Assembly: GCF_021390495.1 (NCBI RefSeq)
Contig: NZ_JAJEJP010000002.1
Span: 682,001 to 746,000 of the forward strand
Source of the DNA: Paraburkholderia sp. ZP32-5
GTDB taxonomy: Bacteria; Pseudomonadota; Gammaproteobacteria; Burkholderiales; Burkholderiaceae
Direction of reading: 5' to 3'
Length of the DNA: 64,000 bases
Part shown: one piece after another, positions 1 through 64,000 of the stretch
How positions within the stretch are numbered: the first letter of the stretch is position 1
Layout of the letters: each line of letters opens with the position of its first letter
The notes under the pieces: generated by a model
The model's input: the letters and a program-made list of their open reading frames with translations, nothing else
Databases searched by the model: none
Told to the model about the DNA's origin: nothing
Position numbers and translations under genes: made by a program

Positions 1-89
1 CGACCGCTTATGGCGATCGCGGCGTGGGTCCGATTCCGCCGAATACCGACCTGACGTTCGAAGTAGAACTCGTCGACATCGTCAAGTAA
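1..89 (+). CDS. FKBP-type peptidyl-prolyl cis-trans isomerase, C-terminal end (partial)
   Basis: Only the last 28 codons are in the window, ending at the TAA at 87-89. The visible tail reads AYGDRGVGPIPPNTDLTFEV and closes with ELVDIVK. This is the characteristic end of small FKBP-fold proline isomerases, where the pattern G-V-G-x-I-P-P-N-x-x-L-x-F-x-V-E-L forms the last strands next to the active site. The family catalyses cis-trans isomerisation of X-Pro bonds during folding. The start lies outside the window, so length and localisation cannot be judged. Confidence 0.75.
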   Translation, partial: TAYGDRGVGPIPPNTDLTFEVELVDIVK

Positions 90-195
90 TAGCGCAAAAA
101 TGCGCTTAATGCGCTGAACCCCAGGCCTCGCTACGGAACTCGCAGCGAGGCTTTGTTTTTTGGGCCGGCGAAATAGGGCGCCCTGGAGACTCGGC

Positions 196-657
196 ATGAA
201 ACGCGACCAGAGTGCGGTGCAGGTGGCCAGCATCGGCTTCACCGGTAAGCCCGCGCGGAAGTTCTTCGACTTGCTGAAGGGGGCCCATGTCCGCACGGTG
301 CTCGACATCCGCCTGAACAACACGTCGCAACTCGCCGGCTTTGCGAAAAGGCAGGATCTGCCGTACTTCCTGGAGAACCTGTGCAATACGGCGTATGTGG
401 AAGTGCCGGAGTTGGCGCCCGAGCCGGATCTGCTCAAACGCTACCAGGCCAAAAAGCTGAGTTGGGAGAACCTGCGCGATGAGTATTTCGAGCTGATTGC
501 AAGGCGCCGGGTGGAAAGCAATCTGGATATCGCGCTATTTGAGTCCGGCTGCCTGCTTTGCAGTGAACATTTACCACATCATTGTCACCGGGCGCTGGCG
601 CTCGAGTACCTGAACAGTCATTGGAATAACCGGCTTGCCATTACGCATCTGACGTGA
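196..657 (+). CDS. DUF488 family protein
   Basis: A 153-residue protein of the DUF488 family, small proteins of unknown biochemical role. The N-terminal strand (VQVASIGFTGKPARKFFDLL), the VLDIRLNN segment and the C-terminal Cys/His cluster (CLLCSEHLPHHCHRALALEY) match the family pattern of an Arg-rich first half and a C-x-E...C-H-R motif near the end. An upstream in-frame ATG exists at 160. The ATG at 196 is preferred because GGAG at 185-188 lies 7 nt before it. No operon partner is evident: the next gene starts about 300 bp downstream. The assignment is by motif; no function is inferred. Confidence 0.8.
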   Translation: MKRDQSAVQVASIGFTGKPARKFFDLLKGAHVRTVLDIRLNNTSQLAGFAKRQDLPYFLENLCNTAYVEVPELAPEPDLLKRYQAKKLSWENLRDEYFELIARRRVESNLDIALFESGCLLCSEHLPHHCHRALALEYLNSHWNNRLAITHLT

Positions 658-955
658 CGGGCCGGTCCGCGGACGGCTCGAACGGTACGTCGCGGGATCT
701 TTTCCTACGTATTTCTCCGTACTTTCGCTATTTAGTAGGGCGGGTCATCTCCTGCCGCCTTTGTTTGCGCCTGGCGGGCAAACCTCGGCCAAACACCGGC
801 CAAACGTTTGACTGGCTCAAAACGCGGAAAAGCGCGTCTTTTTCAAGTCCGGCGCTGGTGGCTCGTTTACTATCTACTCACACGCGACCCCCTCCACCTT
901 CTCGGCCGCCGGGAATACGCCCGCCGGTCTTCTTTGCGCGCCAGGAGCGCCTGCC

Positions 956-2029
956 ATGAATATCGACTTTCACTACGGTGTGGTCTACATTGCTGCGCGA
1001 ATCGGCGGAATGAAGCCCGGCGATGCATTGACCGTTGCCCATGCATGCCAGTATGTCGACGATGCGACAACGAGCGGAATACTGCGCTTTAAAGGCGGCG
1101 AGACATTCGAGCGTTTCGCGACCGCGCACAAATTATTCGATTACGCCAATACCGAGAATGACCAGAACCGCCTCGTCTGGGCGCCATTTCATTTTCTGCC
1201 GGCCGGAGTCGGTGAGAGCCTGGAAGAAAAAGCCATTTGCCGGCCGGATAGCGAAGTGGCGCGTGAAGTCGTGCGGCGCGCAATCCGGCAACGCGATTCG
1301 GAGACGGCATTGCACCGGCTCGGCGTGACGCTTCATACGTATGTCGATACCTGGGCGCACCAGGGGTTCGCCGGAATCGAAAGCCCGTGGAATCGCGTGC
1401 ATTCGCTGGAGGCCCAGGATTGCACGCACGAGGGCTGGCTGGCGAGCCTCAAGCAGGCGGTCAACCATCTGATCGAACATATCGAGGAAGACGTGGTGGC
1501 GATCGCGCTGCCGGTCGGCCATGGCGCCGCATTGCATTATCCCGATCAACCGTGGGCGCACTGGCACTATCTCGACGGCCGGAACAACCGCGTCACGCGA
1601 CACAATCTGCCGGATTTCGTGCAGGCGGCGGAAATGGCATGCCGCGCGGTACGCGGTTTTCTGGCCGGGAAAGAGGACTTCGAAAACCAGCCCGGCATGC
1701 CTGACGAAGTGAAAGAAGCGGTCACCACGCTGCTCGACACCAACCGGAATCTCGACGACAACATCCGTTTGCGAACAGTCCGCGAATGGGTGAAAGCCGG
1801 CCGCATTCCGGGTCTGGAAGAACAGGTGCCGGTTTATATCGGCAAAGGACACGGCTCGTGGAAGTACCTGGCCACCGGTCTGGCGTGCGATGACGATACC
1901 GGCGACCGCCCGGTATGGAGCAGTGACTTTGAGAAAAGCGACTATCGTCTCTTTCACGATGCAGTCAAACAGCACCGTTTCGTGATCACTCAGGAGATCC
2001 TGCCCGCTCGCGGATTACGCATCGCGTAA
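956..2029 (+). CDS. DUF6765-like, histidine-rich putative metal-dependent protein
   Basis: A 357-residue soluble protein without a signal peptide. The N-terminus (MNIDFHYGVVYIAARIGGM) and the repeated His/Asp segments (VAHACQYVDDAT, LGVTLHTYVDTWAHQGFAG, HYPDQPWAHWHYLDGRNNR) resemble the DUF6765 family. The spacing of His and Asp recalls helical metal-binding folds of the S1/P1 nuclease or phospholipase C type, but that link is inference. The start is set by AGGAG about 10 nt upstream. It stands alone: the downstream small gene is on the other strand and converges with it. I cannot name a substrate. Confidence 0.6.
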   Translation: MNIDFHYGVVYIAARIGGMKPGDALTVAHACQYVDDATTSGILRFKGGETFERFATAHKLFDYANTENDQNRLVWAPFHFLPAGVGESLEEKAICRPDSEVAREVVRRAIRQRDSETALHRLGVTLHTYVDTWAHQGFAGIESPWNRVHSLEAQDCTHEGWLASLKQAVNHLIEHIEEDVVAIALPVGHGAALHYPDQPWAHWHYLDGRNNRVTRHNLPDFVQAAEMACRAVRGFLAGKEDFENQPGMPDEVKEAVTTLLDTNRNLDDNIRLRTVREWVKAGRIPGLEEQVPVYIGKGHGSWKYLATGLACDDDTGDRPVWSSDFEKSDYRLFHDAVKQHRFVITQEILPARGLRIA

Positions 2030-2114
2030 GCGCGTGGGGTAAGGTGTTTTGCCGCCGGATCGATTGCAGCTCCCGGCATGTGATCGAGCGGCGGCGCCTC
2101 GCATATTTCCCTGA

Positions 2115-2378
2115 CTATTGCATTGCTGCCTGCTGATGCCCACCGCGCTGTAGCGGGGGTTGTACAGCGGCAGCCTGTTCTTCGGCATGCTTTTTCGCCA
2201 GATGCCGCCCGACCAGACATCCGCCCACCGCGCCGACCACTGCATGATGTCCCGCGTAATGTCCGGCAACCCCTCCCACGACCGCGCCTTTCAGGCAACC
2301 AGCCGCGTTTGCGGTGCCGCTCATTGCCGAAGTGAGTGCGATTGCCGCGAGGGCGGCTCGAATAAAACCAGCTTTCAT
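2115..2378 (-). CDS. small exported glycine-rich protein
   Basis: An 87-residue protein with a clear Sec signal peptide (MKAGFIRAALAAIALTSAMS...ANA, cleavage near residue 26). The mature part is Gly/Ala/His-rich (CLKGAVVGGVAGHYAGHHAV, then VGGCLVGRHLAKKHAEE). The GxxxG spacing looks like a glycine-zipper segment, suggesting membrane association or oligomerisation in the envelope. The reading frame is open further upstream to 2435, but the signal peptide fixes the start at the ATG at 2378. It converges with the DUF6765-like gene. Function unknown. Confidence 0.55.
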   Translation of the reverse strand: MKAGFIRAALAAIALTSAMSGTANAAGCLKGAVVGGVAGHYAGHHAVVGAVGGCLVGRHLAKKHAEEQAAAVQPPLQRGGHQQAAMQ

Positions 2379-2796
2379 TGCAAAGTACCGTAGTGTTGAG
2401 TGGGTCGAAAATGGCGTAGTCCGGCCTCTTTTCAAGAGCTTCCGGGCAGCTTTCTTCCCGAGCCTCGCTATTGATCGCGGGTGCGCCGCCGGCTACGCAC
2501 ATGCAGTGTAAGAGCATCGGCCCCGGCGCAGGCGAACAGATCCTGCAAGTTTGGTAACGGGTGGTTACCGGCTGCATCGAGCGTATTGGTTGGTGCGAGG
2601 TTGGCGCAAAAAGCCCTGTCCTCGTCTTTTTCAATGTACTGGTCTATAGCGGGGCGCCAAAAAACAGCGCTTCCAATTAAAAAAATGAACCGGTCTCCTT
2701 TGAATATTCAAATGCTTGCCTATAGTAGAAGCGGTTATTGCCGCGAACGACGGCAGCGGTCTTTTCGTCGTCGATGCGGGTGACGGGGAAACCGAA
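2379..2796. other. intergenic region, about 420 bp
   Basis: No convincing gene. The right half (about 2620-2730) is clearly more AT-rich than its surroundings and carries a TATAGT box at 2721-2726, with TTGAAT at 2700-2705 (spacing 15, short for sigma-70). This may be the promoter of the following gene. An in-frame TTG at 2716 would extend that gene upstream, but it lies inside this putative promoter. Confidence 0.35.
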
Positions 2797-3135
2797 ATGA
2801 CGCCATCGAATGCTGCGATCTATCAGGCCGGGACTTGCACGCCGGAGTCGTTACGGACACTCGCGGGATACCTCGAATTGGCTCTCGACGAAGGAGAGAG
2901 CGTCGTCGTGATGCGAATTGGCAGCCAGGTACGCAGCGTTTATGTGGGAAATCCGTCGCGCGCATTGGAGGATCTAATGGAGTCCGGTGTTGTCGATGCC
3001 TTTCAGGCGGATGAAATGCTGCTATTGACCCGTCTTGGGCTCAACCGGATAACGGCGGACGGTCAACACTACCGCTTTATACGCAGTGTGAGGTACATCG
3101 ACGACCGTCAGGCCGTCGTTTTTACTCCAATTTGA
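2797..3135 (+). CDS. hypothetical protein
   Basis: A 112-residue acidic, soluble protein I do not recognise. It reads MTPSNAAIYQAGTCTPESLR at the start and contains regular alternating strands and helices (SVVVMRIGSQVRSVYVG, ALEDLMESGVVDAFQADEML). There is no signal peptide or membrane segment. The ATG at 2797 is preferred because GGGGA at 2785-2789 lies 7 nt upstream. A TTG at 2716 would add 27 residues (PIVEAVIAANDGSG...) but has no ribosome site. Base composition at the 5' side is lower in GC than its neighbours. No partner gene suggests a role. Confidence 0.5.
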   Translation: MTPSNAAIYQAGTCTPESLRTLAGYLELALDEGESVVVMRIGSQVRSVYVGNPSRALEDLMESGVVDAFQADEMLLLTRLGLNRITADGQHYRFIRSVRYIDDRQAVVFTPI

Positions 3136-3344
3136 GCGGTGGCATCAGGAGCAGCGGGAGAAGAATCGGGGGGAAAGGAAAAGGAAGAAAGACAGGACGA
3201 GGTAGTAGAGAAGCTGAAAGAATCGTACTTGTACGGCGTCAAAGTGATCGCATCGATGTACTGAAGTTGCAAATAGTCCAATAGTCTGCCTTTCTTGCTT
3301 CATTCATGGCATAGTTCGACGATTACCACATAAGGAGGAACCAA

Positions 3345-4181
3345 ATGCCTTCGTTAGAGCAAATTCAAGCAAAGCTTAAGAAACTCCAGGCGCAAGCCGA
3401 CGTTCTGCTTGCCAGGAAAGCACAGGCTGCAGTCGACCAGATTCGCGAGTTGATGCTCAAACATGGTCTGACTACCGCCGATATCGAAGATCGCGCGAGA
3501 GCGAGACGCGCGGCGCGCGGTCTGAATGGTGTCAGCGGAAATGGCAGAGGTAGACCCGCCGGTGTGGCAAAGGCGGCTAAATCCGTTGGCGCGGCGAAGT
3601 ACCGTGATCCGAAAACCGGCGCAACCTGGACAGGCCATGGCCGCGCACCGGGCTGGATTGCCAATGTGAAGGACCGTACGTCGTTCCTCGTCAGCGGTGC
3701 GAGCGAAGCGAAGTCGGTGGCAGCACCGAGCGGACGCGGCAAAGGTCAGCCGAAAGGCGCACAGCCGCCGAAGTACCTGAATCCGAAAACCGGTGCGACC
3801 TGGAGCGGCCGCGGTCCGGCGCCCGCGTGGCTGGCGGCGGTTAAGGACCGCAGCAAATTCCTGATCGACGGCGCGTCGGCGGCTCCGCAAGCGGTTAAAG
3901 CAGCGGCTAAAACCGTTAAGGCCAAAGCGACAGCGGCCAAAAAGGCAGCGAAAAAAGTAGTCGCGAAGAAAGCCGGCGCGGCACGCAAGGCGGCGGTGAA
4001 AAAGACGGCGGCGAAAAAAGCGGTGCCGGCGAGTAGAAAAGCGGCGGCAAAGAAAGCCGTCGGTCGCAAAGGCCCGATGAAAACAGCGAGAAAGGCTCCG
4101 GTGCGCAAGGCTGCCGCGAAGAGTACCGCGGCCCCTGCCGCGGTTGCCTCGCAAACTCCGGCAGCGGAAGCAGGCGCGTAA
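3345..4181 (+). CDS. H-NS family nucleoid protein with two DNA-binding motifs and a histone H1-like tail
   Basis: A 278-residue nucleoid-associated protein. Residues 1-55 form the coiled oligomerisation region (LEQIQAKLKKLQAQADVLLA). Two H-NS-type DNA-binding modules follow, near residues 85-117 (KYRDPKTGATWTGHGRAPGW) and 143-174 (KYLNPKTGATWSGRGPAPAW). The remainder (about 178-278) is an Ala/Lys-rich tail of AAKK and KKA repeats resembling eukaryotic histone H1 or bacterial AlgP. A typical H-NS paralogue is about 100 residues with one module, so this is a duplicated, tailed form. AAGGAGG at about 3331-3337 supports the start. It probably silences AT-rich DNA or compacts the nucleoid. Confidence 0.85.
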   Translation: MPSLEQIQAKLKKLQAQADVLLARKAQAAVDQIRELMLKHGLTTADIEDRARARRAARGLNGVSGNGRGRPAGVAKAAKSVGAAKYRDPKTGATWTGHGRAPGWIANVKDRTSFLVSGASEAKSVAAPSGRGKGQPKGAQPPKYLNPKTGATWSGRGPAPAWLAAVKDRSKFLIDGASAAPQAVKAAAKTVKAKATAAKKAAKKVVAKKAGAARKAAVKKTAAKKAVPASRKAAAKKAVGRKGPMKTARKAPVRKAAAKSTAAPAAVASQTPAAEAGA

Positions 4182-4201
4182 TTCGCGGAGCCGTGAAGTA
4201 G

Positions 4202-4687
4202 ATGGTTAGCACGCTCGATGTACCCCAGCAGGAGGACCTGGTCGTCCTGCTGGACTCTATTCCTCATCCGGCAACCGATGCCGCCGACCCGTTCATCGTC
4301 GCGAGCGACCGCCGCGTGATTCTGACGTATCCGATCGCGGAGTCGGACTTTGAGCGGTTCGGACCATTCGATCCCGACGACGATCCCTTTTGCGCGGTGC
4401 TGTTTTCCGACACCGTGTTTCATCGGCTCGGTCCACCGGGCGACACCGATCTCGCGATTCATCCGCTAGCCGCGCAAGGCTTGTGCGGTTATTCGGCGCA
4501 TGAAGTCGTCAATTCATCGTTGTGCGCGGAAATTGCCGCGGCCTCGGCCGTTGCGCCGGCACAGCGTCATTTCGTGATTACGTTTCTCGAATCGACGTTC
4601 GAATGCGTGGCGTCGGACTATACGGTAATCGGCGTATTTGGCGCGGGTGAAATAGCAAGCCGCGAAGCATTCGCGTTGGTCAGATAG
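4202..4687 (+). CDS. hypothetical protein
   Basis: A 161-residue acidic soluble protein starting 20 nt after the H-NS-like gene on the same strand, so the two may be cotranscribed. It contains no motif I recognise. It is rich in Asp/Glu and aromatic residues (PIAESDFERFGPFDPDDDPF) and ends in a hydrophobic strand pattern (YTVIGVFGAGEIASREAF). No signal peptide or transmembrane segment is apparent. The acidity beside a strongly basic DNA-binding protein is noted but proves nothing. The beginning of the gene carries an inverted repeat (CAGCAGGA...TCCTGCTG, 4227-4252). Confidence 0.5.
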   Translation: MVSTLDVPQQEDLVVLLDSIPHPATDAADPFIVASDRRVILTYPIAESDFERFGPFDPDDDPFCAVLFSDTVFHRLGPPGDTDLAIHPLAAQGLCGYSAHEVVNSSLCAEIAAASAVAPAQRHFVITFLESTFECVASDYTVIGVFGAGEIASREAFALVR

Positions 4688-4833
4688 AGCAGCAGGCTGG
4701 ACAGCAAGCCGTGGGCCCATAACGGGCACGCGGCGTGCGTGTCGTGGGTCACAGCGAAAGCCCGGCGTGAGTCCGGCACTCCGCGTCGAACGCGGGGCGC
4801 CGCGTATTCCGCCGGCTGGCCTTGAGGACAAGA

Positions 4834-6105
4834 ATGCTGACTATTCCCATTACCGCGCTCGTCACGCTCGTCATTGTTCTGGTTATTGCCAATCTGTCGA
4901 GCGGCGAAAAGAAAATAGAACATAAGATCGAACGGCTCTACCGGAGCGACGATCCGCAATTCCTGCGTTCAATGGGCTTGCTGCTCGGGCCGCCTGTGGT
5001 TCCCGGCAATCGCTTCGACATGCTGCTCAATGGCGACCGTATTTTTCCGTCGATGCTCGAAGGCATTCGTTCGGCGCGCCAAACCATTACGTTTGAAACG
5101 TTCATTTACTGGTCAGGGGAAATTGGCGAGCAGATCGCCCATGCGCTTGCGGACAAGGCGCGTGAAGGCGTCGCCGTGCATGTGCTGCTCGATTGGGTCG
5201 GCTCATCGAAAATGGACGGGCGCTATCTGGACATGCTGCGCTTGGCCGGGGCCGAGGTGGTCAAGTATCACAAGCCGCATTGGACCGGTCTTGGCCGCAT
5301 GAACGATCGCACGCATCGCAAGCTATTGGTGATCGATGGCCGGATCGGCTTTACCGGCGGTGTCGGCATTGCGCCCGAATGGACCGGCAATGCGCAGGAT
5401 GAAAAGCATTGGCGCGATACGCACTTTCGCGTGACGGGTCCGGTGGTCGGCCATATGCAGGCGGTCTTTATGGACAACTGGATCAAGGCGACCGGTAATG
5501 TGTTGCATGGTCCCGCCTATTTTCCCCATATCGAAGCCGAAGAAGGAGAAGGCGAGGGGCTCGCGCATATGTTCAGCAGTTCGCCGTCGGGCGGCAGCGA
5601 CGATATGCAGTTGATGTATCTGATGGCCATTACCTCCGCCACGCACAGCCTGCATCTTGCAAGCGCGTACTTCGTGCCGGACAAGCTGACCATCAACGCG
5701 ATCGTCGAAGCGGCGAAGCGCGGCGTGAAAGTGCGGATCGTCACGCCGGGCAAGCATATCGACACGCATACGGTGCGTGAAGCATCGCGTGCATGCTGGG
5801 GCGATCTGCTCAAAGCCGGGGTCGAAATATTCGAGTATCAGCCCACGATGTTTCATTGCAAGCTGCTGGTGGTCGACGAGTACCTGGTCTCGGTCGGCTC
5901 GACCAACTTCGATAGCCGTTCGTTCAAGCTCAACGACGAGGCTAACCTGAACATCTACGATCGCGACTTTGCGAAGCAGCAGACCGCTGTTTTCGCCGAC
6001 GACATCGCGAAATCGCGGCGCGTCACGCTCGAAGCGTGGATGCACCGGTCATTCAGTGAGAAGCTCATTGAAAAATTCGTGCGGTTGCTGGACACACAGC
6101 TTTGA
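4834..6105 (+). CDS. cardiolipin synthase / phospholipase D family protein
   Basis: A 423-residue membrane-anchored phospholipase D family enzyme. A hydrophobic N-terminal anchor (residues 1-22, MLTIPITALVTLVIVLVIAN) is followed by two PLDc domains. The HxKxxxxD motifs are HRKLLVIDGRIGFTGG in the first half and HCKLLVVDEYLVSVGSTNFD in the second; both are complete. Family members condense two phosphatidylglycerol molecules, or PG with PE, into cardiolipin at the inner membrane. The in-frame TTG at 4822 is rejected: GAGGA at 4825-4829 fits the ATG at 4834. It could equally be a ClsB- or ClsC-type enzyme. Confidence 0.85.
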   Translation: MLTIPITALVTLVIVLVIANLSSGEKKIEHKIERLYRSDDPQFLRSMGLLLGPPVVPGNRFDMLLNGDRIFPSMLEGIRSARQTITFETFIYWSGEIGEQIAHALADKAREGVAVHVLLDWVGSSKMDGRYLDMLRLAGAEVVKYHKPHWTGLGRMNDRTHRKLLVIDGRIGFTGGVGIAPEWTGNAQDEKHWRDTHFRVTGPVVGHMQAVFMDNWIKATGNVLHGPAYFPHIEAEEGEGEGLAHMFSSSPSGGSDDMQLMYLMAITSATHSLHLASAYFVPDKLTINAIVEAAKRGVKVRIVTPGKHIDTHTVREASRACWGDLLKAGVEIFEYQPTMFHCKLLVVDEYLVSVGSTNFDSRSFKLNDEANLNIYDRDFAKQQTAVFADDIAKSRRVTLEAWMHRSFSEKLIEKFVRLLDTQL

Positions 6106-6208
6106 AGCGACGCTAAAGGTCGGGCCGCCAGTGCCGATCGAGTTATCGACGTTTTCCGATATAAGCGCGCGCAATGAAAACCCTCACGCTCATTCGCGTT
6201 GCACCTCG

Positions 6209-6748
6209 CTAATTACCGGGCTCGAGCACCGGCTTATCCGGATTCGCCTGCGTGCGATAGGGCAATTGCGCTGAATGTACATTGGTAATCGTGTTGTCGA
6301 TTACCCGTTCGACGTCCGCCGTTTTTGTCAGTTCGGACAGAAAGGTCTTCTTATCGAAACCGGGCGCGACGCACCCTTCGACATAGATAAATCGCCGCTG
6401 CAACGTGAGCCATAGCGTCGACTGTTCGCGCCAGTGCAGCGCGGCATTCAGATTCGCGAGCCGCCGTTGCACGCTGTCGGCGATCTCCGCGTCGTATAGA
6501 TACGCATTCGGCAACCGGCAGCGGCCTTCTATCCAGCAGCTATTGCCGCGCTCGATCCGGTAATGGCTGTCGTCGAGCCATTCCTTTTCAGTCTCGAACG
6601 GGCCGAGCGGCGTCGGGCAATTGGCGATCGCTTTGGAGATCTGTATGAATGGATCGTGACCGCGATTGACGCGCGCCGGATCGCTCTGCGCATGAGCCGT
6701 CGTGGCGCAGAGCAGCAGGCCGGCGAGGAGTTCGAACAGACGTTTCAT
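6209..6748 (-). CDS. exported BON-domain protein
   Basis: A 179-residue protein with a signal peptide (MKRLFELLAGLLLCATTAHA, cleavage after AHA). The C-terminal half has the BON pattern: a beta strand (LWLTLQRRFIYVEGCV), a helix (DKKTFLSELTKTADVERVID) and a final strand. BON domains are thought to bind phospholipids or the cell envelope. The middle holds four Cys residues (CPTPL, CWIEGRCRLP, GCVAPG) that could form disulfides in the periplasm. It lies 48 nt downstream of the response regulator gene on the same strand, so it may be the last gene of that operon. Confidence 0.6.
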   Translation of the reverse strand: MKRLFELLAGLLLCATTAHAQSDPARVNRGHDPFIQISKAIANCPTPLGPFETEKEWLDDSHYRIERGNSCWIEGRCRLPNAYLYDAEIADSVQRRLANLNAALHWREQSTLWLTLQRRFIYVEGCVAPGFDKKTFLSELTKTADVERVIDNTITNVHSAQLPYRTQANPDKPVLEPGN

Positions 6749-6796
6749 GTTCAGGCCGCTCCAGATGTTCGCGCCATTATCGCGCGGCCAGAAATG

Positions 6797-7444
6797 TCAG
6801 CGGCGCGTGCGGCGATGTTCGACCGCAAACTTGATCAATTCCGCCTGACCTTCTATATCGAGTTTGCGCTTCAGATTCAAGCGATGCGTTTCCACTGTGC
6901 GCACGGAGAGATCATTGCGCTGCGCGATCTGTTTGCTCGACAGTCCTTCGGCGAGCGCGTCGAGAATATCGAGTTCACGCGGCGTCAGACGTTCGATCGG
7001 CGATTGCGTTGCCGATGCCTGAATCAGCCGCGAACTCAATTCCGCGCTAAAGAAAGTTTTGCCGTCGAGTACCGCGCCAATCGCCTGAATGATCTCGATC
7101 GCGGGCGAATCTTTCAGCACATAGCCGCTTGCACCTGCACGCACCGCCTGGGTCACGTATTCGAGGTTGTCGTGCATCGACAGCATCAGCACACGAATTG
7201 CCGGAAAGCGTTCGTGGAAAAGATTCGCCAATGCGATGCCGTTCATGCCATTCATGCCGACGTCCATCAACGCGAGGTGCGGCGTTTCTTTCTCGGCGAG
7301 CGCGAGTGCTTCCTGCGCATTGCCCGCTTCGCCGACCACTTCGAAATGACGCACTGCTTCGAGGCGGGCGCGCAAGCCGTCGCGCACGAGCGGATGATCG
7401 TCGACGAGCAGCAGGCGTGCGACAGCAGCGGTGGTGTCGTTCAT
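6797..7444 (-). CDS. LuxR/NarL-family response regulator
   Basis: A 215-residue two-component regulator. The receiver domain (about residues 10-125) has the acidic pair VDDHP, the phosphoacceptor Asp61 in LMDVGMNGMNG and the conserved Lys in YVLKDS. The C-terminal NarL/LuxR helix-turn-helix begins near residue 153 (LTPRELDILDALAEGLSSKQ) and continues VRTVETHRLNLKRKL. It overlaps the upstream histidine kinase gene by 4 nt (ATGA), so the two are translationally coupled partners. The position divergent from a monocarboxylate-type permease suggests control of that transporter, as with MctSR/MctP in rhizobia; this is inference. Confidence 0.9.
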   Translation of the reverse strand: MNDTTAAVARLLLVDDHPLVRDGLRARLEAVRHFEVVGEAGNAQEALALAEKETPHLALMDVGMNGMNGIALANLFHERFPAIRVLMLSMHDNLEYVTQAVRAGASGYVLKDSPAIEIIQAIGAVLDGKTFFSAELSSRLIQASATQSPIERLTPRELDILDALAEGLSSKQIAQRNDLSVRTVETHRLNLKRKLDIEGQAELIKFAVEHRRTRR

Positions 7445-8856
7445 GAGCGGACTTCCTGCAAGGACGGCAATGGCGTGCCGGTTGTATGCAGCGGGACGCG
7501 AGCGCTGACCGCAGTGTGACCCGTTTGCGAACTCAGCGACAGGCTGCCGCCGAGCGCTTCGAGCCGCTCGCGCATGTTGCGCAGACCGACACCGGAGCGT
7601 CGGCCGACGAACGCGTCGGTCACGTCGAAGCCACGGCCGTTGTCGGAGATCGTCAGCGTGACCGCGTCGTGCGAGATTTCCAGTGCAAGCGATGCACTCG
7701 ACGCATGCGCATGACGCACGATATTCGTCAGCGCTTCCTGGGCGATACGAAACAGCACGGTATTGACGGCATCGGGCAACGTCGCCGCATGCGTGTGCGA
7801 GATCTGCGTGAAGCCGATAGTGATGCCCGACTCGTCGCCCAGTTCGCGCGTCAATTGTTCGAGCGCGGCAGCCACCCCAAGATCGTCGAGCATCGACGGA
7901 CGCAGCGCGTGCGAAATACGCCGTACCTCGCGCAGCGTATCGCCGAGCCGCGCAAGCCCGGTCGATAAAGCAGCTTCGGCGGCAGGCTCGCGCGCGTCGC
8001 TGCGTTCGAGCCGCGCGAGCGCGGATTCGAGCAGCAGTTTCACCGATACCATCATCTGACTAATGCCGTCGTGCAATTCGCGCGACAGCCGCGCGCGTTC
8101 GTGTTCCTGCGACTCGACGACCTGCCGCGCGAGCCGCTTCAGCTTCGCGTCGGCGCTGCGGTATTCGCTCACGTTGAGCACCAGCGCGCACAGCGCGATC
8201 ACCGCGAGCCCGGCCACCGCAATCGCATCGATCCATTGCATCGTGCGATCGATATTGGCGGCTGCTTCGGCATCGATATGCGCGAGCGCCGCGTCGACGT
8301 CGTCGAGATAGATGCCGGTGCCGATCATCCAGCCCCAGCGCTCAAGAGGCACGACGTAGCCGAGTTTCGACGCGACCTTGCCGGTCGACGGCCGATGCCA
8401 CAAATAGCGCACATAGCCGCCGCCGCGCGCGGCCGCCGCGAGCAGTTGCTGGATCGTCGGCGTGCCCTGGCTATCGCGCAGCGACCACAGATCGCGACCC
8501 ACCAGATCGGGCTCGCGCGGATGCATCAGCGTGCGGCCATGCATGTCGTAGACGAAAAAGTAGCCGTCCTTGCCGAAATCCATTTTCTCCAGCACGTCGA
8601 GCGCGCGTGTGCGCAGCAGCGCATCGTCGCGCGCGTTGTCGCTGCCGGCGTCATACAGCGGTGCAATTGCGGTGGTCGCGAGCTCGACGTAATGCTTGAG
8701 TTCGAGTTCCTTGCTCGCCATGTACGCGGCCTGGGTGATCGTGTGCTGGCGCTCGGCGAGCGCGGTGGCTTCGCGGCGCACGCCGGTTTCGATCGTGGCG
8801 ATCGCGGCCAGAAAGGGCACGATCGCCAGCAGGACAATCTTTGCTTTGAGTTTCAT
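7441..8856 (-). CDS. Cache-domain sensor histidine kinase (HisKA_3 type)
   Basis: A 471-residue membrane sensor. TM1 spans about 7-24, a periplasmic Cache-like ligand domain about 30-200 (KDGYFFVYDMHGRTLMHPRE and GWMIGTGIYLDDVDAAL are typical), and TM2 about 211-233. A HisKA_3 dimerisation helix follows with His262 in SRELHDGISQ, and then a HATPase domain with N box (EALTNIVRHA), DNGRGF and GVGLRNMRERLEALGG. The frame is open to 9033, but the start at 8856 puts TM1 at the N-terminus as expected. Cache sensors commonly detect small carboxylates. It phosphorylates the overlapping regulator and probably governs the divergent permease genes. Confidence 0.9.
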   Translation of the reverse strand: MKLKAKIVLLAIVPFLAAIATIETGVRREATALAERQHTITQAAYMASKELELKHYVELATTAIAPLYDAGSDNARDDALLRTRALDVLEKMDFGKDGYFFVYDMHGRTLMHPREPDLVGRDLWSLRDSQGTPTIQQLLAAAARGGGYVRYLWHRPSTGKVASKLGYVVPLERWGWMIGTGIYLDDVDAALAHIDAEAAANIDRTMQWIDAIAVAGLAVIALCALVLNVSEYRSADAKLKRLARQVVESQEHERARLSRELHDGISQMMVSVKLLLESALARLERSDAREPAAEAALSTGLARLGDTLREVRRISHALRPSMLDDLGVAAALEQLTRELGDESGITIGFTQISHTHAATLPDAVNTVLFRIAQEALTNIVRHAHASSASLALEISHDAVTLTISDNGRGFDVTDAFVGRRSGVGLRNMRERLEALGGSLSLSSQTGHTAVSARVPLHTTGTPLPSLQEVRS

Positions 8857-9087
8857 CGTGAGGATAAGCGGCCAGGCTACGTAGTAACACGTAGAACACG
8901 TACGTAGTTGCGCGCTTGTGGGGACGCTCGTGAAGGCGAATACTACATCCCCGCGGCGTGGCGCGCTTCGCGGAGCCTCGCGCGTCGCATTTGCGCCAGC
9001 CGTTTTTCCGCCTGACCTCAGGCATCCGGACACTCGTATTGGCCAAAAGCCGCGATACGTGGTGTCGATAATATCTAGGAGACGTTC

Positions 9088-9285
9088 GTGGAGACCTCCC
9101 CGTCGGCCGGCCGTTCATGGCTATGGCTTATCTTGTTGATCCCGTATGTCGCGCTGCTGTGGCTGCCGTTCTATAACGACACGCATCCGCCGCTCGCGGG
9201 CTTTCCGTTCTTCTACTGGTATCAGTTTTTGTGGGTGCCGTTGACCTCGCTGCTGATTTACATCGTGTATCGAGGTATCAAATGA
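9088..9285 (+). CDS. DUF3311 small membrane protein
   Basis: A 65-residue protein with two hydrophobic helices (WLWLILLIPYVALLWLPFYN and FFYWYQFLWVPLTSLLIYIV). It matches DUF3311, the small subunit-like partner usually encoded immediately before SSS-family permeases. The start is a GTG, set by AGGAGA at 9077-9082. Its TGA overlaps the permease ATG by 4 nt (ATGA at 9282-9285), a coupling expected for proteins made in fixed ratio. A role in assembly or activity of the permease is the usual inference and is not demonstrated here. Confidence 0.85.
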   Translation: METSPSAGRSWLWLILLIPYVALLWLPFYNDTHPPLAGFPFFYWYQFLWVPLTSLLIYIVYRGIK

Positions 9286-10763
9286 GCGACCTGAATCCTG
9301 TGAACCCGGTTTCGATGTCGGTTTTCATCGCGTTCTTTATCCTCGTGACCGTGATCGGCTTTTTTGCCGCGCGCTGGAAACGCGGTGACCTGACGCAATT
9401 GCACGAGTGGGGTCTTGGTGGCCGTCAGTTCGGCACGCTGATTTCGTGGTTTCTGGTCGGCGGCGATTTCTACACGGCCTATACCGTGATCGCGGTGCCC
9501 GCGCTCGTGTACTCGGTGGGCGCGTATGGCTTCTTCGCGTTGCCGTACACGATCCTCGTGTATCCGTTCGTGTTTGCCGTAATGCCGAAGCTGTGGAAAG
9601 TCGCGCATGCGAAGAATCACATCACCGCGGCAGACTACGTGCATGGCGAGTACGGCGGCAAGTGGTTCCCGGCGGCGGTCGCGCTGACCGGCATCGTCGC
9701 GACGATGCCGTATATCGCGCTGCAACTGGTCGGCATGCAGGTCGTGATCAAGGGCCTCGGCGTGGGCGGTGAAATGCCGCTGATCGTCGCGTTCGTGATC
9801 CTTGCGCTGTATACGTATGCGAGCGGTCTGCGCGCGCCGGCGATGATCGCTTTCGTCAAGGACATCATGATCTATATCGTCGTGATCGCGGCGGTGTGGC
9901 TGATTCCGGTGAAGCTCGGCGGTTATGGGCACGTGTTCGATCTGGCCGATGCGCACTTCCAGGCGAAGGGCGGCGCGACCGGCATTCTGCTGAAGCCGAC
10001 GCAGTACACCGCGTTCGCATCGCTCGCGCTGGGTTCGGCACTCGCCGGCTTCATGTATCCGCATACGATGACGGCGGTGCTGTCGTCGGCATCGGCGAAG
10101 ACCGTGCGCAAGAACGCGATCTTTCTGCCGGCGTACACGCTGCTGCTCGGTCTGATCGCGTTGCTCGGCTATATGGCGATTGCCGCCGGCGTGAACGTGA
10201 AGTCCGCCAGCGATGTGGTGCCGGTGCTGTTCGGCACGCTGTTCCCGTCGTGGTTCGTCGGCTTCGCGGCTGCTGCGATTGCGATCAGCGCGCTGGTGCC
10301 GGCCGCGATCATGTCGATCGGCGCGGCGAACCTGTTCACCCGCAACCTATGGCGTCCGCTGGTGGCGCCGAACATTTCGCCGCAAGCGGAAGCGGCCAAT
10401 GCGAAGCTCGTGTCGCTGGTCGTGAAGTTCGGCGCGTTGCTGTTCATCGTGTTCCTGCCGACGCAGTACGCGATCGATCTGCAACTGCTCGGCGGTGTGT
10501 GGATTCTGCAGATCTTCCCGGCTGTGGTGTTTTCGCTGTACACGCGCCGACTCAATACGCCGGGCCTGTTCCTTGGCTGGCTGGTCGGTATCGTGCTCGG
10601 CACGGCGCTCGCGATCTCGCAAGGTCTGAAGCCGGTGTATGGGCTGCATTTCGGCCACGAGAACTATCCGCTGTATATCGGCCTGATCGCGCTGGCGGCG
10701 AATATCGTCGTGAGCTTCGTGGTGTCGGCGTTCTCGCCGCGCCGCGCTGCTGTGACGGCCTGA
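9282..10763 (+). CDS. sodium:solute symporter (SSS family), MctP-like monocarboxylate permease
   Basis: A 493-residue inner-membrane transporter with about 13 hydrophobic helices. The segment GDLTQLHEWGLGGRQFGTLI and the following FLVGGDFYTAYTVIAVPALV are typical of the MctP/YidK branch of the SSS family, which imports lactate, pyruvate or related monocarboxylates with sodium or protons. The start at the ATG overlapping the DUF3311 stop is preferred over an in-frame ATG at 9231. The gene is followed by a strong bidirectional terminator. It is divergent from a Cache-type two-component system that plausibly regulates it. Confidence 0.85.
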   Translation: MSDLNPVNPVSMSVFIAFFILVTVIGFFAARWKRGDLTQLHEWGLGGRQFGTLISWFLVGGDFYTAYTVIAVPALVYSVGAYGFFALPYTILVYPFVFAVMPKLWKVAHAKNHITAADYVHGEYGGKWFPAAVALTGIVATMPYIALQLVGMQVVIKGLGVGGEMPLIVAFVILALYTYASGLRAPAMIAFVKDIMIYIVVIAAVWLIPVKLGGYGHVFDLADAHFQAKGGATGILLKPTQYTAFASLALGSALAGFMYPHTMTAVLSSASAKTVRKNAIFLPAYTLLLGLIALLGYMAIAAGVNVKSASDVVPVLFGTLFPSWFVGFAAAAIAISALVPAAIMSIGAANLFTRNLWRPLVAPNISPQAEAANAKLVSLVVKFGALLFIVFLPTQYAIDLQLLGGVWILQIFPAVVFSLYTRRLNTPGLFLGWLVGIVLGTALAISQGLKPVYGLHFGHENYPLYIGLIALAANIVVSFVVSAFSPRRAAVTA

Positions 10764-10793
10764 TTGCCGATCTGGTTGTTTGATTGAATGAAA

Positions 10794-10828
10794 AACGCCG
10801 CGAAGCGAGTGCTTCGCGGCGTTTTTTT
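10794..10828. terminator. bidirectional intrinsic terminator
   Basis: A perfect 13-bp stem, AACGCCGCGAAGC / GCTTCGCGGCGTT, with a GAGT loop. It is flanked by an A run on the left and a T run (to 10828) on the right. It sits between the convergent SSS permease and DadA-like genes and can terminate both. Confidence 0.9.
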
Positions 10829-10852
10829 ATGGTGTTCTTTACTGGCCACCTT

Positions 10853-12085
10853 CTAGAACCGTTCGACCCGAAACGGCGCTGGATCGACCAGTGTTTCCTC
10901 GCCGGTCATCATTTCGGCGATCAGCCGGCCGGTCACCGGGCCGAGCGTGAGCCCGTGGTGCGCGTGCCCAAATGCGAACCACAAGCCCTGATGATTTGGC
11001 GCCGGTCCGATGATCGGCATCATGTCCGGCGTGCACGGGCGGCGGCCCATCCATGGTTCGCTGTCCAGACGCTCGCCGAGCGGGAACAGCGTGCGCGCGA
11101 TCGGCTCAACCGCATCGAGTTGCACCGGCGTTTTGTCCGCGTCGGGGCGCGCGATTTCGGCGCCCGTGGTCAGCCGGATGCCGCGCGCCATCGGCGCGAG
11201 CACATAACCGTGTTCGACGTCGAGAACCGGATGATTGAGCCGGGCCGTCTGGCGCGGCGCATAGTGCATGTGATATCCGCGCTTCACCGCGAGCGGCAGC
11301 CGATAGCCGAGCCGTGTGACCAGCCGGTCCGACCACGGCCCGAGCGCCACCACCACCGAGTCGGCTGTCACGGGTTCCTGCTGCGTGTCGACTTGCCAAC
11401 CCTCGCGCAGCGTCGCCGCATCGCCGAAAAAGAACCGTCCGCCGAGCGTTTCGAAATAGCGCGCGTATGCAGTGACCAATGCGTTCGGATCACTGACGGA
11501 ATCGGATTGCGGATAGCGCAGACCGCCTTGCAGGCGTTTGTCCAGATCGGGTTCGAGTTGCTGCAGACGCGGCGCGTCGAGCGCTTCGAACTCGACGCCA
11601 TATTCGCGCTGCCATTGCTCGGCGAGGCGGGTTTCGGCCTCTCTCGCCACGTGGCTGCGAAATACCTTGATCCAGCCGATCGGCCGCAGCAGCGCGCTCG
11701 CGCCGGCCGCGGCGGCGAGCGCGCGATGTTCGGTCACGCAATGCTCGATCAGCGTGGCGTACGACTTCGCGATTTCCGCGTGCTTCGCAGGATGAGAATT
11801 GCGCCAGTAGCGCCACAAAAACGGTGCGGCTTCAAGCATCGCATCGGCGTGGTAGCGAACGTCGGGCGACTGGTTGCGCGCATAGCGCAGCAAGGTGCCG
11901 AGCCCGCGCGGAAACGCGTACGGATAGACCCCTTCGCGCTGGATCAGTCCGGCGTTACCAAACGAGGTTTCATTGCCGGGCAGCTTGCGGTCGATCAGCG
12001 CGACGGCGCGCCCGCGTTGCTGAAGATGCGCGGCCACGCACACGCCGACAATGCCGGCGCCGAGCACCACGGTATCGAATTTCAT
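10853..12085 (-). CDS. FAD-dependent D-amino acid dehydrogenase-like oxidoreductase (DAO family)
   Basis: A 410-residue DadA-type flavoprotein. The dinucleotide-binding motif is at the N-terminus (VVLGAGIVGVCVAAHLQQRG), followed by the DAO-family GNETSFGNAGLIQ segment. The C-terminal FAD contact region reads GRRPCTPDMMPIIGPAP and FGHAHHGLTLGPVTGRL. Such enzymes oxidise D-amino acids or other amines to keto acids, passing electrons to the respiratory chain. The frame is open to 12172, but the start at 12085 places the Rossmann motif at residue 4, as in the family. It stands alone, sharing the bidirectional terminator with the permease. The substrate cannot be deduced; sarcosine- or hydroxyproline-type relatives are alternatives. 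Confidence 0.8.
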   Translation of the reverse strand: MKFDTVVLGAGIVGVCVAAHLQQRGRAVALIDRKLPGNETSFGNAGLIQREGVYPYAFPRGLGTLLRYARNQSPDVRYHADAMLEAAPFLWRYWRNSHPAKHAEIAKSYATLIEHCVTEHRALAAAAGASALLRPIGWIKVFRSHVAREAETRLAEQWQREYGVEFEALDAPRLQQLEPDLDKRLQGGLRYPQSDSVSDPNALVTAYARYFETLGGRFFFGDAATLREGWQVDTQQEPVTADSVVVALGPWSDRLVTRLGYRLPLAVKRGYHMHYAPRQTARLNHPVLDVEHGYVLAPMARGIRLTTGAEIARPDADKTPVQLDAVEPIARTLFPLGERLDSEPWMGRRPCTPDMMPIIGPAPNHQGLWFAFGHAHHGLTLGPVTGRLIAEMMTGEETLVDPAPFRVERF

Positions 12086-12341
12086 GCTGCCCGCCCTGTA
12101 TGTGTCACCGCGTTTGACGCTCCGGGTCGCGGCCTCCGTGTAGCGAGGATGCGGATCGAAGCAAGCTTTCATCTTATAAGGGATGAGCGTGCTTATCTAT
12201 TGGCGAAAAACCGTGTTCAGGAGGACACATGGAAGCGTTGCGGAGGCGGTCGAAACGGCGTTCCCGACACAGCTTGAACCGGTGGACCTCGGCCTCGCGA
12301 GCGTCAGCGTGTAAACTGCTGACTTTTTTGCTTCCGGTGGT

Positions 12342-13181
12342 ATGTCGCAAGCCCCTCAGCGCAGCGCTCTCAGCGGGCCCGCGCTCGTTCGTTTACTGGC
12401 CCGTCTCGCGGATATCGACGCCGCCGAATCGCGGCAATCGCTGTCGGACCGGCTGAGCCAGTGGCTTGGCTGGACCGACGCGATTGCGCTGTCGTCGGCG
12501 TTGGATGGCAAGCCGCCGGCCGTCGCCGCGGGCGCACGATCGTTCGGTCAATCCGATGACGATGAGTGCACGCGGGTGCGCCGCGCGCTCGTCAGCGCGA
12601 TTGCCGGCGACAGCGTATTTGCCGCCGCGCGGCGGCGCGGGCCAGGCCAGATGTCCGCGCAGCGCGTGGCCGTCGATGCGCCGGCCGACTACGCGCTGTT
12701 TCGCCAGCGCTATCTGGCGTTGCAGCAATCGATGGAAACGGCGATTGGCACATTGCGCGGCCGTCTGCGCGCGCTGCTGGCCGCGCGAACGCCGGAACTC
12801 GCGCGGCTCGCCGTCGTGGATGCGGTGATGGAGCGCGCTCTCGGCGAACGCGAGCGGACGTTGCTCGCGGGAGTGCCGGGGCTGCTGAGAGGGCATTTCG
12901 AGCGGTTGCGCGAGGCTGCGCAGCGAGAAGCGGCTGAAGCTGAAGCCGCGGCTCATGCTGCGGCTCATGTCGCCGCTCATGTCGCCGCTCATGCCGCCGC
13001 GCCGACCGAGACACGCACCGCCGACAGGGCTGTCGTAACCCCCGGCCACGCCGCGCCGACTTCGCTCGACGCGGCATGGCTCGACGTATTCCGCAAGGAC
13101 ATGCAGAGCGTTTTGCTCGCCGAACTGGATGTTCGTTTTCAACCGGTCGAAGGGCTGCTCGCGGCTTTTCGCGCCTGCTAA
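12342..13181 (+). CDS. DUF3348 protein, first gene of a motor-like cassette
   Basis: A 279-residue cytoplasmic protein of the DUF3348 family (N-terminus SALSGPALVRLLARLADIDA, then LSDRLSQWLGWTDAIALSSAL). The centre is predicted helical and Arg/Glu-rich. Near residues 200-225 is an Ala/His low-complexity stretch made by a 12-bp tandem repeat (AAHA/AAHV units). The C-terminus (AWLDVFRKDMQSVLLAELDV, FQPVEGLLAAFR) ends 10 nt before the DUF802 gene, so the two are almost certainly cotranscribed. No enzymatic motif is visible. As I recall, DUF3348 accompanies DUF802 in Burkholderia genomes, which suggests an accessory part of the motor-like complex. Confidence 0.8.
   Translation: MSQAPQRSALSGPALVRLLARLADIDAAESRQSLSDRLSQWLGWTDAIALSSALDGKPPAVAAGARSFGQSDDDECTRVRRALVSAIAGDSVFAAARRRGPGQMSAQRVAVDAPADYALFRQRYLALQQSMETAIGTLRGRLRALLAARTPELARLAVVDAVMERALGERERTLLAGVPGLLRGHFERLREAAQREAAEAEAAAHAAAHVAAHVAAHAAAPTETRTADRAVVTPGHAAPTSLDAAWLDVFRKDMQSVLLAELDVRFQPVEGLLAAFRAC
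12951..12993 (+). repeat. 12-bp in-frame tandem repeat inside the DUF3348 gene
   Basis: GCTCATG occurs at 12951, 12963, 12975 and 12987 with an exact 12-nt period, encoding successive AAHA/AAHV units. Because the period is a multiple of three, copy-number change would alter linker length without breaking the frame. Confidence 0.8.
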
Positions 13182-13191
13182 CTGGGACCCC

Positions 13192-16071
13192 ATGTCCAGA
13201 TATCGTATCGATCTCGTCGTGTTTTTCGCTGGGCTGGCCGTGGCATGCTGGATCGCCGCCGGTTATGCCGTCTCCAATCCGCTCGCGTTGGCGGTCACGC
13301 TGCTGATCGGCGTGTTCTACATCGCGGGCGCGCTCGAATTGCGCCGCTATGGCGAGGCCACCGCCACGCTGACGCGCGCGCTCGCCGCGCTGTCCGGGCC
13401 GCCGCCGAGCGTCGCCGCATTTGTCGAACCCTTGCATCCGAGCCTGCGCAACACGGTGCGTCTGCGTATCGAAGGCGAACGTGTCGCGTTGCCGGGGCCG
13501 GCGTTGACGCCGTATCTGGTCGGCCTGCTGGTGTTGCTCGGCATGCTCGGCACGCTGCTCGGCATGGTGATGACGCTGCGCGGTACCGGTGTCGCGCTGG
13601 AAAGCGCGAGCGATCTGCAGGCGATCCGCGCATCGCTGGCGGCGCCGGTCAAGGGGCTCGGCTTCGCGTTCGGCACGTCGATCGCCGGGGTTGCGACGTC
13701 GGCGATGCTCGGGCTGCTGTCCGCGCTGTGCCGTCGCGAACGTCTCGACGCGGCGCAACAGCTCGACATGAAGATTGCGTCGACGTTGCGCGTTTACTCG
13801 CAGAGCCATCAGCGCGACGAAAGCTTCCGGCTGCTGCAGCGCCAGGCCGATGCGATGCCGCAACTGGTCGACCGTTTGCAGACGATGATGGGCGCGATCG
13901 AGCAGCAGAGCATCGCGTCGAATGAACGGCAGATCGCGAGTCTCGACGCCTTTTACGGCCGCACCGAAGCCGCGTATCTGCGCCTGGCCGGCGTGATCGA
14001 GCAATCGCTGAAGGACAGCGTGACCGGCAGCGCGCGCGCCGCGGGCGAGGCATTGCAGCCGGTCGTGGCGGCGACGATGAGTGGTCTCGCGCGCGAGAGT
14101 GCCGCGTTGCACGAATCGGTGACGCAGGCGGTGCAACGGCAGCTCGACGGTATGTCGAGCGGCTTTGCGGCAACCAGCGCGAATATCGCCGGGATTTGCG
14201 ACACCGCGCTCGCCGGACACCGACAGGCGGGCGATGAACTGGCCGCGCATCAGCGCGCATCGCTCGAGCGTACGGCCGAAGCGTTCGAACAGCGCTCGGC
14301 CGTGTTGCTCGAACGTATATCGACGCAGCTCGAAGCGACCGCAAGCGGCATGTCGAAGGCGTGGGGCGACGCGCTGCTGCAGCAGCACAGCACCGGCGAC
14401 AAGCTCGCGACGGCCAACGAGCAGGCGCTCGCTCGCGCCGCCGCGACGTTCGAGCAGCATTCGGCCGCGCTGCTGGGCACGCTCGGTCAGTCGCATACGG
14501 CGTTGCAGTCGGAGTTGGTTGCACGTGATGAGCAGCGCCTGAACGCGTGGGCGGAAACGCTCGGTGCGATGAGCGTGAAGTTGAACGATCAATGGCAACA
14601 GACGGGTGAGCAAAGCGCGAACCGTCAGCAGCAGATCTGCGACGCGCTGGCGCAAACCGCACGCGATATCTCGACACAAACGCAGACGCATGCGACTGCA
14701 ACGATTGGCGAAATCGATCGCCTCGTACAAGCGGCGGCCGAGGCACCGAAGGCTGCGGCGAATCTGCAGGCTGAGCTTGCCGCGCGTGACGAACAGCGCT
14801 TCACCGCGTGGACCGAAACGCTCGGCGCAATGACCGCAAAGCTGAACGAGCAATGGCAACAGACGGGCGCGCAAACCGCAGACCGTCAGCAGCAAATCTG
14901 CGACGCACTGGCGCAAACCGCGCGCGATATCTCGACACAAACGCAAACGCATGCGACTGCAACGATCGGCGAAATCGATCGCCTCGTGCAGGCGGCGGCC
15001 GAAGCACCGAAGGCCGCGGCAAATCTGCAAGCTGAACTCGCCGCGCGTGACGAACAGCGCTTCACCGCGTGGACCGAAACGCTCGGCGCGATGACCGCAA
15101 AGCTGAGCGAGCAATGGCAACAGACGGGCGCGCAAACCGCCGACCGTCAGCAGCAAATCTGCGACGCACTGGCACAAACCGCGCGCGATATTTCAGCGCG
15201 AACGCAAACGCACGCGAGCGAGACGATCGCCGAAATCGATCGTCTCGTGCAGGCGGCAGCCGAAGCACCAAAGGCCGCTGCAAATCTGCAGGCCGAACTC
15301 GCCGCGCGCGATGAACAGCGTTTCACTACATGGACCGGAACGCTCGGTGCAATGACCGCAAAACTCAGCGAGCAATGGCAGCAGACAGGCGCGCAAACCG
15401 CCGACCGTCAGCAGCAAATCTGCGACGCACTCGCGCAAACCGCGCGCGATATCTCGACACAAACGCAGACGCATGCAAACGCGACGATCGCCGAAATCGA
15501 GCATCTCGTGCAGGCCGCCTCGGAAGCGCCGAAGGCCGCCGCCGAAGTCGTCGCGGAATTGCGTCAGAAGCTCTCCGACAGCATGGTCCGTGATACCGCG
15601 ATGCTCGACGAGCGCAGCCGTCTGCTCGCGACGCTGGAAACCTTGCTCGACGCGGTGAACCACGCGTCGACCGAACAGCGCACGGCGGTCGACGCGCTCG
15701 TCGCGACGTCGGCGGACCTGCTCGAACGCGTCGGCAATCGCTTTACCGATCACCTCGAACACGAAACCGGCAAGCTCGGCGAAGTCGCCGCGCAGGTCAC
15801 CGGCAGCGCGGTCGAGATTGCGAGCCTCGGCGAAGCATTCAGCGCGGCCGTCAGTGTGTTTGGCGAGTCGAACGACAAACTGGTCGCGCATCTGGAGCGT
15901 ATCGAAGCGGCGCTCGACAAATCGCTCGCGCGCAGCGACGAACAGTTGGCCTACTACGTCGCGCAGGCGCGTGAAGTGGTCGACCTGAGCGTGATGTCGC
16001 AGAAGCAGATCGTCGAAGATCTGCAACTGCTGGCCGCGCAGCGTGCGACCGCTGGAGCCGACGCGGTATGA
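13192..16071 (+). CDS. DUF802 protein: MotA/ZorA-like membrane module with a very long repetitive cytoplasmic tail
   Basis: A 959-residue protein. It has four transmembrane helices in the MotA/ExbB/ZorA arrangement: TM1 about 7-26 and TM2 about 30-48, a cytoplasmic segment, then TM3 about 106-128 (GLLVLLGMLGTLLGMVMTL) and TM4 about 152-178 (PVKGLGFAFGTSIAGVATSA). The GxLGTxxG and AFGTS-x-A-G-x-A motifs are those of the five-subunit ring of ion-driven motors. The rest (about 180-959) is a predicted coiled tail, including four 87-residue repeats at 438-785. The start at 13192 follows GGGACC. It overlaps the OmpA-like gene by 4 nt. DUF802 is the family name; the motor role is inference from architecture. 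Confidence 0.8.
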   Translation: MSRYRIDLVVFFAGLAVACWIAAGYAVSNPLALAVTLLIGVFYIAGALELRRYGEATATLTRALAALSGPPPSVAAFVEPLHPSLRNTVRLRIEGERVALPGPALTPYLVGLLVLLGMLGTLLGMVMTLRGTGVALESASDLQAIRASLAAPVKGLGFAFGTSIAGVATSAMLGLLSALCRRERLDAAQQLDMKIASTLRVYSQSHQRDESFRLLQRQADAMPQLVDRLQTMMGAIEQQSIASNERQIASLDAFYGRTEAAYLRLAGVIEQSLKDSVTGSARAAGEALQPVVAATMSGLARESAALHESVTQAVQRQLDGMSSGFAATSANIAGICDTALAGHRQAGDELAAHQRASLERTAEAFEQRSAVLLERISTQLEATASGMSKAWGDALLQQHSTGDKLATANEQALARAAATFEQHSAALLGTLGQSHTALQSELVARDEQRLNAWAETLGAMSVKLNDQWQQTGEQSANRQQQICDALAQTARDISTQTQTHATATIGEIDRLVQAAAEAPKAAANLQAELAARDEQRFTAWTETLGAMTAKLNEQWQQTGAQTADRQQQICDALAQTARDISTQTQTHATATIGEIDRLVQAAAEAPKAAANLQAELAARDEQRFTAWTETLGAMTAKLSEQWQQTGAQTADRQQQICDALAQTARDISARTQTHASETIAEIDRLVQAAAEAPKAAANLQAELAARDEQRFTTWTGTLGAMTAKLSEQWQQTGAQTADRQQQICDALAQTARDISTQTQTHANATIAEIEHLVQAASEAPKAAAEVVAELRQKLSDSMVRDTAMLDERSRLLATLETLLDAVNHASTEQRTAVDALVATSADLLERVGNRFTDHLEHETGKLGEVAAQVTGSAVEIASLGEAFSAAVSVFGESNDKLVAHLERIEAALDKSLARSDEQLAYYVAQAREVVDLSVMSQKQIVEDLQLLAAQRATAGADAV
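14503..15546 (+). repeat. four tandem 261-bp repeats inside the DUF802 gene
   Basis: Four consecutive copies begin at 14503, 14764, 15025 and 15286, each encoding 87 residues. Each copy starts LQ(S/A)EL(V/A)ARDEQR, continues with LGAM and QWQQTG, then RQQQICDALAQTARDIS, and ends near EAPKAAA. Copies 2-4 are nearly identical at DNA level over long stretches, and copy 1 is the most divergent. This indicates recent amplification or gene conversion. The exact 87-residue period adds multiples of coiled-coil length to the tail. Confidence 0.95.
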
Positions 16072-16727
16072 GCGACGAAATCGACGGCGGCGTGGAGACA
16101 GCCGCGCCGATCTGGGCCGCTTTCGGCGATCTGATGTCGGTGCTGCTCGGCGCGTTCGTGCTGATTCTGGTCGGTGTGATCGGTGTGCAGCTCGAGTTGT
16201 CGAGCAAGCTGGATCAGGAGGTCAAGCAGCGCCAGGCCGAAACGCAGCGCCGCAAGACGCTCGAACAGGCACTCGCGGGGCCACTGGCGGCAGGGCGCGT
16301 GACGCTCGTCAACGGCCGCATCGGCATTAGCGGCAACGTGCTGTTCGCGTTGAATTCCGATCAGTTGCAGCCCGAGGGCCGTGCGCTGCTGAAGAGTCTT
16401 GCCGGACCGCTATCCGCGTATCTGCATGCGAGCGATCAGATCCTGATGGTGAGCGGCTTTACCGACGATCAGCGTTTGCGCGAAGGCAATCGCCGTTTCG
16501 CCGATAACTGGGAGTTGTCTGCGCAGCGCGCGTTGAAAGTGACCCGCGCGCTGATCGACGAAGGCGTGCCGGCGTCGTCGGTTTTCGCTGCTGCATTCGG
16601 TTCGCAACAGCCGGTCGGCTCGAATGCCGACGAGCAGGGGCGCGCAAAAAACCGCCGCGTCGAAATTGCGCCGGTGCCGCGGCCGTCGAGCGGGGCTGCG
16701 ACTGCGACGGAGAATGCCGGTGCTTGA
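16068..16727 (+). CDS. OmpA/MotB-like peptidoglycan-binding stator-type protein
   Basis: A 219-residue protein with one N-terminal transmembrane helix (about 17-40) preceded by a short acidic cytoplasmic tail. The helix begins PIWAAFGDLMSVLLGAFVLI. Asp21 falls where MotB and ZorB carry the ion-binding Asp, in the same W-x(n)-D-x-M context. A linker follows, then an OmpA-like domain (about 90-210) with SGFTDD, NWELSAQRA and GRAKNRRVEI, which bind peptidoglycan. It is translationally coupled (ATGA) to the DUF802 gene, as motB is to motA. A simple OmpA-like anchor is the alternative, but the conserved Asp and the coupling argue for a motor pair. Confidence 0.85.
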   Translation: MSDEIDGGVETAAPIWAAFGDLMSVLLGAFVLILVGVIGVQLELSSKLDQEVKQRQAETQRRKTLEQALAGPLAAGRVTLVNGRIGISGNVLFALNSDQLQPEGRALLKSLAGPLSAYLHASDQILMVSGFTDDQRLREGNRRFADNWELSAQRALKVTRALIDEGVPASSVFAAAFGSQQPVGSNADEQGRAKNRRVEIAPVPRPSSGAATATENAGA

Positions 16728-17385
16728 CGATGAGCGCCGCGAAGACGCCGACGGCACCGTGACGAACAATATGAGTGGTCACCCGGCCCGCGCGACGCTC
16801 GATGCATGGCGCGCGAGCGGCGCGGACCACGTCGACCCGTTGCGCTTTCATTTCATCGACGCGCTCGCGCGACGCGCGGCGGCTCACGGTGGCGCGGCGC
16901 GCCGTGTTCTCGACGACCGATTGTCCGCGCTGCTCGACGAATATGCAGCAATACTCGAAGAAGCTGCCAGGCCGAAGGCCGCAGTTGATAGCGCGCCGCA
17001 AGAATCTGCCGCAAGCGCGGCCGATGACGTCACGCTCGCGGCACTGATCGAGCAAATCGCCGCTCATGCGCGCGGCAATAACGACGTCGCCGCCTATCCG
17101 GAACTCCCCGCGCTCGATTACTTCAGGGACGTCTGGTCGAAGGTTCGCGCCGAAAAGCAGTTGCGTCAGTCGCTCGCGCCGGTGCCGGGCAACGCGGGGC
17201 CGCTCAATTCGAGCAGCCTCGTGCATCGGTCGTTGTCGTTGATGCGCGAATTGTCGCCGGGGTATCTGAAGCAGTTTCTGTCGTATGTCGATACGCTGTC
17301 GTGGCTCGAGCAGATGAATGGCGGCATGCCTGCGGGCAAGGAGCGCGCGCGCAACGTGGCGGACGCTTCCGCGCGAAGAAAGTAA
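16714..17385 (+). CDS. DUF2894 protein, last gene of the motor-like cassette
   Basis: A 223-residue cytoplasmic protein. The C-terminal region (LPALDYFRDVWSKVRAEKQL, NAGPLNSSSLVHRSLSLMRE, LSPGYLKQFLSYVDTLSWLE) is the DUF2894 signature. The N-terminus is helical and Ala/Asp-rich. The chosen ATG overlaps the OmpA-like gene by 14 nt. A later ATG at 16771 is possible, and neither start has an ideal ribosome site. No catalytic motif is visible. Its constant position after DUF802/OmpA in relatives (from memory) suggests that it couples the motor tail to a cytoplasmic target, but this is conjecture. Confidence 0.7.
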   Translation: MPVLDDERREDADGTVTNNMSGHPARATLDAWRASGADHVDPLRFHFIDALARRAAAHGGAARRVLDDRLSALLDEYAAILEEAARPKAAVDSAPQESAASAADDVTLAALIEQIAAHARGNNDVAAYPELPALDYFRDVWSKVRAEKQLRQSLAPVPGNAGPLNSSSLVHRSLSLMRELSPGYLKQFLSYVDTLSWLEQMNGGMPAGKERARNVADASARRK

Positions 17386-17417
17386 TTCGCGCGGCTCCTG
17401 CCCGCTCAGTGCTCGGT

Positions 17418-18419
17418 TCAGCGGCTCTCCCGAGCCAGTGCCGTACCAGGCCGTGCGTTTCCAGTGCGTGCTTGCGGCGAGCGCGTGACCAACCAGATGC
17501 CGCCGCAAACGAGCACCAGCGCGACCAGATTTTTCAACTCCATGATGTTCTCGTTCAGACATATCGCGGATAACGCGGTACCGAACACGGGCACGAGGAA
17601 GTTGAAAACCGTGACCTTGCCCACCTGATTGAACTTCAGCAGAAGACTCCACAGCGTAAACGCCGCCGACGACAGCAGCGCCAGATAGCCGAGCAACGCA
17701 ATCGATGCCGGCGTAAATGCGCCGGGCGCGCCGCCCGTTGTGTAACCCGCCACCAGCAGCACGGCGCCGCCAAAGCCCAGTTGATAGCCGGTCATCACCA
17801 TCACGTCCATGCTCTGCGAGATGCGCTTTCCGTAGATCGACGCGGCGGACAGCACGAACGCTGCAATGACGATGAAGCCTTCGCCGAGCAACGTGAACGC
17901 GAAATCAAACAGGCCGTCGCCGAAATTGACGACCATGACGCCCACGAATCCAAGCAGACATCCGGCCGCCTTACGCGGAGAAATTCTGTCGTTTTGGTAA
18001 ATGAAATGGGCGAGCAATACGCTGAAGAACGTGGTCGTCGAATTCAATATGGAGCCGCGCACGCCAGTGGTGTACGCAAGACCGATATAGAAGAACACAT
18101 ATTGAATGGCCGTTTGCGTGAATCCCAATAGCATCAACTGGCCGCCGTTGCGCAGATTCAGTTTGAAAATCGGCTTCTTCAGCAACACCGCGAGTATCAG
18201 CAAAAACAGCCCGGCGAGCACGAACCGGTATCCGGCGAAGATCAGCTTTGACGGGATATCTTTTTGCGTAATGTCCAGCAATGCATAGCCGATCTTGATT
18301 GCCGGATATGAACTGCCCCAAAGCAGGCAGCATAGCGTCGCCACCATCACCAGCACTTTGGGTTGCGTAAAAAACCACGCGGAATCGCGCGGCCCGGCTG
18401 CTTTCGAGGGGACGGTCAT
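17418..18419 (-). CDS. DMT-superfamily (EamA) transporter
   Basis: A 333-residue inner-membrane protein with ten hydrophobic helices arranged as two EamA repeats (first WGSSYPAIKIGYALL, second beginning near GEGFIVIAAFVLSAASIYGK). The family exports amino acids, nucleotides or other small metabolites. A GTG at 18446 would add nine residues. The ATG at 18419 is preferred because it follows family lengths, but neither has a good ribosome site. It converges with the DUF2894 gene (32 nt between stops). Substrate unknown. Confidence 0.8.
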   Translation of the reverse strand: MTVPSKAAGPRDSAWFFTQPKVLVMVATLCCLLWGSSYPAIKIGYALLDITQKDIPSKLIFAGYRFVLAGLFLLILAVLLKKPIFKLNLRNGGQLMLLGFTQTAIQYVFFYIGLAYTTGVRGSILNSTTTFFSVLLAHFIYQNDRISPRKAAGCLLGFVGVMVVNFGDGLFDFAFTLLGEGFIVIAAFVLSAASIYGKRISQSMDVMVMTGYQLGFGGAVLLVAGYTTGGAPGAFTPASIALLGYLALLSSAAFTLWSLLLKFNQVGKVTVFNFLVPVFGTALSAICLNENIMELKNLVALVLVCGGIWLVTRSPQARTGNARPGTALARESR

Positions 18420-18728
18420 GTTTCTGATGAGATGGTTGTTGCGCACAGCGTGGCGTAGTGTGAATTAGCCACGAACGTGCCTCTCTTTATTGCTTTATCG
18501 TTTTGCGTTTTTATTTGACAGAAATGCCGCGGCTTTCCATTCGGTAGACGGATTGAAGGGCGAAAAACGAGGTGGTTTCAAATAAATCGGCGGGCGGCAA
18601 TAATGCGAAGGCTGGCCGAAATTATATATCAATGAAAATGTAATGTCAGGGTGGGCGCGTGAGCATTTCGCGCCGCACCCTGACACCGGCCGGACAACCG
18701 TGCCGTTGTCCGAAGCGCGCCGGCATGG
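18420..18728. other. intergenic region, about 310 bp
   Basis: No gene supported. The middle (18480-18640) is AT-richer than the surroundings and may hold the promoter of the minus-strand DMT transporter gene. I see no clear terminator for the zinc-ribbon gene that ends at 18729. Confidence 0.4.
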
Positions 18729-18989
18729 TCAATCGAAATCGAACATGTCGAAAATCGAGCGCTTCTTCCTATAGCCGCGCTGGTCCGCGCGACGCTCGTC
18801 GTAGTGACGATGTCGCTCGTTTTCATGCGCGCGCGCCGGGTGCCTCGAGTCGTCCATATCCTGCGCGATCAACTTGTCCAACTCGCCGCGGTCGAGCCAT
18901 ACGCCCCGGCAGTCCGGGCAGTAGTCGATCTCGACCGAACGGCGTTCGGTCATCGACAGATCGGTCGTTTTGCAGACAGGGCATTTCAT
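18729..18989 (-). CDS. TFIIB-type zinc-ribbon protein
   Basis: An 86-residue protein. Four Cys form a zinc ribbon (CPVCK at residues 3-7 and CPDCRG at 24-29), followed by the zf-TFIIB hallmark VWLDRGELDKLI. The rest is a charged Arg/His/Glu linker ending in FDMFDFD. Members are small metal-binding proteins of unknown role. The start is confirmed by AAGGAG just upstream (minus strand). It lies 37 nt after the TerC gene on the same strand, so they probably form an operon. Confidence 0.85.
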   Translation of the reverse strand: MKCPVCKTTDLSMTERRSVEIDYCPDCRGVWLDRGELDKLIAQDMDDSRHPARAHENERHRHYDERRADQRGYRKKRSIFDMFDFD

Positions 18990-19026
18990 CGTGACACTCC
19001 TTTAAGGTCCGCTATTGCATCGCGCG

Positions 19027-19779
19027 TCAGTGCGCGTCGCCATCCACTTGCTTCGTTTTCGCGCGCCGCGACAGCATGTTCATCGACTCGACGAACGCTG
19101 AGAACGCCATCGCCGCGTAGATGTAAGCCTTCGGCACATGCGAGCCGAAACCTTCCGCGATCAGCGTCATGCCGATCACCAGCAGGAAGCTCAGCGCGAG
19201 CATCACGATGGTCGGATTGCGATCGATGAAGCGCGCGAGCGGTTGCGCGGCAAACAGCATCACCATGATCGACACGATCACCGCTGCGAACATGATCGGC
19301 ATGTGCTCGGTCATGCCGACCGCGGTGATGATGCTGTCCACCGAGAACACGATGTCGAGCACGATGATCTGGCCGATCGCCGCGGCGACACTCAACTGGA
19401 CTGTCGAACTTGCCTTCGCGGGTGCATCGTCTTCGCGCGTCACGTGATGGCGGATTTCACCGGTTGCTTTCCACACGAGAAACAGACCGCCGGCAAGCAG
19501 GATCAGATCGCGCCACGAAAAGCCATGGCCGAATACGGTGAACGCGGTTTCGGTCAACTGCACGATCCACGCGACCGTGCCGAGCAACGCGAGCCGCATC
19601 AGCAGCGCGAGCAGCAGGCCGGTGCGCTGCGTGCGCACGCGCTGCGCCGGTGGCAGCTTGTTGCTGAGGATCGAGATAAAGATCAGGTTGTCGATGCCGA
19701 GCACGATTTCCATCACGATCAGCGTGACGAGCGCGGCCCACGCAGTGGGATTGGTGACGAGTTCGAGCAGATAGTCCAT
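19027..19779 (-). CDS. TerC family integral membrane protein
   Basis: A 250-residue membrane protein with seven to eight helices. The TerC signature is near the N-terminus ([20 protein letters not shown]) and recurs in the second half ([13 protein letters not shown]), with the paired membrane-embedded Asp residues of the family. TerC/Alx proteins are linked to tellurite resistance and to manganese efflux during protein secretion. The start at 19779 removes a non-conserved extension and places the first helix at the N-terminus. It is divergent from an NhaR-like LysR gene across about 120 bp, a hint of ion-responsive control. I could not recognise a yybP-ykoY riboswitch in that short interval. 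Confidence 0.85.
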
Positions 19780-19900
19780 GACGTAACCGGGAAGTGACTC
19801 GCCGAAGCAGAAGGAACCGCCATCATCGCTGCGTTCGCGGTTCGGATAAATCAGTGCTACGCTGAATGACATATCGGTTTTTTCGAAGTGTCAAATCAGC

Positions 19901-20782
19901 ATGCTTAACTACCGTCATCTGTACTATTTCTGGATCGTCGTGAAGGAAGGCGGTTTTGCACGGGCGGCCGAAAGGCTCGACATGGCGGTGCAGACCATCA
20001 GTGCGCAGGTGCGCGAACTCGAGAAATCGCTCGGACGTCAACTGTTGAAGCCCGCCGGGCGCGGCGTCACGATGACCGAAGCCGGCGAGCAGGCGTTCAA
20101 TCGCGCGGAGCAGATCTTCCAGCTCGGCGAGGTATTGCTCGACGAGATGCGCGAGGCGGCGGGCGAGCGCGCGGTGCGTTTCGCGGTCGGTCTATCGGAT
20201 GGATTGTCGAAGCTCGCCGCGCATGCGCTGCTCGCTCCGGTGCTGGCGACGCCATCGCTCAGGCTGCTGTGTCATGAAGGCGAGCCCGCGCAGCTATTGT
20301 CGGAACTCGCGCTGCATCGGCTCGATCTGGTGCTTGCCTGTCAGCCGGCGCCGCACGGCGCGGATTTGCGCGTGGTGAGCCAGCGCGTCGCGGGTTCGCC
20401 GGTGGACTGGTATGGGCCCGCGCAACTCGTGCGCAAAGCGTCGCGCGCGGGCTTTCCGCAATCTCTGGCGGAACTGCCGGTGTTGTTGCCGACCCATCAC
20501 GGCGCGTTGCGCGCGCGGCTCGACAGATGGTTCGACACACAAGGGATACGCCCGCGCATCGTCGGTGAATTCGAGGACAGTGCGTTGATGGCGGTGTTCG
20601 CGGCGCGCGGGCTCGGCGTGTTTCCACTCGCGGAACTCGGCGCGGAAGAATTGACTTTGCTGCGGGGACTACGCCCGCTTGGTCGCGCGGACGGCGTGAT
20701 CGAGGAGATTCACGCGGTCCGCTCGCGGCGCGGCCAGCATCATGCGCTGGCATCGCGGGTGATCGCGGCGGCACGACCGTAA
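19901..20782 (+). CDS. LysR-family regulator, NhaR-like
   Basis: A 293-residue LysR regulator. The winged HTH is at residues 1-60 (LNYRHLYYFWIVVKEGGFAR, then TISAQVRELEKSLGRQL). The opening Y-x-H-L-Y-Y-F-W-x-V-x-K-E-G and the GRG-V-x-M-T-E-A-G segment are characteristic of the NhaR branch, which responds to sodium and alkaline stress in enterobacteria. The effector domain follows (about 90-290). It is divergent from terC, which makes terC the obvious candidate target. The ligand is not inferable. Confidence 0.85.
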   Translation: MLNYRHLYYFWIVVKEGGFARAAERLDMAVQTISAQVRELEKSLGRQLLKPAGRGVTMTEAGEQAFNRAEQIFQLGEVLLDEMREAAGERAVRFAVGLSDGLSKLAAHALLAPVLATPSLRLLCHEGEPAQLLSELALHRLDLVLACQPAPHGADLRVVSQRVAGSPVDWYGPAQLVRKASRAGFPQSLAELPVLLPTHHGALRARLDRWFDTQGIRPRIVGEFEDSALMAVFAARGLGVFPLAELGAEELTLLRGLRPLGRADGVIEEIHAVRSRRGQHHALASRVIAAARP

Positions 20783-20821
20783 GCGCGTACGAGCGCTCAC
20801 AGTCGCGTGCACCGCGAACGA

Positions 20822-21982
20822 TCAGAACGCGTGGCGCATGCCGACGGTCACCGCAACCTGCGTATTCGTCGACGAAGGCGACAGCGTGTTGATCATCGCG
20901 TGCGACAGCACCGAATCCGCCGGCGCGCCGTGCGCGTTCTGGTACACGCCTTCCAGATAGAAGTCGGTGCGTTTGCTGATCGCGTAGTCCGTTTGCAGCA
21001 TCGCGGTGTTCCAGTCCGGCGACGAACCGTTATACGCGCCATGCGTGTACGTGTACGAGCCCGACACGCTCCATGCCGGCGTCAGCGCGTACTTGGTATT
21101 GATCTCGTAGTTGTCGAGACGCAGCGAGCCGCTGAGCGTGCCGGTCGGATCGCCGGCCGCGCCGAGGTAGGTGCCCGTGCCGAACGAGAACACGCCCGAC
21201 ACGTTGTCGATCTGCGTGTGGCTCCACAGCAGCCCGACCGTCGCCGGTCCGAACGTGTAGTTGCCGCCGAGCGACCAGATGCGCTGACGTTCGGCGATGA
21301 AGTTCGCGCTCGCGTCGCTGGCGGTCACGGCACCGGTGCCGTTGCCCGCATTGTTGAACTGCAGGTAGCCGGCTGCCAGGTTCAGTGGGCCTTCCGCGTA
21401 CGACAGCGCGAAGCCGTACGAGCGGTTGTTCGCGAAGTCGCCGGCCTTGTTGCTGAACGAGTACATCGTTTCGAACGTGACGCCGTGGAAGACCGGGCTC
21501 GCGTACTTGACCGAGTTGTTGATCACGACCGAGTTCGCGGCGAGGTTGTCGTTCTCGAACGGGTGCGCGGCAAGGCTGCCGCCCCACGTGTTGAAGGTCG
21601 ACGAGATCGGGCCGACGAGGTCGTTCATCACGTCGAACTGCCGGCCGAACGTCAGCGTGCCGTACGGATCGCTTTGCAGACCGACCCATGCCTGCGAGCC
21701 GAAGCCGTCGCCGGAGAATGCCTGCGCGCCGTTGTTCAGCAGGAAGCCCTGCTCGAGCTTGAAGACCGCGTGCAGCCCCCCGCCCAGATCTTCCGAACCC
21801 TTCAGGCCGAACACCGTGTTTTGCGTCGAGCTGCTGTTGAGCTGCCAGTTGCTATGGCCGAGCTGGTTGTTGGTGTAGACGATGCCGGTGTCGATCAGGC
21901 CGTACAGCGTGACGCTGCTTTGTGCATGCGCGGACATCGTGACGGCACCGCACAGCGCGGCGGCGAGCAGGGTCTTTTTCAT
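20822..21982 (-). CDS. Gram-negative general porin (Porin_4 / OmpC-like)
   Basis: A 386-residue outer-membrane protein. The signal peptide MKKTLLAAALCGAVTMSAHA is cleaved before QSSVTLYGLIDTGIVYTN, the standard opening of Burkholderia trimeric porins. It contains the strand-turn pattern throughout, the loop-3 type sequence FGRQFDVMNDLVGP, and a C-terminal aromatic anchor (VGMRHAF) recognised by the BAM machinery. It forms a 16-stranded beta barrel for diffusion of small solutes. The frame is open to 22069, but the signal peptide and AAGGAA upstream fix the start at 21982. Confidence 0.93.
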   Translation of the reverse strand: MKKTLLAAALCGAVTMSAHAQSSVTLYGLIDTGIVYTNNQLGHSNWQLNSSSTQNTVFGLKGSEDLGGGLHAVFKLEQGFLLNNGAQAFSGDGFGSQAWVGLQSDPYGTLTFGRQFDVMNDLVGPISSTFNTWGGSLAAHPFENDNLAANSVVINNSVKYASPVFHGVTFETMYSFSNKAGDFANNRSYGFALSYAEGPLNLAAGYLQFNNAGNGTGAVTASDASANFIAERQRIWSLGGNYTFGPATVGLLWSHTQIDNVSGVFSFGTGTYLGAAGDPTGTLSGSLRLDNYEINTKYALTPAWSVSGSYTYTHGAYNGSSPDWNTAMLQTDYAISKRTDFYLEGVYQNAHGAPADSVLSHAMINTLSPSSTNTQVAVTVGMRHAF

Positions 21983-22460
21983 AGCGAGTCGTTCCTTGAT
22001 TAAAGCGATTGTTGTTGAGTGAATGGAGTGCTTTGCGCTATTCGCGGCGACGTTGTTCGTGAATTGCACAGGCGCTATCGCTTTATTGCGAAATTCGAAA
22101 AAAATTGCTTAATTCATTGATGGTTCGTTGCGCTTGATGGCGGGCGAAACTTCTTGCATTTGAATTGTCGACGACGCTTGAATGGTTTGGCGGAGCAGAT
22201 GCAAGCATGCACCGTGCCAGGGCCAGCCAGAAGTGTGTGACAGCCATGTGGCGCAGCAAATAACGCGAGGATTTCGACGAACGGTCTGATGGCGGAAAAC
22301 GGCTAGGGGGCGAAGCTTACCCTGTTCCGGCGCGCGCCGGGCGGGACCGTGGTGCAATTGGCACGATCGGGGTGCATGCGATGCACGGTGTCGGACGTTC
22401 TTGCCGCTTCATCGAGACATGGCATATTGATTGGCACCTGCGATCACCGGGAGTCCCATC
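21983..22460. other. intergenic region between divergent porin and HAD genes, about 480 bp
   Basis: No gene supported. The porin-proximal 130 bp is AT-rich (runs near 22095-22110) and should hold the porin promoter and 5' untranslated region. Short open frames here lack ribosome sites and coding character. Confidence 0.4.
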
Positions 22461-23135
22461 ATGCGCATCCAGACAGCCTTTCTTTTCGATCTCGACGGCA
22501 CGCTCGTCGACAGCGTCTACCAGCATGTGCTGGCGTGGAAAGAAGCACTCGACAGCGAAGGGATTTCGCTGTCGGTGTGGCGGATTCATCGCAAGATCGG
22601 CATGAGCGGTGGGCTGTTCACGAACCAGCTGCTGCGCGAAACGCACGGCGAAATCAGCGTCGAACGCGGCGAGCGGTTGCGGCAAGCGCATGCGGCCGCG
22701 TATCAGCGGATGCGCGCGCAGGTGTGTCCGCTGCCGGGCGCGCGGCAATTGCTCGATGCGCTGACTCAGGCCGGCACGCCGTGGGCCGTCGCGACCAGCG
22801 GGCGCATGGAAACGGCCGCGCTGAATCTCGCGGCACTGGGCATCGACCCCGCGACAGCGGTGGTCGTGACGCGCGACGACGTCAAGTACGCGAAGCCCGA
22901 TCCGGATCTGTTCGTCGCCGCGGCCGAGCGGCTGGGCGTGCCGATCGAACATACGGTCGTGGTCGGCGACAGCATCTGGGACATGCTCGCCGCGCGACGC
23001 TGCCGCTCGCTCGGTGTCGGTCTGCTGTCGGGAGGCTACGGCACGGAAGAGCTCGAGCGCGCGGGCGCGCTGCGTGTGTATGACGATCCGGCGGACCTGC
23101 TCGAACATCTCGATGAGGTGGCCTCGCGGCCGTGA
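22461..23135 (+). CDS. HAD-superfamily hydrolase (phosphatase)
   Basis: A 224-residue cytoplasmic haloacid dehalogenase-like hydrolase. Motif I FDLDGTLVDS carries the nucleophile and acid/base Asp. The helical cap follows (about 18-85), motif II is ATSGR, motif III includes KYAKPDPDLF, and motif IV is VVGDSIWDMLAARR. The length and cap type fit phosphoglycolate- or beta-phosphoglucomutase-like subfamilies, but the exact substrate is open. The start at 22461 is preceded by GGGAG at 22449-22453. It has its own terminator downstream. Confidence 0.88.
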   Translation: MRIQTAFLFDLDGTLVDSVYQHVLAWKEALDSEGISLSVWRIHRKIGMSGGLFTNQLLRETHGEISVERGERLRQAHAAAYQRMRAQVCPLPGARQLLDALTQAGTPWAVATSGRMETAALNLAALGIDPATAVVVTRDDVKYAKPDPDLFVAAAERLGVPIEHTVVVGDSIWDMLAARRCRSLGVGLLSGGYGTEELERAGALRVYDDPADLLEHLDEVASRP

Positions 23136-23183
23136 GCGATCGGCGCGAATGCGCGCGGCGCACGGTTTTCCGTATTGAGCCTC

Positions 23184-23210
23184 GTCCAGCGTGAGTAGCT
23201 GGGCTTTTTT
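23184..23210 (+). terminator. intrinsic terminator after the HAD gene
   Basis: A short stem, GTCCAGC / GCTGGGC (one wobble pair, 23184-23190 and 23198-23204), with a GTGAGTA loop, followed by six T residues. It lies about 50 bp after the stop codon. Confidence 0.7.
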
Positions 23211-23254
23211 GCGGCGGGCGTCGCGCGAAAATGGCGCTTCCTTACGCGTCGATT

Positions 23255-24238
23255 TCAGTGCTTCAGAATCGGCGGCTGTTGCTGTTGCATCGGCGGCTGC
23301 GGTACGGGCGCCTGTTGTATCGGCGCCACTTTCGAGGATTCCCTCACCAGCTGCTCGGTCATTGCCGATGCGACAGGATTCATCGAGCCGCGGCCGGGCG
23401 GCGTTTGGGTTTGTATGCTCGGCAGGCTGGTGCCGGACGGCATCGGCAGCGACGGATCGGGTTTCGATGATTCCCTGACCAGCTGATCCGTCAGCGACGC
23501 GGCGACCGGATTCGAGCCGCCCGGATGCGGCGTAGCGGCGTACCGGCGGGTCTTGTCGATACGTGGGCCGGGCTTCGGCTGCGCTTTCTGCTGCGCGGTG
23601 GACTGCGCTTTCGGCTTCGCCTGCGCGGCGGGCTGCACCGTAGTGTCGATGCGTCCGGTGGCGATCTGGCCGGAATTGGGCGCCACGCTCGGGGCGGGCA
23701 CGAGGGCTGTTACCGTTGGCGCTGCGGGGGCGGACGGCGTCGGGGCTGCTGAATTCGCGGCCGATTGCGTGGGCTGCGGTGACACCGCACCCAGCGAGGG
23801 TTGCATCGGCTGTTGCGGTATTGCACCCGCCACGGGCTGCATGGCCTGCTGCGGCACCAGGCCCGCCGGGGACTGCCCAGGCTGCTGCGACCCCGAACTC
23901 CCGAAAGACTGCGCGGACTGCGCCGGCAAGCCACCCATCTGAGCCCCAGCCTGCGGTGTCGCGGACGGCGGCGCGGATGGCGCCATCGCCACCTTATCGG
24001 CCGGGTTCACCGGCGCAGCGGGAACCGCTGGCTTCGACGGAACCTCCGGAATCACGCTGCCGCCGGCGACGCGCACGGAGCCGCTCCGCTCACCCTGCGC
24101 GGCCTCGTCGATGCTGCCGACCACTACGCCGCTTGCCGTCGGCGCGCGCTCATCGTCCTTGGGAAAAAGCAGATAACCAGCGACGCCCGCGTCGATCACG
24201 AGCAGGCCGATTATCAACAACTTGCCGGTATTCGTCAT
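23255..24238 (-). CDS. membrane-anchored proline/glutamine/alanine-rich protein
   Basis: A 327-residue protein with one N-terminal transmembrane anchor (about 4-22, TGKLLIIGLLVIDAGVAGYL) and a long low-complexity periplasmic part rich in Pro, Gln and Ala. Near the C-terminus a segment is duplicated: NPVAASLTDQLVRESSKPDP and NPVASAMTEQLVRESSKVAP. The second copy is followed by a Pro/Gln tail. The frame is open to 24361, but the start at 24238 gives the anchor its normal position. The composition resembles spacers that cross the periplasm, but I do not recognise a family. Convergent with the HAD gene. Confidence 0.6.
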   Translation of the reverse strand: MTNTGKLLIIGLLVIDAGVAGYLLFPKDDERAPTASGVVVGSIDEAAQGERSGSVRVAGGSVIPEVPSKPAVPAAPVNPADKVAMAPSAPPSATPQAGAQMGGLPAQSAQSFGSSGSQQPGQSPAGLVPQQAMQPVAGAIPQQPMQPSLGAVSPQPTQSAANSAAPTPSAPAAPTVTALVPAPSVAPNSGQIATGRIDTTVQPAAQAKPKAQSTAQQKAQPKPGPRIDKTRRYAATPHPGGSNPVAASLTDQLVRESSKPDPSLPMPSGTSLPSIQTQTPPGRGSMNPVASAMTEQLVRESSKVAPIQQAPVPQPPMQQQQPPILKH

Positions 24239-24796
24239 ATCTAAGCAACAATATTCAGGAACTGCGAATGTCGATGATAAACGACAGTCCGGCCGGCGAC
24301 GCTTTCCACCGGCCACGATGACCTCTCGCGATAGCTGATGTCGGAATAGGCCTGGCACCAAAAAAGCGCATGTGCGATGTCACTACCATTACGCGGACGC
24401 CGCCGCAATCCGATGTTTTTTACGCTTGCTTCGCTATTGTTTTTTGCCCAGATTAATCGTCGCGCATTCGCGATGCATGTATGCGACGGCAATGCGACGC
24501 AAGTTGCACAGCGAATTGCGCGGAGCCTGTACTATACGAATCAGCGGAGACGACCGGGAGCCACGCTTCGCTTATCTGGCGCGTAAAACTGACCATCAGA
24601 GCACGCGCCGGCACGCTGGTAAAAAATGCGTGCGACGCGTGGGGTTGACCGGAAGTGGCGGCAATAACCCATTGACCATGCGAGACCCGCGGGCGAGACA
24701 TCGCCTGGCATTCCTTGGGCTGTCGTGCGGCGAGCTGCGATACGGATCAGCTGGACCGGAGGGTCGGCAGCGGCGACGTGAGAACCACTTGAAAAT
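24239..24796. other. intergenic region, about 560 bp
   Basis: It separates the divergent proline-rich protein gene and response regulator gene. Open frames on both strands run through it, but none has a ribosome site with coding-like composition. The left half (24360-24480) is AT-richer, a likely promoter zone. No repeats were noticed. Confidence 0.35.
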
Positions 24797-25759
24797 ATGA
24801 ACAACTTTATTCGACCACCCGTTTTCTATCCGTCCACGGTTGTGTTCGTGGACGATAACGACAGCTACCTCGACGCGCTGCGCCGGTTCTTCCCGGACAC
24901 CCATACCAACCTGTTCTTCACGCGGCCACAAACCGCGCTCCACTACATCCGCCAGCACGCGCGCGAGAATTCGCTGGATTTCGCGGCGGCGTCGGCGTGT
25001 CTGAGCGAGCCGGGCGTCGAGCGTTTCGTCGAAACCTCGGCGGAGCGCGATATCGTCGCGCGGCCGTCGCGCTTCGAGGAAGTGGCGGCCGTCGTGGTGG
25101 ATTACGACATGCCCGGTATCGGCGGCGTCGAGTTTCTGGCGTCGATTTCGCATCTGCGTTGCGCGAAGGTGCTGCTCACCGGGGTGGCCGATGAAACCGT
25201 CGCGGTCAAGGCGTTCAACGCGGGCATCGTCGATCTGTACCTGCGCAAGACCGATCCCGATTCGGCCAACCGTCTCGTGCACTTCCTGAAGGATGCGAAG
25301 AGCCGGCATTGCGGCGAATTGGGCTGGCTCGCGCTCGGTGAAAACGGCATGACCTACTGCGATCCGCGCACGCGCAAGGTGATCGACGAAGTCGTGGCCG
25401 CGCAGGGCATCGTCGAGTATTACTGGCGGCCCGAACAGAACGTGATTCTGATGTTCGACGCCGCCGGCAATCCGAGCGTGTTCGTCGCGTGGGCCGAGAA
25501 CGACTGGATTTCGCAGGGCGAGATCGTCGCCGACGAGGGCGGCCCGTCCGACCTGCTCAAGCAGCTCGCGGTGCGCGAGGTGATGCCGCTGTTCTGGCCG
25601 GATCTGGCTTACCGCGCCGGCATGCAGTTCCGCACGCTGACGCCGCGTGGCATCCCCGGCTGGGACGACGGCTTCTACGGCTGGACCCGCATCGAGCCGG
25701 GCGAAGTCGGGCTCGATCTGGTGACGTTCGCGCGCTGGCGCAGCGAGCACAATCGTTGA
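24797..25759 (+). CDS. response regulator with an enlarged receiver and an unassigned C-terminal domain
   Basis: A 320-residue protein. The receiver has the acidic pair in VFVDDND (Asp19-Asp20), the phosphoacceptor Asp102 in VVVDYDMPGIGGVEF, Thr in KVLLTG and Lys in LYLRKTDPD. The distance between the acidic pair and the phosphoacceptor is about 82 residues, roughly twice the usual, so about 40 extra residues (about 50-93) are inserted. The C-terminal half (about 180-320) contains no DNA-binding motif I recognise (YYWRPEQNVILMFDAAGNPS, DDGFYGWTRIEPGEVGLDLV). No kinase is adjacent. Probably a signalling output by protein contact rather than transcription. Confidence 0.75.
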   Translation: MNNFIRPPVFYPSTVVFVDDNDSYLDALRRFFPDTHTNLFFTRPQTALHYIRQHARENSLDFAAASACLSEPGVERFVETSAERDIVARPSRFEEVAAVVVDYDMPGIGGVEFLASISHLRCAKVLLTGVADETVAVKAFNAGIVDLYLRKTDPDSANRLVHFLKDAKSRHCGELGWLALGENGMTYCDPRTRKVIDEVVAAQGIVEYYWRPEQNVILMFDAAGNPSVFVAWAENDWISQGEIVADEGGPSDLLKQLAVREVMPLFWPDLAYRAGMQFRTLTPRGIPGWDDGFYGWTRIEPGEVGLDLVTFARWRSEHNR

Positions 25760-25771
25760 AGCGGGCCGGCG

Positions 25772-26758
25772 CTACGCCGGCTGCATAGCGCGATCGCGCA
25801 GAAAATCGCACACCGTCCGATGCATCGCCTGCACGCCGGGGCTCGTTTCGAGCGCGCGCCAGCATCCATGCACGAGGCCCGTGCCGATCATCAGTTGCGC
25901 GTCGCCTCCGGCCGCGCGGATACGCTCGACGAACACGCGCGCGTCATCGCGTAGCGGGTCGTGTTCGGCGCCGATCGCGAGTGTCGGCGGCAAGCCGTCG
26001 AAGCGGTTCCCGGCGAGCGGGATGGTCCATGCGGGGCCGTGTGCCGGGCTGCCACCGTGCTGTTTGTTCTCCTCGTTTTTCCCCCAATAGGCGTCGCGAA
26101 ACGCGTGCACGTCGGCAAGCGTCAGCATCGGCGCCTGCGCTTCGGTATCGCGCGCGGGCGGTTGCGGATCGGTGCCGAGCATCGGATAGACCAGCGCGAT
26201 ACCGCGCACGCCAGCCACACCGTCATCGCGCAAGCGCATCGCGATGCTCGCCGCCAACGTGCCGCCGGCGCTATCGCCGGCGAGTTGCAGCGTGGCATCG
26301 GCGGGCATGTCGAACGGCAGGCGTCCGCCTAGCGCGGCGAGCGTGACCGCAAGACAGTCGTCATGAGCGGCCGGCGCGCGATGTTCGGGCGCGAGCCGAT
26401 AGTCGACCGCGATCACATCGAGGCCGGTGTCCATCGCGAGACGTGCCGTCACCATCTGATGACTATCCAGCGAGCCGAGCACGAAGCCGCCGCCATGGAA
26501 ATACAGCACGGTGCCGCGGATATCGCCGTGTTCACGCGCCTGTGCCTGGCGGCGATAGAGACGCAGCGCGATCGTATGACCCGCATCGGTCGTCAATCCT
26601 GCGTCCCGCACGACGAGGTCGCGCGGCAGCGGTGGTGTCAGCATCGCTGCGTAGCGGTCGTACAGCGCGCGTTGCTCGCGCGGGGTCAGCGCCGCGCGAT
26701 GCGACGGATAGAGCGTGCTGGCTCTATCGATGAATGCGGCGATTTGCGGCTCAAGCAT
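25772..26758 (-). CDS. alpha/beta hydrolase, HSL-type esterase
   Basis: A 328-residue cytoplasmic esterase of the hormone-sensitive-lipase family. The oxyanion motif HGGGF is at residues 88-92, the nucleophile Ser163 in GDSAGG, the acid in AEHDPLRDD and the His in GLVHGCW. The triad is therefore complete. The gene overlaps the upstream thioesterase gene by 8 nt. In Pseudomonas a thioesterase and a lipolytic enzyme lie side by side in the carnitine gene region, so this pair may have the same origin, but no carnitine genes are present here. Substrate probably a short-chain ester. Confidence 0.85.
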   Translation of the reverse strand: MLEPQIAAFIDRASTLYPSHRAALTPREQRALYDRYAAMLTPPLPRDLVVRDAGLTTDAGHTIALRLYRRQAQAREHGDIRGTVLYFHGGGFVLGSLDSHQMVTARLAMDTGLDVIAVDYRLAPEHRAPAAHDDCLAVTLAALGGRLPFDMPADATLQLAGDSAGGTLAASIAMRLRDDGVAGVRGIALVYPMLGTDPQPPARDTEAQAPMLTLADVHAFRDAYWGKNEENKQHGGSPAHGPAWTIPLAGNRFDGLPPTLAIGAEHDPLRDDARVFVERIRAAGGDAQLMIGTGLVHGCWRALETSPGVQAMHRTVCDFLRDRAMQPA

Positions 26759-27290
26759 GTCCCCTCCGTTGCTGTTGCTCCTGCTCTTCCGTTGTTTGCC
26801 GTGCGGTGGCCGGCAGGCCGATCACGTGTCCAGCGAAGCGAGCCGGCGGCAACGTTGCATGCGCATGCGCGAGTTCGCGCACACGTGCTTCGATGTCGGC
26901 ATCGAACGCGATGCCGCGCGGCCCGCTGGTATCGACGTGCAGCAGCATCTGCTCGCTCGCGGCCACGGGTTCGGCGCGGGCGTTATTCAGCGCAAACATT
27001 TCGAGGTACAGGTGCAGCCGTTTCGCGTCGTGCGCGAGCACGCGCATGTCGACGCGCACGTGTGCGCCTTCCTTGATTTCATGCAGATAGTTCAGATGCG
27101 CTTCGAGCGTATAGATCGAGCGTCGGCGTGCTTGACGCACCGCGTCGGTCAGGCCGATCAGATCGATCACGACGTCGGTGGCCAGACTGAAGATCAGCAT
27201 GTAGAACGCGTCGCGCATATGGCCGTTGTAATCGACCCATTCGGCGCGCACGGTTTCGCGGTAGCACGGCAGGACAACGGAAGGCGACAT
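26751..27290 (-). CDS. hotdog-fold thioesterase
   Basis: A 179-residue acyl-CoA thioesterase of the 4-hydroxybenzoyl-CoA thioesterase-like group. The signature RAEWVDYNGHMRDAFYMLIF contains the Asp/Asn-Gly-His-Met pattern around the active site. The middle strand (YTLEAHLNYLHEIKEGAHVR, then VDMRVLAHDAKRLHLYLEMF) matches the fold. The C-terminus is an unconserved Gln/Glu-rich tail ending QQQRRGHA. It overlaps the esterase gene. The closest recalled analogue is the betainyl-CoA thioesterase of carnitine degradation; this is a guess by similarity and gene order. Confidence 0.75.
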   Translation of the reverse strand: MSPSVVLPCYRETVRAEWVDYNGHMRDAFYMLIFSLATDVVIDLIGLTDAVRQARRRSIYTLEAHLNYLHEIKEGAHVRVDMRVLAHDAKRLHLYLEMFALNNARAEPVAASEQMLLHVDTSGPRGIAFDADIEARVRELAHAHATLPPARFAGHVIGLPATARQTTEEQEQQQRRGHA

Positions 27291-27584
27291 GGGCGTGTGT
27301 CTCTTCGGTCGAGGGTGAGGGGACGGCGCGGATGGCGCGTCGTGCGCCCAGGCAGTTTAGTGCACGACGGCGCGCCGCGCAGACGCTGCCGTTCGAATGA
27401 CCGGATCAGACGTTCAATTGGCGCGGCTATCGCAACACTGAATTAAGGCTTTAGGGGTTTTCCCGAGTTCGGGCGACGCATAGACTCCTTTCAACGCCAC
27501 GAAATACCACCGATAGCGCCTGATAGCCAGGTCGCTGCAGGGTTTCGCGGCAGCCCTAAAAACAAACTCTGGAGGTTGGAAATC

Positions 27585-27923
27585 ATGAAATCGCTTATCG
27601 AAGCAGCTGTTGTCGCCGCTCTTATCGCTACGCCGTTTGCGGCTTTCGCTCAATCGAATCAGAACAATCAACCGGTCACACGCGCACAGGTTCGCGCGGA
27701 TCTGGTGAAGCTCGAAAAGGCCGGCTACGATCCGTCGACGATGAACACCGACAACTATCCGGCGAACATTCAAGCCGCCGAGGCACGAGTCGCCGAGCAA
27801 ACCCAGGTAGCGCAGACGAGCGGTTATGGTGCGCCGGCGCAGGGTTCATCGAGTGCGGGCAGCCGCGGTGATTTTGCTGCCAGCTCTTATTCGGTGCCGG
27901 TGGTGATTTACAAGCATCAATGA
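27585..27923 (+). CDS. DUF4148 exported protein
   Basis: A 112-residue small exported protein. The signal peptide MKSLIEAAVVAALIATPFAA ends at AFA. The mature N-terminus carries the DUF4148 signature VTRAQVRADLVKLEKAGYDP. The C-terminal part is Ser/Ala/Gly-rich and probably flexible. DUF4148 proteins are abundant, stress-inducible envelope proteins in Burkholderia; the function is unknown. The ATG at 27585 with GGAGG at 27571-27575 is chosen over an in-frame TTG at 27576. A strong terminator follows. Confidence 0.85.
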   Translation: MKSLIEAAVVAALIATPFAAFAQSNQNNQPVTRAQVRADLVKLEKAGYDPSTMNTDNYPANIQAAEARVAEQTQVAQTSGYGAPAQGSSSAGSRGDFAASSYSVPVVIYKHQ

Positions 27924-27973
27924 GATTGCGGCGCGCATCGATAGCGCGCCATCTATACGACGCTTCACAAACG

Positions 27974-28013
27974 AATGGCCTGCTTTCACCGGATGGTGAA
28001 GCAGGCCATTTTT
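27974..28013 (+). terminator. intrinsic terminator after the DUF4148 gene
   Basis: Stem ATGGCCTGCTTTCACC / GGTGAAGCAGGCCAT around a GGAT loop (27975-28009, one bulged T), followed by a short T run. It is followed to 28227 by an unannotated leader of the MFS gene with an AT-rich patch near 28050-28090. Confidence 0.85.
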
Positions 28014-28227
28014 GCGCATCTGGCGTTTGCCTTCAGAATCAGAAAACAGGATCAATCCATTCATATAAATTCATTTTTCAGCATGAGTGATCGCGCGTAG
28101 TCTCTAGCCAGCATCAAGCGTGGCGGCAAGCGGCATCGAGCAGGTTCGAGCGCTTGAGCCATGTTCGCCAACGTCCCGATCATCTACTGAAACGGTCCGT
28201 GCAATCACGGCCGCCGTTCTGTTCATC

Positions 28228-29520
28228 ATGAATGACCCAATGAATTTGCCGGTGAGCCGGCTCGACGCGCCCGCGATCCCGCGCCGTCATGTCAGCTACG
28301 CGGAGCGCAACGCGCGGTACTGGCAACGCAATCTCGCTGTCTGCGTGTTCGGCTCGTTCACCACGCTGGTGAGCCTTAGCATGCTGCTGCCGTTTCTGCC
28401 GCTCTATGTCGAACAGCTTGGCGTGAGTTCGCCGGCCGCGGTGGTGCAGTGGTCCGGCGTCGCGTTCGGCGCGACGTTTCTCGGCACCGCGGTCACCGCG
28501 CCGCTGTGGGGTCGTCTCGCCGATCGATATGGGCGCAAGCCGATGCTGGTCCGCGCGGCAGTGGGCATGGCGGTAGTGATGTCGTTGATCGGCATCGCGC
28601 ACAGCGTGATCGATCTCGTCGTACTTCGTCTCGCGGCCGGGCTGATCGGCGGCTACGCATCGGCGTCGATTGTAATGATCGGCACCCAGGCGCCGCGCGA
28701 ACGCGCCGGTTGGGCGCTCGGTGTGTTGTCCACCGGCGCGTTGGCGGGCAATCTGATCGGACCGCTGGTGGGCGGCTTCCTTCCGGGATGGGTCGGCATT
28801 CGCGGGACCTTCTTCGTTGGCGGGGCGATGATCGCGGTCGCGGCGGCGGCGACGCTGCTGATCGTGCGCGAAGATTTCGATCGCGCCGTCGACGCGCGCA
28901 GCCGACGCGCCGCGCAAGCATCGCCGCGTGTGAGCGTGAACCGCGCCGTGATTCCCGTGCTGCTCGTCACCGCGATGATGGTGTTGCTCGCGAACATGTC
29001 GATCGAACCGATCATCACCGTATATATCGGTCAACTCGGTGTGCCGCATGAGCATCTCGCGCGTATCGCGGGGATCGTGATGGCCGCGTCGGCGTTTGGC
29101 AGCATGCTGACCGCGCCACGGCTCGGTGCGCTCGCGGATAAAGTCGGCGGCTGGAATGTGATTGTCGGCTGTCTGATCGCGACCGCGCTCGTGATGGTGC
29201 CGCAGGCTTTCGTCACGCACTGGTGGCAATTGGCCGCATTGCGCGCCGTGATGGGGATGACGGTTGCCGGCTTGCTACCGTCGATTGCGAAGCTGGTGCG
29301 TCAGTCGGTCGATGAAAGCCAGTCCGGCACGACGCTCGGTTATCTGCAGTCGGCGCAGTTTTCCGGCCAGGTGGTCGGCCCGTTGATCGGCGGACAGATC
29401 GGCGCGCATGTCGGGCTGCAGCCGGTGTTCTTCGTCACTGGCGCGCTGCTGGTGGTGAGCGCGGCGCTTAGTTTTTGGGTTCGCTCGCGTCATCCGCAGG
29501 CGGCGCGCGTCGACAGTTGA
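28228..29520 (+). CDS. MFS multidrug/metabolite transporter
   Basis: A 430-residue inner-membrane protein with twelve predicted helices and the major-facilitator motif A between TM2 and TM3 (GRLADRYGRKPMLVRAA). The motif-C-like region in TM5 (GALAGNLIGPLVGGFLPGW) is typical of drug:H+ antiporters. The second half has a motif A-like GALADKVGGWNVIVG. The frame is open from 28120, but the preceding part lacks coding character. ATGs at 28228 and 28240 are both possible, neither with a clear ribosome site. Substrate unknown. Confidence 0.85.
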   Translation: MNDPMNLPVSRLDAPAIPRRHVSYAERNARYWQRNLAVCVFGSFTTLVSLSMLLPFLPLYVEQLGVSSPAAVVQWSGVAFGATFLGTAVTAPLWGRLADRYGRKPMLVRAAVGMAVVMSLIGIAHSVIDLVVLRLAAGLIGGYASASIVMIGTQAPRERAGWALGVLSTGALAGNLIGPLVGGFLPGWVGIRGTFFVGGAMIAVAAAATLLIVREDFDRAVDARSRRAAQASPRVSVNRAVIPVLLVTAMMVLLANMSIEPIITVYIGQLGVPHEHLARIAGIVMAASAFGSMLTAPRLGALADKVGGWNVIVGCLIATALVMVPQAFVTHWWQLAALRAVMGMTVAGLLPSIAKLVRQSVDESQSGTTLGYLQSAQFSGQVVGPLIGGQIGAHVGLQPVFFVTGALLVVSAALSFWVRSRHPQAARVDS

Positions 29521-29595
29521 GAAGAACGCGATTGGCGGACTCAAGCGGTCGCGTTGCGTGGCGAAGCTCGTGCGCCCGGCGTCGGGCACCGTCTG

Positions 29596-30432
29596 TCAGA
29601 TCCGGATCAACACCGCGCCGAGCGTGACGAGTGCGCATGCAACGATGCGCCGCGTGGTCAGCTTCTCGCGCATGAAGATGCAGCCGATCAGCACCGCGAA
29701 GATCGAACTCAATTCGCGCAGCGCGGAGACCGTGGCGATCGGCAGATAGCGGTAGGCCTCGATGATCAGGCAATACGCGCCGAGCGCGAGCACACCCGAC
29801 GCGATGCCTTTCATCACAGGCACGCGGCCGATGAAAAGCCCCCTGGCGCCGCCGCGCCAATGCCAGGCCAGCAGGAACTGCGGGATGTTCCAGATCAGAT
29901 AGACCCACATGACGTAGCTGAGCCCATTGCCGGCGACGCGCGCGCCGATGCCGTCGACGACCGAGTACGTTGCGATGAACAGGCCCGTCAGCAGCGCGAA
30001 CGGCACGCTTTCGCCGGAAAAGCGCATGCCGCGGCGAAACGCGAGCGACACGATGCCGGTCGACACCAGCGCAACGCCGAACGCGGCGAGCGGCTTCAGT
30101 GTTTCGCCCGCGAACACGAGCGCGCCGACGAAGACGAGCATCGGCGACATGCCGCGCGCGATCGGATAGATCTGGCCAAAGTCACCACTGCGGTAGGCGC
30201 GGATCAGCGCGAGCAGATAGCCCCATTCGAGCACCGCCGACGCGACGATATACGGCCACGCGGCCGGCGCGGGCATCGGCAGCACGAGCACGCCGATTGC
30301 GCTGACCGCGAGATACGGCATCGACATCATGCCGAGCAGCCACACGCGGTCTTCGGATATATGCAGGAACGCGTTCCAGGTCGCGTGAAGCAGCGCGGAC
30401 AACAGCACCAGCAGGACAACAGAAGTTTCCAT
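29596..30432 (-). CDS. EamA/DMT-family transporter
   Basis: A 278-residue inner-membrane protein with about ten helices in two EamA repeats. The opening LSALLHATWNAFLHISEDRV and the loop LIRAYRSGDFGQIYPIARGM are typical of the DMT subgroup that includes PhnA-neighbour or amino-acid exporters. The second repeat ends REKLTTRRIVACALVTLGAV. The ATG at 30432 is preferred over a TTG two codons upstream. It converges with the MFS gene. Substrate unknown. Confidence 0.8.
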   Translation of the reverse strand: METSVVLLVLLSALLHATWNAFLHISEDRVWLLGMMSMPYLAVSAIGVLVLPMPAPAAWPYIVASAVLEWGYLLALIRAYRSGDFGQIYPIARGMSPMLVFVGALVFAGETLKPLAAFGVALVSTGIVSLAFRRGMRFSGESVPFALLTGLFIATYSVVDGIGARVAGNGLSYVMWVYLIWNIPQFLLAWHWRGGARGLFIGRVPVMKGIASGVLALGAYCLIIEAYRYLPIATVSALRELSSIFAVLIGCIFMREKLTTRRIVACALVTLGAVLIRI

Positions 30433-30722
30433 CGACAACGCAACGGGGCAGGGAAGGGAAGGCCGCGAGCGGCCGGCAAGCCGGTGATTATTCCAGCAGA
30501 ACGCCGGAACGGTGGGAGTGGACGACTCGGGCGAAGGGGTTTATGCGGGGAAGCCAGACGTTGTGCGGCGCGGAAAAGACCGCGACGGTTCAGGCGAAAA
30601 CGCGTATGAAGGGCGGGCGAAGCGGCTTGCCGCTTCACCCGCGTGGCTATTTCGTGGCGGCAGCCGTTAGCTGGCTCCGGGCAGAGGCTATCGCTACCGC
30701 TTGCCGGCGACTCCCATCACCC

Positions 30723-31604
30723 TCAGATCACGCGCTCGCGCAACCACGCGGAACCCAGATCGATCACTGTCACGACGACGATCACCATGATCATGACCGC
30801 GGCGGTCTGCGCATAGTCGAACGAGCGGATAGCCTCGTAAAGCACCACGCCGATGCCGCCCGCGCCGACCATGCCGACCACCATCGCCGAGCGCACGTTC
30901 GATTCGAAGCGATACAGCGCGTAGGAAATCCACAGCGGCAGCACTTGCGGCAGCACCGCGTAGACGATTTCATCGAGGCGCGTCGCGCCCGTCGCGCGGA
31001 CCCCTTCGGCCGGACGCGGATCGATTGCCTCGACCGCTTCGGCGAACAGCTTCGCGAGCACGCCGGTCGTGTGCACCCACAGCGCGAGCACGCCGGCGAA
31101 CGGCCCGAGCCCGACCGCGACGATAAACAGCATCGCGAAGACCATTTCGTTGATCGCGCGGCACGCGTCCATCAGACGGCGCACCGGCTGCACGATCCAC
31201 ATCGGCGCGATGTTATGCGCCGACATCAGCCCGCACGGCACCGCGCACACGAGCGCGAGCGCGGTGCCCCAGACCGCGACCGATAGCGTGACGAGCAGTT
31301 CGTTCACATAGCTGCGCCACTCGGTGAAGTCGGGCGGAAAGAAGTCTTTCGCGAACTGGCCCATGTTCGCGGAGTCGCTGATCAGATCGAGCGGGCGCAT
31401 GTCGGCGCCATGCCATGCGCCGCCAAGCACCGCCAGCACCGCGATCCAGCCGAGCAGCGACAGCCAGCCGCGCTTGCCGGCCCTCGCCATGTCACGGTGT
31501 TTTTCCGCTCGTGGTTCGCTCACCACCTGCGCGTGCTGCGTCGCCCGAGCGTCGGACGACTCGCTCGCGCGCGCCGGCGACGCGATCGAATCGGCCGTGT
31601 TCAT
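30723..31604 (-). CDS. phnE: phosphonate ABC transporter permease PhnE
   Basis: A 293-residue inner-membrane permease. A non-conserved N-terminal extension of about 45 residues precedes TM1 ([20 protein letters not shown]). The ABC coupling loop [20 protein letters not shown] and the downstream [20 protein letters not shown] are characteristic of PhnE. It overlaps phnD by 4 nt (ATGA) and is the last gene of a phnC-phnD-phnE operon. The complex imports phosphonates or related oxyanions such as phosphite. No C-P lyase or phosphonatase gene is nearby. Confidence 0.9.
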
Positions 31605-32578
31605 TGCTTCGACTGCTCGCTGTTGAGTGCGCTCAGCTTCGCGTCGAGCGCGGCGAGCTGGGTTTTACGCTCGCTGTCGGACAGATGCGTGTCACTCTCG
31701 ATCTTCTGCTTCTGCTGAAACAGCACGATCTCGCGAATCGGCTGCAACTGCTTATCCGACGACGCCTCGAAGCCGCTGTATTCGGTGATGCCGGCCATCA
31801 CCGCTTTTTCGTGCGGATCGGTCTTCGCGTAGTTCAGGAAGAACTTGCTGATCTTGTCCTTGGTCGCTTGCGGCAGATCCTTGCGCCACACGAGCGGGTC
31901 CGACGGAATTAGCGGCGAGGTCCACAGCACGCGCACCTGCGCGAACTTGTCCGGATGCTCGCGCTTCAGGTTTGCCATCTCCATGCTGTTGTTGGTCGCG
32001 ATGTCGATCTTGTTGTTGACGACCGCAAGCAGATTCGCCTCGTGGCTCGACGGCAGCACGCTCTTGAACGATGTATTGACCGGCGTGTTGTGCTTTGCGA
32101 ACAGGTAGTAGCCCGGCACCAGTGTGCCCGACGTCGAGTTCGGATCGCCGAAGCCGAGCGTTACGTCCTTGGTATCTTTGAATACATCGTCGAGCGTCTT
32201 GAAGCGGCTGTTCACATTGGTGATCAGCAGAGAGTAGTAGCCGCTGTCGCCGTTCGCGTGCTGCGCCTTCGCGAACACTTCGCCATTCGCGCGGTCGACC
32301 GCCTCGATCGCCGACGCATTGCCGAAATAGCCGACCTGTACCTTGTTGAAGCGCATGCCTTCGATGATGCCGGCGTAGTCGGTGGCGAAAAACGCCTTCA
32401 CGTTCAGGCCGGTCTGCTTCTTCATGTCGTCGATCAACGGTTCCCAACGTTGTTTCAGCACCGCCGACGAATCGGTCGAGATGATGCCGAGGTTGAGGTC
32501 CTCGGCATGAGCCACGGTGACGCAGGCGAAGGCGGCCGCGCCGGCGGCGAGCGTGATCAGTGAGCGCAGGAATTTCAT
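31601..32578 (-). CDS. phnD: phosphonate ABC transporter substrate-binding protein PhnD
   Basis: A 325-residue periplasmic binding protein. The signal peptide ([20 protein letters not shown]...AHA) is cleaved before [20 protein letters not shown]. The family motif [18 protein letters not shown] forms the oxyanion-binding Ser/Thr cluster, and [11 protein letters not shown] and [19 protein letters not shown] are further PhnD landmarks. The C-terminus is Lys/Gln/Ser-rich. Its position between phnC and phnE makes the assignment firm; the actual ligand (phosphonate, phosphite or hypophosphite) is not readable from sequence. Confidence 0.92.
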
Positions 32579-32640
32579 CGGTTGTGGAGTCCGGTTGGGT
32601 GGACGGGGTGGGTGAAATAAGTCGAACAGCGCTGCCTGGC

Positions 32641-33555
32641 TCAGTTCGAGTGCGCGGGCTTGAGCGCGAACGGATAGTGCGCGGCGCTGGCGCCGGCCGC
32701 GTCTCGCGCGGGGATCGTGACAGTTTCGTGCGTATCGTGCGTGTGGTGCGGCGCTTGCGCGGTATTGCCGGCGTCGAGCAGTTCGCGCGCGTCGTCGCCG
32801 TAGAGTTGCTTCAACAGAACCGGCGTGAGCGCGCCGGAGGGGCCGTCGTAGACCACCTTGCCGCGGCGCAGCGCGATCGTGCGCGCGCAGTACTTCATTG
32901 CAATGTCGACCTGATGCAGCGACACGAGCACCGTGATCCGATGTTCGAGATTCAGCGCGCGCAGCATATCCATCACGCGGCGCGACGATTCGGGATCGAG
33001 CGACGCGATCGGCTCGTCGGCGAGCACGATGCGCGCGCGTTGCACCAGCGCCCGCGCGAGGGCCGCGCGTTGCTGCTGGCCGCCCGACAGATTCGCCGCG
33101 CGCTCGCGCGCATGTTCGCCGATGCCCACTTCATCGAGCGCGGCGAGCGACAGCGCACGCTCCGCGCGCGAAAAGCAGCCGGTCAGACGCCGCCACCACG
33201 GCAGGCGCGACAGCGCGCCGATCAGCACGTTGGTTTCGACGGAAAGCCGGTTTACCAGATTGAATTGCTGGAATACGAAGCCGATATCGCGACGAATGCG
33301 GCGCACTTCCCTGACGATGCGGCCGTTCTGCTGGATTGGCCGGCCGAGAATCTCGATCTGCGAAGGCTGCGCGTCCGACGCTGTAAAGCCGGCGATATGA
33401 CGCAGCAGCGTCGATTTTCCCGAGCCCGACGCACCGATCAGCGCGACCATTTCACCAGGCGCGATGCGCAGATCGATTTCGTCGAGCGCCTTGCGGCCAT
33501 TGCCGAAGGTCTTGCTTAGGCGTTCGATGCGAATAGCTTCACGGATCGCTTCCAT
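32641..33555 (-). CDS. phnC: phosphonate ABC transporter ATP-binding protein PhnC
   Basis: A 304-residue ATPase. Walker [10 protein letters not shown] is at residues 41-49, with Q-loop [12 protein letters not shown] signature LSGGQQQR, Walker B IVLADEP and the H-loop in LVSLHQVD. This gives a complete nucleotide-binding domain. After residue about 265 there is a His/Ala-rich extension ([13 protein letters not shown]) beyond the usual PhnC end. It is the first gene of the phnCDE operon, 62 nt ahead of phnD. It powers import together with PhnE. Confidence 0.92.
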
Positions 33556-33772
33556 CAGATTTCCTTCGATGCCCCGGCCACTACCGGCATGTGTGGGGCA
33601 TTCTAGGAAGCGTCTGTGACGGTTAAGTGAAGGCGTCGCAACGTCTAGACGACTACATCTATAAGTGGCGCTATATGTCGTCAGGATGGCGGATCAAAGT
33701 CGTTCTGAAGTCGTTTTCAGGTCAGCGGACTGAACGAAATATGACGTGCGTATGACGTGTTCGAAGATGCCG

Positions 33773-34186
33773 TTACTCCAGCAGCGTGACCGGCACGGGG
33801 CACAGCTGTTTGAGACGCGCGAGCAGCCGCCATTTGCGTAGGAATCCGAGCCCATTGGTATCCACGAGGACGATATCCGCGTCGCCCGCTACGACGCACG
33901 CCGCGATCACGCGAGCCGGCGCTCCGGCGACACTTCGGCATGTATAAGGCACGCCGGCGTCGTCGAGGATTGCGCACACCTGCTGCAACGCGGACGGGGT
34001 CCAGTTTTTGCGTGTCTTCGGCCAGCCACGGCGTGTGTGTGCGGCGACGGCGTTTTCGTGCTGGACTTTCAACACCTCGGCGACTTCGACCATCGATACG
34101 CAGCGCTCGGCAAACAGGAAAGCACTATGACGGGCCGCTTCGGTCGCGCGGTGATGGTCGAGGATCGGGATCAGCAGTTTGAGCAT
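33773..34186 (-). CDS. universal-stress-protein-like (UspA fold) protein
   Basis: A 137-residue protein. The N-terminal strand MLKLLIPILDHHRATEAARH followed by a helix, and the C-terminal ADIVLVDTNGLGFLRKW...PVPVTLLE, follow the UspA alpha/beta layout. The ATP-binding G-x2-G-x9-G-S/T loop is degenerate here (DTNGLGFLRKW), so nucleotide binding is doubtful. The start is the ATG at 34186. The preceding gene on this strand ends 2 nt upstream, indicating a two-gene operon. Confidence 0.65.
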   Translation of the reverse strand: MLKLLIPILDHHRATEAARHSAFLFAERCVSMVEVAEVLKVQHENAVAAHTRRGWPKTRKNWTPSALQQVCAILDDAGVPYTCRSVAGAPARVIAACVVAGDADIVLVDTNGLGFLRKWRLLARLKQLCPVPVTLLE

Positions 34187-34188
34187 GA

Positions 34189-34425
34189 TCAGGCCTCGAC
34201 GATCAGCGGCACTAGCGCCGCGACCCAGATCGCGAGGCCCGCTATCGGCGCGCCGAGCGCAATCGCTGCGATCGCGGCAGCGGAGCCTGCCAGCGCGACG
34301 ATGTCGAGGCGCCGATGTACCGTGCGCCTGCGATCGAAGGCGGCCTCGCGTGCACCGACCTCGCGTGCCGCGCTTGCGTACGCAATGGGCGAATCGCAAG
34401 GACGTCGCACGGAAATGACTGACAT
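34189..34425 (-). CDS. small hypothetical membrane protein
   Basis: A 78-residue protein. A basic N-terminal half (CDSPIAYASAAREVGAREAA, DRRRTVHRRLD) is followed by two hydrophobic segments (IVALAGSAAAIAAIALGAPI, AGLAIWVAALVPLIVEA). The start at 34425 has a strong GGGGGA site upstream; the longer open frame to 34581 is not supported. Translationally coupled to the Usp-like gene. Family unknown. Probably a stress-related inner-membrane peptide by association only. Confidence 0.55.
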   Translation of the reverse strand: MSVISVRRPCDSPIAYASAAREVGAREAAFDRRRTVHRRLDIVALAGSAAAIAAIALGAPIAGLAIWVAALVPLIVEA

Positions 34426-34657
34426 GAATCCCCCGCAAAATTGGCATTGATCCGAACGGGAAAATGCTATCGATTCGCGGGTAAACGACATGAAGGATTT
34501 GCGAGCGAGGCGGTAAACAACGTGTATATGCCGAACGGAACGAGACGTTCGTACTGTGTTCATGTCCGGAAGCCGTTGCATTTTTTACGGTAGATTTACG
34601 CGCACCGCGCTACGCTAGCCAGCACCAACACAACGCACGAAACACGTGCCCGACTGC

Positions 34658-34990
34658 ATGGCTTACGTCTATTCCTTCGCCGCAAATGGCCCTCTCGCCA
34701 GCGGCCTTCCTCCATCGGAAACGGTCCCGCCGTTCCGTTCATCGAGCGTCGCGCTCGAGGTCGTCGTGGGTGGCAGAACAGCGGACGATACGCGCGCTCA
34801 TCTTGCAAGGCTGATCCATTCTCCGCTCGGCGTGTGCGTGACGCGTACGTACGAAAGCGGCAACTCAGCCGTCGTTCATCTCGACATGGCGCCGGACGAT
34901 TTCGGCTTCATGCTGGATACGCTGTTCGCGCTGGTACCCGAAGCGACGGTCCGGGCGTTGCGTCCGCACGCGGATAGAGAGGGGGATTGA
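34658..34990 (+). CDS. hypothetical small protein preceding the DapA-like gene
   Basis: A 110-residue protein that I do not recognise. From residue 30 on it has a strand-helix-strand-strand-helix-strand pattern (SVALEVVVGGRTADDTRAHL, GVCVTRTYESGNSAVVHLDM, DDFGFMLDTLFALVPEATVR) reminiscent of ACT-like regulatory folds. This is a guess from alternation, not from motif. A GTG at 34646 is an alternative start. Its stop lies 1 nt before the DapA-like ATG, so the two proteins are coupled and perhaps functionally linked. Confidence 0.5.
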   Translation: MAYVYSFAANGPLASGLPPSETVPPFRSSSVALEVVVGGRTADDTRAHLARLIHSPLGVCVTRTYESGNSAVVHLDMAPDDFGFMLDTLFALVPEATVRALRPHADREGD

Positions 34991-34991
34991 T

Positions 34992-35927
34992 ATGTTCGAA
35001 GGAATCTGGCTTCCTCTCGTTACGCCGTTGCGCTCGGGCGTGGTCGATACCATCGCTTTGCGGGCGTTGACCGAGCACTACGTGAATAGCGGAATCAACG
35101 GACTCGTTGCATTGGGGACGACCGCCGAGGCCGCGCTGCTCGATGGCCGCGAGCGCTCGCGAGTGCTGCGCACGATCACCGAGACCGTCGCGGGACGCGT
35201 GCCGGTGATTGCGGGCGTCGGCGGGGTCGATACTCGCGCGTTCGTCGACGAGATCCATCGACTCGATGCGTGGAATCTGGACGGCTATCTGGTTTCCGCG
35301 CCGGCTTATCTGTGCCCGGATCAGACCGGCGTGATCTGGCATTTCGAGCAGGTCGCGCAGGCGACCGGGCGGGCGATCGTGCTCTATGACGTGCCGCATC
35401 GTACCGGCGTCGCGCTGACGGAAGCGAGCGTCGGCACACTCGCGCAAATCGCCAATATCAAGGCGATCAAGGCCTGCGCGCGCGAGCGCTTCGAAGCATT
35501 CGCCGCGCTGCCGATCGCGCTGCTGTGCGGCAACGACGACGCGTTTCTCGACTGTCTGCGCGCGGGCGGGACTGGCGGCATTCTTGCGAGCGCGCACGTA
35601 TGCGCCGACTTGCTGGCCGAGGTGCAAACGCTGATGAGCACGGGCCAGGATGTCGCCGCGAGCGAACTGTTCGAGCGGCTCACGCCGGTATTGCGCATCC
35701 TGTTCGCGGCGCCGAACCCCAGCGCGATCAAGGCGATGATGGCGCTCGACGGCGGCTTGTCGGCCGAAACACGCATGCCGATCGCGCCTGCGTCGAAAGC
35801 ATTGGTCAGCCGTCTGGAACTGGCGCGTGCTGTGCTCGACGAGTTGCGCGAGTCGACGTTTGGGGAGCGCGGGGTGGCGGCAGTCAATTCGACGCGTCGC
35901 GGCAGAGCTCAGTCTGTCGCTGGGTGA
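34992..35927 (+). CDS. dihydrodipicolinate synthase (DapA)-family aldolase
   Basis: A 311-residue class I aldolase of the DapA/NanA family. GTTAEAALL matches the GTTGE substrate loop, with Gly changed to Ala. The catalytic Tyr and Arg are in LYDVPHRTGVAL and the Schiff-base Lys in IKAIKACARERF. The classic reaction joins pyruvate and aspartate semialdehyde on the lysine pathway. The ribosome site GGGGGA sits at the end of the preceding gene. The isolated context suggests a paralogue rather than the housekeeping dapA, possibly for another 2-keto acid aldol reaction. Confidence 0.85.
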   Translation: MFEGIWLPLVTPLRSGVVDTIALRALTEHYVNSGINGLVALGTTAEAALLDGRERSRVLRTITETVAGRVPVIAGVGGVDTRAFVDEIHRLDAWNLDGYLVSAPAYLCPDQTGVIWHFEQVAQATGRAIVLYDVPHRTGVALTEASVGTLAQIANIKAIKACARERFEAFAALPIALLCGNDDAFLDCLRAGGTGGILASAHVCADLLAEVQTLMSTGQDVAASELFERLTPVLRILFAAPNPSAIKAMMALDGGLSAETRMPIAPASKALVSRLELARAVLDELRESTFGERGVAAVNSTRRGRAQSVAG

Positions 35928-36413
35928 GGACCTGGGACAGCGGTTCGATGTGTCGGGCCGCGGGTTAAGTTCTTCGGCGGCGGTGGCCGCCGAAGTCTGA
36001 CAGACGAAGAGAACCGGTCCCGCACTCCGTGAGTAAGCGAACGGGTTTGCGCGGGGCCGCAAAGGCAGATTCGCAACTGTTTGACACGTTTCTGAGGCGG
36101 CAATCGCCACGTGAAAAGATGGAACCTGGTCGCTTGCGTTTTGCGCGGCGCAATCGTGCTTCCGTTGCACGCTAGCCGATGGAGTTTGCCCTCGTCTTTA
36201 ACGGCTGAAACTCCCCGTGGGATCTGCCGGACATCCTGATTTCGATCGACGGGGCTGTCAGCGCGTTTAATCTCACTCGCCATCAACTGTTCACCGCCGT
36301 TGCACTCCATCGTCAATCGCTCTTAAAGCCGGTTATCTCAAATTAAAGCCGTTGACCACGATTCGTTTGGATGGTTAATTTGCCCGACGTTTTCTGAAAT
36401 CAGAAGAGGTCGG
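35928..36413. other. intergenic region with a strong hairpin, about 490 bp
   Basis: It begins with a perfect 10-bp hairpin (35972-35981 / 35986-35995, CTTCGGCGGC with GGTG loop) that may end the DapA transcript, although no T run follows. The rest (36000-36340) contains no gene I can support. Its composition and flanking position suggest a decayed or repeated sequence beside the toxin-like gene. The last 60 bp are AT-richer, likely a promoter. Confidence 0.4.
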
Positions 36414-36944
36414 GTGAAACAACAGGAACACGCAAACACCGCAGCGGTTATGTCGGGCGAACAGGAATGTCTGCTTTGCCGTGTGACCTATTCAATATTT
36501 TCCGCTTTCCCGGTAATGCCGTCCGCGCTGACGATGAACGTCGAAACGGGTGAGTTCTTTCCGCTGGACAGGCTTCGGTCGTATTCAACTGGTTACGAGA
36601 TGGCCGACGCCCTAGGTTACGCATGGGCTTGCAACTGCGGCGACCGCGCGCAACGAGCGGACGACGGCATGGCAAGCTTGCTGTCCGGCGGCAACGTACA
36701 GGCGTTTAAATACGGCGGGGACGGTCCGCCGTATGTTGGAGAGGCGGACGAGCTAGCCGGAACGACCAATGAGAAATACGCCCGGAAAATGTTTGGCTAC
36801 GACCGCCCCACTTTCAGTGAAATGATCCACAGATTCAAAGAGGAACATAGGATCGGAGCGGCCGATAATCTTGAGTTTGAGAAAAATGGAGACGTGTATT
36901 TCCGTGGAATCTACCTTGACAATTTTCATGACTACGGCGATTAA
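36414..36944 (+). CDS. putative orphan toxin domain protein
   Basis: A 176-residue protein without a signal peptide, unusually rich in aromatic, Cys and Asp residues. The N-terminal part has ECLLCRVTYSIFSAFPVMPS and ACNCGDRAQRADDG, with possible metal-binding Cys. The end (FKEEHRIGAADNLEFEKNGD, then VYFRGIYLDNFHDYGD) resembles C-terminal polymorphic toxin domains attached to Rhs, CDI or T6SS carriers, but I cannot place it in a family. The GTG at 36414 is used; the ATG at 36450 is an alternative. GC content is lower than its neighbours. The next gene is a DUF4279 immunity-like protein, starting 9 nt later. Confidence 0.5.
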   Translation: MKQQEHANTAAVMSGEQECLLCRVTYSIFSAFPVMPSALTMNVETGEFFPLDRLRSYSTGYEMADALGYAWACNCGDRAQRADDGMASLLSGGNVQAFKYGGDGPPYVGEADELAGTTNEKYARKMFGYDRPTFSEMIHRFKEEHRIGAADNLEFEKNGDVYFRGIYLDNFHDYGD

Positions 36945-36953
36945 GGAGTGTAA

Positions 36954-37373
36954 ATGACATACGTACGTGTTGCATCGGCGAGTCTCACGATATCGGGTGA
37001 TCACGTCTTGCCAGAATGGTGGACACGGTATTTCGGCGTGACGCCGGATATAGCAGTAACCAAGGGAGAGCCGCTTCGTGATCACACCGGACAGGGCCGT
37101 AAGCTGGTGCGACGAACGGGTGTGTGGGGGCTTCGTAGCGAAAAAATGATACGCAGCGAGCGCCTGGAGCCGCATCTGCGCTACCTGATCCAGCAATTGG
37201 CGTTGCCCCGGCCGGATTTAAAGCAATGCGTCGAAAGCGTGGGTGCCACGATGCGGTTTTTCTGCTACTGGGTCAACGAGTCCGGAGACCGTGTGCCGGA
37301 TATTCCGGAGGATATCCGCGTGATGATGGAAGCCCTTGGCGGGACCATCGAGATCGACGAATACCGCGATTGA
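36954..37373 (+). CDS. DUF4279 protein, possible immunity protein
   Basis: A 139-residue soluble protein of the DUF4279 family, identified by the opening ASLTISGDHVLPEWWTRYFG, the central GVWGLRSE and SERLEPHLRYLIQQL, and the end GGTIEIDEYRD. DUF4279 genes are often found in toxin/immunity clusters, which fits the adjacent putative toxin. The ribosome site AAGGAG overlaps the end of that gene (36944-36949). The pair is likely cotranscribed and cognate. Antitoxin activity is inferred from context only. Confidence 0.7.
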   Translation: MTYVRVASASLTISGDHVLPEWWTRYFGVTPDIAVTKGEPLRDHTGQGRKLVRRTGVWGLRSEKMIRSERLEPHLRYLIQQLALPRPDLKQCVESVGATMRFFCYWVNESGDRVPDIPEDIRVMMEALGGTIEIDEYRD

Positions 37374-37571
37374 CCGATGCTTGCGCAATCAACGCAGGGA
37401 GAAACCCGAAAGCACTAACAGCGGAGCGCGCGGCAATCCTCAAAAGCTGCCTGGTTCCGTGCAGCGCCCAACACTCCGAATTCGCAGCCGTCACGGGAAG
37501 CGGCTATATTGGCGGGCAGCGCAGCCCGCCGTTTCCCGAACGCGGCCTTTCCATCGACCGATCGACGCCCC

Positions 37572-38606
37572 ATGCAGGCTCTGAGCTTTCTGCCCGACAG
37601 CTTTGAGGAATACGAGGATCTGCGGGCGTTGCTCGACGAGGGCGCGCGCTGGTTCGACACGCGCAGCCTCGCGAGTGTCGAGGTGCGCGGACGCAAGTTC
37701 GACATCTATATGGCGTCGGTCGGCTCGACTGATCCGCGCGCGCCGGCGGTGGCCTTCTTCGGCGGCATCCACGGGCTGGAGCGAATCGGCTCGCGGCTCG
37801 TGCTCGAATACATGCGCTCGCTGATCTCCCGCCTCGCGTGGGACGATCTTCTGATTCAACTTCTTGATTCCGTTAGGATTTATTGCTGCCCGATCGTCAA
37901 TCCGGGCGGCATGTGGGCGGCCACGCGGGCGAATCCGCGTGGCGTCGATCTGATGCGCAACGCGCCACAGAATGCCGACGCCCGCGTGCCGCTGCTCGCG
38001 GGCGGCCAGCGCGTCGGCGCATGGCTGCCGTGGTATCGCGGGCGCGCGGGCGAGCCGATGGAGCCCGAGGCCGCCGCGTTGCTGCGGGTGGTCGAAACGC
38101 AACTGGCCGCGCGGCCGCTCAGCTTCGCGCTCGATTGCCATTCGGGCTACGGCTGGAGCGACAGCATCTGGTTTCCGTATGCACGAACCCGCAAGCAGAT
38201 GCCTCATCTGCCCGAGATGTACGCGCTCAAAAACATGTTCGAACACGCGCATCCGCATCACGGCTATACGTTCGAGCCGCAAAGCCACCAGTATCTGTTG
38301 CACGGCGATCTGTGGGACTACGCGTACGACCACACACCGTCGCCGAACGTCTTTCTGCCGATGACCCTCGAACTCGGCTCGTGGCTGTGGATCAAGAAGA
38401 ATCCGCGTCAACTGTTTTCGCGCCAGGGCATGTTCAATCCGGTCAAGGCGCATCGCACCGCGCGCGTGCTGCGCCGGCACGCGAATCTGCTCGACTTTCT
38501 CGCGCACGCGGCGTTTTCGTCGTCGCGCTGGCTGCCGCGCGGCAACGGTCGCGAGCTGTTGCTGCAAAGCGCGCTCGATCACTGGTACCGGCCGGAGCGC
38601 GCATGA
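37572..38606 (+). CDS. M14-family zinc carboxypeptidase
   Basis: A 344-residue metallopeptidase. The first zinc motif is His67-Gly-Leu-Glu70 in FFGGIHGLERIG, and the third zinc His is in ALDCHSGYGWSD. NPGGMW and NPRGVDLMRN provide substrate-binding Asn/Arg, and the catalytic Glu is in TLELGSWLWIKK. All key residues of M14 peptidases are present. No signal peptide, so cytoplasmic; the group includes succinylglutamate desuccinylase-like enzymes as an alternative. The start at 37572 is the ATG ahead of the first folded segment. It overlaps the next gene by 4 nt. Confidence 0.82.
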   Translation: MQALSFLPDSFEEYEDLRALLDEGARWFDTRSLASVEVRGRKFDIYMASVGSTDPRAPAVAFFGGIHGLERIGSRLVLEYMRSLISRLAWDDLLIQLLDSVRIYCCPIVNPGGMWAATRANPRGVDLMRNAPQNADARVPLLAGGQRVGAWLPWYRGRAGEPMEPEAAALLRVVETQLAARPLSFALDCHSGYGWSDSIWFPYARTRKQMPHLPEMYALKNMFEHAHPHHGYTFEPQSHQYLLHGDLWDYAYDHTPSPNVFLPMTLELGSWLWIKKNPRQLFSRQGMFNPVKAHRTARVLRRHANLLDFLAHAAFSSSRWLPRGNGRELLLQSALDHWYRPERA

Positions 38607-39463
38607 GCACCTGGATCCTGCTGCGCGGGCTCACGCGCGAGACGCGGCATTGGGGCTGTCTGCCGGACCTGCTGCGCGACACGTTCACTGGCATCTCGTG
38701 CGAGCGTTTGCGCGATGCAGCAGCAAGCAGCCCGACGGGCGTCCATGTGCTGCTGATCGATCTGCCCGGCAACGGCGAATTCGCGCGGCTGCGCGCGCCG
38801 GCCGATGTCGCGCGGATGGTCGAGTTCGTGCGCCACGCGGCGTCGCAAACGGGCGTGCCCGGCCCCTACAGCGTGCTGGCGATGTCGCTCGGCGGGATGG
38901 TCGCGACCGCGTGGGCCCAGCGCTATCCGGACGAAATCAGGCGGCTCGTGCTGATCAATACCAGCATGCGGCCGTTCAGCCGGCTGCACGAGCGGCTGCG
39001 GCCATCGGCGTGGCCGGGGCTGCTCGGCGTCGCCGCGCACTGGAGCGACGCGGCCGATGCCGAGAGCGGCATCCATCGGCTCACTTGCAATAACGTCGAA
39101 ACATTAGCCGCCGATATTGACAGGTGGACCGCGATTCGCCACAACGCGCCGGTGAGCCGAGCGAACGCGCTGCGGCAACTGTGGGCCGCCGCGCGCTTTA
39201 CCGCCGCGCACGCCGCGCCGTCATGCCCGCTGTTGATCCTGTCGTCGCGGGCCGATGGGCTCGTCAATCCGGTCTGTTCTGAGAGGCTGGCGGCCGAGTG
39301 GGGCGCCGAGCATCGCAGGCATCCGTGGGCCGGCCACGATCTGCCGCACGACGATCCGGCGTGGACTGCCGCGCAGGTGCGTGTATGGCTCGAGCGGCAG
39401 CGGGAAGAACAGGCCAAGGCCGTGGCGCCGCGCCGGCCCGTCGCGGCGAAACCCGCGCACTGA
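38603..39463 (+). CDS. alpha/beta hydrolase
   Basis: A 286-residue serine hydrolase. The nucleophile Ser95 lies in VLAMSLGGMVATAW, the acid in LSSRADGLVNP, and the catalytic His in WAGHDLPHDDP. The opening WILLRGLTRETRHWG supplies the oxyanion region. It is translationally coupled to the M14 gene by an ATGA overlap, suggesting that both act on the same compound, perhaps an amide or ester conjugate. The last 25 residues are a non-conserved basic tail. The frame is open far upstream within the M14 gene in another register, which is ignored. Confidence 0.8.
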   Translation: MSTWILLRGLTRETRHWGCLPDLLRDTFTGISCERLRDAAASSPTGVHVLLIDLPGNGEFARLRAPADVARMVEFVRHAASQTGVPGPYSVLAMSLGGMVATAWAQRYPDEIRRLVLINTSMRPFSRLHERLRPSAWPGLLGVAAHWSDAADAESGIHRLTCNNVETLAADIDRWTAIRHNAPVSRANALRQLWAAARFTAAHAAPSCPLLILSSRADGLVNPVCSERLAAEWGAEHRRHPWAGHDLPHDDPAWTAAQVRVWLERQREEQAKAVAPRRPVAAKPAH

Positions 39464-39683
39464 ATGCTCGCGCGGGTTGCCGCGCCGCAGCGAAACAACG
39501 AGAAACAGCGCATGTGCCACGAGTGCGTCACGAGCCGGTCACGAGGTCGTCAAGAATCTTTAGCGGGTATTACCTGACTGCGCGGACCGGTCGTAGCGGC
39601 GGCGGCAGGCGCATAATTCCCGTTCAGATGTTGCCTGCGAATCACGCGATACTCACCATTGCCGCCAGCCAGGGGAGTCGATC

Positions 39684-42600
39684 ATGCAAGCAAAGAACGA
39701 AGAAGCCGTCACGCATCTGCTGAACGATGTCGTCGAATTTGCACGGGGGCGATTGCCCGAACCCACCTTCAATATCGTCGAACCCTTCCTGCGGCATTAC
39801 TACGATTTCGTCGATGCCGGCGATCTGCAAAGCCGCTCGATCGCCGATCTGTACGGCGCCGCGCTCGCGCACTGGCAAACCGCGCAACGCTTCGTGCCGG
39901 GCCAGCAAAGACTGCGCGTCTATAACCCGATCCTCGAACAGCACGGTTGGCATTCCGATCACACGGTGGTCGAGATCGTCAACGACGATATGCCGTTCCT
40001 CGTCGATTCTGTATCGATGGCGGTCAACCGTCAGGGCCTCGCGTTGCACTCGGTCGTGCATCCGGTGTTTCGCATCTGGCGCGCGCCGGACGGCAGCATC
40101 GCGCGCGTGAGCCAAGGGGCCGAGGAAGCCGGCGACACGCGCTCGCATTTGACCTCGTGCATTCACTTCGAAGTCGACCGTTGCGGCGATGCCGCCAAAC
40201 TCGACGCCTTGCGCGACGACATCGCCCACGTGCTCGGCGACGTGCGCGCGGCGGTGGAGGACTGGCCGAAGCTGATCGAGCGCGCGAAGGAAACGATCCA
40301 GGACATGAAGGCGCGCGAGACCGGCGCCGAAGGCGTCGAAGCGCGCGCGTTCGTCGAATGGATGGTCGCCGATCACTTCACGTTCCTCGGCCAGCGCGAC
40401 TATGAACTCGTGCAGCAGGACAACGGCTACGGTCTGCGCGCGGTGCCCGGCTCCGGGCTCGGCATTCTGCGCGATGCGCTGCGGCCCGCCGGCGCCGCCG
40501 AGGTCACGACGCTGCCGCCGGCCGCGGCCGGGATCATCACCGGTTCGTCGCCGATCTTTCTGACCAAGGCCAATTCGCGCGCGACCGTGCATCGGCCCGG
40601 CTACCTCGACTATGTCGGCATCAAGCTGACCGGCGCGGACGGCAAGGTGAGCGGCGAGCGGCGCTTCATCGGGCTGTATACGTCCACTGCGTATTTCGTG
40701 TCGGCCGCGGAAATTCCGATCGTGCGGCGCAAATGCGCGAATATCGTGCGGCGCGCCGGGTTCCTGGCGAAAGGGCATCTGGCGAAATCGCTGGTGACGG
40801 TGCTCGAAACCTATCCACGCGACGAACTGTTCCAGGCCGACGAAGATCAGCTCTACGACACCGCGCTCGGCGTGCTGCGTTTGCAGGAGCATCAGCGCAC
40901 GCGTCTGTTCGTGCGGCGCGATCGCTTCGACCGTTTCGTGTCGTGCCTCGTATTCGTGTCGCGCGATAAATACAACACCGATCTGCGGCAGCGTATCGCG
41001 AATCTGCTGGCCGATGCATTCAATGGCGAGAACGTCGAATTCACGCCGCTGCTATCGGAGTCGACGCTCGCGCGGATTCATTTCGTCGTGCATGCGAAGC
41101 CGGGCGGCATGCCCGACGTCGATACGCGCGAACTGGAAGCGCGGCTCGTGCACGTGTCGCGCCGCTGGCAGGACGACCTCGCCGATGCGTTGCTCGACGC
41201 GTACGGCGAAGAACACGGCAACCGGCTGCTGCAGCACTATGGCGCATCGTTTCCGGCCGGCTATCGCGACGACTATCCGGCACGCACGGCGGTGCGCGAT
41301 ATCGAACTGATCGAACGCGTGCAGGGCTCCGAGCGTCTCGCGATGAACCTGTACCGGCCGATCGAATCGGGACCGCGCGCGTTCCGCTTCAAGGTCTATC
41401 GCGCGGGTCAGCCGATCGCGTTGTCGCGCAGCTTGCCGATGCTCGAACACCTGGGTGTGCGCGTCGACGAAGAGCGGCCTTATCTGATCGAAGCACCCGG
41501 CGCCACGCCTGCGTGGATTCACGACTTCGGCCTCGAACTCGCTGACGATGCCGAGTTCGATATCGAACGCGTGAAGGATCTGTTCGAGCAGGCATTCGAG
41601 CAGGTGTGGACCGGCACGATCGAAAGCGACGACTTCAATCGTCTCGTGTTGCGCGCGCAACTGAATGCGCGCGAGGTGACGATTCTGCGCGCGTACGCGA
41701 AGTATCTGCGCCAGGTGGGCTCGACGTTCAGCGACGCGTATATCGAGCGCGCGGTGACCGGCAATCCGGCGATCGCGCGCATGCTTGTCGAACTGTTTAT
41801 CGCGCGCTTCGATCCGGCGCTCGGCAGCGTGCGCGACGCGCGCGTCGACAGTTGTCTGAAGGCGATCGACAGCGCGCTCGACCAGGTGCCGAATCTCGAC
41901 GAGGACCGCATCCTGCGACAGTTTCTCGGCGTCATCAAGGCGACGAAGCGCACCAACTATTATCGCTTCGCCACCGACGGCACGCCGAAGCCGTATCTGT
42001 CGTTCAAGTTCGATCCCGCGCAAGTGCCCGGTCTGCCCGAGCCGAAGCCGATGTTCGAAATCTGGGTGTATTCGCCGCGTGTGGAAGGCGTGCATCTGCG
42101 CGGCGGCCGCGTCGCGCGTGGCGGTTTGCGCTGGTCGGACCGGCGCGAGGATTTCCGCACTGAAGTGCTGGGACTGATGAAAGCGCAGATGGTGAAGAAC
42201 GTCGTGATCGTGCCGGTCGGCTCGAAGGGCGGCTTCGTCGTCAAGAATCCGCCGCCGCAGAGCGAGCGCGATGCGTGGTTGCGTGAAGGCGTCGCGTGTT
42301 ATCAGACGTTCCTGCGCGGGCTGCTCGATGTGACCGACAATCTGGCCGGCACCGACATCGTGCCGCCGCCCGACGTGGTGCGTCACGATCCCGACGATCC
42401 GTATCTGGTGGTCGCCGCCGACAAGGGCACCGCGACGTTCTCCGACTACGCGAACGCGATCTCGCAGGAATACGGCTTCTGGCTCGACGACGCGTTCGCG
42501 TCGGGCGGCTCGGTCGGCTACGACCACAAGAAGATGGGCATCACCGCGCGCGGCGCGTGGGAGTCGGTCAAACGGCACTTCCGCGAAATGGGCGTCGACA

Positions 42601-44522
42601 CGCAGAGCATGGACTTCACGGTGGTCGGCGTCGGCGATATGTCGGGCGACGTGTTCGGCAACGGCATGCTGCTGTCGCCGCATATCAAGCTGCTCGCCGC
42701 GTTCGACCATCGTCATATCTTCCTCGATCCGAGTCCCGATCCGGCCGCGAGTATGGCGGAGCGCGCCCGGCTTTTCATGCTCGACCGTTCGAGCTGGGCC
42801 GACTACGACCCGTCGCTGATCTCGGCGGGCGGCGGAGTGTTCGCGCGCAGCGCGAAGACGATTCCGCTGTCGACGGCAGTGCAAACGGCGCTCGGCATCA
42901 ACGCGGCGGCGTTGTCGCCGGCCGAATTGATGCGCGCGATCCTGCAGGCACCGGTCGATCTGCTGTACAACGGCGGCATCGGCACCTATGTGAAGGCGAG
43001 CCGCGAAACGCATCTGCAGGTCGGCGATCGCGCCAACGACGCGATTCGCGTGAGCGGCTCGGAGCTGCGCTGCAAGGTCGTGGCCGAGGGCGGCAATCTC
43101 GGTCTGACGCAACTCGGCCGCATCGAATTCGCGCAGCGCGGCGGCCGTATCAATACCGATGCGATCGACAATTCGGCCGGTGTCGATTGTTCTGACCATG
43201 AAGTCAACATCAAGATTCTGCTGGGCCTCGTCGTCGCCGATGGCGAGATGACCGAGAAACAGCGCAACGCGTTGCTCGCGGAAATGACCGATGAAGTCGG
43301 CTTGCTGGTGCTGACGGACAACTACTACCAGACCCAGGCATTGTCGATTGCCGGACGCTACGGTGTCGAACTGCTCGATGCGGAGGCGCGCCTGATGCGC
43401 TATCTGGAACGCGCGGGGCGGCTCAATCGCGTGATCGAGTTTCTGCCGACCGACGAGGAAATCGCCGAGCGCGCGGCGGCGAAGCAGGGGCTCACGACAC
43501 CCGAGCGCGCGGTGCTGCTCGCATACAGCAAGATGTGGCTGTACGACGCGCTGCTCGAATCGTCGATGCCGGAAGATCCGCTCGTCAGCGACATGTTGAT
43601 CGAGTACTTCCCGAAGCCGTTGCGGCAGCGTTTCCGCGAACCGATGCAGCGCCATCCGCTGCGCCGCGAAATCCTCGCGACGCATCTGACCAATGCGCTC
43701 GTGAACCGCGTCGGCTGCGAGTTCGTGCATCGGCTGATGGAGGAGACCGACGCGAAGCCCGGCGATATCGTGCGCGCGTGCATCATGGCGCGCGACGTGT
43801 TCGACCTCGACGAGATCTGGCGCAACATCGATGCGCTCGATAACCGCGTCGCCGACGACATCCAGGCGCGCATGTTCGCCGAAGTCGCGCGGCTCGTCGA
43901 ACGCTCGGCGCTATGGTTCCTGCGGCATCTGCAATCGGGCGCGGCCGGTGACGACGTGACCGGTCTGCTCGCGCGCTGCCGCGACGCCGCGCAGCGGCTC
44001 GCACCGCAATGGCCGCAACTGTTGCCGGCCGCGGATCTGGAAGCGTTGTCCGAGCGTCAGCGCGTATTCGTCGACGCCGGTGTCGACAGCGATCTGGCGG
44101 TGCGCATCGCGAGCGGCGAGATTTCGGCGGCGCTGCTCGATATCGCCGAAGTAGCATCGACGTGCGGGCGCAATCTCGAACAGGTGGCCGGCGTGTACTT
44201 CGAACTCGGCACGCTGCTGAACTACAGCTGGATCAGCGAACGCGCGGCGTCGTTGCCGGCGCCGACGCATTGGGACATGCTTGCGCGCGCATCCGCGCTG
44301 GCTGAACTCGCGCGGCTCAAACGCGCGCTGACCACGAGCGCGCTGGCGGACGCGGACGACGCATCGACGCCCGAGACGCTCGTGCAGGCGTGGCGTGAAA
44401 AGCGCGCCGCGCAACTCGAGCGTTATACGCGGCTGCTGACCGATCTGCGTGCGACGGGCGGCGCGAGTCTATCGGTGCTGCTGGTGGTCGTGCGCGAGAT
44501 GGCGGTGCTGGAACGCGCGTAG
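39684..44522 (+). CDS. NAD-specific glutamate dehydrogenase, large (about 180 kDa) type
   Basis: A 1612-residue enzyme of the L_180 class that deaminates glutamate to 2-oxoglutarate with NAD. A long N-terminal regulatory part (about 1-750, with ACT-like segments) precedes the catalytic core. The core begins near residue 800 with the motif RGGRVARGGLRWSDRREDF and continues with KAQMVKNVVIVPVGSKGGFV. The NAD domain and the C-terminal helical region follow. Length and motif match the family. GGGGAG at about 39672 sets the start. No partner genes; it likely feeds nitrogen and carbon metabolism when amino acids are the carbon source. Confidence 0.93.
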   Translation: MQAKNEEAVTHLLNDVVEFARGRLPEPTFNIVEPFLRHYYDFVDAGDLQSRSIADLYGAALAHWQTAQRFVPGQQRLRVYNPILEQHGWHSDHTVVEIVNDDMPFLVDSVSMAVNRQGLALHSVVHPVFRIWRAPDGSIARVSQGAEEAGDTRSHLTSCIHFEVDRCGDAAKLDALRDDIAHVLGDVRAAVEDWPKLIERAKETIQDMKARETGAEGVEARAFVEWMVADHFTFLGQRDYELVQQDNGYGLRAVPGSGLGILRDALRPAGAAEVTTLPPAAAGIITGSSPIFLTKANSRATVHRPGYLDYVGIKLTGADGKVSGERRFIGLYTSTAYFVSAAEIPIVRRKCANIVRRAGFLAKGHLAKSLVTVLETYPRDELFQADEDQLYDTALGVLRLQEHQRTRLFVRRDRFDRFVSCLVFVSRDKYNTDLRQRIANLLADAFNGENVEFTPLLSESTLARIHFVVHAKPGGMPDVDTRELEARLVHVSRRWQDDLADALLDAYGEEHGNRLLQHYGASFPAGYRDDYPARTAVRDIELIERVQGSERLAMNLYRPIESGPRAFRFKVYRAGQPIALSRSLPMLEHLGVRVDEERPYLIEAPGATPAWIHDFGLELADDAEFDIERVKDLFEQAFEQVWTGTIESDDFNRLVLRAQLNAREVTILRAYAKYLRQVGSTFSDAYIERAVTGNPAIARMLVELFIARFDPALGSVRDARVDSCLKAIDSALDQVPNLDEDRILRQFLGVIKATKRTNYYRFATDGTPKPYLSFKFDPAQVPGLPEPKPMFEIWVYSPRVEGVHLRGGRVARGGLRWSDRREDFRTEVLGLMKAQMVKNVVIVPVGSKGGFVVKNPPPQSERDAWLREGVACYQTFLRGLLDVTDNLAGTDIVPPPDVVRHDPDDPYLVVAADKGTATFSDYANAISQEYGFWLDDAFASGGSVGYDHKKMGITARGAWESVKRHFREMGVDTQSMDFTVVGVGDMSGDVFGNGMLLSPHIKLLAAFDHRHIFLDPSPDPAASMAERARLFMLDRSSWADYDPSLISAGGGVFARSAKTIPLSTAVQTALGINAAALSPAELMRAILQAPVDLLYNGGIGTYVKASRETHLQVGDRANDAIRVSGSELRCKVVAEGGNLGLTQLGRIEFAQRGGRINTDAIDNSAGVDCSDHEVNIKILLGLVVADGEMTEKQRNALLAEMTDEVGLLVLTDNYYQTQALSIAGRYGVELLDAEARLMRYLERAGRLNRVIEFLPTDEEIAERAAAKQGLTTPERAVLLAYSKMWLYDALLESSMPEDPLVSDMLIEYFPKPLRQRFREPMQRHPLRREILATHLTNALVNRVGCEFVHRLMEETDAKPGDIVRACIMARDVFDLDEIWRNIDALDNRVADDIQARMFAEVARLVERSALWFLRHLQSGAAGDDVTGLLARCRDAAQRLAPQWPQLLPAADLEALSERQRVFVDAGVDSDLAVRIASGEISAALLDIAEVASTCGRNLEQVAGVYFELGTLLNYSWISERAASLPAPTHWDMLARASALAELARLKRALTTSALADADDASTPETLVQAWREKRAAQLERYTRLLTDLRATGGASLSVLLVVVREMAVLERA

Positions 44523-44701
44523 CGGCGCAGTTCGCGGCAAGCGTGGCGGGCGACGCACGGATGGAGCCGGGGAGGGCGGCGGAGGGCGGCGGAGCACGGG
44601 TTGCGCGCTGACGACCCGGCGCGTCGGCCATAATACGGCGTCGTGCCGATCGTCTTGCCGATCGGCGACGCCCTGCAAACTTCACGGACGCCCTCCCGAC
44701 G

Positions 44702-45607
44702 ATGAAAGAAGAATCGCCGAAAGCCATTTTCTACGCACTCGCCGCCAACCTCGGCATCGCCATCTTCAAGTACGCGGCGGCGGCGTTCACGGGCTCCGGT
44801 TCGATGTTCGCCGAAGCGATTCACTCGACCGCCGATTGCGGCAATCAACTGCTGCTGCTATTCGGCTTGCGCGAAGCGCGCAAGCCGGTCAGCGCGTTGC
44901 ATCCGATGGGCAGCGGTCGCGAAGTCAATTTCTATTCGCTGCTGGTGGCGCTGCTGCTGTTCTTCGTCGGCGGCGCGTTTTCCGTCTATGAAGGCGTGCA
45001 TCGGCTGATTGCCCGCGAGCCGTTGCAGTTTGCGTTTGTCGCGTTGGCGGTGCTCGGTGTGTCGGTGGTGCTTGAGGCACTGTCGCTGTGGGGCGCTCTC
45101 AAGGAGATTCGCAAGACGCATCCGGACAAGAACTTGTGGCGCTGGTTTCGCGAGACGCGCGAATCCGATCTGCTGGTCGTGGCCGGCGAGGATATCGCGG
45201 CACTGTTCGGTCTCGCGATTGCGTTCGTCGCGGTGCTGCTGACGATGCTGACCGGCAATCCGGTGTATGACGCGCTCGGTTCGGTCGGTGTGGGCTTTCT
45301 GCTGATGACCATCGCGTGGCTCGTCGCGCGCGAGGTGAAATCGATGCTCGTCGGTGAATCGGCGAGCCCGGAAGTGCGTCGCGCGATCGAAGCGCATCTG
45401 CGCGCGCGTCCGGAGATTCGCAGCATCATCAATATGATCACGCTGCAATGGGGACGTCACGTCGTCGTGGCGGTGCAGGCCGAAATGATCGACTATGCGA
45501 GCGGCCGTGCGATGGTGGATGCGATCAACGTGATCGAAGCCGATTTGCAGGCGACGTTTCCGCAGGTACGTTGGGTGTTTTTCGAACCGGACGTGCCGCG
45601 GAGTTAA
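44702..45607 (+). CDS. cation diffusion facilitator (CDF) family transporter
   Basis: A 301-residue membrane protein with six helices. The metal site motif of TM2 is AEAIHSTADCGNQ (HxxxD), and the TM5 partner motif is VAGEDIAALFG (ExxxA in place of the usual HxxxD). TM5 therefore uses a Glu where Zn transporters have His, suggesting a different metal preference such as iron or manganese. The C-terminal cytoplasmic domain (MLVGESASPEVRRAIEAHLR...) has the family fold. The strong inverted repeat downstream ends the transcript. It probably exports divalent metal. Confidence 0.82.
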   Translation: MKEESPKAIFYALAANLGIAIFKYAAAAFTGSGSMFAEAIHSTADCGNQLLLLFGLREARKPVSALHPMGSGREVNFYSLLVALLLFFVGGAFSVYEGVHRLIAREPLQFAFVALAVLGVSVVLEALSLWGALKEIRKTHPDKNLWRWFRETRESDLLVVAGEDIAALFGLAIAFVAVLLTMLTGNPVYDALGSVGVGFLLMTIAWLVAREVKSMLVGESASPEVRRAIEAHLRARPEIRSIINMITLQWGRHVVVAVQAEMIDYASGRAMVDAINVIEADLQATFPQVRWVFFEPDVPRS

Positions 45608-45636
45608 ACGCGATTCATACTTGCGGTTCAGATTGC

Positions 45637-45688
45637 GACGAAGGGCGGAATGAAGCGTGATTTGCCACGCTCCATTCCGCCCTTCGTC
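45637..45688. terminator. bidirectional hairpin between the CDF and aldo/keto reductase genes
   Basis: A 23-bp stem with one mismatch (left arm 45637-45659, right arm 45666-45688) and a 6-nt loop. It lies between two convergent genes. T runs are weak on both sides, but stem length and position argue for a shared terminator. Confidence 0.75.
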
Positions 45689-45710
45689 ATTTCATTCCAC
45701 TACGCGGCGC

Positions 45711-46691
45711 TTACTGGAAGCCGGACACCGCATGCGGCACATACAGTTCTTCGAGCCGGCGGATCTCGTCTTCAGTCAGCTTCAGCGACAGCGCCGCAAC
45801 CGCATCGTCGAGGTGATGCAGCTTGGTCGCACCGACGATCGGCGCGGTAATCGGCTGCTTCTGCAACACCCACGCTAGCGCGACCTGTGCGCGCGGCACG
45901 CCGCGTTCCTTCGCAATCTCGCTGACGCGTTCGACGATGCGCCGGTCCGCGTCCTGAGTCTGCGCGTAAAGCGTGCGGCCGAATGCGTCGGTTTCCGAGC
46001 GCGCGCTTTCGGTGTCCCAGTCGCGCGTCAAACGGCCGCGCGCAAGCGGACTCCACGGAATCACGCCGATGCCTTCGCTTTCGCACAGCGGCAGCATTTC
46101 GCGCTCTTCCTCGCGATACAGCAGATTCACATAGTTCTGCATCGTCACGAAACGCGTCCAGCCGTTGCTTTCGGCCACGTGCAGCGCCTTTGCGAACTGC
46201 CATGCGTACATCGACGATGCGCCGATATAACGCGCCTTGCCAGCCTTCACGACATCGTGCAGCGCTTCCATGGTTTCTTCGATCGGCGTGCCGTAGTCCC
46301 AGCGATGGATCTGGTACAGATCCACGTAGTCCGTGCCGAGACGCCGCAGGCTGTGATCGATTTCCGCCATGATCGCCTTGCGCGACAGGCCCGCGCCGTT
46401 CGGGCCCGGACGCATGCGGCTATTGACCTTGGTGGCCAGCACGATTTCATCGCGCTTGGCAAAATCCTTGAGCGCGCGGCCGACGATTTCCTCGCTGGTG
46501 CCGTCCGAATAGACGTTCGCAGTATCGAAGAAATTGATGCCGTGATCGAGCGCCTGCTTGATGAACGGGCGCGCGGCTTCGTCGTCGAGCGACCAGGGGT
46601 GCGTGCCGCGCGACGGCACACCATAGCTCATGCAACCGAGACAAATCCGCGAGACATCCAGACCGGTGCGGCCGAGTTTCACATAATCCAT
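45711..46691 (-). CDS. aldo/keto reductase
   Basis: A 326-residue NADPH-dependent TIM-barrel reductase. The tetrad is visible: Asp and Tyr in FFDTANVYSDG, Lys in LATKVNSRM, His in LYQIHRWDY. The cofactor segment SPLARGRLTRDWDTE places it with the YajO/Gfo-like or general stress AKR11-12 groups. Such enzymes reduce aldehydes, methylglyoxal or sugar derivatives. The start at 46691 has AGGAG in the expected position. Substrate uncertain. Confidence 0.88.
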   Translation of the reverse strand: MDYVKLGRTGLDVSRICLGCMSYGVPSRGTHPWSLDDEAARPFIKQALDHGINFFDTANVYSDGTSEEIVGRALKDFAKRDEIVLATKVNSRMRPGPNGAGLSRKAIMAEIDHSLRRLGTDYVDLYQIHRWDYGTPIEETMEALHDVVKAGKARYIGASSMYAWQFAKALHVAESNGWTRFVTMQNYVNLLYREEEREMLPLCESEGIGVIPWSPLARGRLTRDWDTESARSETDAFGRTLYAQTQDADRRIVERVSEIAKERGVPRAQVALAWVLQKQPITAPIVGATKLHHLDDAVAALSLKLTEDEIRRLEELYVPHAVSGFQ

Positions 46692-46801
46692 CGTGATGCT
46701 CCTGTGGTGAAGCGCATGAAGACGCTGCGTGGGGAGAACTATCGATTATAGGGAAACATCGGGCGGAACGTCGCCAGCGGCGGCAGTAGCTTTCAAAAGC
46801 A

Positions 46802-46832
46802 ATGCGCCCGCGCGGCGATCGCGCGGGCGCAT
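46802..46832 (-). terminator. hairpin terminator for the DUF4148/micro-ORF transcript
   Basis: A perfect 12-bp stem (46802-46813 / 46821-46832, ATGCGCCCGCGC) with a 7-nt loop. On the minus strand it is followed by a weak TTTT. It lies 45 nt after the stop of the micro-ORF. Confidence 0.65.
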
Positions 46833-46876
46833 CACGACCAATGCCGCGGCTGACCGGTCGAGCTTAGTGCTGTGTG

Positions 46877-46951
46877 TTAGTGCTGCGTGGGCCGATACGG
46901 CGTCCACACAGGCGTGTCGCTATCCCAGTGATCGAGTTCTGACGGTGCCAT
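46877..46951 (-). CDS. 24-residue micro-ORF with a strong ribosome-binding site
   Basis: A very short open frame: ATG at 46951, stop TAA at 46877-46879. The peptide begins MAPSELDHWDSDTPVWTPY and ends RPTQH. A consensus AAGGAG (minus strand, 46958-46963) sits 6 nt upstream of the ATG, which rarely arises by chance in this GC-rich DNA. It is followed by a hairpin terminator and preceded on the same strand by the DUF4148 gene about 100 nt away, so both may share a transcript. It is too short for a family assignment. It could be a small acidic/aromatic peptide or a regulatory leader. Confidence 0.5.
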   Translation of the reverse strand: MAPSELDHWDSDTPVWTPYRPTQH

Positions 46952-47053
46952 GATGTGCTCCTTGATAAAGAGTGTTCAAGCCTTGCCGTAACGACGATTT
47001 CTCGTGGAATCCAGTCGTTATGGTGGCGGTGTGCGGATCGATACGTGAGCGGC

Positions 47054-47359
47054 TTATTGGCCCTTGGCGACGCGCGTCACGTCGTTATCGTTGCCTTCTT
47101 GCAGCGCGATGCGGGCGGCTTGCGTTTGCCCGATCAGGCCTTTGTCCGGATACGACGTGCGATTGAGCGCGGGCAACGAGCCGTCGCGATACGCGGCGAC
47201 CAGTTCCGCTTTGACTTCGGCGCGCGTTTTCGTGCTCGCTGTCGGCGCTGGTTGCGTGTCATACGTGCCGGCGCGGCCAATACCGCCGCCGCCTTGCGCG
47301 AATGCGGGAGCACTGACGAGCAGCGAGAGGGCGAGGCCTGCGAGCAGATTGCGTTTCAT
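47054..47359 (-). CDS. DUF4148 exported protein
   Basis: A 101-residue exported protein. The signal peptide MKRNLLAGLALSLLVSAPAF ends at AFA, followed by a Gly-rich stretch (QGGGGIGRAG) and the DUF4148 signature KTRAEVKAELVAAYRDGSLP with NRTSYPDKG. A second member of this family lies at 27585-27923. AGGAG 8 nt upstream on the minus strand confirms the start. Function unknown; envelope location inferred from the signal peptide. Confidence 0.85.
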   Translation of the reverse strand: MKRNLLAGLALSLLVSAPAFAQGGGGIGRAGTYDTQPAPTASTKTRAEVKAELVAAYRDGSLPALNRTSYPDKGLIGQTQAARIALQEGNDNDVTRVAKGQ

Positions 47360-47579
47360 GATTCACTCCTGTCGATTCGTTGGCAGCGCATCGGGCGCTG
47401 CGACAGGGTGAAATGTAGACTTCGGCACAGTGCGGATAAATCGCACTTTCACGAAATGAATTGTCGCGATTCCGGAACAATCGCGGAAAAGGCCTTGCTG
47501 GAAGGGGTTATTGCGTTGACGCGGAGGTATTGGCGCGCAACCTGGAATTCATTGTTTCAATTGCTGTACTTCTTTTGCA

Positions 47580-47620
47580 CTACCCGAGTGCGTGTGAATA
47601 GGTGCTTCGCACTCGGGTAG
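47580..47620. repeat. 13-bp inverted repeat between the LysR and DUF4148 genes
   Basis: CTACCCGAGTGCG (47580-47592) and CGCACTCGGGTAG (47608-47620) pair perfectly around a 15-nt loop. It lies 30 bp beyond the LysR stop. It could be a terminator, although no T run follows in either direction. Confidence 0.6.
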
Positions 47621-47649
47621 CTCATCCGCGGCACGATCTGTTCGATTGC

Positions 47650-48654
47650 TTATGCAACCCACTCGGTCACCATCGGCGTATCGAGTGCCGGCGCCGACTC
47701 GCGCTCTTCGAATGTGCGCTGCGTGCAGGCCGCGTCGAGACTGCCGCGTCCGCTCAACAACGGGCAACGATCGAACACCTCCGCGATCCAGTCTACGAAA
47801 ACGCGGACTTTCGGCGACAGATGACGGCTGTGCGGATAGACTGCCGAAATTGGCATCGGCATCGGCTTCAACTCGGGCAGTACTTCGACGAGTTGCCCCG
47901 AACGCAGATGCGGCAGCACCATGAAACGCGCGGGCTGAATCAGCCCGAAACCTTCGAGTCCGCAGGTCACGTAGGCATCGGCGTCGTTGACCGACACGAT
48001 GCTTTTCATTTTCACTTCCACCTCTTTGCCTTCGACCATGAACGCCCAATCGAGTGTGCGGCCCGTGCGGCTCGAGAAGTAGTTGACGGCCTTGTGATTG
48101 TCGAGGTCTTCGAGTGAAGCGGGCATGCCCGCGCGCTCGATGTAGTCCGGTGCCGCGCAGGTCACGCCTTCGAACAGACCGATGCGGCGCGCGACCAGTG
48201 ACGAATCCTGCAACGCGCCGACGCGTACCACGCAATCGACGCCTTCCTGCAGCAGATCCACCGGACGATCGGTCAGGCCGAGCTGCAGATCGATGTCCGG
48301 ATAGCGCGTGTGGAATTCGCACAGCGACGGAATCACGATCAGGCGGCCGATCGAACCGGGCATGTCGATGCGCAGCTTGCCGTGCGGCTTCTTGTTGCCG
48401 CTCTGGAAACTGGCCTCGGTTTCTTCGACGTCGGCGAGGATGCGCACGCAGCGCTCGTAGTACGCGGCACCGTCGGGCGTCAGCGACAGACGCCGGGTGG
48501 TCCGGTGCATCAGGCGCGTGCCGAGAAACGACTCGAGATTCTGAATGATCGTCGTGACGGACGCGCGCGGCAGATCGAGCGTTTCCGCTGCGCGGGTAAA
48601 GCTGTTGGTGTCGACGACACGGGTGAACACTTGCATGGCCTGAAGCCGGTCCAT
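47650..48654 (-). CDS. LysR-family regulator of the efflux operon (CeoR/BpeT-like)
   Basis: A 334-residue LysR regulator. The HTH is at residues 1-60 (MDRLQAMQVFTRVVDTNSFT, then RASVTTIIQNLESFLGTRLM), followed by the effector domain. It is divergent from llpE-ceoAB-opcM-like genes, the arrangement described for ceoR in Burkholderia cenocepacia and bpeT in B. pseudomallei. In those organisms the regulator activates the pump in response to salicylate-like compounds. The assignment rests mainly on gene order; LysR proteins are too similar to distinguish by eye. The intergenic region (130 bp) should hold both promoters. Confidence 0.8.
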   Translation of the reverse strand: MDRLQAMQVFTRVVDTNSFTRAAETLDLPRASVTTIIQNLESFLGTRLMHRTTRRLSLTPDGAAYYERCVRILADVEETEASFQSGNKKPHGKLRIDMPGSIGRLIVIPSLCEFHTRYPDIDLQLGLTDRPVDLLQEGVDCVVRVGALQDSSLVARRIGLFEGVTCAAPDYIERAGMPASLEDLDNHKAVNYFSSRTGRTLDWAFMVEGKEVEVKMKSIVSVNDADAYVTCGLEGFGLIQPARFMVLPHLRSGQLVEVLPELKPMPMPISAVYPHSRHLSPKVRVFVDWIAEVFDRCPLLSGRGSLDAACTQRTFEERESAPALDTPMVTEWVA

Positions 48655-48784
48655 TGCAGACCTCCAGAAAGGACGGGCGCACTGGCGGGAGTGAATCCGC
48701 AGAGCAATCGCATCGGATTGTTCAGAGGCACCGAATTGTGTTGCCGGATTATAGGCATTTATTTACGAGTCTGCCGAATGGACA

Positions 48785-49681
48785 ATGCGCAGCATTGAAG
48801 TTCTATGCGCATTTGCGCGGCTCGACATGGATGCATTCAAATCGCCGTTCCCGCTGGTTCCCGCGGAAGTCGATTCCACGGACACCGGCGGCACGACACT
48901 CGAAGTGACCGAAGTGCGGATCGAAGGGCATGCACAGGAAATCCCGTTGCGGCTCTACCGGCCCGCGAGAAAAACCGCATTGCCGGTACTGCTTTATTTT
49001 CACGGCGGCGGCTTTACGAAGGGGTCGGTCGATCAGGCCGACTTTGCCGCGCGCTATTTCGCAGAGCACTTACCGGCGCTAGTCGTGTCGGTCGGCTACT
49101 CGCTCGCGCCGAAGTTTCCGTTTCCCGCCGCGCCCGAAGACGCACACCGGGCAGCGTTGTGGGTGCAGATGCGGGCGCGCGCATTTGGCGGCAATAGCAG
49201 AAAGATCGGCGTCGCGGGCCATGACGCGGGCGGGCAACTGGCCAATTGCCTCGCGTTCATTGCTCGCGATCGCGGCGACGTGCAGATCGTCGCGCAGGCG
49301 TTGTTCGGCCCGATGCTCGACCCGAGCCTCACGCGCCTTGGCGACGAAAAGCGCCTCGGCTCGGACATCACCGCGCGCGAGTGCGCGGCGTGCTATCGCG
49401 CGTATCTGCCGCAGGCGTCGCAGCGTATGCACCCGTACGCGGCACCGCTCGAATCGTCGCGGCTGGCGGGGTTGCCGGCCACGTTGATCGCGACCGCGCA
49501 GAACGACGTGTTGCACGTGGAGGCCGAGAAATACGCGAGCAGTCTGATCGACGCCGGCGTGCAGACCCAGGTGGTGCGCTTTCCGAGCGTGTCGCATGCG
49601 GCGCTCGCCGATCATCCGCCCGCTTTGCAGGAAGCGGTGCGCTTTTTTCAGTGGCGCTTCGACACGCGCGCTCATCGATAA
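48785..49681 (+). CDS. llpE: LlpE-like lipase-family protein with Asp at the nucleophile position
   Basis: A 298-residue alpha/beta hydrolase of the HSL type, with the oxyanion motif HGGGF at 73-77. The nucleophile elbow reads AGHDAGGQ (residues 145-151) instead of GDSAGG, so the Ser is replaced by Asp147. The other triad members appear as TAQNDVLH and SVSHAAL. It is the first gene of the efflux operon, where llpE is found in Burkholderia. Start at 48785; the ATG at 48827 is an alternative. With Asp it either cannot act as a classical lipase or works like an epoxide hydrolase or dehalogenase, which have GHDWGG elbows. Confidence 0.75.
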   Translation: MRSIEVLCAFARLDMDAFKSPFPLVPAEVDSTDTGGTTLEVTEVRIEGHAQEIPLRLYRPARKTALPVLLYFHGGGFTKGSVDQADFAARYFAEHLPALVVSVGYSLAPKFPFPAAPEDAHRAALWVQMRARAFGGNSRKIGVAGHDAGGQLANCLAFIARDRGDVQIVAQALFGPMLDPSLTRLGDEKRLGSDITARECAACYRAYLPQASQRMHPYAAPLESSRLAGLPATLIATAQNDVLHVEAEKYASSLIDAGVQTQVVRFPSVSHAALADHPPALQEAVRFFQWRFDTRAHR

Positions 49682-49715
49682 ACAGAACTTTAATCAACGA
49701 TACCGGGAGCTTTAT

Positions 49716-50936
49716 ATGACTATCCTTCCTCTTTCCCGCCGCCGCGTGGCGGTCGCGGTGCTAGCCGTCGTCGTCGTCGCCGGGCTCGGCACGTTCGGCG
49801 CGATTCGCGTCGACGCGAGCTCGCCGGCCGCGCCGACCATCGTGCCGGAGGTCGACGTCGCCACTGTCGTGCAAAAGACCATCACCGACTGGCAGAGCTA
49901 TTCGGGCCGGCTCGAAGCGGTCGAAAAAGTGGACGTACGTTCGCAGGTGCCGGGCACGATCGTGTCCGTTAACTTCAAGGACGGCGCGCTCGTGAAGAAG
50001 GGCGACACGCTATTCGTGATCGATCCGCGCCCGTACCAGGCCGAAGTAGATCGCGCGGAAGCGCAGCTCGCGGCCGCGCAGGCGCGTACCGGCTATACGC
50101 AAAGCGACTGGGAGCGCGCGCAACGACTGCTGCCCGACAACGCGATCGCCAAACGCGATTACGACGAGAAGCAGAACGCCGCGCGCGAAGCCAGCGCGAA
50201 CCTGAAGGCCGCGCAAGCCGCGCTCGAAACCGCGCGCATTAATCTGGGCTATACGAAGATCGTCGCGCCGGTCGCAGGCCGTATGTCACGCGCGGAAATC
50301 ACGGTGGGCAACGTCGTATCGGCGGGTGCGGCTTCGACGCCGTTGACCACACTCGTATCGGTATCGCCTATCTACGCATCGTTCGACGCTGACGAACAAA
50401 CGTATCTGCAATACCTGAGTCGCGAGAAGGATGGCACGAAGGTGCCGGTCGAACTGGGTCTCGCCGATGAAACCGGCTACTCGCGCAGCGGCACGATCGA
50501 ATCGTTCGACAACCGTCTCGATACGTCGTCGGGCACGATCCGCGTGCGCGCGAAGTTCGATAACGCGGACGGCGCGCTGATTCCGGGCCTTTATGCACGC
50601 GTGAAAGTGGGCGGCAGCGCGCCGCATGCGGCGCTGTTGATCGACGATGCCGCGGTCGGCACTGACCAGGACAAGAAGTTCGTGCTGGTGGTCGACCAGG
50701 GCAATCACGTCGTGTACCGCGAGATCTCGACGGGTGCGATGCAGGGCAATCTGCGTGTCGTCAAGGACGGGCTGAAGGCGGGCGATCGCATCGTCGTGAA
50801 CGGTATTCAGCGCGTGCGGCCGGGTGATGCGGTGCGCGCGCACATGGTGCCGATGACGACCGATCAGGACCCGAACAGCGCGCCGCTCGCGCAATCGCGC
50901 GCGAAGGCGGCAGCCGGCGCGGCAAAGAATTCGTGA
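49716..50936 (+). CDS. ceoA: RND efflux periplasmic adaptor (CeoA/BpeE-like)
   Basis: A 406-residue membrane fusion protein. An N-terminal hydrophobic anchor or signal (RRRVAVAVLAVVVVAGLGTF) is followed by the lipoyl half-motif (VRSQVPGTIVSVNFKDGALV, GDTLFVIDPRPYQAEV), the helical hairpin (about 100-180) and the second lipoyl half (LGYTKIVAPVAGRMSRAEI). The barrel and membrane-proximal domains follow. It bridges the inner-membrane pump and the outer-membrane channel. GGGAG at 49705-49709 sets the start, 35 nt after llpE. The symbol is given by operon position and similarity; bpeE would be equally apt. Confidence 0.85.
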   Translation: MTILPLSRRRVAVAVLAVVVVAGLGTFGAIRVDASSPAAPTIVPEVDVATVVQKTITDWQSYSGRLEAVEKVDVRSQVPGTIVSVNFKDGALVKKGDTLFVIDPRPYQAEVDRAEAQLAAAQARTGYTQSDWERAQRLLPDNAIAKRDYDEKQNAAREASANLKAAQAALETARINLGYTKIVAPVAGRMSRAEITVGNVVSAGAASTPLTTLVSVSPIYASFDADEQTYLQYLSREKDGTKVPVELGLADETGYSRSGTIESFDNRLDTSSGTIRVRAKFDNADGALIPGLYARVKVGGSAPHAALLIDDAAVGTDQDKKFVLVVDQGNHVVYREISTGAMQGNLRVVKDGLKAGDRIVVNGIQRVRPGDAVRAHMVPMTTDQDPNSAPLAQSRAKAAAGAAKNS

Positions 50937-51023
50937 GCCCAGCGCGCCGTGTGTGCCGTGCTTGCAGTCGATGAAAGCGCGGCAAGCGCAACGCGGCGCC
51001 TGCTCCAACACTAAGAGCTTCCC

Positions 51024-54000
51024 ATGAACATATCCAAATTCTTCATCGATCGCCCGATCTTTGCAGGCGTGCTATCGGTATTGATCCTGCTCGGGGGCAT
51101 CATCTCGCTGTTCAAGCTGCCCATTTCCGAATATCCGGAAGTGGTGCCGCCGTCGGTCGTGGTGCATGCGCAGTATCCGGGTGCGAATCCGAAGGTGATC
51201 GCCGAGGCGGTCGCCGCGCCGCTCGAGGAACAGATCAACGGCGTCGAGAACATGCTGTATATGCAGTCGCAAGCGAATAGCGACGGCAATCTGACGCTGA
51301 CCGTCACGTTCAAGCTCGGCACCGATCCGGACCTCGCGACGCAGCTCGTGCAGAACCGCGTGAACCAGGCGCTGCCGCGTTTGCCGGAAGACGTGCAACG
51401 CCTCGGCGTGACGACGATCAAGAGTTCGCCGACGCTGACGATGGTCGTGCATCTGATCTCGCCGAACGATCGCTATGACATGACGTATCTGCGCAATTAC
51501 GCGCTGCTCAACGTGAAGGATCGGCTCGCGCGGATTCAGGGCGTCGGCGAAGTGCAGCTGTGGGGTTCCGGCGATTACTCGATGCGTATCTGGCTCGATC
51601 CGCAGAAAGTCGCGCAGCGCGGGCTGACCGCGACCGAAGTCGTGAATGCGATTCGCGAGCAGAACATTCAGGTGGCGGCCGGCGTGATCGGCGCATCGCC
51701 GTCGGTGCCGGGCACGCAGTTGCAGTTGTCGGTGAATGCGCGCGGTCGTCTGCAAACCGAAGGCGAGTTCGGCAACATCATCGTGAAGACCGCGCCGGAC
51801 GGTGGCGTGACCTATCTGCGTGATATCGCACGTATCGAACTCGCGGCGTCGGAGTACGGGCTGCGTTCGCTGCTCGACAACAAGCCTGCCGTTGCAATGG
51901 CAATCAATCAGGCGCCGGGTGCGAATTCGCTCGCGATCTCGGAGCAGGTGCGCGCGGCGATGAAGGAATTGTCGGCGGACATGCCGGCCGGTGTCGAATA
52001 CAAGATCGTGTATGACCCGACGCAGTTCGTGCGTTCGAGTATCGAGGCGGTGATCCATACGCTGCTCGAAGCTATTGCGCTCGTCGTGATCGTCGTGATC
52101 GTGTTCCTGCAAACATGGCGTGCGTCGATCATTCCGCTGATCGCGGTGCCGGTGTCGATCGTCGGTACGTTCTCGCTGCTGCTGGCGTTTGGCTTCTCGA
52201 TCAATGCGTTGTCGCTGTTCGGCATGGTGCTCGCGATCGGGATCGTGGTCGACGATGCGATTGTGGTGGTGGAGAACGTCGAGCGGAACATCGAAAGCGG
52301 GCTCAGTGCGCGCGACGCGACCTATAAGGCGATGCGCGAAGTGAGTGGGCCGATCATCGCGATTGCGCTGACGCTGGTCGCGGTGTTCGTGCCGCTCGCG
52401 TTCATGACGGGTCTGACGGGCCAGTTCTACAAGCAGTTCGCCATGACGATCGCGATCTCGACGGTGATCTCGGCGTTCAATTCGCTGACGCTGTCGCCTG
52501 CCTTGTCCGCGATGTTGCTGCGCAGCCATGGCGAAAAGGAAGACTGGCTGACGCGCGTGATGAACCGCCTGCTCGGTGGCTTCTTCCGCGGCTTCAACAA
52601 GGTCTTTCATCGTGGTTCGGAATCGTATAGCCGTGGCGTGACCGGCGTGCTGCGGCGCAAGGGTGCGATGCTGGCGGTGTACGCGATCCTGCTTGGCGCG
52701 GCCGTGCTGATGGCACGCGTGGTGCCCGGCGGCTTCGTACCCGCGCAGGACAAGGAGTATCTGATTGCATTCGCGCAACTGCCGAACGGCGCGTCGCTCG
52801 ATCGCACGGAAAAAGTGATTCGCGATATGAGCGCGATCGCGCTGAAGCAGCCGGGCGTCGAAAGCGCAGTGGCGTTCCCCGGTTTGTCGGTGAACGGCTT
52901 CACGAATAGCTCGAGCGCGGGCATCGTGTTCGTCACGCTGAAGCCGTTCAAGGAGCGCGGCAACAAGAAGCTGTCGGCCGGTGCGATTGCCGGTGCGCTG
53001 AACCAGCAATATGGCGCGATTAAGGATTCGTTCGTCGCGGTGTTCCCGCCGCCTCCGGTGCTGGGTCTCGGTACGCTCGGCGGCTTCAAGATGCAGCTGG
53101 AAGATCACGGCGCGGTCGGTTACGCGGAGTTGAACAGGGCCGCTGAAGCATTCGTGAAGCGCGCGGCGCAAACGCCTGAACTGGGCCCGACGTTTTCCAG
53201 CTATCAGATCAACGTGCCACAACTGAACGTCGATCTGGATCGCGTGAAGGCGAAGCAACTCGGTGTGCCGGTCACGGATGTGTTCGACACGATGCAGATT
53301 TATCTGGGCTCGCTGTATGTGAACGACTTCAACCGCTTCGGCCGCGTGTATCAGGTGCGTGTGCAAGCAGATGCGCCGTTCCGTCAACGCGCCGACGACA
53401 TCCTGCAACTGAAGACGCGTAACGCGGCTGGCGACATGGTGCCGTTGTCGTCGCTCGTCACGGTCACGCCGACGTATGGTCCGGAAATGGTGGTGCGCTA
53501 CAACGGCTACACCGCGGCCGACATCAACGGTGGCCCGGCACCTGGTTATTCGTCGGGCCAGGCGCAGGCCGCGGCCGAACGCGTGGCTGCCGAGGTGCTG
53601 CCGCACGGCGTGAAGCTCGAATGGACCGACCTGACGTATCAGCAGATCATCGCCGGCAACGCGGGTATGTGGGTGTTCCCGATCAGCGTGCTGCTGGTGT
53701 TCCTCGTGCTCGCCGCGTTGTACGAAAGCCTGACCTTGCCGCTCGCGGTGATCCTGATCGTGCCGATGAGCATGCTGTCCGCGCTGACCGGCGTGTGGCT
53801 CACCGGTGGCGACAACAACATCTTCACGCAGATCGGTTTGATGGTGCTGGTGGGCTTGTCGGCGAAGAACGCGATCCTGATCGTCGAATTCGCGCGTGAG
53901 CTCGAACACGATGGACGCACGCCGCTCGCGGCGGCAATCGAGGCGAGCCGCATGCGTCTGCGACCGATTCTGATGACGTCGATCGCATTCATCATGGGCG

Positions 54001-54209
54001 TGGTGCCGCTGGTGCTGTCGAGCGGCGCGGGTTCGGAGATGCGTCACGCGATGGGTATCGCGGTGTTCTTCGGCATGCTCGGCGTCACGCTGTTCGGTTT
54101 GATGCTCACGCCGGTGTTCTATGTGGTGTTGCGAACGCTCGCGGGCGGCACGGTGCACGTCGCGCAGAAGGATGCGCCGCACTATGGCCCGGCCGTCACG
54201 GACGTATGA
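51024..54209 (+). CDS. ceoB: RND multidrug efflux permease, HAE1 family (CeoB/BpeF-like)
   Basis: A 1061-residue trimeric drug:proton antiporter in the inner membrane, opening MNISKFFIDRPIFAGVLSVL. The TM4 proton-relay Asp pair is in GIVVDDAIVVVENVER, and the TM10 Lys is in LVGLSAKNAILIVEFARE. Length matches the family. It lies 87 nt after the adaptor gene and overlaps an alternative start of the outer-membrane gene. In Burkholderia this pump exports chloramphenicol, trimethoprim and fluoroquinolones; the same substrates are likely but unproven here. Confidence 0.9.
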   Translation: MNISKFFIDRPIFAGVLSVLILLGGIISLFKLPISEYPEVVPPSVVVHAQYPGANPKVIAEAVAAPLEEQINGVENMLYMQSQANSDGNLTLTVTFKLGTDPDLATQLVQNRVNQALPRLPEDVQRLGVTTIKSSPTLTMVVHLISPNDRYDMTYLRNYALLNVKDRLARIQGVGEVQLWGSGDYSMRIWLDPQKVAQRGLTATEVVNAIREQNIQVAAGVIGASPSVPGTQLQLSVNARGRLQTEGEFGNIIVKTAPDGGVTYLRDIARIELAASEYGLRSLLDNKPAVAMAINQAPGANSLAISEQVRAAMKELSADMPAGVEYKIVYDPTQFVRSSIEAVIHTLLEAIALVVIVVIVFLQTWRASIIPLIAVPVSIVGTFSLLLAFGFSINALSLFGMVLAIGIVVDDAIVVVENVERNIESGLSARDATYKAMREVSGPIIAIALTLVAVFVPLAFMTGLTGQFYKQFAMTIAISTVISAFNSLTLSPALSAMLLRSHGEKEDWLTRVMNRLLGGFFRGFNKVFHRGSESYSRGVTGVLRRKGAMLAVYAILLGAAVLMARVVPGGFVPAQDKEYLIAFAQLPNGASLDRTEKVIRDMSAIALKQPGVESAVAFPGLSVNGFTNSSSAGIVFVTLKPFKERGNKKLSAGAIAGALNQQYGAIKDSFVAVFPPPPVLGLGTLGGFKMQLEDHGAVGYAELNRAAEAFVKRAAQTPELGPTFSSYQINVPQLNVDLDRVKAKQLGVPVTDVFDTMQIYLGSLYVNDFNRFGRVYQVRVQADAPFRQRADDILQLKTRNAAGDMVPLSSLVTVTPTYGPEMVVRYNGYTAADINGGPAPGYSSGQAQAAAERVAAEVLPHGVKLEWTDLTYQQIIAGNAGMWVFPISVLLVFLVLAALYESLTLPLAVILIVPMSMLSALTGVWLTGGDNNIFTQIGLMVLVGLSAKNAILIVEFARELEHDGRTPLAAAIEASRMRLRPILMTSIAFIMGVVPLVLSSGAGSEMRHAMGIAVFFGMLGVTLFGLMLTPVFYVVLRTLAGGTVHVAQKDAPHYGPAVTDV

Positions 54210-54223
54210 AGGAGAAAACAATA

Positions 54224-55846
54224 ATGAATCGCTTTGAATCTGGCATGGGCTCGTTGAGCGGATGGGGCCGCGCGGCGGCCAGCACGTTGCTGGTCGCGCT
54301 GCTGGCCGCGTGCTCGGTCGAGCCCGTGTACAAGCGTCCTGATGTCGATACGCCGGCGGCGTTCAAGGAAGCGCCCGCGGCGGCCGCTGCTTCGGCGGCG
54401 TCCGGCGCGGCGGCGACGTCGGCACAGAACACCGGTACGTGGAAGGCGGCGCAGCCGAACGACGATGCGCTGCGTGGCGAATGGTGGAAGGTGTTCGGCG
54501 ACTCGCAGCTCGATGCACTCGAAGAGCAGGCGGCTGCCGCGAACCAGGATCTGAAGGCTGCGGCGGCGCGCGTGCAACAGGCGCGCGCGGTTACGCAGGC
54601 CGCGAAGTCCGACTGGTTCCCGAAGCTGGACGCGGGCTTCGGCCCGACGCGTGAGCGCGCGTCGGCGGCATCGCAATTCCAGCCGGATAGCGCGGGCGGT
54701 ACGACCGGCACGATCTGGCGCGCGCAGGTCGGCGCGTCGTATGAAACGGATCTGTTCGGGCGGGTTAGCTCGAACGTCAATGCGTCGCGCGCGGACGAGC
54801 AGCAGAGCGAAGCGTTGTTCCGTTCGGTGCAGTTGTCGTTGCAGGCCGATGTCGCGCAGAACTACTTCCAGTTGCGCGAGCTGGATACGGATCAGGATCT
54901 GTACCGCCGTACCGTCGCGTTGCGCGAGGACACGCTGAAGCTCGTCGAGCGGCGTTTCAAGGAAGGCGATATCAGCGAGCTGGATCTGTCGCGTGCCCGC
55001 AATGAACTGGCGAGCGCGCGTGCGGATGCGGTCGGCGTCGCGCGCCAGCGCGCGGCATCGGAGCATAGCCTCGCGATTCTGCTCGGCAAGCCGCCCGCGG
55101 ATTTCTCGTTTGCGGAAGCGCCGCTCGCGCCGGTGACGGTGCGCGTGCCGGCCGGTTTGCCGTCGGCGCTGCTGGAACGGCGGCCCGATATCGCGGCGGC
55201 CGAACGCGCGATGCAGGCAGCGAACGCACGCGTCGGACTCGCGAAGTCGGCGTACTTCCCGAAGCTCGATATCACCGGTGCGTTTGGCTTCGAATCGGCG
55301 ACGCTCGCCGACCTGTTCATGTGGTCGAGCCGCGCGTTTATCCTCGGGCCGTTCGCAGGCACCGCGCTGACCGTGCCGCTGTTCGACGGCGGGCGCCGCA
55401 ACGCGAATCTCGCGCAAGCTCGCTCGAAGTACGACGAGGACGTCGCGCAGTATCGTCAGCAGGTGCTGGTTGCGTTCCGCGAAGTCGAGGACAACCTCGC
55501 CGATCTACGTTTGCTCGACGATCAGATCCGCGAGCAGAACGACGCGGTTCAGGCGTCCGAGCGGGCCGCGCATCTGTCGCGCACGCAGTACACGGAGGGC
55601 GCGGTCAGCTATCTGGATGTGATCGACGGCGAGCGGCAGGTGCTGTTGTCGCAATTGCAGGCGAGCCATCTGGCGGGTACGCAGGCGGTGTCGACCGTGA
55701 ATCTGATTCGCGCGATGGGCGGCGGTTGGGGCGATGTGCAAGCGGGGGGTACGGCGGTTGGGGCGGCTTCGGCAGCGTCGGACGCGACTGCCGCGTCGGC
55801 TACTGCGCCTTCCGCTTCGGCGCAACAGCAAGTGGCGAAGCGCTAA
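54224..55846 (+). CDS. opcM: outer-membrane efflux factor, NodT/OprM type (OpcM/OprC-like)
   Basis: A 540-residue lipoprotein of the RND outer-membrane factor family. The lipobox is LLAAC (AAASTLLVALLAACSVEPVY), cleaved before Cys. Two OEP repeats follow (RGEWWKVFGDSQLDALEEQA, PAGLPSALLERRPDIAAAER, then VPLFDGGRRNANLAQAR). The C-terminus is Ala/Ser-rich. An ATG at 54206 overlaps the pump stop, but AAGGAG at 54209-54214 fits the ATG at 54224. It forms the tunnel that connects the pump to the outside. A strong terminator ends the operon. Confidence 0.88.
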   Translation: MNRFESGMGSLSGWGRAAASTLLVALLAACSVEPVYKRPDVDTPAAFKEAPAAAAASAASGAAATSAQNTGTWKAAQPNDDALRGEWWKVFGDSQLDALEEQAAAANQDLKAAAARVQQARAVTQAAKSDWFPKLDAGFGPTRERASAASQFQPDSAGGTTGTIWRAQVGASYETDLFGRVSSNVNASRADEQQSEALFRSVQLSLQADVAQNYFQLRELDTDQDLYRRTVALREDTLKLVERRFKEGDISELDLSRARNELASARADAVGVARQRAASEHSLAILLGKPPADFSFAEAPLAPVTVRVPAGLPSALLERRPDIAAAERAMQAANARVGLAKSAYFPKLDITGAFGFESATLADLFMWSSRAFILGPFAGTALTVPLFDGGRRNANLAQARSKYDEDVAQYRQQVLVAFREVEDNLADLRLLDDQIREQNDAVQASERAAHLSRTQYTEGAVSYLDVIDGERQVLLSQLQASHLAGTQAVSTVNLIRAMGGGWGDVQAGGTAVGAASAASDATAASATAPSASAQQQVAKR

Positions 55847-55896
55847 CGGCTTAGCTACGCCGGCTGAACGGCCGGCTCATCATCGATGTCGTTACT

Positions 55897-55934
55897 AACG
55901 CCGGGCCGCGCGCAAGCGCCGCCCGGCGTTTTTT
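55897..55934 (+). terminator. intrinsic terminator of the efflux operon
   Basis: Stem AACGCCGGGC / GCCCGGCGTT (55897-55906 / 55921-55930), loop of 14 nt, followed by a TTTT run. It lies 50 bp after the outer-membrane factor stop. Confidence 0.88.
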
Positions 55935-56044
55935 CGTGCAAATCGCTTTTCGCGCTTTGCTTGTGCGAATCGGTTCGTAGACCGTGATTGCGTGGCTCTC
56001 TATGATCGTTTGGATCAAACCAACGACGACAAAGAGCCAGGTCA

Positions 56045-57244
56045 GTGACTTTCGTGCATGACGGTATCGAGCAACTTCGCGAAGCTCGGCAAACGCAGCC
56101 GGCAATCGACTTCTCCGCATTGCTTGCCGCGTTGCATGCGAGCGCCGCGCAACGCGACCGCGAAGGCGGCCATGCGGCGCGGGAAAAACAATGGATTGCC
56201 GATGCGGGGCTGCTGAGGCTCGCGGTACCGCGTGAATTCGGCGGCACCGGCGCGAGCTGGGCCGAGATCTACGACACCATTCGCCAGCTTGCGCGAGTCG
56301 ACAGCGCACTCGCGCATCTGCTCGGCTTCACCTGTCTGCAAGTGGTGAGCATCGACGTGTGGGGCAATCCGCGGCAACGCGAGCGTTATCTGCGCGACAC
56401 CGTCGAGCATCGCTGGTGGTGGGGCAATGCGGTGAATCCGCTCGACACGCGGCTGGTTGCGACCGCAAGCGCCGATGGCGGTTACGTGCTCGACGGCCAG
56501 AAAGGCTTTTGCTCCGGCACGCGCGGCTCGCAGATGATGACCGTGTCCGCGCACGATCCCGCCACCGGCAAGCCGGTGTTCGCGGTCGTGCCGACCACCC
56601 GCGACGGCATCACCGTTCACGACGACTGGGATCCGATCGGTCAGCGGCAAACCGATAGCGGCAGCGTGTCGTTTGCCCGGGTCCACGTGGCGCGCGACGA
56701 GGTTCTCGTGCGGCCCGACACACCGTATGCAAGTCTGCGCACGCTGATCTCGCAGCAGGTGCTGATCAATCTGTTCGTCGGCATTGCGCAGGGCGCGCTC
56801 GAAGAAGCGCGCGTCTATGTGAACGAACACGGCCGGCCGTGGATCAATGCCGACGTGGCGAAGGCCACCGACGATCCCTATCTGATCCAGCGTTTCGGCG
56901 AAATGCGCGTGCAGACCGTCAGCGCCGAAGCACTGGCGTTGCGTGCCGCGAATGCACTCGACGATGCATGGCAACGCGGCCTGTCACTCGATGCCGAAAC
57001 GCGCGCGCAGGTTGCGCTCGCAACGTCCGAAGCGAAGATCGTCGCGCATCGGGCGGCGCTCGATGCCGGCGAAAAACTGTTCGATGCGTGCGGCGCCCGC
57101 GCGACACATGCGGCGCTCGCACTCGACCGCTTCTGGCGCAACGCGCGCGTGCACACGCTGCACGATCCGCTCGACTACCGTGTGCGCGACGTCGGCCGCT
57201 ACGCGCTATGCGGGACATTGCCCGAGGTTTCTTTGTACACTTGA
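56045..57244 (+). CDS. acyl-CoA-dehydrogenase-fold flavin monooxygenase (DszC/SfnC-like)
   Basis: A 399-residue protein with the acyl-CoA dehydrogenase fold. It carries the N-terminal helical domain (LRLAVPREFGGTGASWAEIY), the middle domain (GQKGFCSGTRGSQMMTVSAH) and the C-terminal four-helix bundle with HTLHDPLDYRVRDVGRYALC. The last motif (H-D-P-L-D-Y) replaces the catalytic Glu and is typical of the DszC/SfnC branch, which are FMNH2-dependent monooxygenases acting on sulfur compounds. The start is a GTG with CCAGG upstream. No reductase gene is adjacent. A true acyl-CoA dehydrogenase is less likely. Confidence 0.75.
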   Translation: MTFVHDGIEQLREARQTQPAIDFSALLAALHASAAQRDREGGHAAREKQWIADAGLLRLAVPREFGGTGASWAEIYDTIRQLARVDSALAHLLGFTCLQVVSIDVWGNPRQRERYLRDTVEHRWWWGNAVNPLDTRLVATASADGGYVLDGQKGFCSGTRGSQMMTVSAHDPATGKPVFAVVPTTRDGITVHDDWDPIGQRQTDSGSVSFARVHVARDEVLVRPDTPYASLRTLISQQVLINLFVGIAQGALEEARVYVNEHGRPWINADVAKATDDPYLIQRFGEMRVQTVSAEALALRAANALDDAWQRGLSLDAETRAQVALATSEAKIVAHRAALDAGEKLFDACGARATHAALALDRFWRNARVHTLHDPLDYRVRDVGRYALCGTLPEVSLYT

Positions 57245-57303
57245 GGCGGCTCGCGACCGCCCGCCCACGGCGTCGCGTCGATTCCCCTCAAGAGATTTCC
57301 GGC

Positions 57304-58632
57304 TTGCTCTTCAAATTACCCACTACCGCCACCGCGCCGTTCTGCCCGTCCGAGGTACAGGGCTCGGTTGCCGTCTCGCCAGGCGCGCCGTTCTGGAAAA
57401 AGATCCTGCAGTTCGCGGGGCCTGGTCTGCTGGTGTCGATCGGCTATATGGACCCCGGCAACTGGGCCACCGCGATCGAAGCCGGATCGCGCTACGGCTA
57501 CAGCCTGCTGTTCGTCGTGCTGCTATCGAGCCTCGCGGCGATGGCGCTGCAATGCCTGAGCATGCGCCTCGGTATCGCCACTGGGCGCGACCTCGCGCAG
57601 CTATCTAATGCGCGCTACTCGCCGGGCGTCGCGCGCGTGCAATGGTTGCTCGCGGAACTGTCGATCATCGCGTGCGATCTCGCCGAAGTGCTCGGCGGCG
57701 CGCTTGCGTTTCATCTGCTATTCAATTGCTCGCTGACCACCGGCGTGCTGCTGACTGCCTTCGACACGCTGATCGTGCTCGGTCTGAAGGGCAAGAATTT
57801 CCGTGATCTCGAAGCGATCATGCTCGGTCTGATCGCGACGATCGGCATTGGCTACATCGTCGAACTCGCGCTCGTGAGGCCGCACTGGCCGTCGGTTGCG
57901 CAGGGGCTGATTCCGTCATGGCAGGCGCTGAATTCGCGCGAGCCGCTGTATCTCGCGATCGGCATTCTCGGTGCGACGGTGATGCCGCATAACCTGTATC
58001 TGCACTCGTCGATCGTGCAGACCCGCGCGGTGAAGCGCGATTCGGCCAGCATCCGCTCGGCGATCAGCCTGTCGCGCATCGATACGATCGCGTCGCTGGT
58101 ACTCGCGTTGCTGATCAACATGGCGATCCTGATTCTTGCCGCCGCGGCGTTTTATTCGACCGGGCACAAAGAGGTCACGCAGATCGAGGACGCGTATCGC
58201 CTGCTCGCGCCGATCGTCGGCACCGGCTTCGCAGCGGTTCTGTTCGCGATCACGCTGCTGGCGTCGGGGCAAAGCTCGACTTTCACCGGCACCGTGGCGG
58301 GGCAGGTGATCATGGAAGGCTTTCTGAGGATGAAGATTCCGTGCTGGCAGCGGCGCTTCATCACACGCGCGCTCGCGCTGATTCCGGCGCTGATCGGCGT
58401 ACAGATGCTGGGTAACGGCGCGGTCGGCCAGTTGCTCGTCGCAAGCCAGGTGGTGCTGAGCCTGCAACTGCCGTTCGCGCTTTATCCGTTGATCCGCATG
58501 ACGAGCGACCGCGCGCTGATGGGCGAATTCGCCAACACGCTGCCGACTCGGCTGCTCGCGTGGACGTTGTTCGCCGCGATCAGCGCGGCGAACCTGTGGC
58601 TCGTTGCGCAGACGGTGGGGCTCGCCGGTTGA
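57304..58632 (+). CDS. mntH: Nramp-family divalent metal transporter (MntH-like)
   Basis: A 442-residue inner-membrane proton/metal symporter with about eleven helices. TM1 carries the metal-binding motif GYMDPGNWATAIEAGSRYGY (D-P-G-N), and TM6 has ILGATVMPHNLYLHSSIVQT (M-P-H-N). Both motifs are intact. It imports manganese or iron. The start is uncertain: the TTG at 57304 gives the usual length with AAGAGA upstream, while an ATG at 57208 would add 32 residues and overlap the preceding gene. It converges with flhDC. Confidence 0.88.
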   Translation: MLFKLPTTATAPFCPSEVQGSVAVSPGAPFWKKILQFAGPGLLVSIGYMDPGNWATAIEAGSRYGYSLLFVVLLSSLAAMALQCLSMRLGIATGRDLAQLSNARYSPGVARVQWLLAELSIIACDLAEVLGGALAFHLLFNCSLTTGVLLTAFDTLIVLGLKGKNFRDLEAIMLGLIATIGIGYIVELALVRPHWPSVAQGLIPSWQALNSREPLYLAIGILGATVMPHNLYLHSSIVQTRAVKRDSASIRSAISLSRIDTIASLVLALLINMAILILAAAAFYSTGHKEVTQIEDAYRLLAPIVGTGFAAVLFAITLLASGQSSTFTGTVAGQVIMEGFLRMKIPCWQRRFITRALALIPALIGVQMLGNGAVGQLLVASQVVLSLQLPFALYPLIRMTSDRALMGEFANTLPTRLLAWTLFAAISAANLWLVAQTVGLAG

Positions 58633-58684
58633 TGCGGCGCTTGATGTGACGATTGCCGCAGCGATCGCTGCGGGTCTCGCCATG

Positions 58685-58727
58685 AAAAACACCTCAAAGG
58701 CTGGATCGGTATCCGGCTTTTGAGGTG
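58685..58727 (-). terminator. terminator at the end of the flhDC transcript
   Basis: A 17-bp hairpin with wobble pairs (58690-58706 / 58711-58727, loop CGGT), followed on the minus strand by a T run (58685-58689). It may also stop the convergent mntH transcript. Confidence 0.75.
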
Positions 58728-58732
58728 CGAAT

Positions 58733-58811
58733 TCACTGCGCGAATTTTTTCTTATTGAGCTCTTTGTTGAGCTTCTTATTGAGCTTTGTTCTGGGCCGGC
58801 TGCGCGCCCAT
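58733..58811 (-). other. 12-bp repeat forming a frame-broken micro-ORF in the flhDC 3' region
   Basis: TTGAGCT occurs at 58755, 58767 and 58779 with a 12-nt period. On the minus strand one frame reads KLNKKLNKELNKKKFAQ and stops at 58733. An ATG at 58811 starts MGAQPAQNK in a frame that would join this only by a one-base shift in the AAA run at 58785-58787. Either a degraded small gene or a low-complexity 3' UTR. Confidence 0.3.
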
Positions 58812-58858
58812 CTAAATCGATCTTCAGACCGAGCCGGCTTGATTCTGTGTCAATCCAC

Positions 58859-59428
58859 TCAGGCGGCCTGCGCGACCTGCGCTGCTTCGAGTGCTTCCTG
58901 GCGGGCTGCGGCTGCCTTCTTCGTCTTGCCGGCGCGCGACGGCGGCTGGCAGGCGCCGCATACGACGTTGTGCTGCAGATCGTGCTTGTGCGCGACGAAC
59001 TTGCCGGTGCAGCGGCAGCAGCGGGTCAATTGCAGGATGTCGGCATCGAAGAAACGCACCAGTGTCCATGCGCGCGTCAGGTCGAGTACCGGTTCGGTAT
59101 CGCTGTGCTGGCAATGCTCCAGATACAGCCGATATCCCTTGGTCAGCGCATCCAGATGCGAGCAGCGCGCCTCGTTCTTCAGGAACAGGTACGTGTTATA
59201 GAACAGCGACGCGTGGATGTTCGCGAGCCATGTCATATACCAGTCCGCCGAAAACGGCAGCATGCCCTTGGGCGGCGATACGCCCTTGACCTCGCGGTAC
59301 AGACGGATCATGCGGTCGCGCGACAGCGTCAGTTCGCTTTCGAGCACCTGCATGCGCGCGCCGAGTTCGATCAGCGCGATCGCGCGAAATACTTCCTGCG
59401 CGTCTTCGGTCAAGCTTCGCTTGAGCAT
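58859..59428 (-). CDS. flhC: flagellar master regulator subunit FlhC
   Basis: A 189-residue transcriptional activator. The N-terminal helices and HTH-like region (LIELGARMQVLESELTLSRD) are followed by SPPKGMLPFSADWYMTW and the zinc site Cys137, Cys140, Cys157 and Cys160 (CCRCTGKF, VVCGAC), at the same residue numbers as in E. coli FlhC. The C-terminus is an Ala/Lys-rich tail. The start is set by GAGGTGA. With FlhD it forms a D4C2 complex that activates class 2 flagellar promoters. It follows flhD by 14 nt. Confidence 0.93.
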   Translation of the reverse strand: MLKRSLTEDAQEVFRAIALIELGARMQVLESELTLSRDRMIRLYREVKGVSPPKGMLPFSADWYMTWLANIHASLFYNTYLFLKNEARCSHLDALTKGYRLYLEHCQHSDTEPVLDLTRAWTLVRFFDADILQLTRCCRCTGKFVAHKHDLQHNVVCGACQPPSRAGKTKKAAAARQEALEAAQVAQAA

Positions 59429-59442
59429 TGCACTCACCTCGA

Positions 59443-59763
59443 TCAGGCAAACTGCTCGGCGGGCTGGCCTGCAAGCAGGATCGCCGTGTGGGTCGGGGCA
59501 ACTGCGGTGTGCTTCGTCGTCTGCGTCAATGCCGACAGCATCGAGTGGTCGTTGAAGCGGAAAAAGCACAGAAGCTGATCGGAAGAGGCCAGCTTGACGA
59601 TCTGCGCGAGCGACAGCCCGGCGAGCAGATCAGCCAGTTCCGACGACAGGCCCAGACGGAACATGCCGACCGGCTTGTCCTCACGCAACATACGTTGCGC
59701 AAGCATGATGTAAGACAAATTTATTTCGCGGATTGAATCCAGCGTCTCGCTGCTACGGTCCAT
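59443..59763 (-). CDS. flhD: flagellar master regulator subunit FlhD
   Basis: A 106-residue helical protein, opening with EINLSYIMLAQRMLREDKPV and continuing with GLSSELADLLAGLSLAQIVK, the FlhD signature. It dimerises and, with FlhC, forms the activator of flagellar genes. Only one gene of the pair contacts the ribosome strongly: upstream of its ATG is GGAAACAGAAAAA, a weak site. It is followed by flhC, and then by a convergent mntH rather than motAB. Confidence 0.92.
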   Translation of the reverse strand: MDRSSETLDSIREINLSYIMLAQRMLREDKPVGMFRLGLSSELADLLAGLSLAQIVKLASSDQLLCFFRFNDHSMLSALTQTTKHTAVAPTHTAILLAGQPAEQFA

Positions 59764-60306
59764 TTTTTCTGTTTCCGAAGCCCCGAATTACTCATGTCGG
59801 CTTTTCGCCGTTATGTCTTTTCTGCCTCACCGGACTCGATCCCCCGGCTACATGTCACTGCCTGATACAACCAGCGAACTTTGATACAAGGAGTTACATT
59901 TCGTAACAGCTTGGGTCGAATTGTATGAAGGGTAAAAACAGAAAGCAATCCCTTGTCGCAAAAATATCTCAGAAAAATGCATCATTTTTCGGTAAGTTTT
60001 TCACGCGCCTGTAATAGATGATGCCGGGTGAATTGTCGCCTGACTGAGACTCTCTTCTAATCCTCGAAAACCCTTGTTACACGGGCGTTTGAGGAAATCA
60101 CCCGATCAATTGGCGGGGCGCCGTTAGCGGCCGCCCAATCAGATTTCGATTTAGAAAGGAAATAGAAAGCAGCACAATAAACGGTAATAAATGCTGTGCC
60201 GGGAGGGGGCGTTGGAGGGACAGATTGGAAGTGTAACGGGTAGGTGCGGCCCCAGTTACAAATAGGAGTGTAGCAGGAGCCGCATTTGTAACGACATGTG
60301 TAACTT
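59764..60306. promoter_or_regulatory. flhDC upstream regulatory region, about 540 bp
   Basis: A gene-free, AT-richer stretch between the yeeE-like stop and flhD, both on the minus strand. Its length is typical of the heavily controlled flhDC promoter region. Six GTTACA/TGTAAC words occur between 59893 and 60304. I could not assign -10/-35 boxes with confidence. Confidence 0.6.
60232..60304. repeat. cluster of TGTAAC/GTTACA words with a 9-bp inverted repeat
   Basis: TGTAAC at 60232, 60287 and 60299 and GTTACA at 60255. GTTACAAAT (60255-60263) and ATTTGTAAC (60284-60292) form a perfect 9-bp inverted repeat with a 20-nt spacer. Further copies lie at 59893, 60076 and, upstream of the yeeE-like gene, at 61613. 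Confidence 0.75.
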
Positions 60307-61530
60307 CTAGCAACCGGTCTGGCGGATGCGTTCGACCTCGAGACCGAACAGCGGGCGCAGGCGCGTGCCGAGCACGTTGCCGGCGAAAGCCGCGACCAGC
60401 CAGAGCCAGCCGTGCAAGCTGCCTGACACGATGCCGCTGAAATAGGCGCCGATATTGCAACCGTAGGCGAGGCGAGCCCCGTAACCGAGCATCAGGCCGC
60501 CGGCCACGGCCGCGATCAACGAACGCGCCGGGACTTTCCAGACCGGCGCGTAACGGCCCGCGAGCGCGGCGGCCGTCATGGCGCCGAGCACGATGCCGAA
60601 GTCCATCACCGACGTGACGTCATGTGTAACAGGCGCGGCCAACGAGCCTGCGTTGGCATGTGCGGCCCAGTACGGCCAGTTGGCGACGTCGACGCCGAGT
60701 GCGGCGAAAATCTTGGCACCCCACAGCGCGAATGCCGACGTGACGCCCCACGGCCGTCCAGACAGCGCGAGCGTCGCGAAATTGAGCACCGCGAGCGCAA
60801 TCGCGCCGACGAACAGCGGCCACGGGCCATGCAGCCACGGCGACGCATGCGGTTCGCGCTCGGTCTCGTTGACGAGCTGGCCGTGGCGACGTCGTTCGAC
60901 CAGCACGGTCAATGCCGCGATCACGGCAAAAATGACCAGATTCAGCGCGATCGCCCAGCCCGCGCCGAACGTCGTCACCATCGAAAGCGGCTTCAGCGAC
61001 GGCAACGCGGTCCAGAACGGCATGTGCGCGGTGGCGACGACCGAACCGACGATGAACGCCGCGAGCGTGACGAGCATGCGGGTGCTGCCGCCGCCCACCG
61101 TGTACAGCGTGCCGGACGCGCAGCCTCCGCCAAGCTGCATGCCGATGCCGAACATGAACGCGCCTACCAGCACGGACGTGCCGGCCGGCGCGACGAGCCC
61201 GGTCACCGGATGGCCGAACAGCGTGCCGGCCGCGAGCGCTGGAAAAAACAGCAGCACGCCGAGCGCGAGCATCAGCATCTGCGCGCGCAGTCCGGCGCCG
61301 CGGCCGTCGGCGATGAAAACCCGCCACGACGACGTAAAACCGAATGCCGCGTGATAAAGCGACATGCCGAGCAGGGCGCCGACGACATAGAGTGCCGCCT
61401 GGCGGCCACTGACGTTTTGCGCGAGATAGACGGCGCCGAGCACGATAAGGACGAGTGCGATGCCGAGCGGTTTCGGATTGATATCGAAACGCCGCGGCAG
61501 GCGCGGAAGCGAAGTGGAAAGGTCTGACAT
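60307..61530 (-). CDS. YeeE/YedE-family sulfur (thiosulfate-type) transport protein
   Basis: A 407-residue inner-membrane protein with about ten helices in two related halves. The first half has the motif GIGMQLGGGCASGTLYTVGG with Cys137, and the second YGARLAYGCNIGAYFSGIVS with Cys358, matching the Cys-lined path of the TsuA/YeeE family that takes up thiosulfate or sulfur compounds. Length agrees with fused two-repeat members. The frame is open to 61620; the start at 61530 gives the usual N-terminus. No sulfurtransferase (TusA-like) gene is adjacent. Confidence 0.85.
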   Translation of the reverse strand: MSDLSTSLPRLPRRFDINPKPLGIALVLIVLGAVYLAQNVSGRQAALYVVGALLGMSLYHAAFGFTSSWRVFIADGRGAGLRAQMLMLALGVLLFFPALAAGTLFGHPVTGLVAPAGTSVLVGAFMFGIGMQLGGGCASGTLYTVGGGSTRMLVTLAAFIVGSVVATAHMPFWTALPSLKPLSMVTTFGAGWAIALNLVIFAVIAALTVLVERRRHGQLVNETEREPHASPWLHGPWPLFVGAIALAVLNFATLALSGRPWGVTSAFALWGAKIFAALGVDVANWPYWAAHANAGSLAAPVTHDVTSVMDFGIVLGAMTAAALAGRYAPVWKVPARSLIAAVAGGLMLGYGARLAYGCNIGAYFSGIVSGSLHGWLWLVAAFAGNVLGTRLRPLFGLEVERIRQTGC

Positions 61531-61785
61531 GGATAAATTGACTGACAGGCTGCGGGACAAAGGCCGCGATTCAGGTGCTGCGGTTTGCAGACAGTCGGAT
61601 CGCGGCCGGAAATGTAACAAAAAACCTTAGCACGGATCGTGTGTTTGAGCAGGGTGGTTGCGCCATGGGCGGGGAGGTCAGCGCATGCCGGCGGCCGAGC
61701 ATGCATGAACCGGCAGCGAGTCGTTGAGCGCTTTGCTGCGATGCTTTTCCATCAATACGGCAGCGCCCATTGAATCTGTTCGATG

Positions 61786-62658
61786 TTAGCCGGCGGCTTC
61801 GCCGCGCTGGCTCTCGGCAAACTCGCGCAGCGCGGCAGCGGTTTGCTGATCCGCTGGAAAGAACGCTTCGATCGCCAGTTCCGACAGCGTGACGTCGACC
61901 GGCGTGCCGAATACGGTGGTGGTGCTGAAAAACGACAGTACGCCGAGCGGCGTGCGCAGCCGTAGCGGCACGGCGATCTGATTGAGGCGGGTGTCGTCGG
62001 GGTCCGCCGGGCCTGCGTCCGGTGGCGGCGGGTAGGTGGCCAGTTCGTCGCGCAGTGCGCTCAGCGTGTCGTCGCCGCTCACTTCGATTTGCCGTTGCAA
62101 GCGTGCCAGCACGTGTTCCCGCCACGCATGCCAGTTGACGATCGACGCCGCGATGCCACGCGGATGCAGACTCAGGCGCAGCGCGTTTACCGGCGGCATC
62201 AGCAGCTCGGGGCTCGCTCCGCTCAGTAACGGCGCGAGAGCGTTGTTGGTCGTGACGATGGTCCAGTGCCGGTCGATCGCCAATGCAGGGTAGGGCTCGT
62301 GGCCCTTGAGCACGAGTTCGACGGCTTCGCGTGCGGCCGCGAGTTGCGGATCGGACAACGGACGTTCGCGAAAGAGCGGCGCGTAACCCGCCGCGACCAA
62401 TAGCGCATTGCGTGCGCGCAACGGCACGTCGAGCCGCTCGGCAAGATGCATGACCATCTCCCGGCTAGGCAGCGCGCGGCCGGATTCGACGAAGCTCAGA
62501 TGCCGGGTCGAAATATCGGCTTCGGTGGCGAGCAGCAACTGGCTCATCCGTCGCCGTTGCCGCCATTCGCGCAGCAGATCGCCAACCGTGCGGCTGGCGA
62601 CAGGTGAGGGCGAAGAAGCGGCTGGTGCAAGGGAGAGTGAGTTCATGCCATCGATCAT
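61786..62658 (-). CDS. XRE-family regulator with MmyB-like ligand-binding domain
   Basis: A 290-residue regulator. An N-terminal Ser/Pro-rich stretch is followed by the XRE helix-turn-helix (LLREWRQRRRMSQLLLATEA, then RHLSFVESGRALPSREMVMH). The C-terminal domain (about 100-275) shows the MmyB-like PAS pattern WTIVTTNNALAPLLSG and FFSTTTVFGTPVDVTLSELA. In relatives this domain binds a fatty-acid-like ligand. ATGs at 62658 and 62646 are both possible starts. The gene probably autoregulates or controls a neighbour outside the window. Confidence 0.8.
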   Translation of the reverse strand: MIDGMNSLSLAPAASSPSPVASRTVGDLLREWRQRRRMSQLLLATEADISTRHLSFVESGRALPSREMVMHLAERLDVPLRARNALLVAAGYAPLFRERPLSDPQLAAAREAVELVLKGHEPYPALAIDRHWTIVTTNNALAPLLSGASPELLMPPVNALRLSLHPRGIAASIVNWHAWREHVLARLQRQIEVSGDDTLSALRDELATYPPPPDAGPADPDDTRLNQIAVPLRLRTPLGVLSFFSTTTVFGTPVDVTLSELAIEAFFPADQQTAAALREFAESQRGEAAG

Positions 62659-62890
62659 AGTCAAAGCGCGCGAGCAATCGATTACCTAGGACGTAATGTT
62701 CGAGCGGCTTCAGTGCTCACCACCCGCGAACGACGAACCATCGCACCGGCCTTGACGATTCTTCATGCTTGTGGCGCGGCATCGCGGCGGATGGCGTAAG
62801 CCGATCTGACCGACGGCCGGCACGCGGGCCAGGACCGCGTGGCACCGCGACAACGGCTCGACGACAGCACCCCAACGACAGCACCCAGAA

Positions 62891-63193
62891 TCACGCAGCC
62901 GCCGCACTGGCCGGCACCGCATTGAGCTTGACGCCCAGCGCGCGCAGCAGTTTGAACACGGTATCCATGCGCGGTTTTGAACCGGGCGCGAGCGTCTTGT
63001 AGAGGCTTTCGCGCCCGAGCCCGGCGTCGGCAGCGATTCTGGTGATGCCACGAGCTTTGGCGACGTCTGCGATGGCGGCGATCAGAAGGTCGGGATCGCC
63101 ATCCGTGAGCGCGGCGTTCAGATATTCAGCGACCATTTCGTCGCTGTCCAGGTAGTGCGATGCATCGAACGGTGCGGTTTTGATCTTGCTCAT
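62891..63193 (-). CDS. HigA-like antitoxin (addiction module antidote)
   Basis: A 100-residue DNA-binding antitoxin. Near the N-terminus is DASHYLDSDEMVAEYLNAAL, a signature of the HigA-type addiction antidote proteins, and the HTH lies in ITRIAADAGLGRESLYKTLA. The C-terminus is Ala-rich. The gene overlaps the toxin stop by 4 nt (ATGA) and has a strong AGGAAGGGG site, which supports the start at 63193. The toxin-first order is the normal arrangement of higBA systems. Confidence 0.85.
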   Translation of the reverse strand: MSKIKTAPFDASHYLDSDEMVAEYLNAALTDGDPDLLIAAIADVAKARGITRIAADAGLGRESLYKTLAPGSKPRMDTVFKLLRALGVKLNAVPASAAAA

Positions 63194-63561
63194 GCCCCTT
63201 CCTCTTTGATTGCTGCCCATAGGGTTCCGGCATGCCGGATATCCGCCTGCTGCGTGGACTTGTCGCCCCCGCAAAGCAGCAGATACATCATGCCGCCATT
63301 GCGCGCGTAGTAGACCCGGTAGCCCGGACCACAATCGATACGCATCTCGAACACACCGTTTTCCAGCAACTTCACGTCGCCGAAATGCCCCAGTTCCGCG
63401 CGCCGGATCCGCACGAGAATTTTTGCCTTCGCCCGTAAATCGGAGAGCCCGGCAAGCCAATCGTCGAACGCCTCGGTGCGATGGATCGTGTACACGGGCG
63501 GTGCGACGATCTGTTGTAAATCGTATCCGTCAGGATACTTTTTTGCAAGCTTCAAATTCAT
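63190..63561 (-). CDS. RelE/ParE-family toxin (HigB-like addiction module killer)
   Basis: A 123-residue toxin of the RelE/ParE fold. The body has FDDWLAGLSDLRAKAKILVR followed by RIRRAELGHFGDVKLLENGV, then FEMRIDCGPGYRVYYARNGG and LLLCGGDKSTQQADIRHAGT, the signature of addiction-module killer proteins. These act as ribosome-dependent RNases or interferases. It is the first gene of the pair and overlaps the antitoxin gene. It starts with MNLKLAKKYPDG, a longer N-terminus than usual; a later start cannot be excluded. Confidence 0.87.
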   Translation of the reverse strand: MNLKLAKKYPDGYDLQQIVAPPVYTIHRTEAFDDWLAGLSDLRAKAKILVRIRRAELGHFGDVKLLENGVFEMRIDCGPGYRVYYARNGGMMYLLLCGGDKSTQQADIRHAGTLWAAIKEEGA

Positions 63562-63831
63562 ATCAATAAAGCGGCTTGCGCCGTTCCCCGTTGGATTGCA
63601 TACCCGCCGCGAGCAAGCACCGCGCGGCTTCCATTGATCACGAGGTTAGCGACGCGCGCGCGTTCTGACGACTCGGCCAAATGGCCGAGTCAGTCACGCA
63701 ACGTGGTTCCGGTTTGCTTACCTCCGACGTAATCGACGCCATGCACGCGAGCGGCCAATCTTCACTCCGAGCCCGCTGCATGCGACGCGTGCCGAGCGTA
63801 GTGCTCAGTGTTGCCAACCAAGGAGCTTGAA

Positions 63832-64000
63832 ATGAATGCGCATACCGATCTGATCGACCGTTATTTCGACGCCTGGAACGAGACCGATGGCGCGCGCCGT
63901 CGCGAGCTGATCGCGACGATCTGGAGCGCGGATGCCGACTATCGCGATCCGTTGCTTGCCGGCAGCGGGCACGACGGCATCGACGCGATGATCCACGCGG
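63832..64000 (+). CDS. SnoaL-like (NTF2-fold) polyketide cyclase-type protein, N-terminal part
   Basis: The first 56 codons of a protein that continues beyond the window. MNAHTDLIDRYFDAWNETDG, then RRRELIATIWSADADYRDPL, is the typical opening of SnoaL-like or NTF2-fold small proteins, whose pocket binds small ligands. AGGAG at 63821-63825 sets the start. Its full length and neighbours are outside the window. Confidence 0.7.
   Translation, partial: MNAHTDLIDRYFDAWNETDGARRRELIATIWSADADYRDPLLAGSGHDGIDAMIHA

Follow-up and report, generated by a model that had tools for sequence, protein, structure and literature searches.

Within the Zorya family, a 5:2 assembly of ZorA and ZorB has been described by cryo-EM, for types I and II only, according to the sections consulted of a 2025 paper (PMC11890865). 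The same sections report that in these two types the aspartate of ZorB (D24) is required, and that defence also depends on peptidoglycan binding and on the ZorA tail. Type III has been on record since 2021: in the parts consulted of Payne et al. (PMC8565338), this name was given to 6,401 pairs of zor genes (printed 'zorBC') with a DUF3348 and a DUF2894 gene at their sides, and a type III operon of Stenotrophomonas nitritireducens placed in E. coli was found to reduce the number of plaques. The definition by DUF3348 and DUF2894 is restated in the sections consulted of the 2025 paper. Type III is the Zorya type that has no recognised nuclease, and of wider interest is how a signal travels from the ion-driven motor of Zorya, along the rod, to the effector.

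The DNA analysed (the window) is a stretch of 64,000 nucleotides from Paraburkholderia sp. ZP32-5 (contig NZ_JAJEJP010000002.1, positions 682,001 to 746,000), and it contains a cassette of four genes (Table 1). The four open reading frames lie where the initial annotation had put them, all on the + strand, and the ATGA overlap that it had noticed between the zorA stop and the zorB start was confirmed in the sequence; the offset of zorB to the zorA stop is identical in 123 of 140 relatives. The zorA frame opens at 13129, and ATG 13192 is the likely start, as ORF residue 20-22 is where the PADLOC ZorA3 profiles set in. For the DUF2894 gene, whose frame opens at 16624, there are three in-frame start candidates (ATG 16714, GTG 16759 and ATG 16771); the last one was used, being close to the first residues matched by two PADLOC profiles (ORF residues 41 and 48).

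Table 1. Features of the four-gene cassette, numbered from the first position of the window
Feature	Position	Strand	Description
DUF3348 gene	12342..13181	+	279 aa, predicted all-helical; PADLOC PDLC00656 E 2.2e-114, Pfam PF11828 E 2.2e-92
Tandem array in DUF3348 gene	12945..13000	+	12-nt unit, 4.7 copies (TRF); low-confidence linker of the model
zorA3 (DUF802 protein)	13192..16071	+	Probably 959 aa; helical rod preceded by four membrane segments; PADLOC ZorA3 E 0
Tandem array in zorA rod	14524..15539	+	261-nt (87-residue) unit, 3.9 copies, 88% matches (TRF)
zorB3	16068..16727	+	One membrane segment, OmpA-like domain; PADLOC ZorB3 E 5.4e-119, Pfam OmpA E 2.8e-18
Codon of ZorB Asp21	16128..16130	+	Presumed ion-binding residue; Asp in 141/141 homologues
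DUF2894 gene	16771..17385	+	About 204 aa, start uncertain, predicted all-helical; PADLOC PDLC00652 E 3.7e-80, Pfam PF11445 E 4.6e-65

Hydropathy places four membrane segments in ZorA (ORF residues 27-45, 51-69, 130-148 and 179-197, after overlapping windows were merged by eye) and a single one in ZorB (22-40); the DUF3348 and DUF2894 proteins show no such segment. The description given in the initial annotation was accurate for the four transmembrane helices, for the cytoplasmic tail of about 780 residues, and for a ZorB-like protein with one helix and an OmpA-like peptidoglycan-binding domain. Its DUF802 label needs a correction: the best match to Pfam DUF802 is inside the tail (ORF residues 397-449), and the family is not the motor part. 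The order of the four genes is the same in 38 of 40 fetched loci, the remaining two being without one row, and, among 80 named loci, in all 70 that have the four genes.

That the cassette is a Zorya type III operon is nearly certain. PADLOC type III models match each of the four proteins at E <= 4e-80; zorA and zorB are adjacent and overlapping; the genes on either side encode DUF3348 and DUF2894 proteins according to both Pfam and PADLOC; and the aspartate in the membrane helix of ZorB, which the initial annotation had singled out, is kept in every one of 141 homologues, where P14, W16, F19, L22 and M23 are equally invariant. The same annotation had proposed a motor system without any published name. 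In favour of this, no NCBIfam model matches the DUF3348 or the DUF2894 protein, and nothing in the DUF names points to Zorya. Against it, these two DUFs define type III in the 2021 and 2025 papers, in the parts consulted, and the PADLOC type III models match all four proteins, so that an undescribed system deserves almost no credence. The window operon contains the same four families as type III (DUF3348, ZorA, ZorB and DUF2894), and no feature was found by which it would differ from type III as a system; a rod made of tandem units goes unmentioned in the parts consulted of Payne et al. (2021; PMC8565338). Sources disagree on which partner is ZorF and which is ZorG: in the papers, DUF3348 is ZorF and DUF2894 is ZorG, and in PADLOC-DB v2, DUF3348 is ZorG3 and DUF2894 is ZorF3.

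With types I and II, the operon has in common a related ZorA TM3-TM4 region, a related ZorB, and a motor with a cytoplasmic ZorA tail. The partners differ: ZorC/ZorD or ZorE there, DUF3348 and DUF2894 here, as had been stated at the outset. PADLOC detected no ZorC, ZorD or ZorE among the four proteins and ten neighbours, and the four proteins contain no nuclease or helicase recognised by PADLOC, Pfam or NCBIfam, again in keeping with the earlier description. The likeness to the MotAB stator resides in ZorB, whose OmpA-like domain matches MotB structures (best 3khn, E 1.7e-14) and whose aspartate lies in a W-x4-D-x-M context. ZorA differs from its stator counterpart, since its tail exceeds 700 residues in the window protein and no MotA or ExbB family of Pfam matches it at E <= 0.001, its PADLOC matches being to ZorA profiles only. 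The comparison of the TM3-TM4 region with MotA, ExbB and ZorA profiles, which had been suggested as a check, thus came out positive on the Zorya side, with additional matches to PADLOC ZorA2 (E 5.9e-13) and ZorA1 (E 4.9e-11), and negative for MotA and ExbB.

When the ZorA3 motor profile was compared with the PDB, a single match was obtained up to E 0.01, to 8vvn_C (E 5.4e-5), which we infer from its 696 residues to be the Shewanella ZorA of PMC11890865. ZorB residues 9-65 matched 8vvn_B weakly (E 5.7e-4). A single-sequence PDB search with ZorA matched no chain, which weakens the motor reading, as do the missing MotA/ExbB match in Pfam and the NCBIfam ZorA scores below cut-off. These 8vvn matches, the ZorA3, ZorA2 and ZorA1 profiles and the invariant Asp21 agree with the ZorAB-like motor architecture first proposed, and motor function of the window cassette is, as judged from sequence, very likely.

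The two partner proteins were modelled as entirely helical (DUF3348, pLDDT 84.8 and pTM 0.78; DUF2894, pLDDT 75.0 and pTM 0.45). Neither model had a Foldseek match at E <= 0.001, which is no proof of a new fold, and the best VIA Z for DUF3348 was 7.8, in a range common for helical bundles. No enzyme domain was found in either protein with PADLOC, Pfam and NCBIfam, and they may be adaptors or non-enzymatic effectors. The short tandem array of the DUF3348 gene encodes an alanine/histidine-rich linker that is variable among relatives.

We regard the following scheme as probable: Zorya III would be a motor with a peptidoglycan-gripping ZorB, a helical rod that can be extended by whole turns, and the DUF3348 and DUF2894 proteins as partners, triggered by a signal from the envelope. 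For the window operon we infer five ZorA and two ZorB subunits, which would make up an ion-driven rotary motor of the inner membrane, with ZorB supplying Asp21 and the peptidoglycan-binding domain and the five ZorA tails bundling into one continuous helical rod that enters the cytoplasm. Upon an envelope signal, probably phage entry, ZorB would grip the peptidoglycan, the ion path would open and the rod would turn, relaying the signal to the DUF3348 and DUF2894 proteins; these would take the place that the nuclease/helicase partners have in types I and II, acting as adaptors or as effectors without enzymatic activity. Gain or loss of whole-turn tandem units would be how the rod evolves, its length being free and its helical phase kept. 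The scheme draws on the type III profiles of all four proteins, their constant gene order, the invariant Asp21, the protection given by a type III operon in E. coli, the requirements established for types I and II, and the length ladder, copy counts, whole-turn units and hydrophobic period described below. One observation that counts against this scheme is that the NCBIfam ZorA models match the window ZorA below their cut-offs (29.9 of 190 bits and 27.5 of 100 bits).

The ZorA rod is built of tandem units. The 261-nt array of 3.9 copies in the zorA tail had gone unmentioned in the initial annotation. ZorA was measured in 140 genomes of the family, 102 from the window's genus and 38 from ten other genera, and its length was found to range from 627 to 1220 residues; in types I and II, in contrast, component size is well conserved within each type (PMC11890865, sections consulted). 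In 91 of the 140 genomes the length is at most 5 residues away from 698+87k (32, 24, 18, 14 and 3 genomes for k = 0 to 4), and 49 are off this ladder, including one ZorA of 1220 residues that would be k = 6, a rung outside the script's count. In 78 of 79 genes (ten length bins tabulated), the number of copies detected by a profile of the 87-residue unit rises from 1 to 5, rung by rung; the window zorA has 4. The spacing between adjoining copies was 87 residues in 121 of the 124 cases. Length differences at multiples of 87 were enriched 9.6-fold; with distinct genus-length pairs only, the enrichment was 2.56-fold, compared to a maximum of 1.65 in 300 random sets. At the DNA level, using a TRF score of at least 100, the 261-nt array was present in 50 of the 91 on-ladder zorA genes and an array of some unit in 43 of the 49 off-ladder ones, and none in any of the 32 genes on the shortest rung.

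The ZorAB tree (FastTree) requires at least 34 rung changes across the 91 rows that lie on the ladder. Unit copies are more alike within a genome (similarity 0.76, 227 pairs) than between genomes (0.62 for the best match), which indicates that units were duplicated locally. Length was equal within species for three records of P. caribensis, two of P. largidicola and two of C. metallidurans, although the last pair says little since both stretches are identical DNA. Variation of ZorA length within species was thus not supported by these seven records of three species, and copy number appears to change between close species and not within the few strains compared. In the megaplasmid of Cupriavidus metallidurans CH34, the ZorA rod contains five matches to the unit profile spaced 80 residues apart, an expansion parallel to the 87-residue one. 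We found no account of repeats in the ZorA rod in the literature searched (the parts consulted of PMC8565338, PMC11890865, PMC11953036 and PMC12204202, with few subscription papers covered), and as far as that literature goes, the tandem-repeat rod seems to be new.

Unit lengths were then surveyed over 217 ZorA genes, namely the 140 and another 77 from the named loci, some genomes being counted in both. TRF returned 18 repeat periods. Thirteen were kept as basic units (22, 24, 29, 33, 51, 62, 69, 76, 80, 87, 113, 131 and 149 residues), and 58, 66, 102, 153 and 160 were left out as exact multiples; the basic set was picked after the lengths were seen, and the lineages are related. The best common period of the 13 units, and the best anywhere between 2.2 and 12, is 3.636 residues, and 12 of them are less than 0.1 turn from a whole number of turns, the exception being the 24-residue unit (65% matches). 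With the period left free, a fit equal to the observed one was reached by 15 of 200,000 sets in which lengths were jittered by up to 10, and by 25 of 200,000 sets in which they were drawn evenly from 20-150, the null sets being scanned on a coarser period grid that gives a slight advantage to the observed value. The corresponding counts were 82 of 100,000 without the units of 87 and 33 residues, which are possibly dependent, 2 of 100,000 with units of at least 50 residues only, and 1 of 200,000 with the period fixed at 3.64.

The hydrophobic residues of the tail have a similar period of their own: in 110-residue windows, the maximum is at 3.645 for the 32 tails without repeats and at 3.640 for the full set of 140, and the peak is broad (half height 3.545-3.725). 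Unwindowed spectra are split, with maxima at 3.655 and 3.595, and at 3.665 and 3.575 in the shortest class. Proline makes up 0.5% of the ZorA tail, compared to 4.2% of the N-part. The split and broad hydrophobic peaks, as well as the one off-phase unit among 13, count against the scheme proposed above. The simplest reading is a tail that forms one uninterrupted helical bundle and can vary in length but not in register; rod length is apparently free, helical phase apparently not.

Whole-unit steps could also have a neutral origin. Unequal recombination between tandem DNA copies is enough to yield them, with helical phase unconstrained, and the greater likeness of copies within genomes is what local duplication predicts. 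This would explain steps of one unit, but not the 3.636 period shared by independent units of 22 to 149 residues, nor its closeness to the tail's own hydrophobic period. In addition, 11 of 12 type I ZorA genes are without such arrays (the twelfth has one of 45 nt x 2). We consider a purely neutral ladder unlikely. To the more specific proposal we would give an even chance: the Zorya III rod would be a phase-locked, length-free drive shaft, its tail (after residue 235, in ZorA proteins of 627-1229 residues) varying about 2.5-fold by whole-turn blocks at about 3.636 residues per turn, in an innate system that is near-fixed in large-genome Burkholderiaceae and whose alleles are swapped between species. 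If so, the rod would pass on torque or helical register, and would not serve to reach a target at a fixed distance. Since nature offers rods that differ from one another by blocks of whole turns, it can be asked whether length, phase or rotation is what counts.

Of 117 genomes of the genus, 109 contain the DUF3348 gene, and these same 109 the DUF2894 gene, nearly always once; in the same 117 genomes, Cas1 was found in 2 and a Zorya I ZorA over the cut-off in none (16 weak matches). Such near-fixation, combined with a ZorAB tree that conflicts with rpoB, seems to be new; near-fixation is unusual for a defence system, and as such counts against the main reading. The cassette is present in 133 of 200 genomes of the family, in 11 of its 25 genera, and becomes patchy beyond it (13 of 250 genomes of the order, 20 of 398 of the phylum). 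A search of 50,697 phage records yielded no relative, and the 21 pattern hits in viral contigs all proved not to be relatives. Among 72,556 plasmid records 27 match, the smallest of 366 kb; 20 are non-mobilizable and 7 mobilizable. A survey for a defence island, which the initial annotation had called for, gave no credible defence match for any of the ten proteins neighbouring the window cassette, a further point against the main reading. A PADLOC CARF match on 6797-7444 was discarded as spurious, as it corresponds to the LuxR-type helix-turn-helix of a response regulator.

These data bear on whether the cassette is mainly a core motor of envelope mechanics in large-genome Burkholderiaceae, the protection against phage seen from a plasmid in E. 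coli being a side effect. Its near-universal single copy in the genus, next to the rarity of Cas1 and of Zorya I ZorA, would be expected of such a motor, and the absence of relatives from phage records and viral contigs and of credible defence genes among the ten neighbours points the same way. The plaque reduction by a type III operon (PMC8565338, parts consulted), the patchiness outside the family, the conflict between ZorAB and rpoB trees and the changing flanking genes all argue against it, and we consider a core envelope motor unlikely. Phage defence is a likely function of the cassette in this host. In the genus, it could act as an innate barrier that is always in place, or as a motor that does housekeeping work and affects phage as a by-product.

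As regards inheritance, of the 40 fetched loci 6 have the oxidoreductase gene that lies upstream of the cassette in the window, and these 6 belong to the 22 loci of the window's own genus; the idea of a conserved core position was dropped on these grounds. A single clade for the genus is rejected by the ZorAB data (p 4.5e-5), but not by rpoB (p 0.149); for two clades taken from the rpoB tree, ZorAB rejects one (p 0.0015) and not the other, formed by genomes G046 and G009 (p 0.164). Over 28 genomes, the distances of the cassette proteins correlate at 0.61-0.80 with each other and at 0.34-0.40 with those of rpoB. Dyella, which belongs to another order, has a ZorB of 78-80% identity. The distance correlations and the conflict with rpoB suggest that the four genes travel as a unit and are exchanged, and the conflict of the trees, together with the changing flanking genes, that this occurs as for an accessory system. 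Exchange combined with near-ubiquity in the genus fits a widely useful innate system.

Some loci depart from the common pattern. In genome G008 (locus L075), which is outside the 140-genome set used for ZorA length, the N-terminal motor part of ZorA is missing between DUF3348 and zorB; the DUF3348 frame is prolonged to 529 codons, and what is left of the ZorA tail stands in frame before zorB. Zorya III looks broken there by a natural internal loss. Genomes G054 and G040 have a second, weak DUF3348 match elsewhere, inside frames of 731 and 886 codons. Finally, the DUF2894 family search gave a match over the cut-off in Corynebacterium glutamicum, a control genome far from the hosts of Zorya III.
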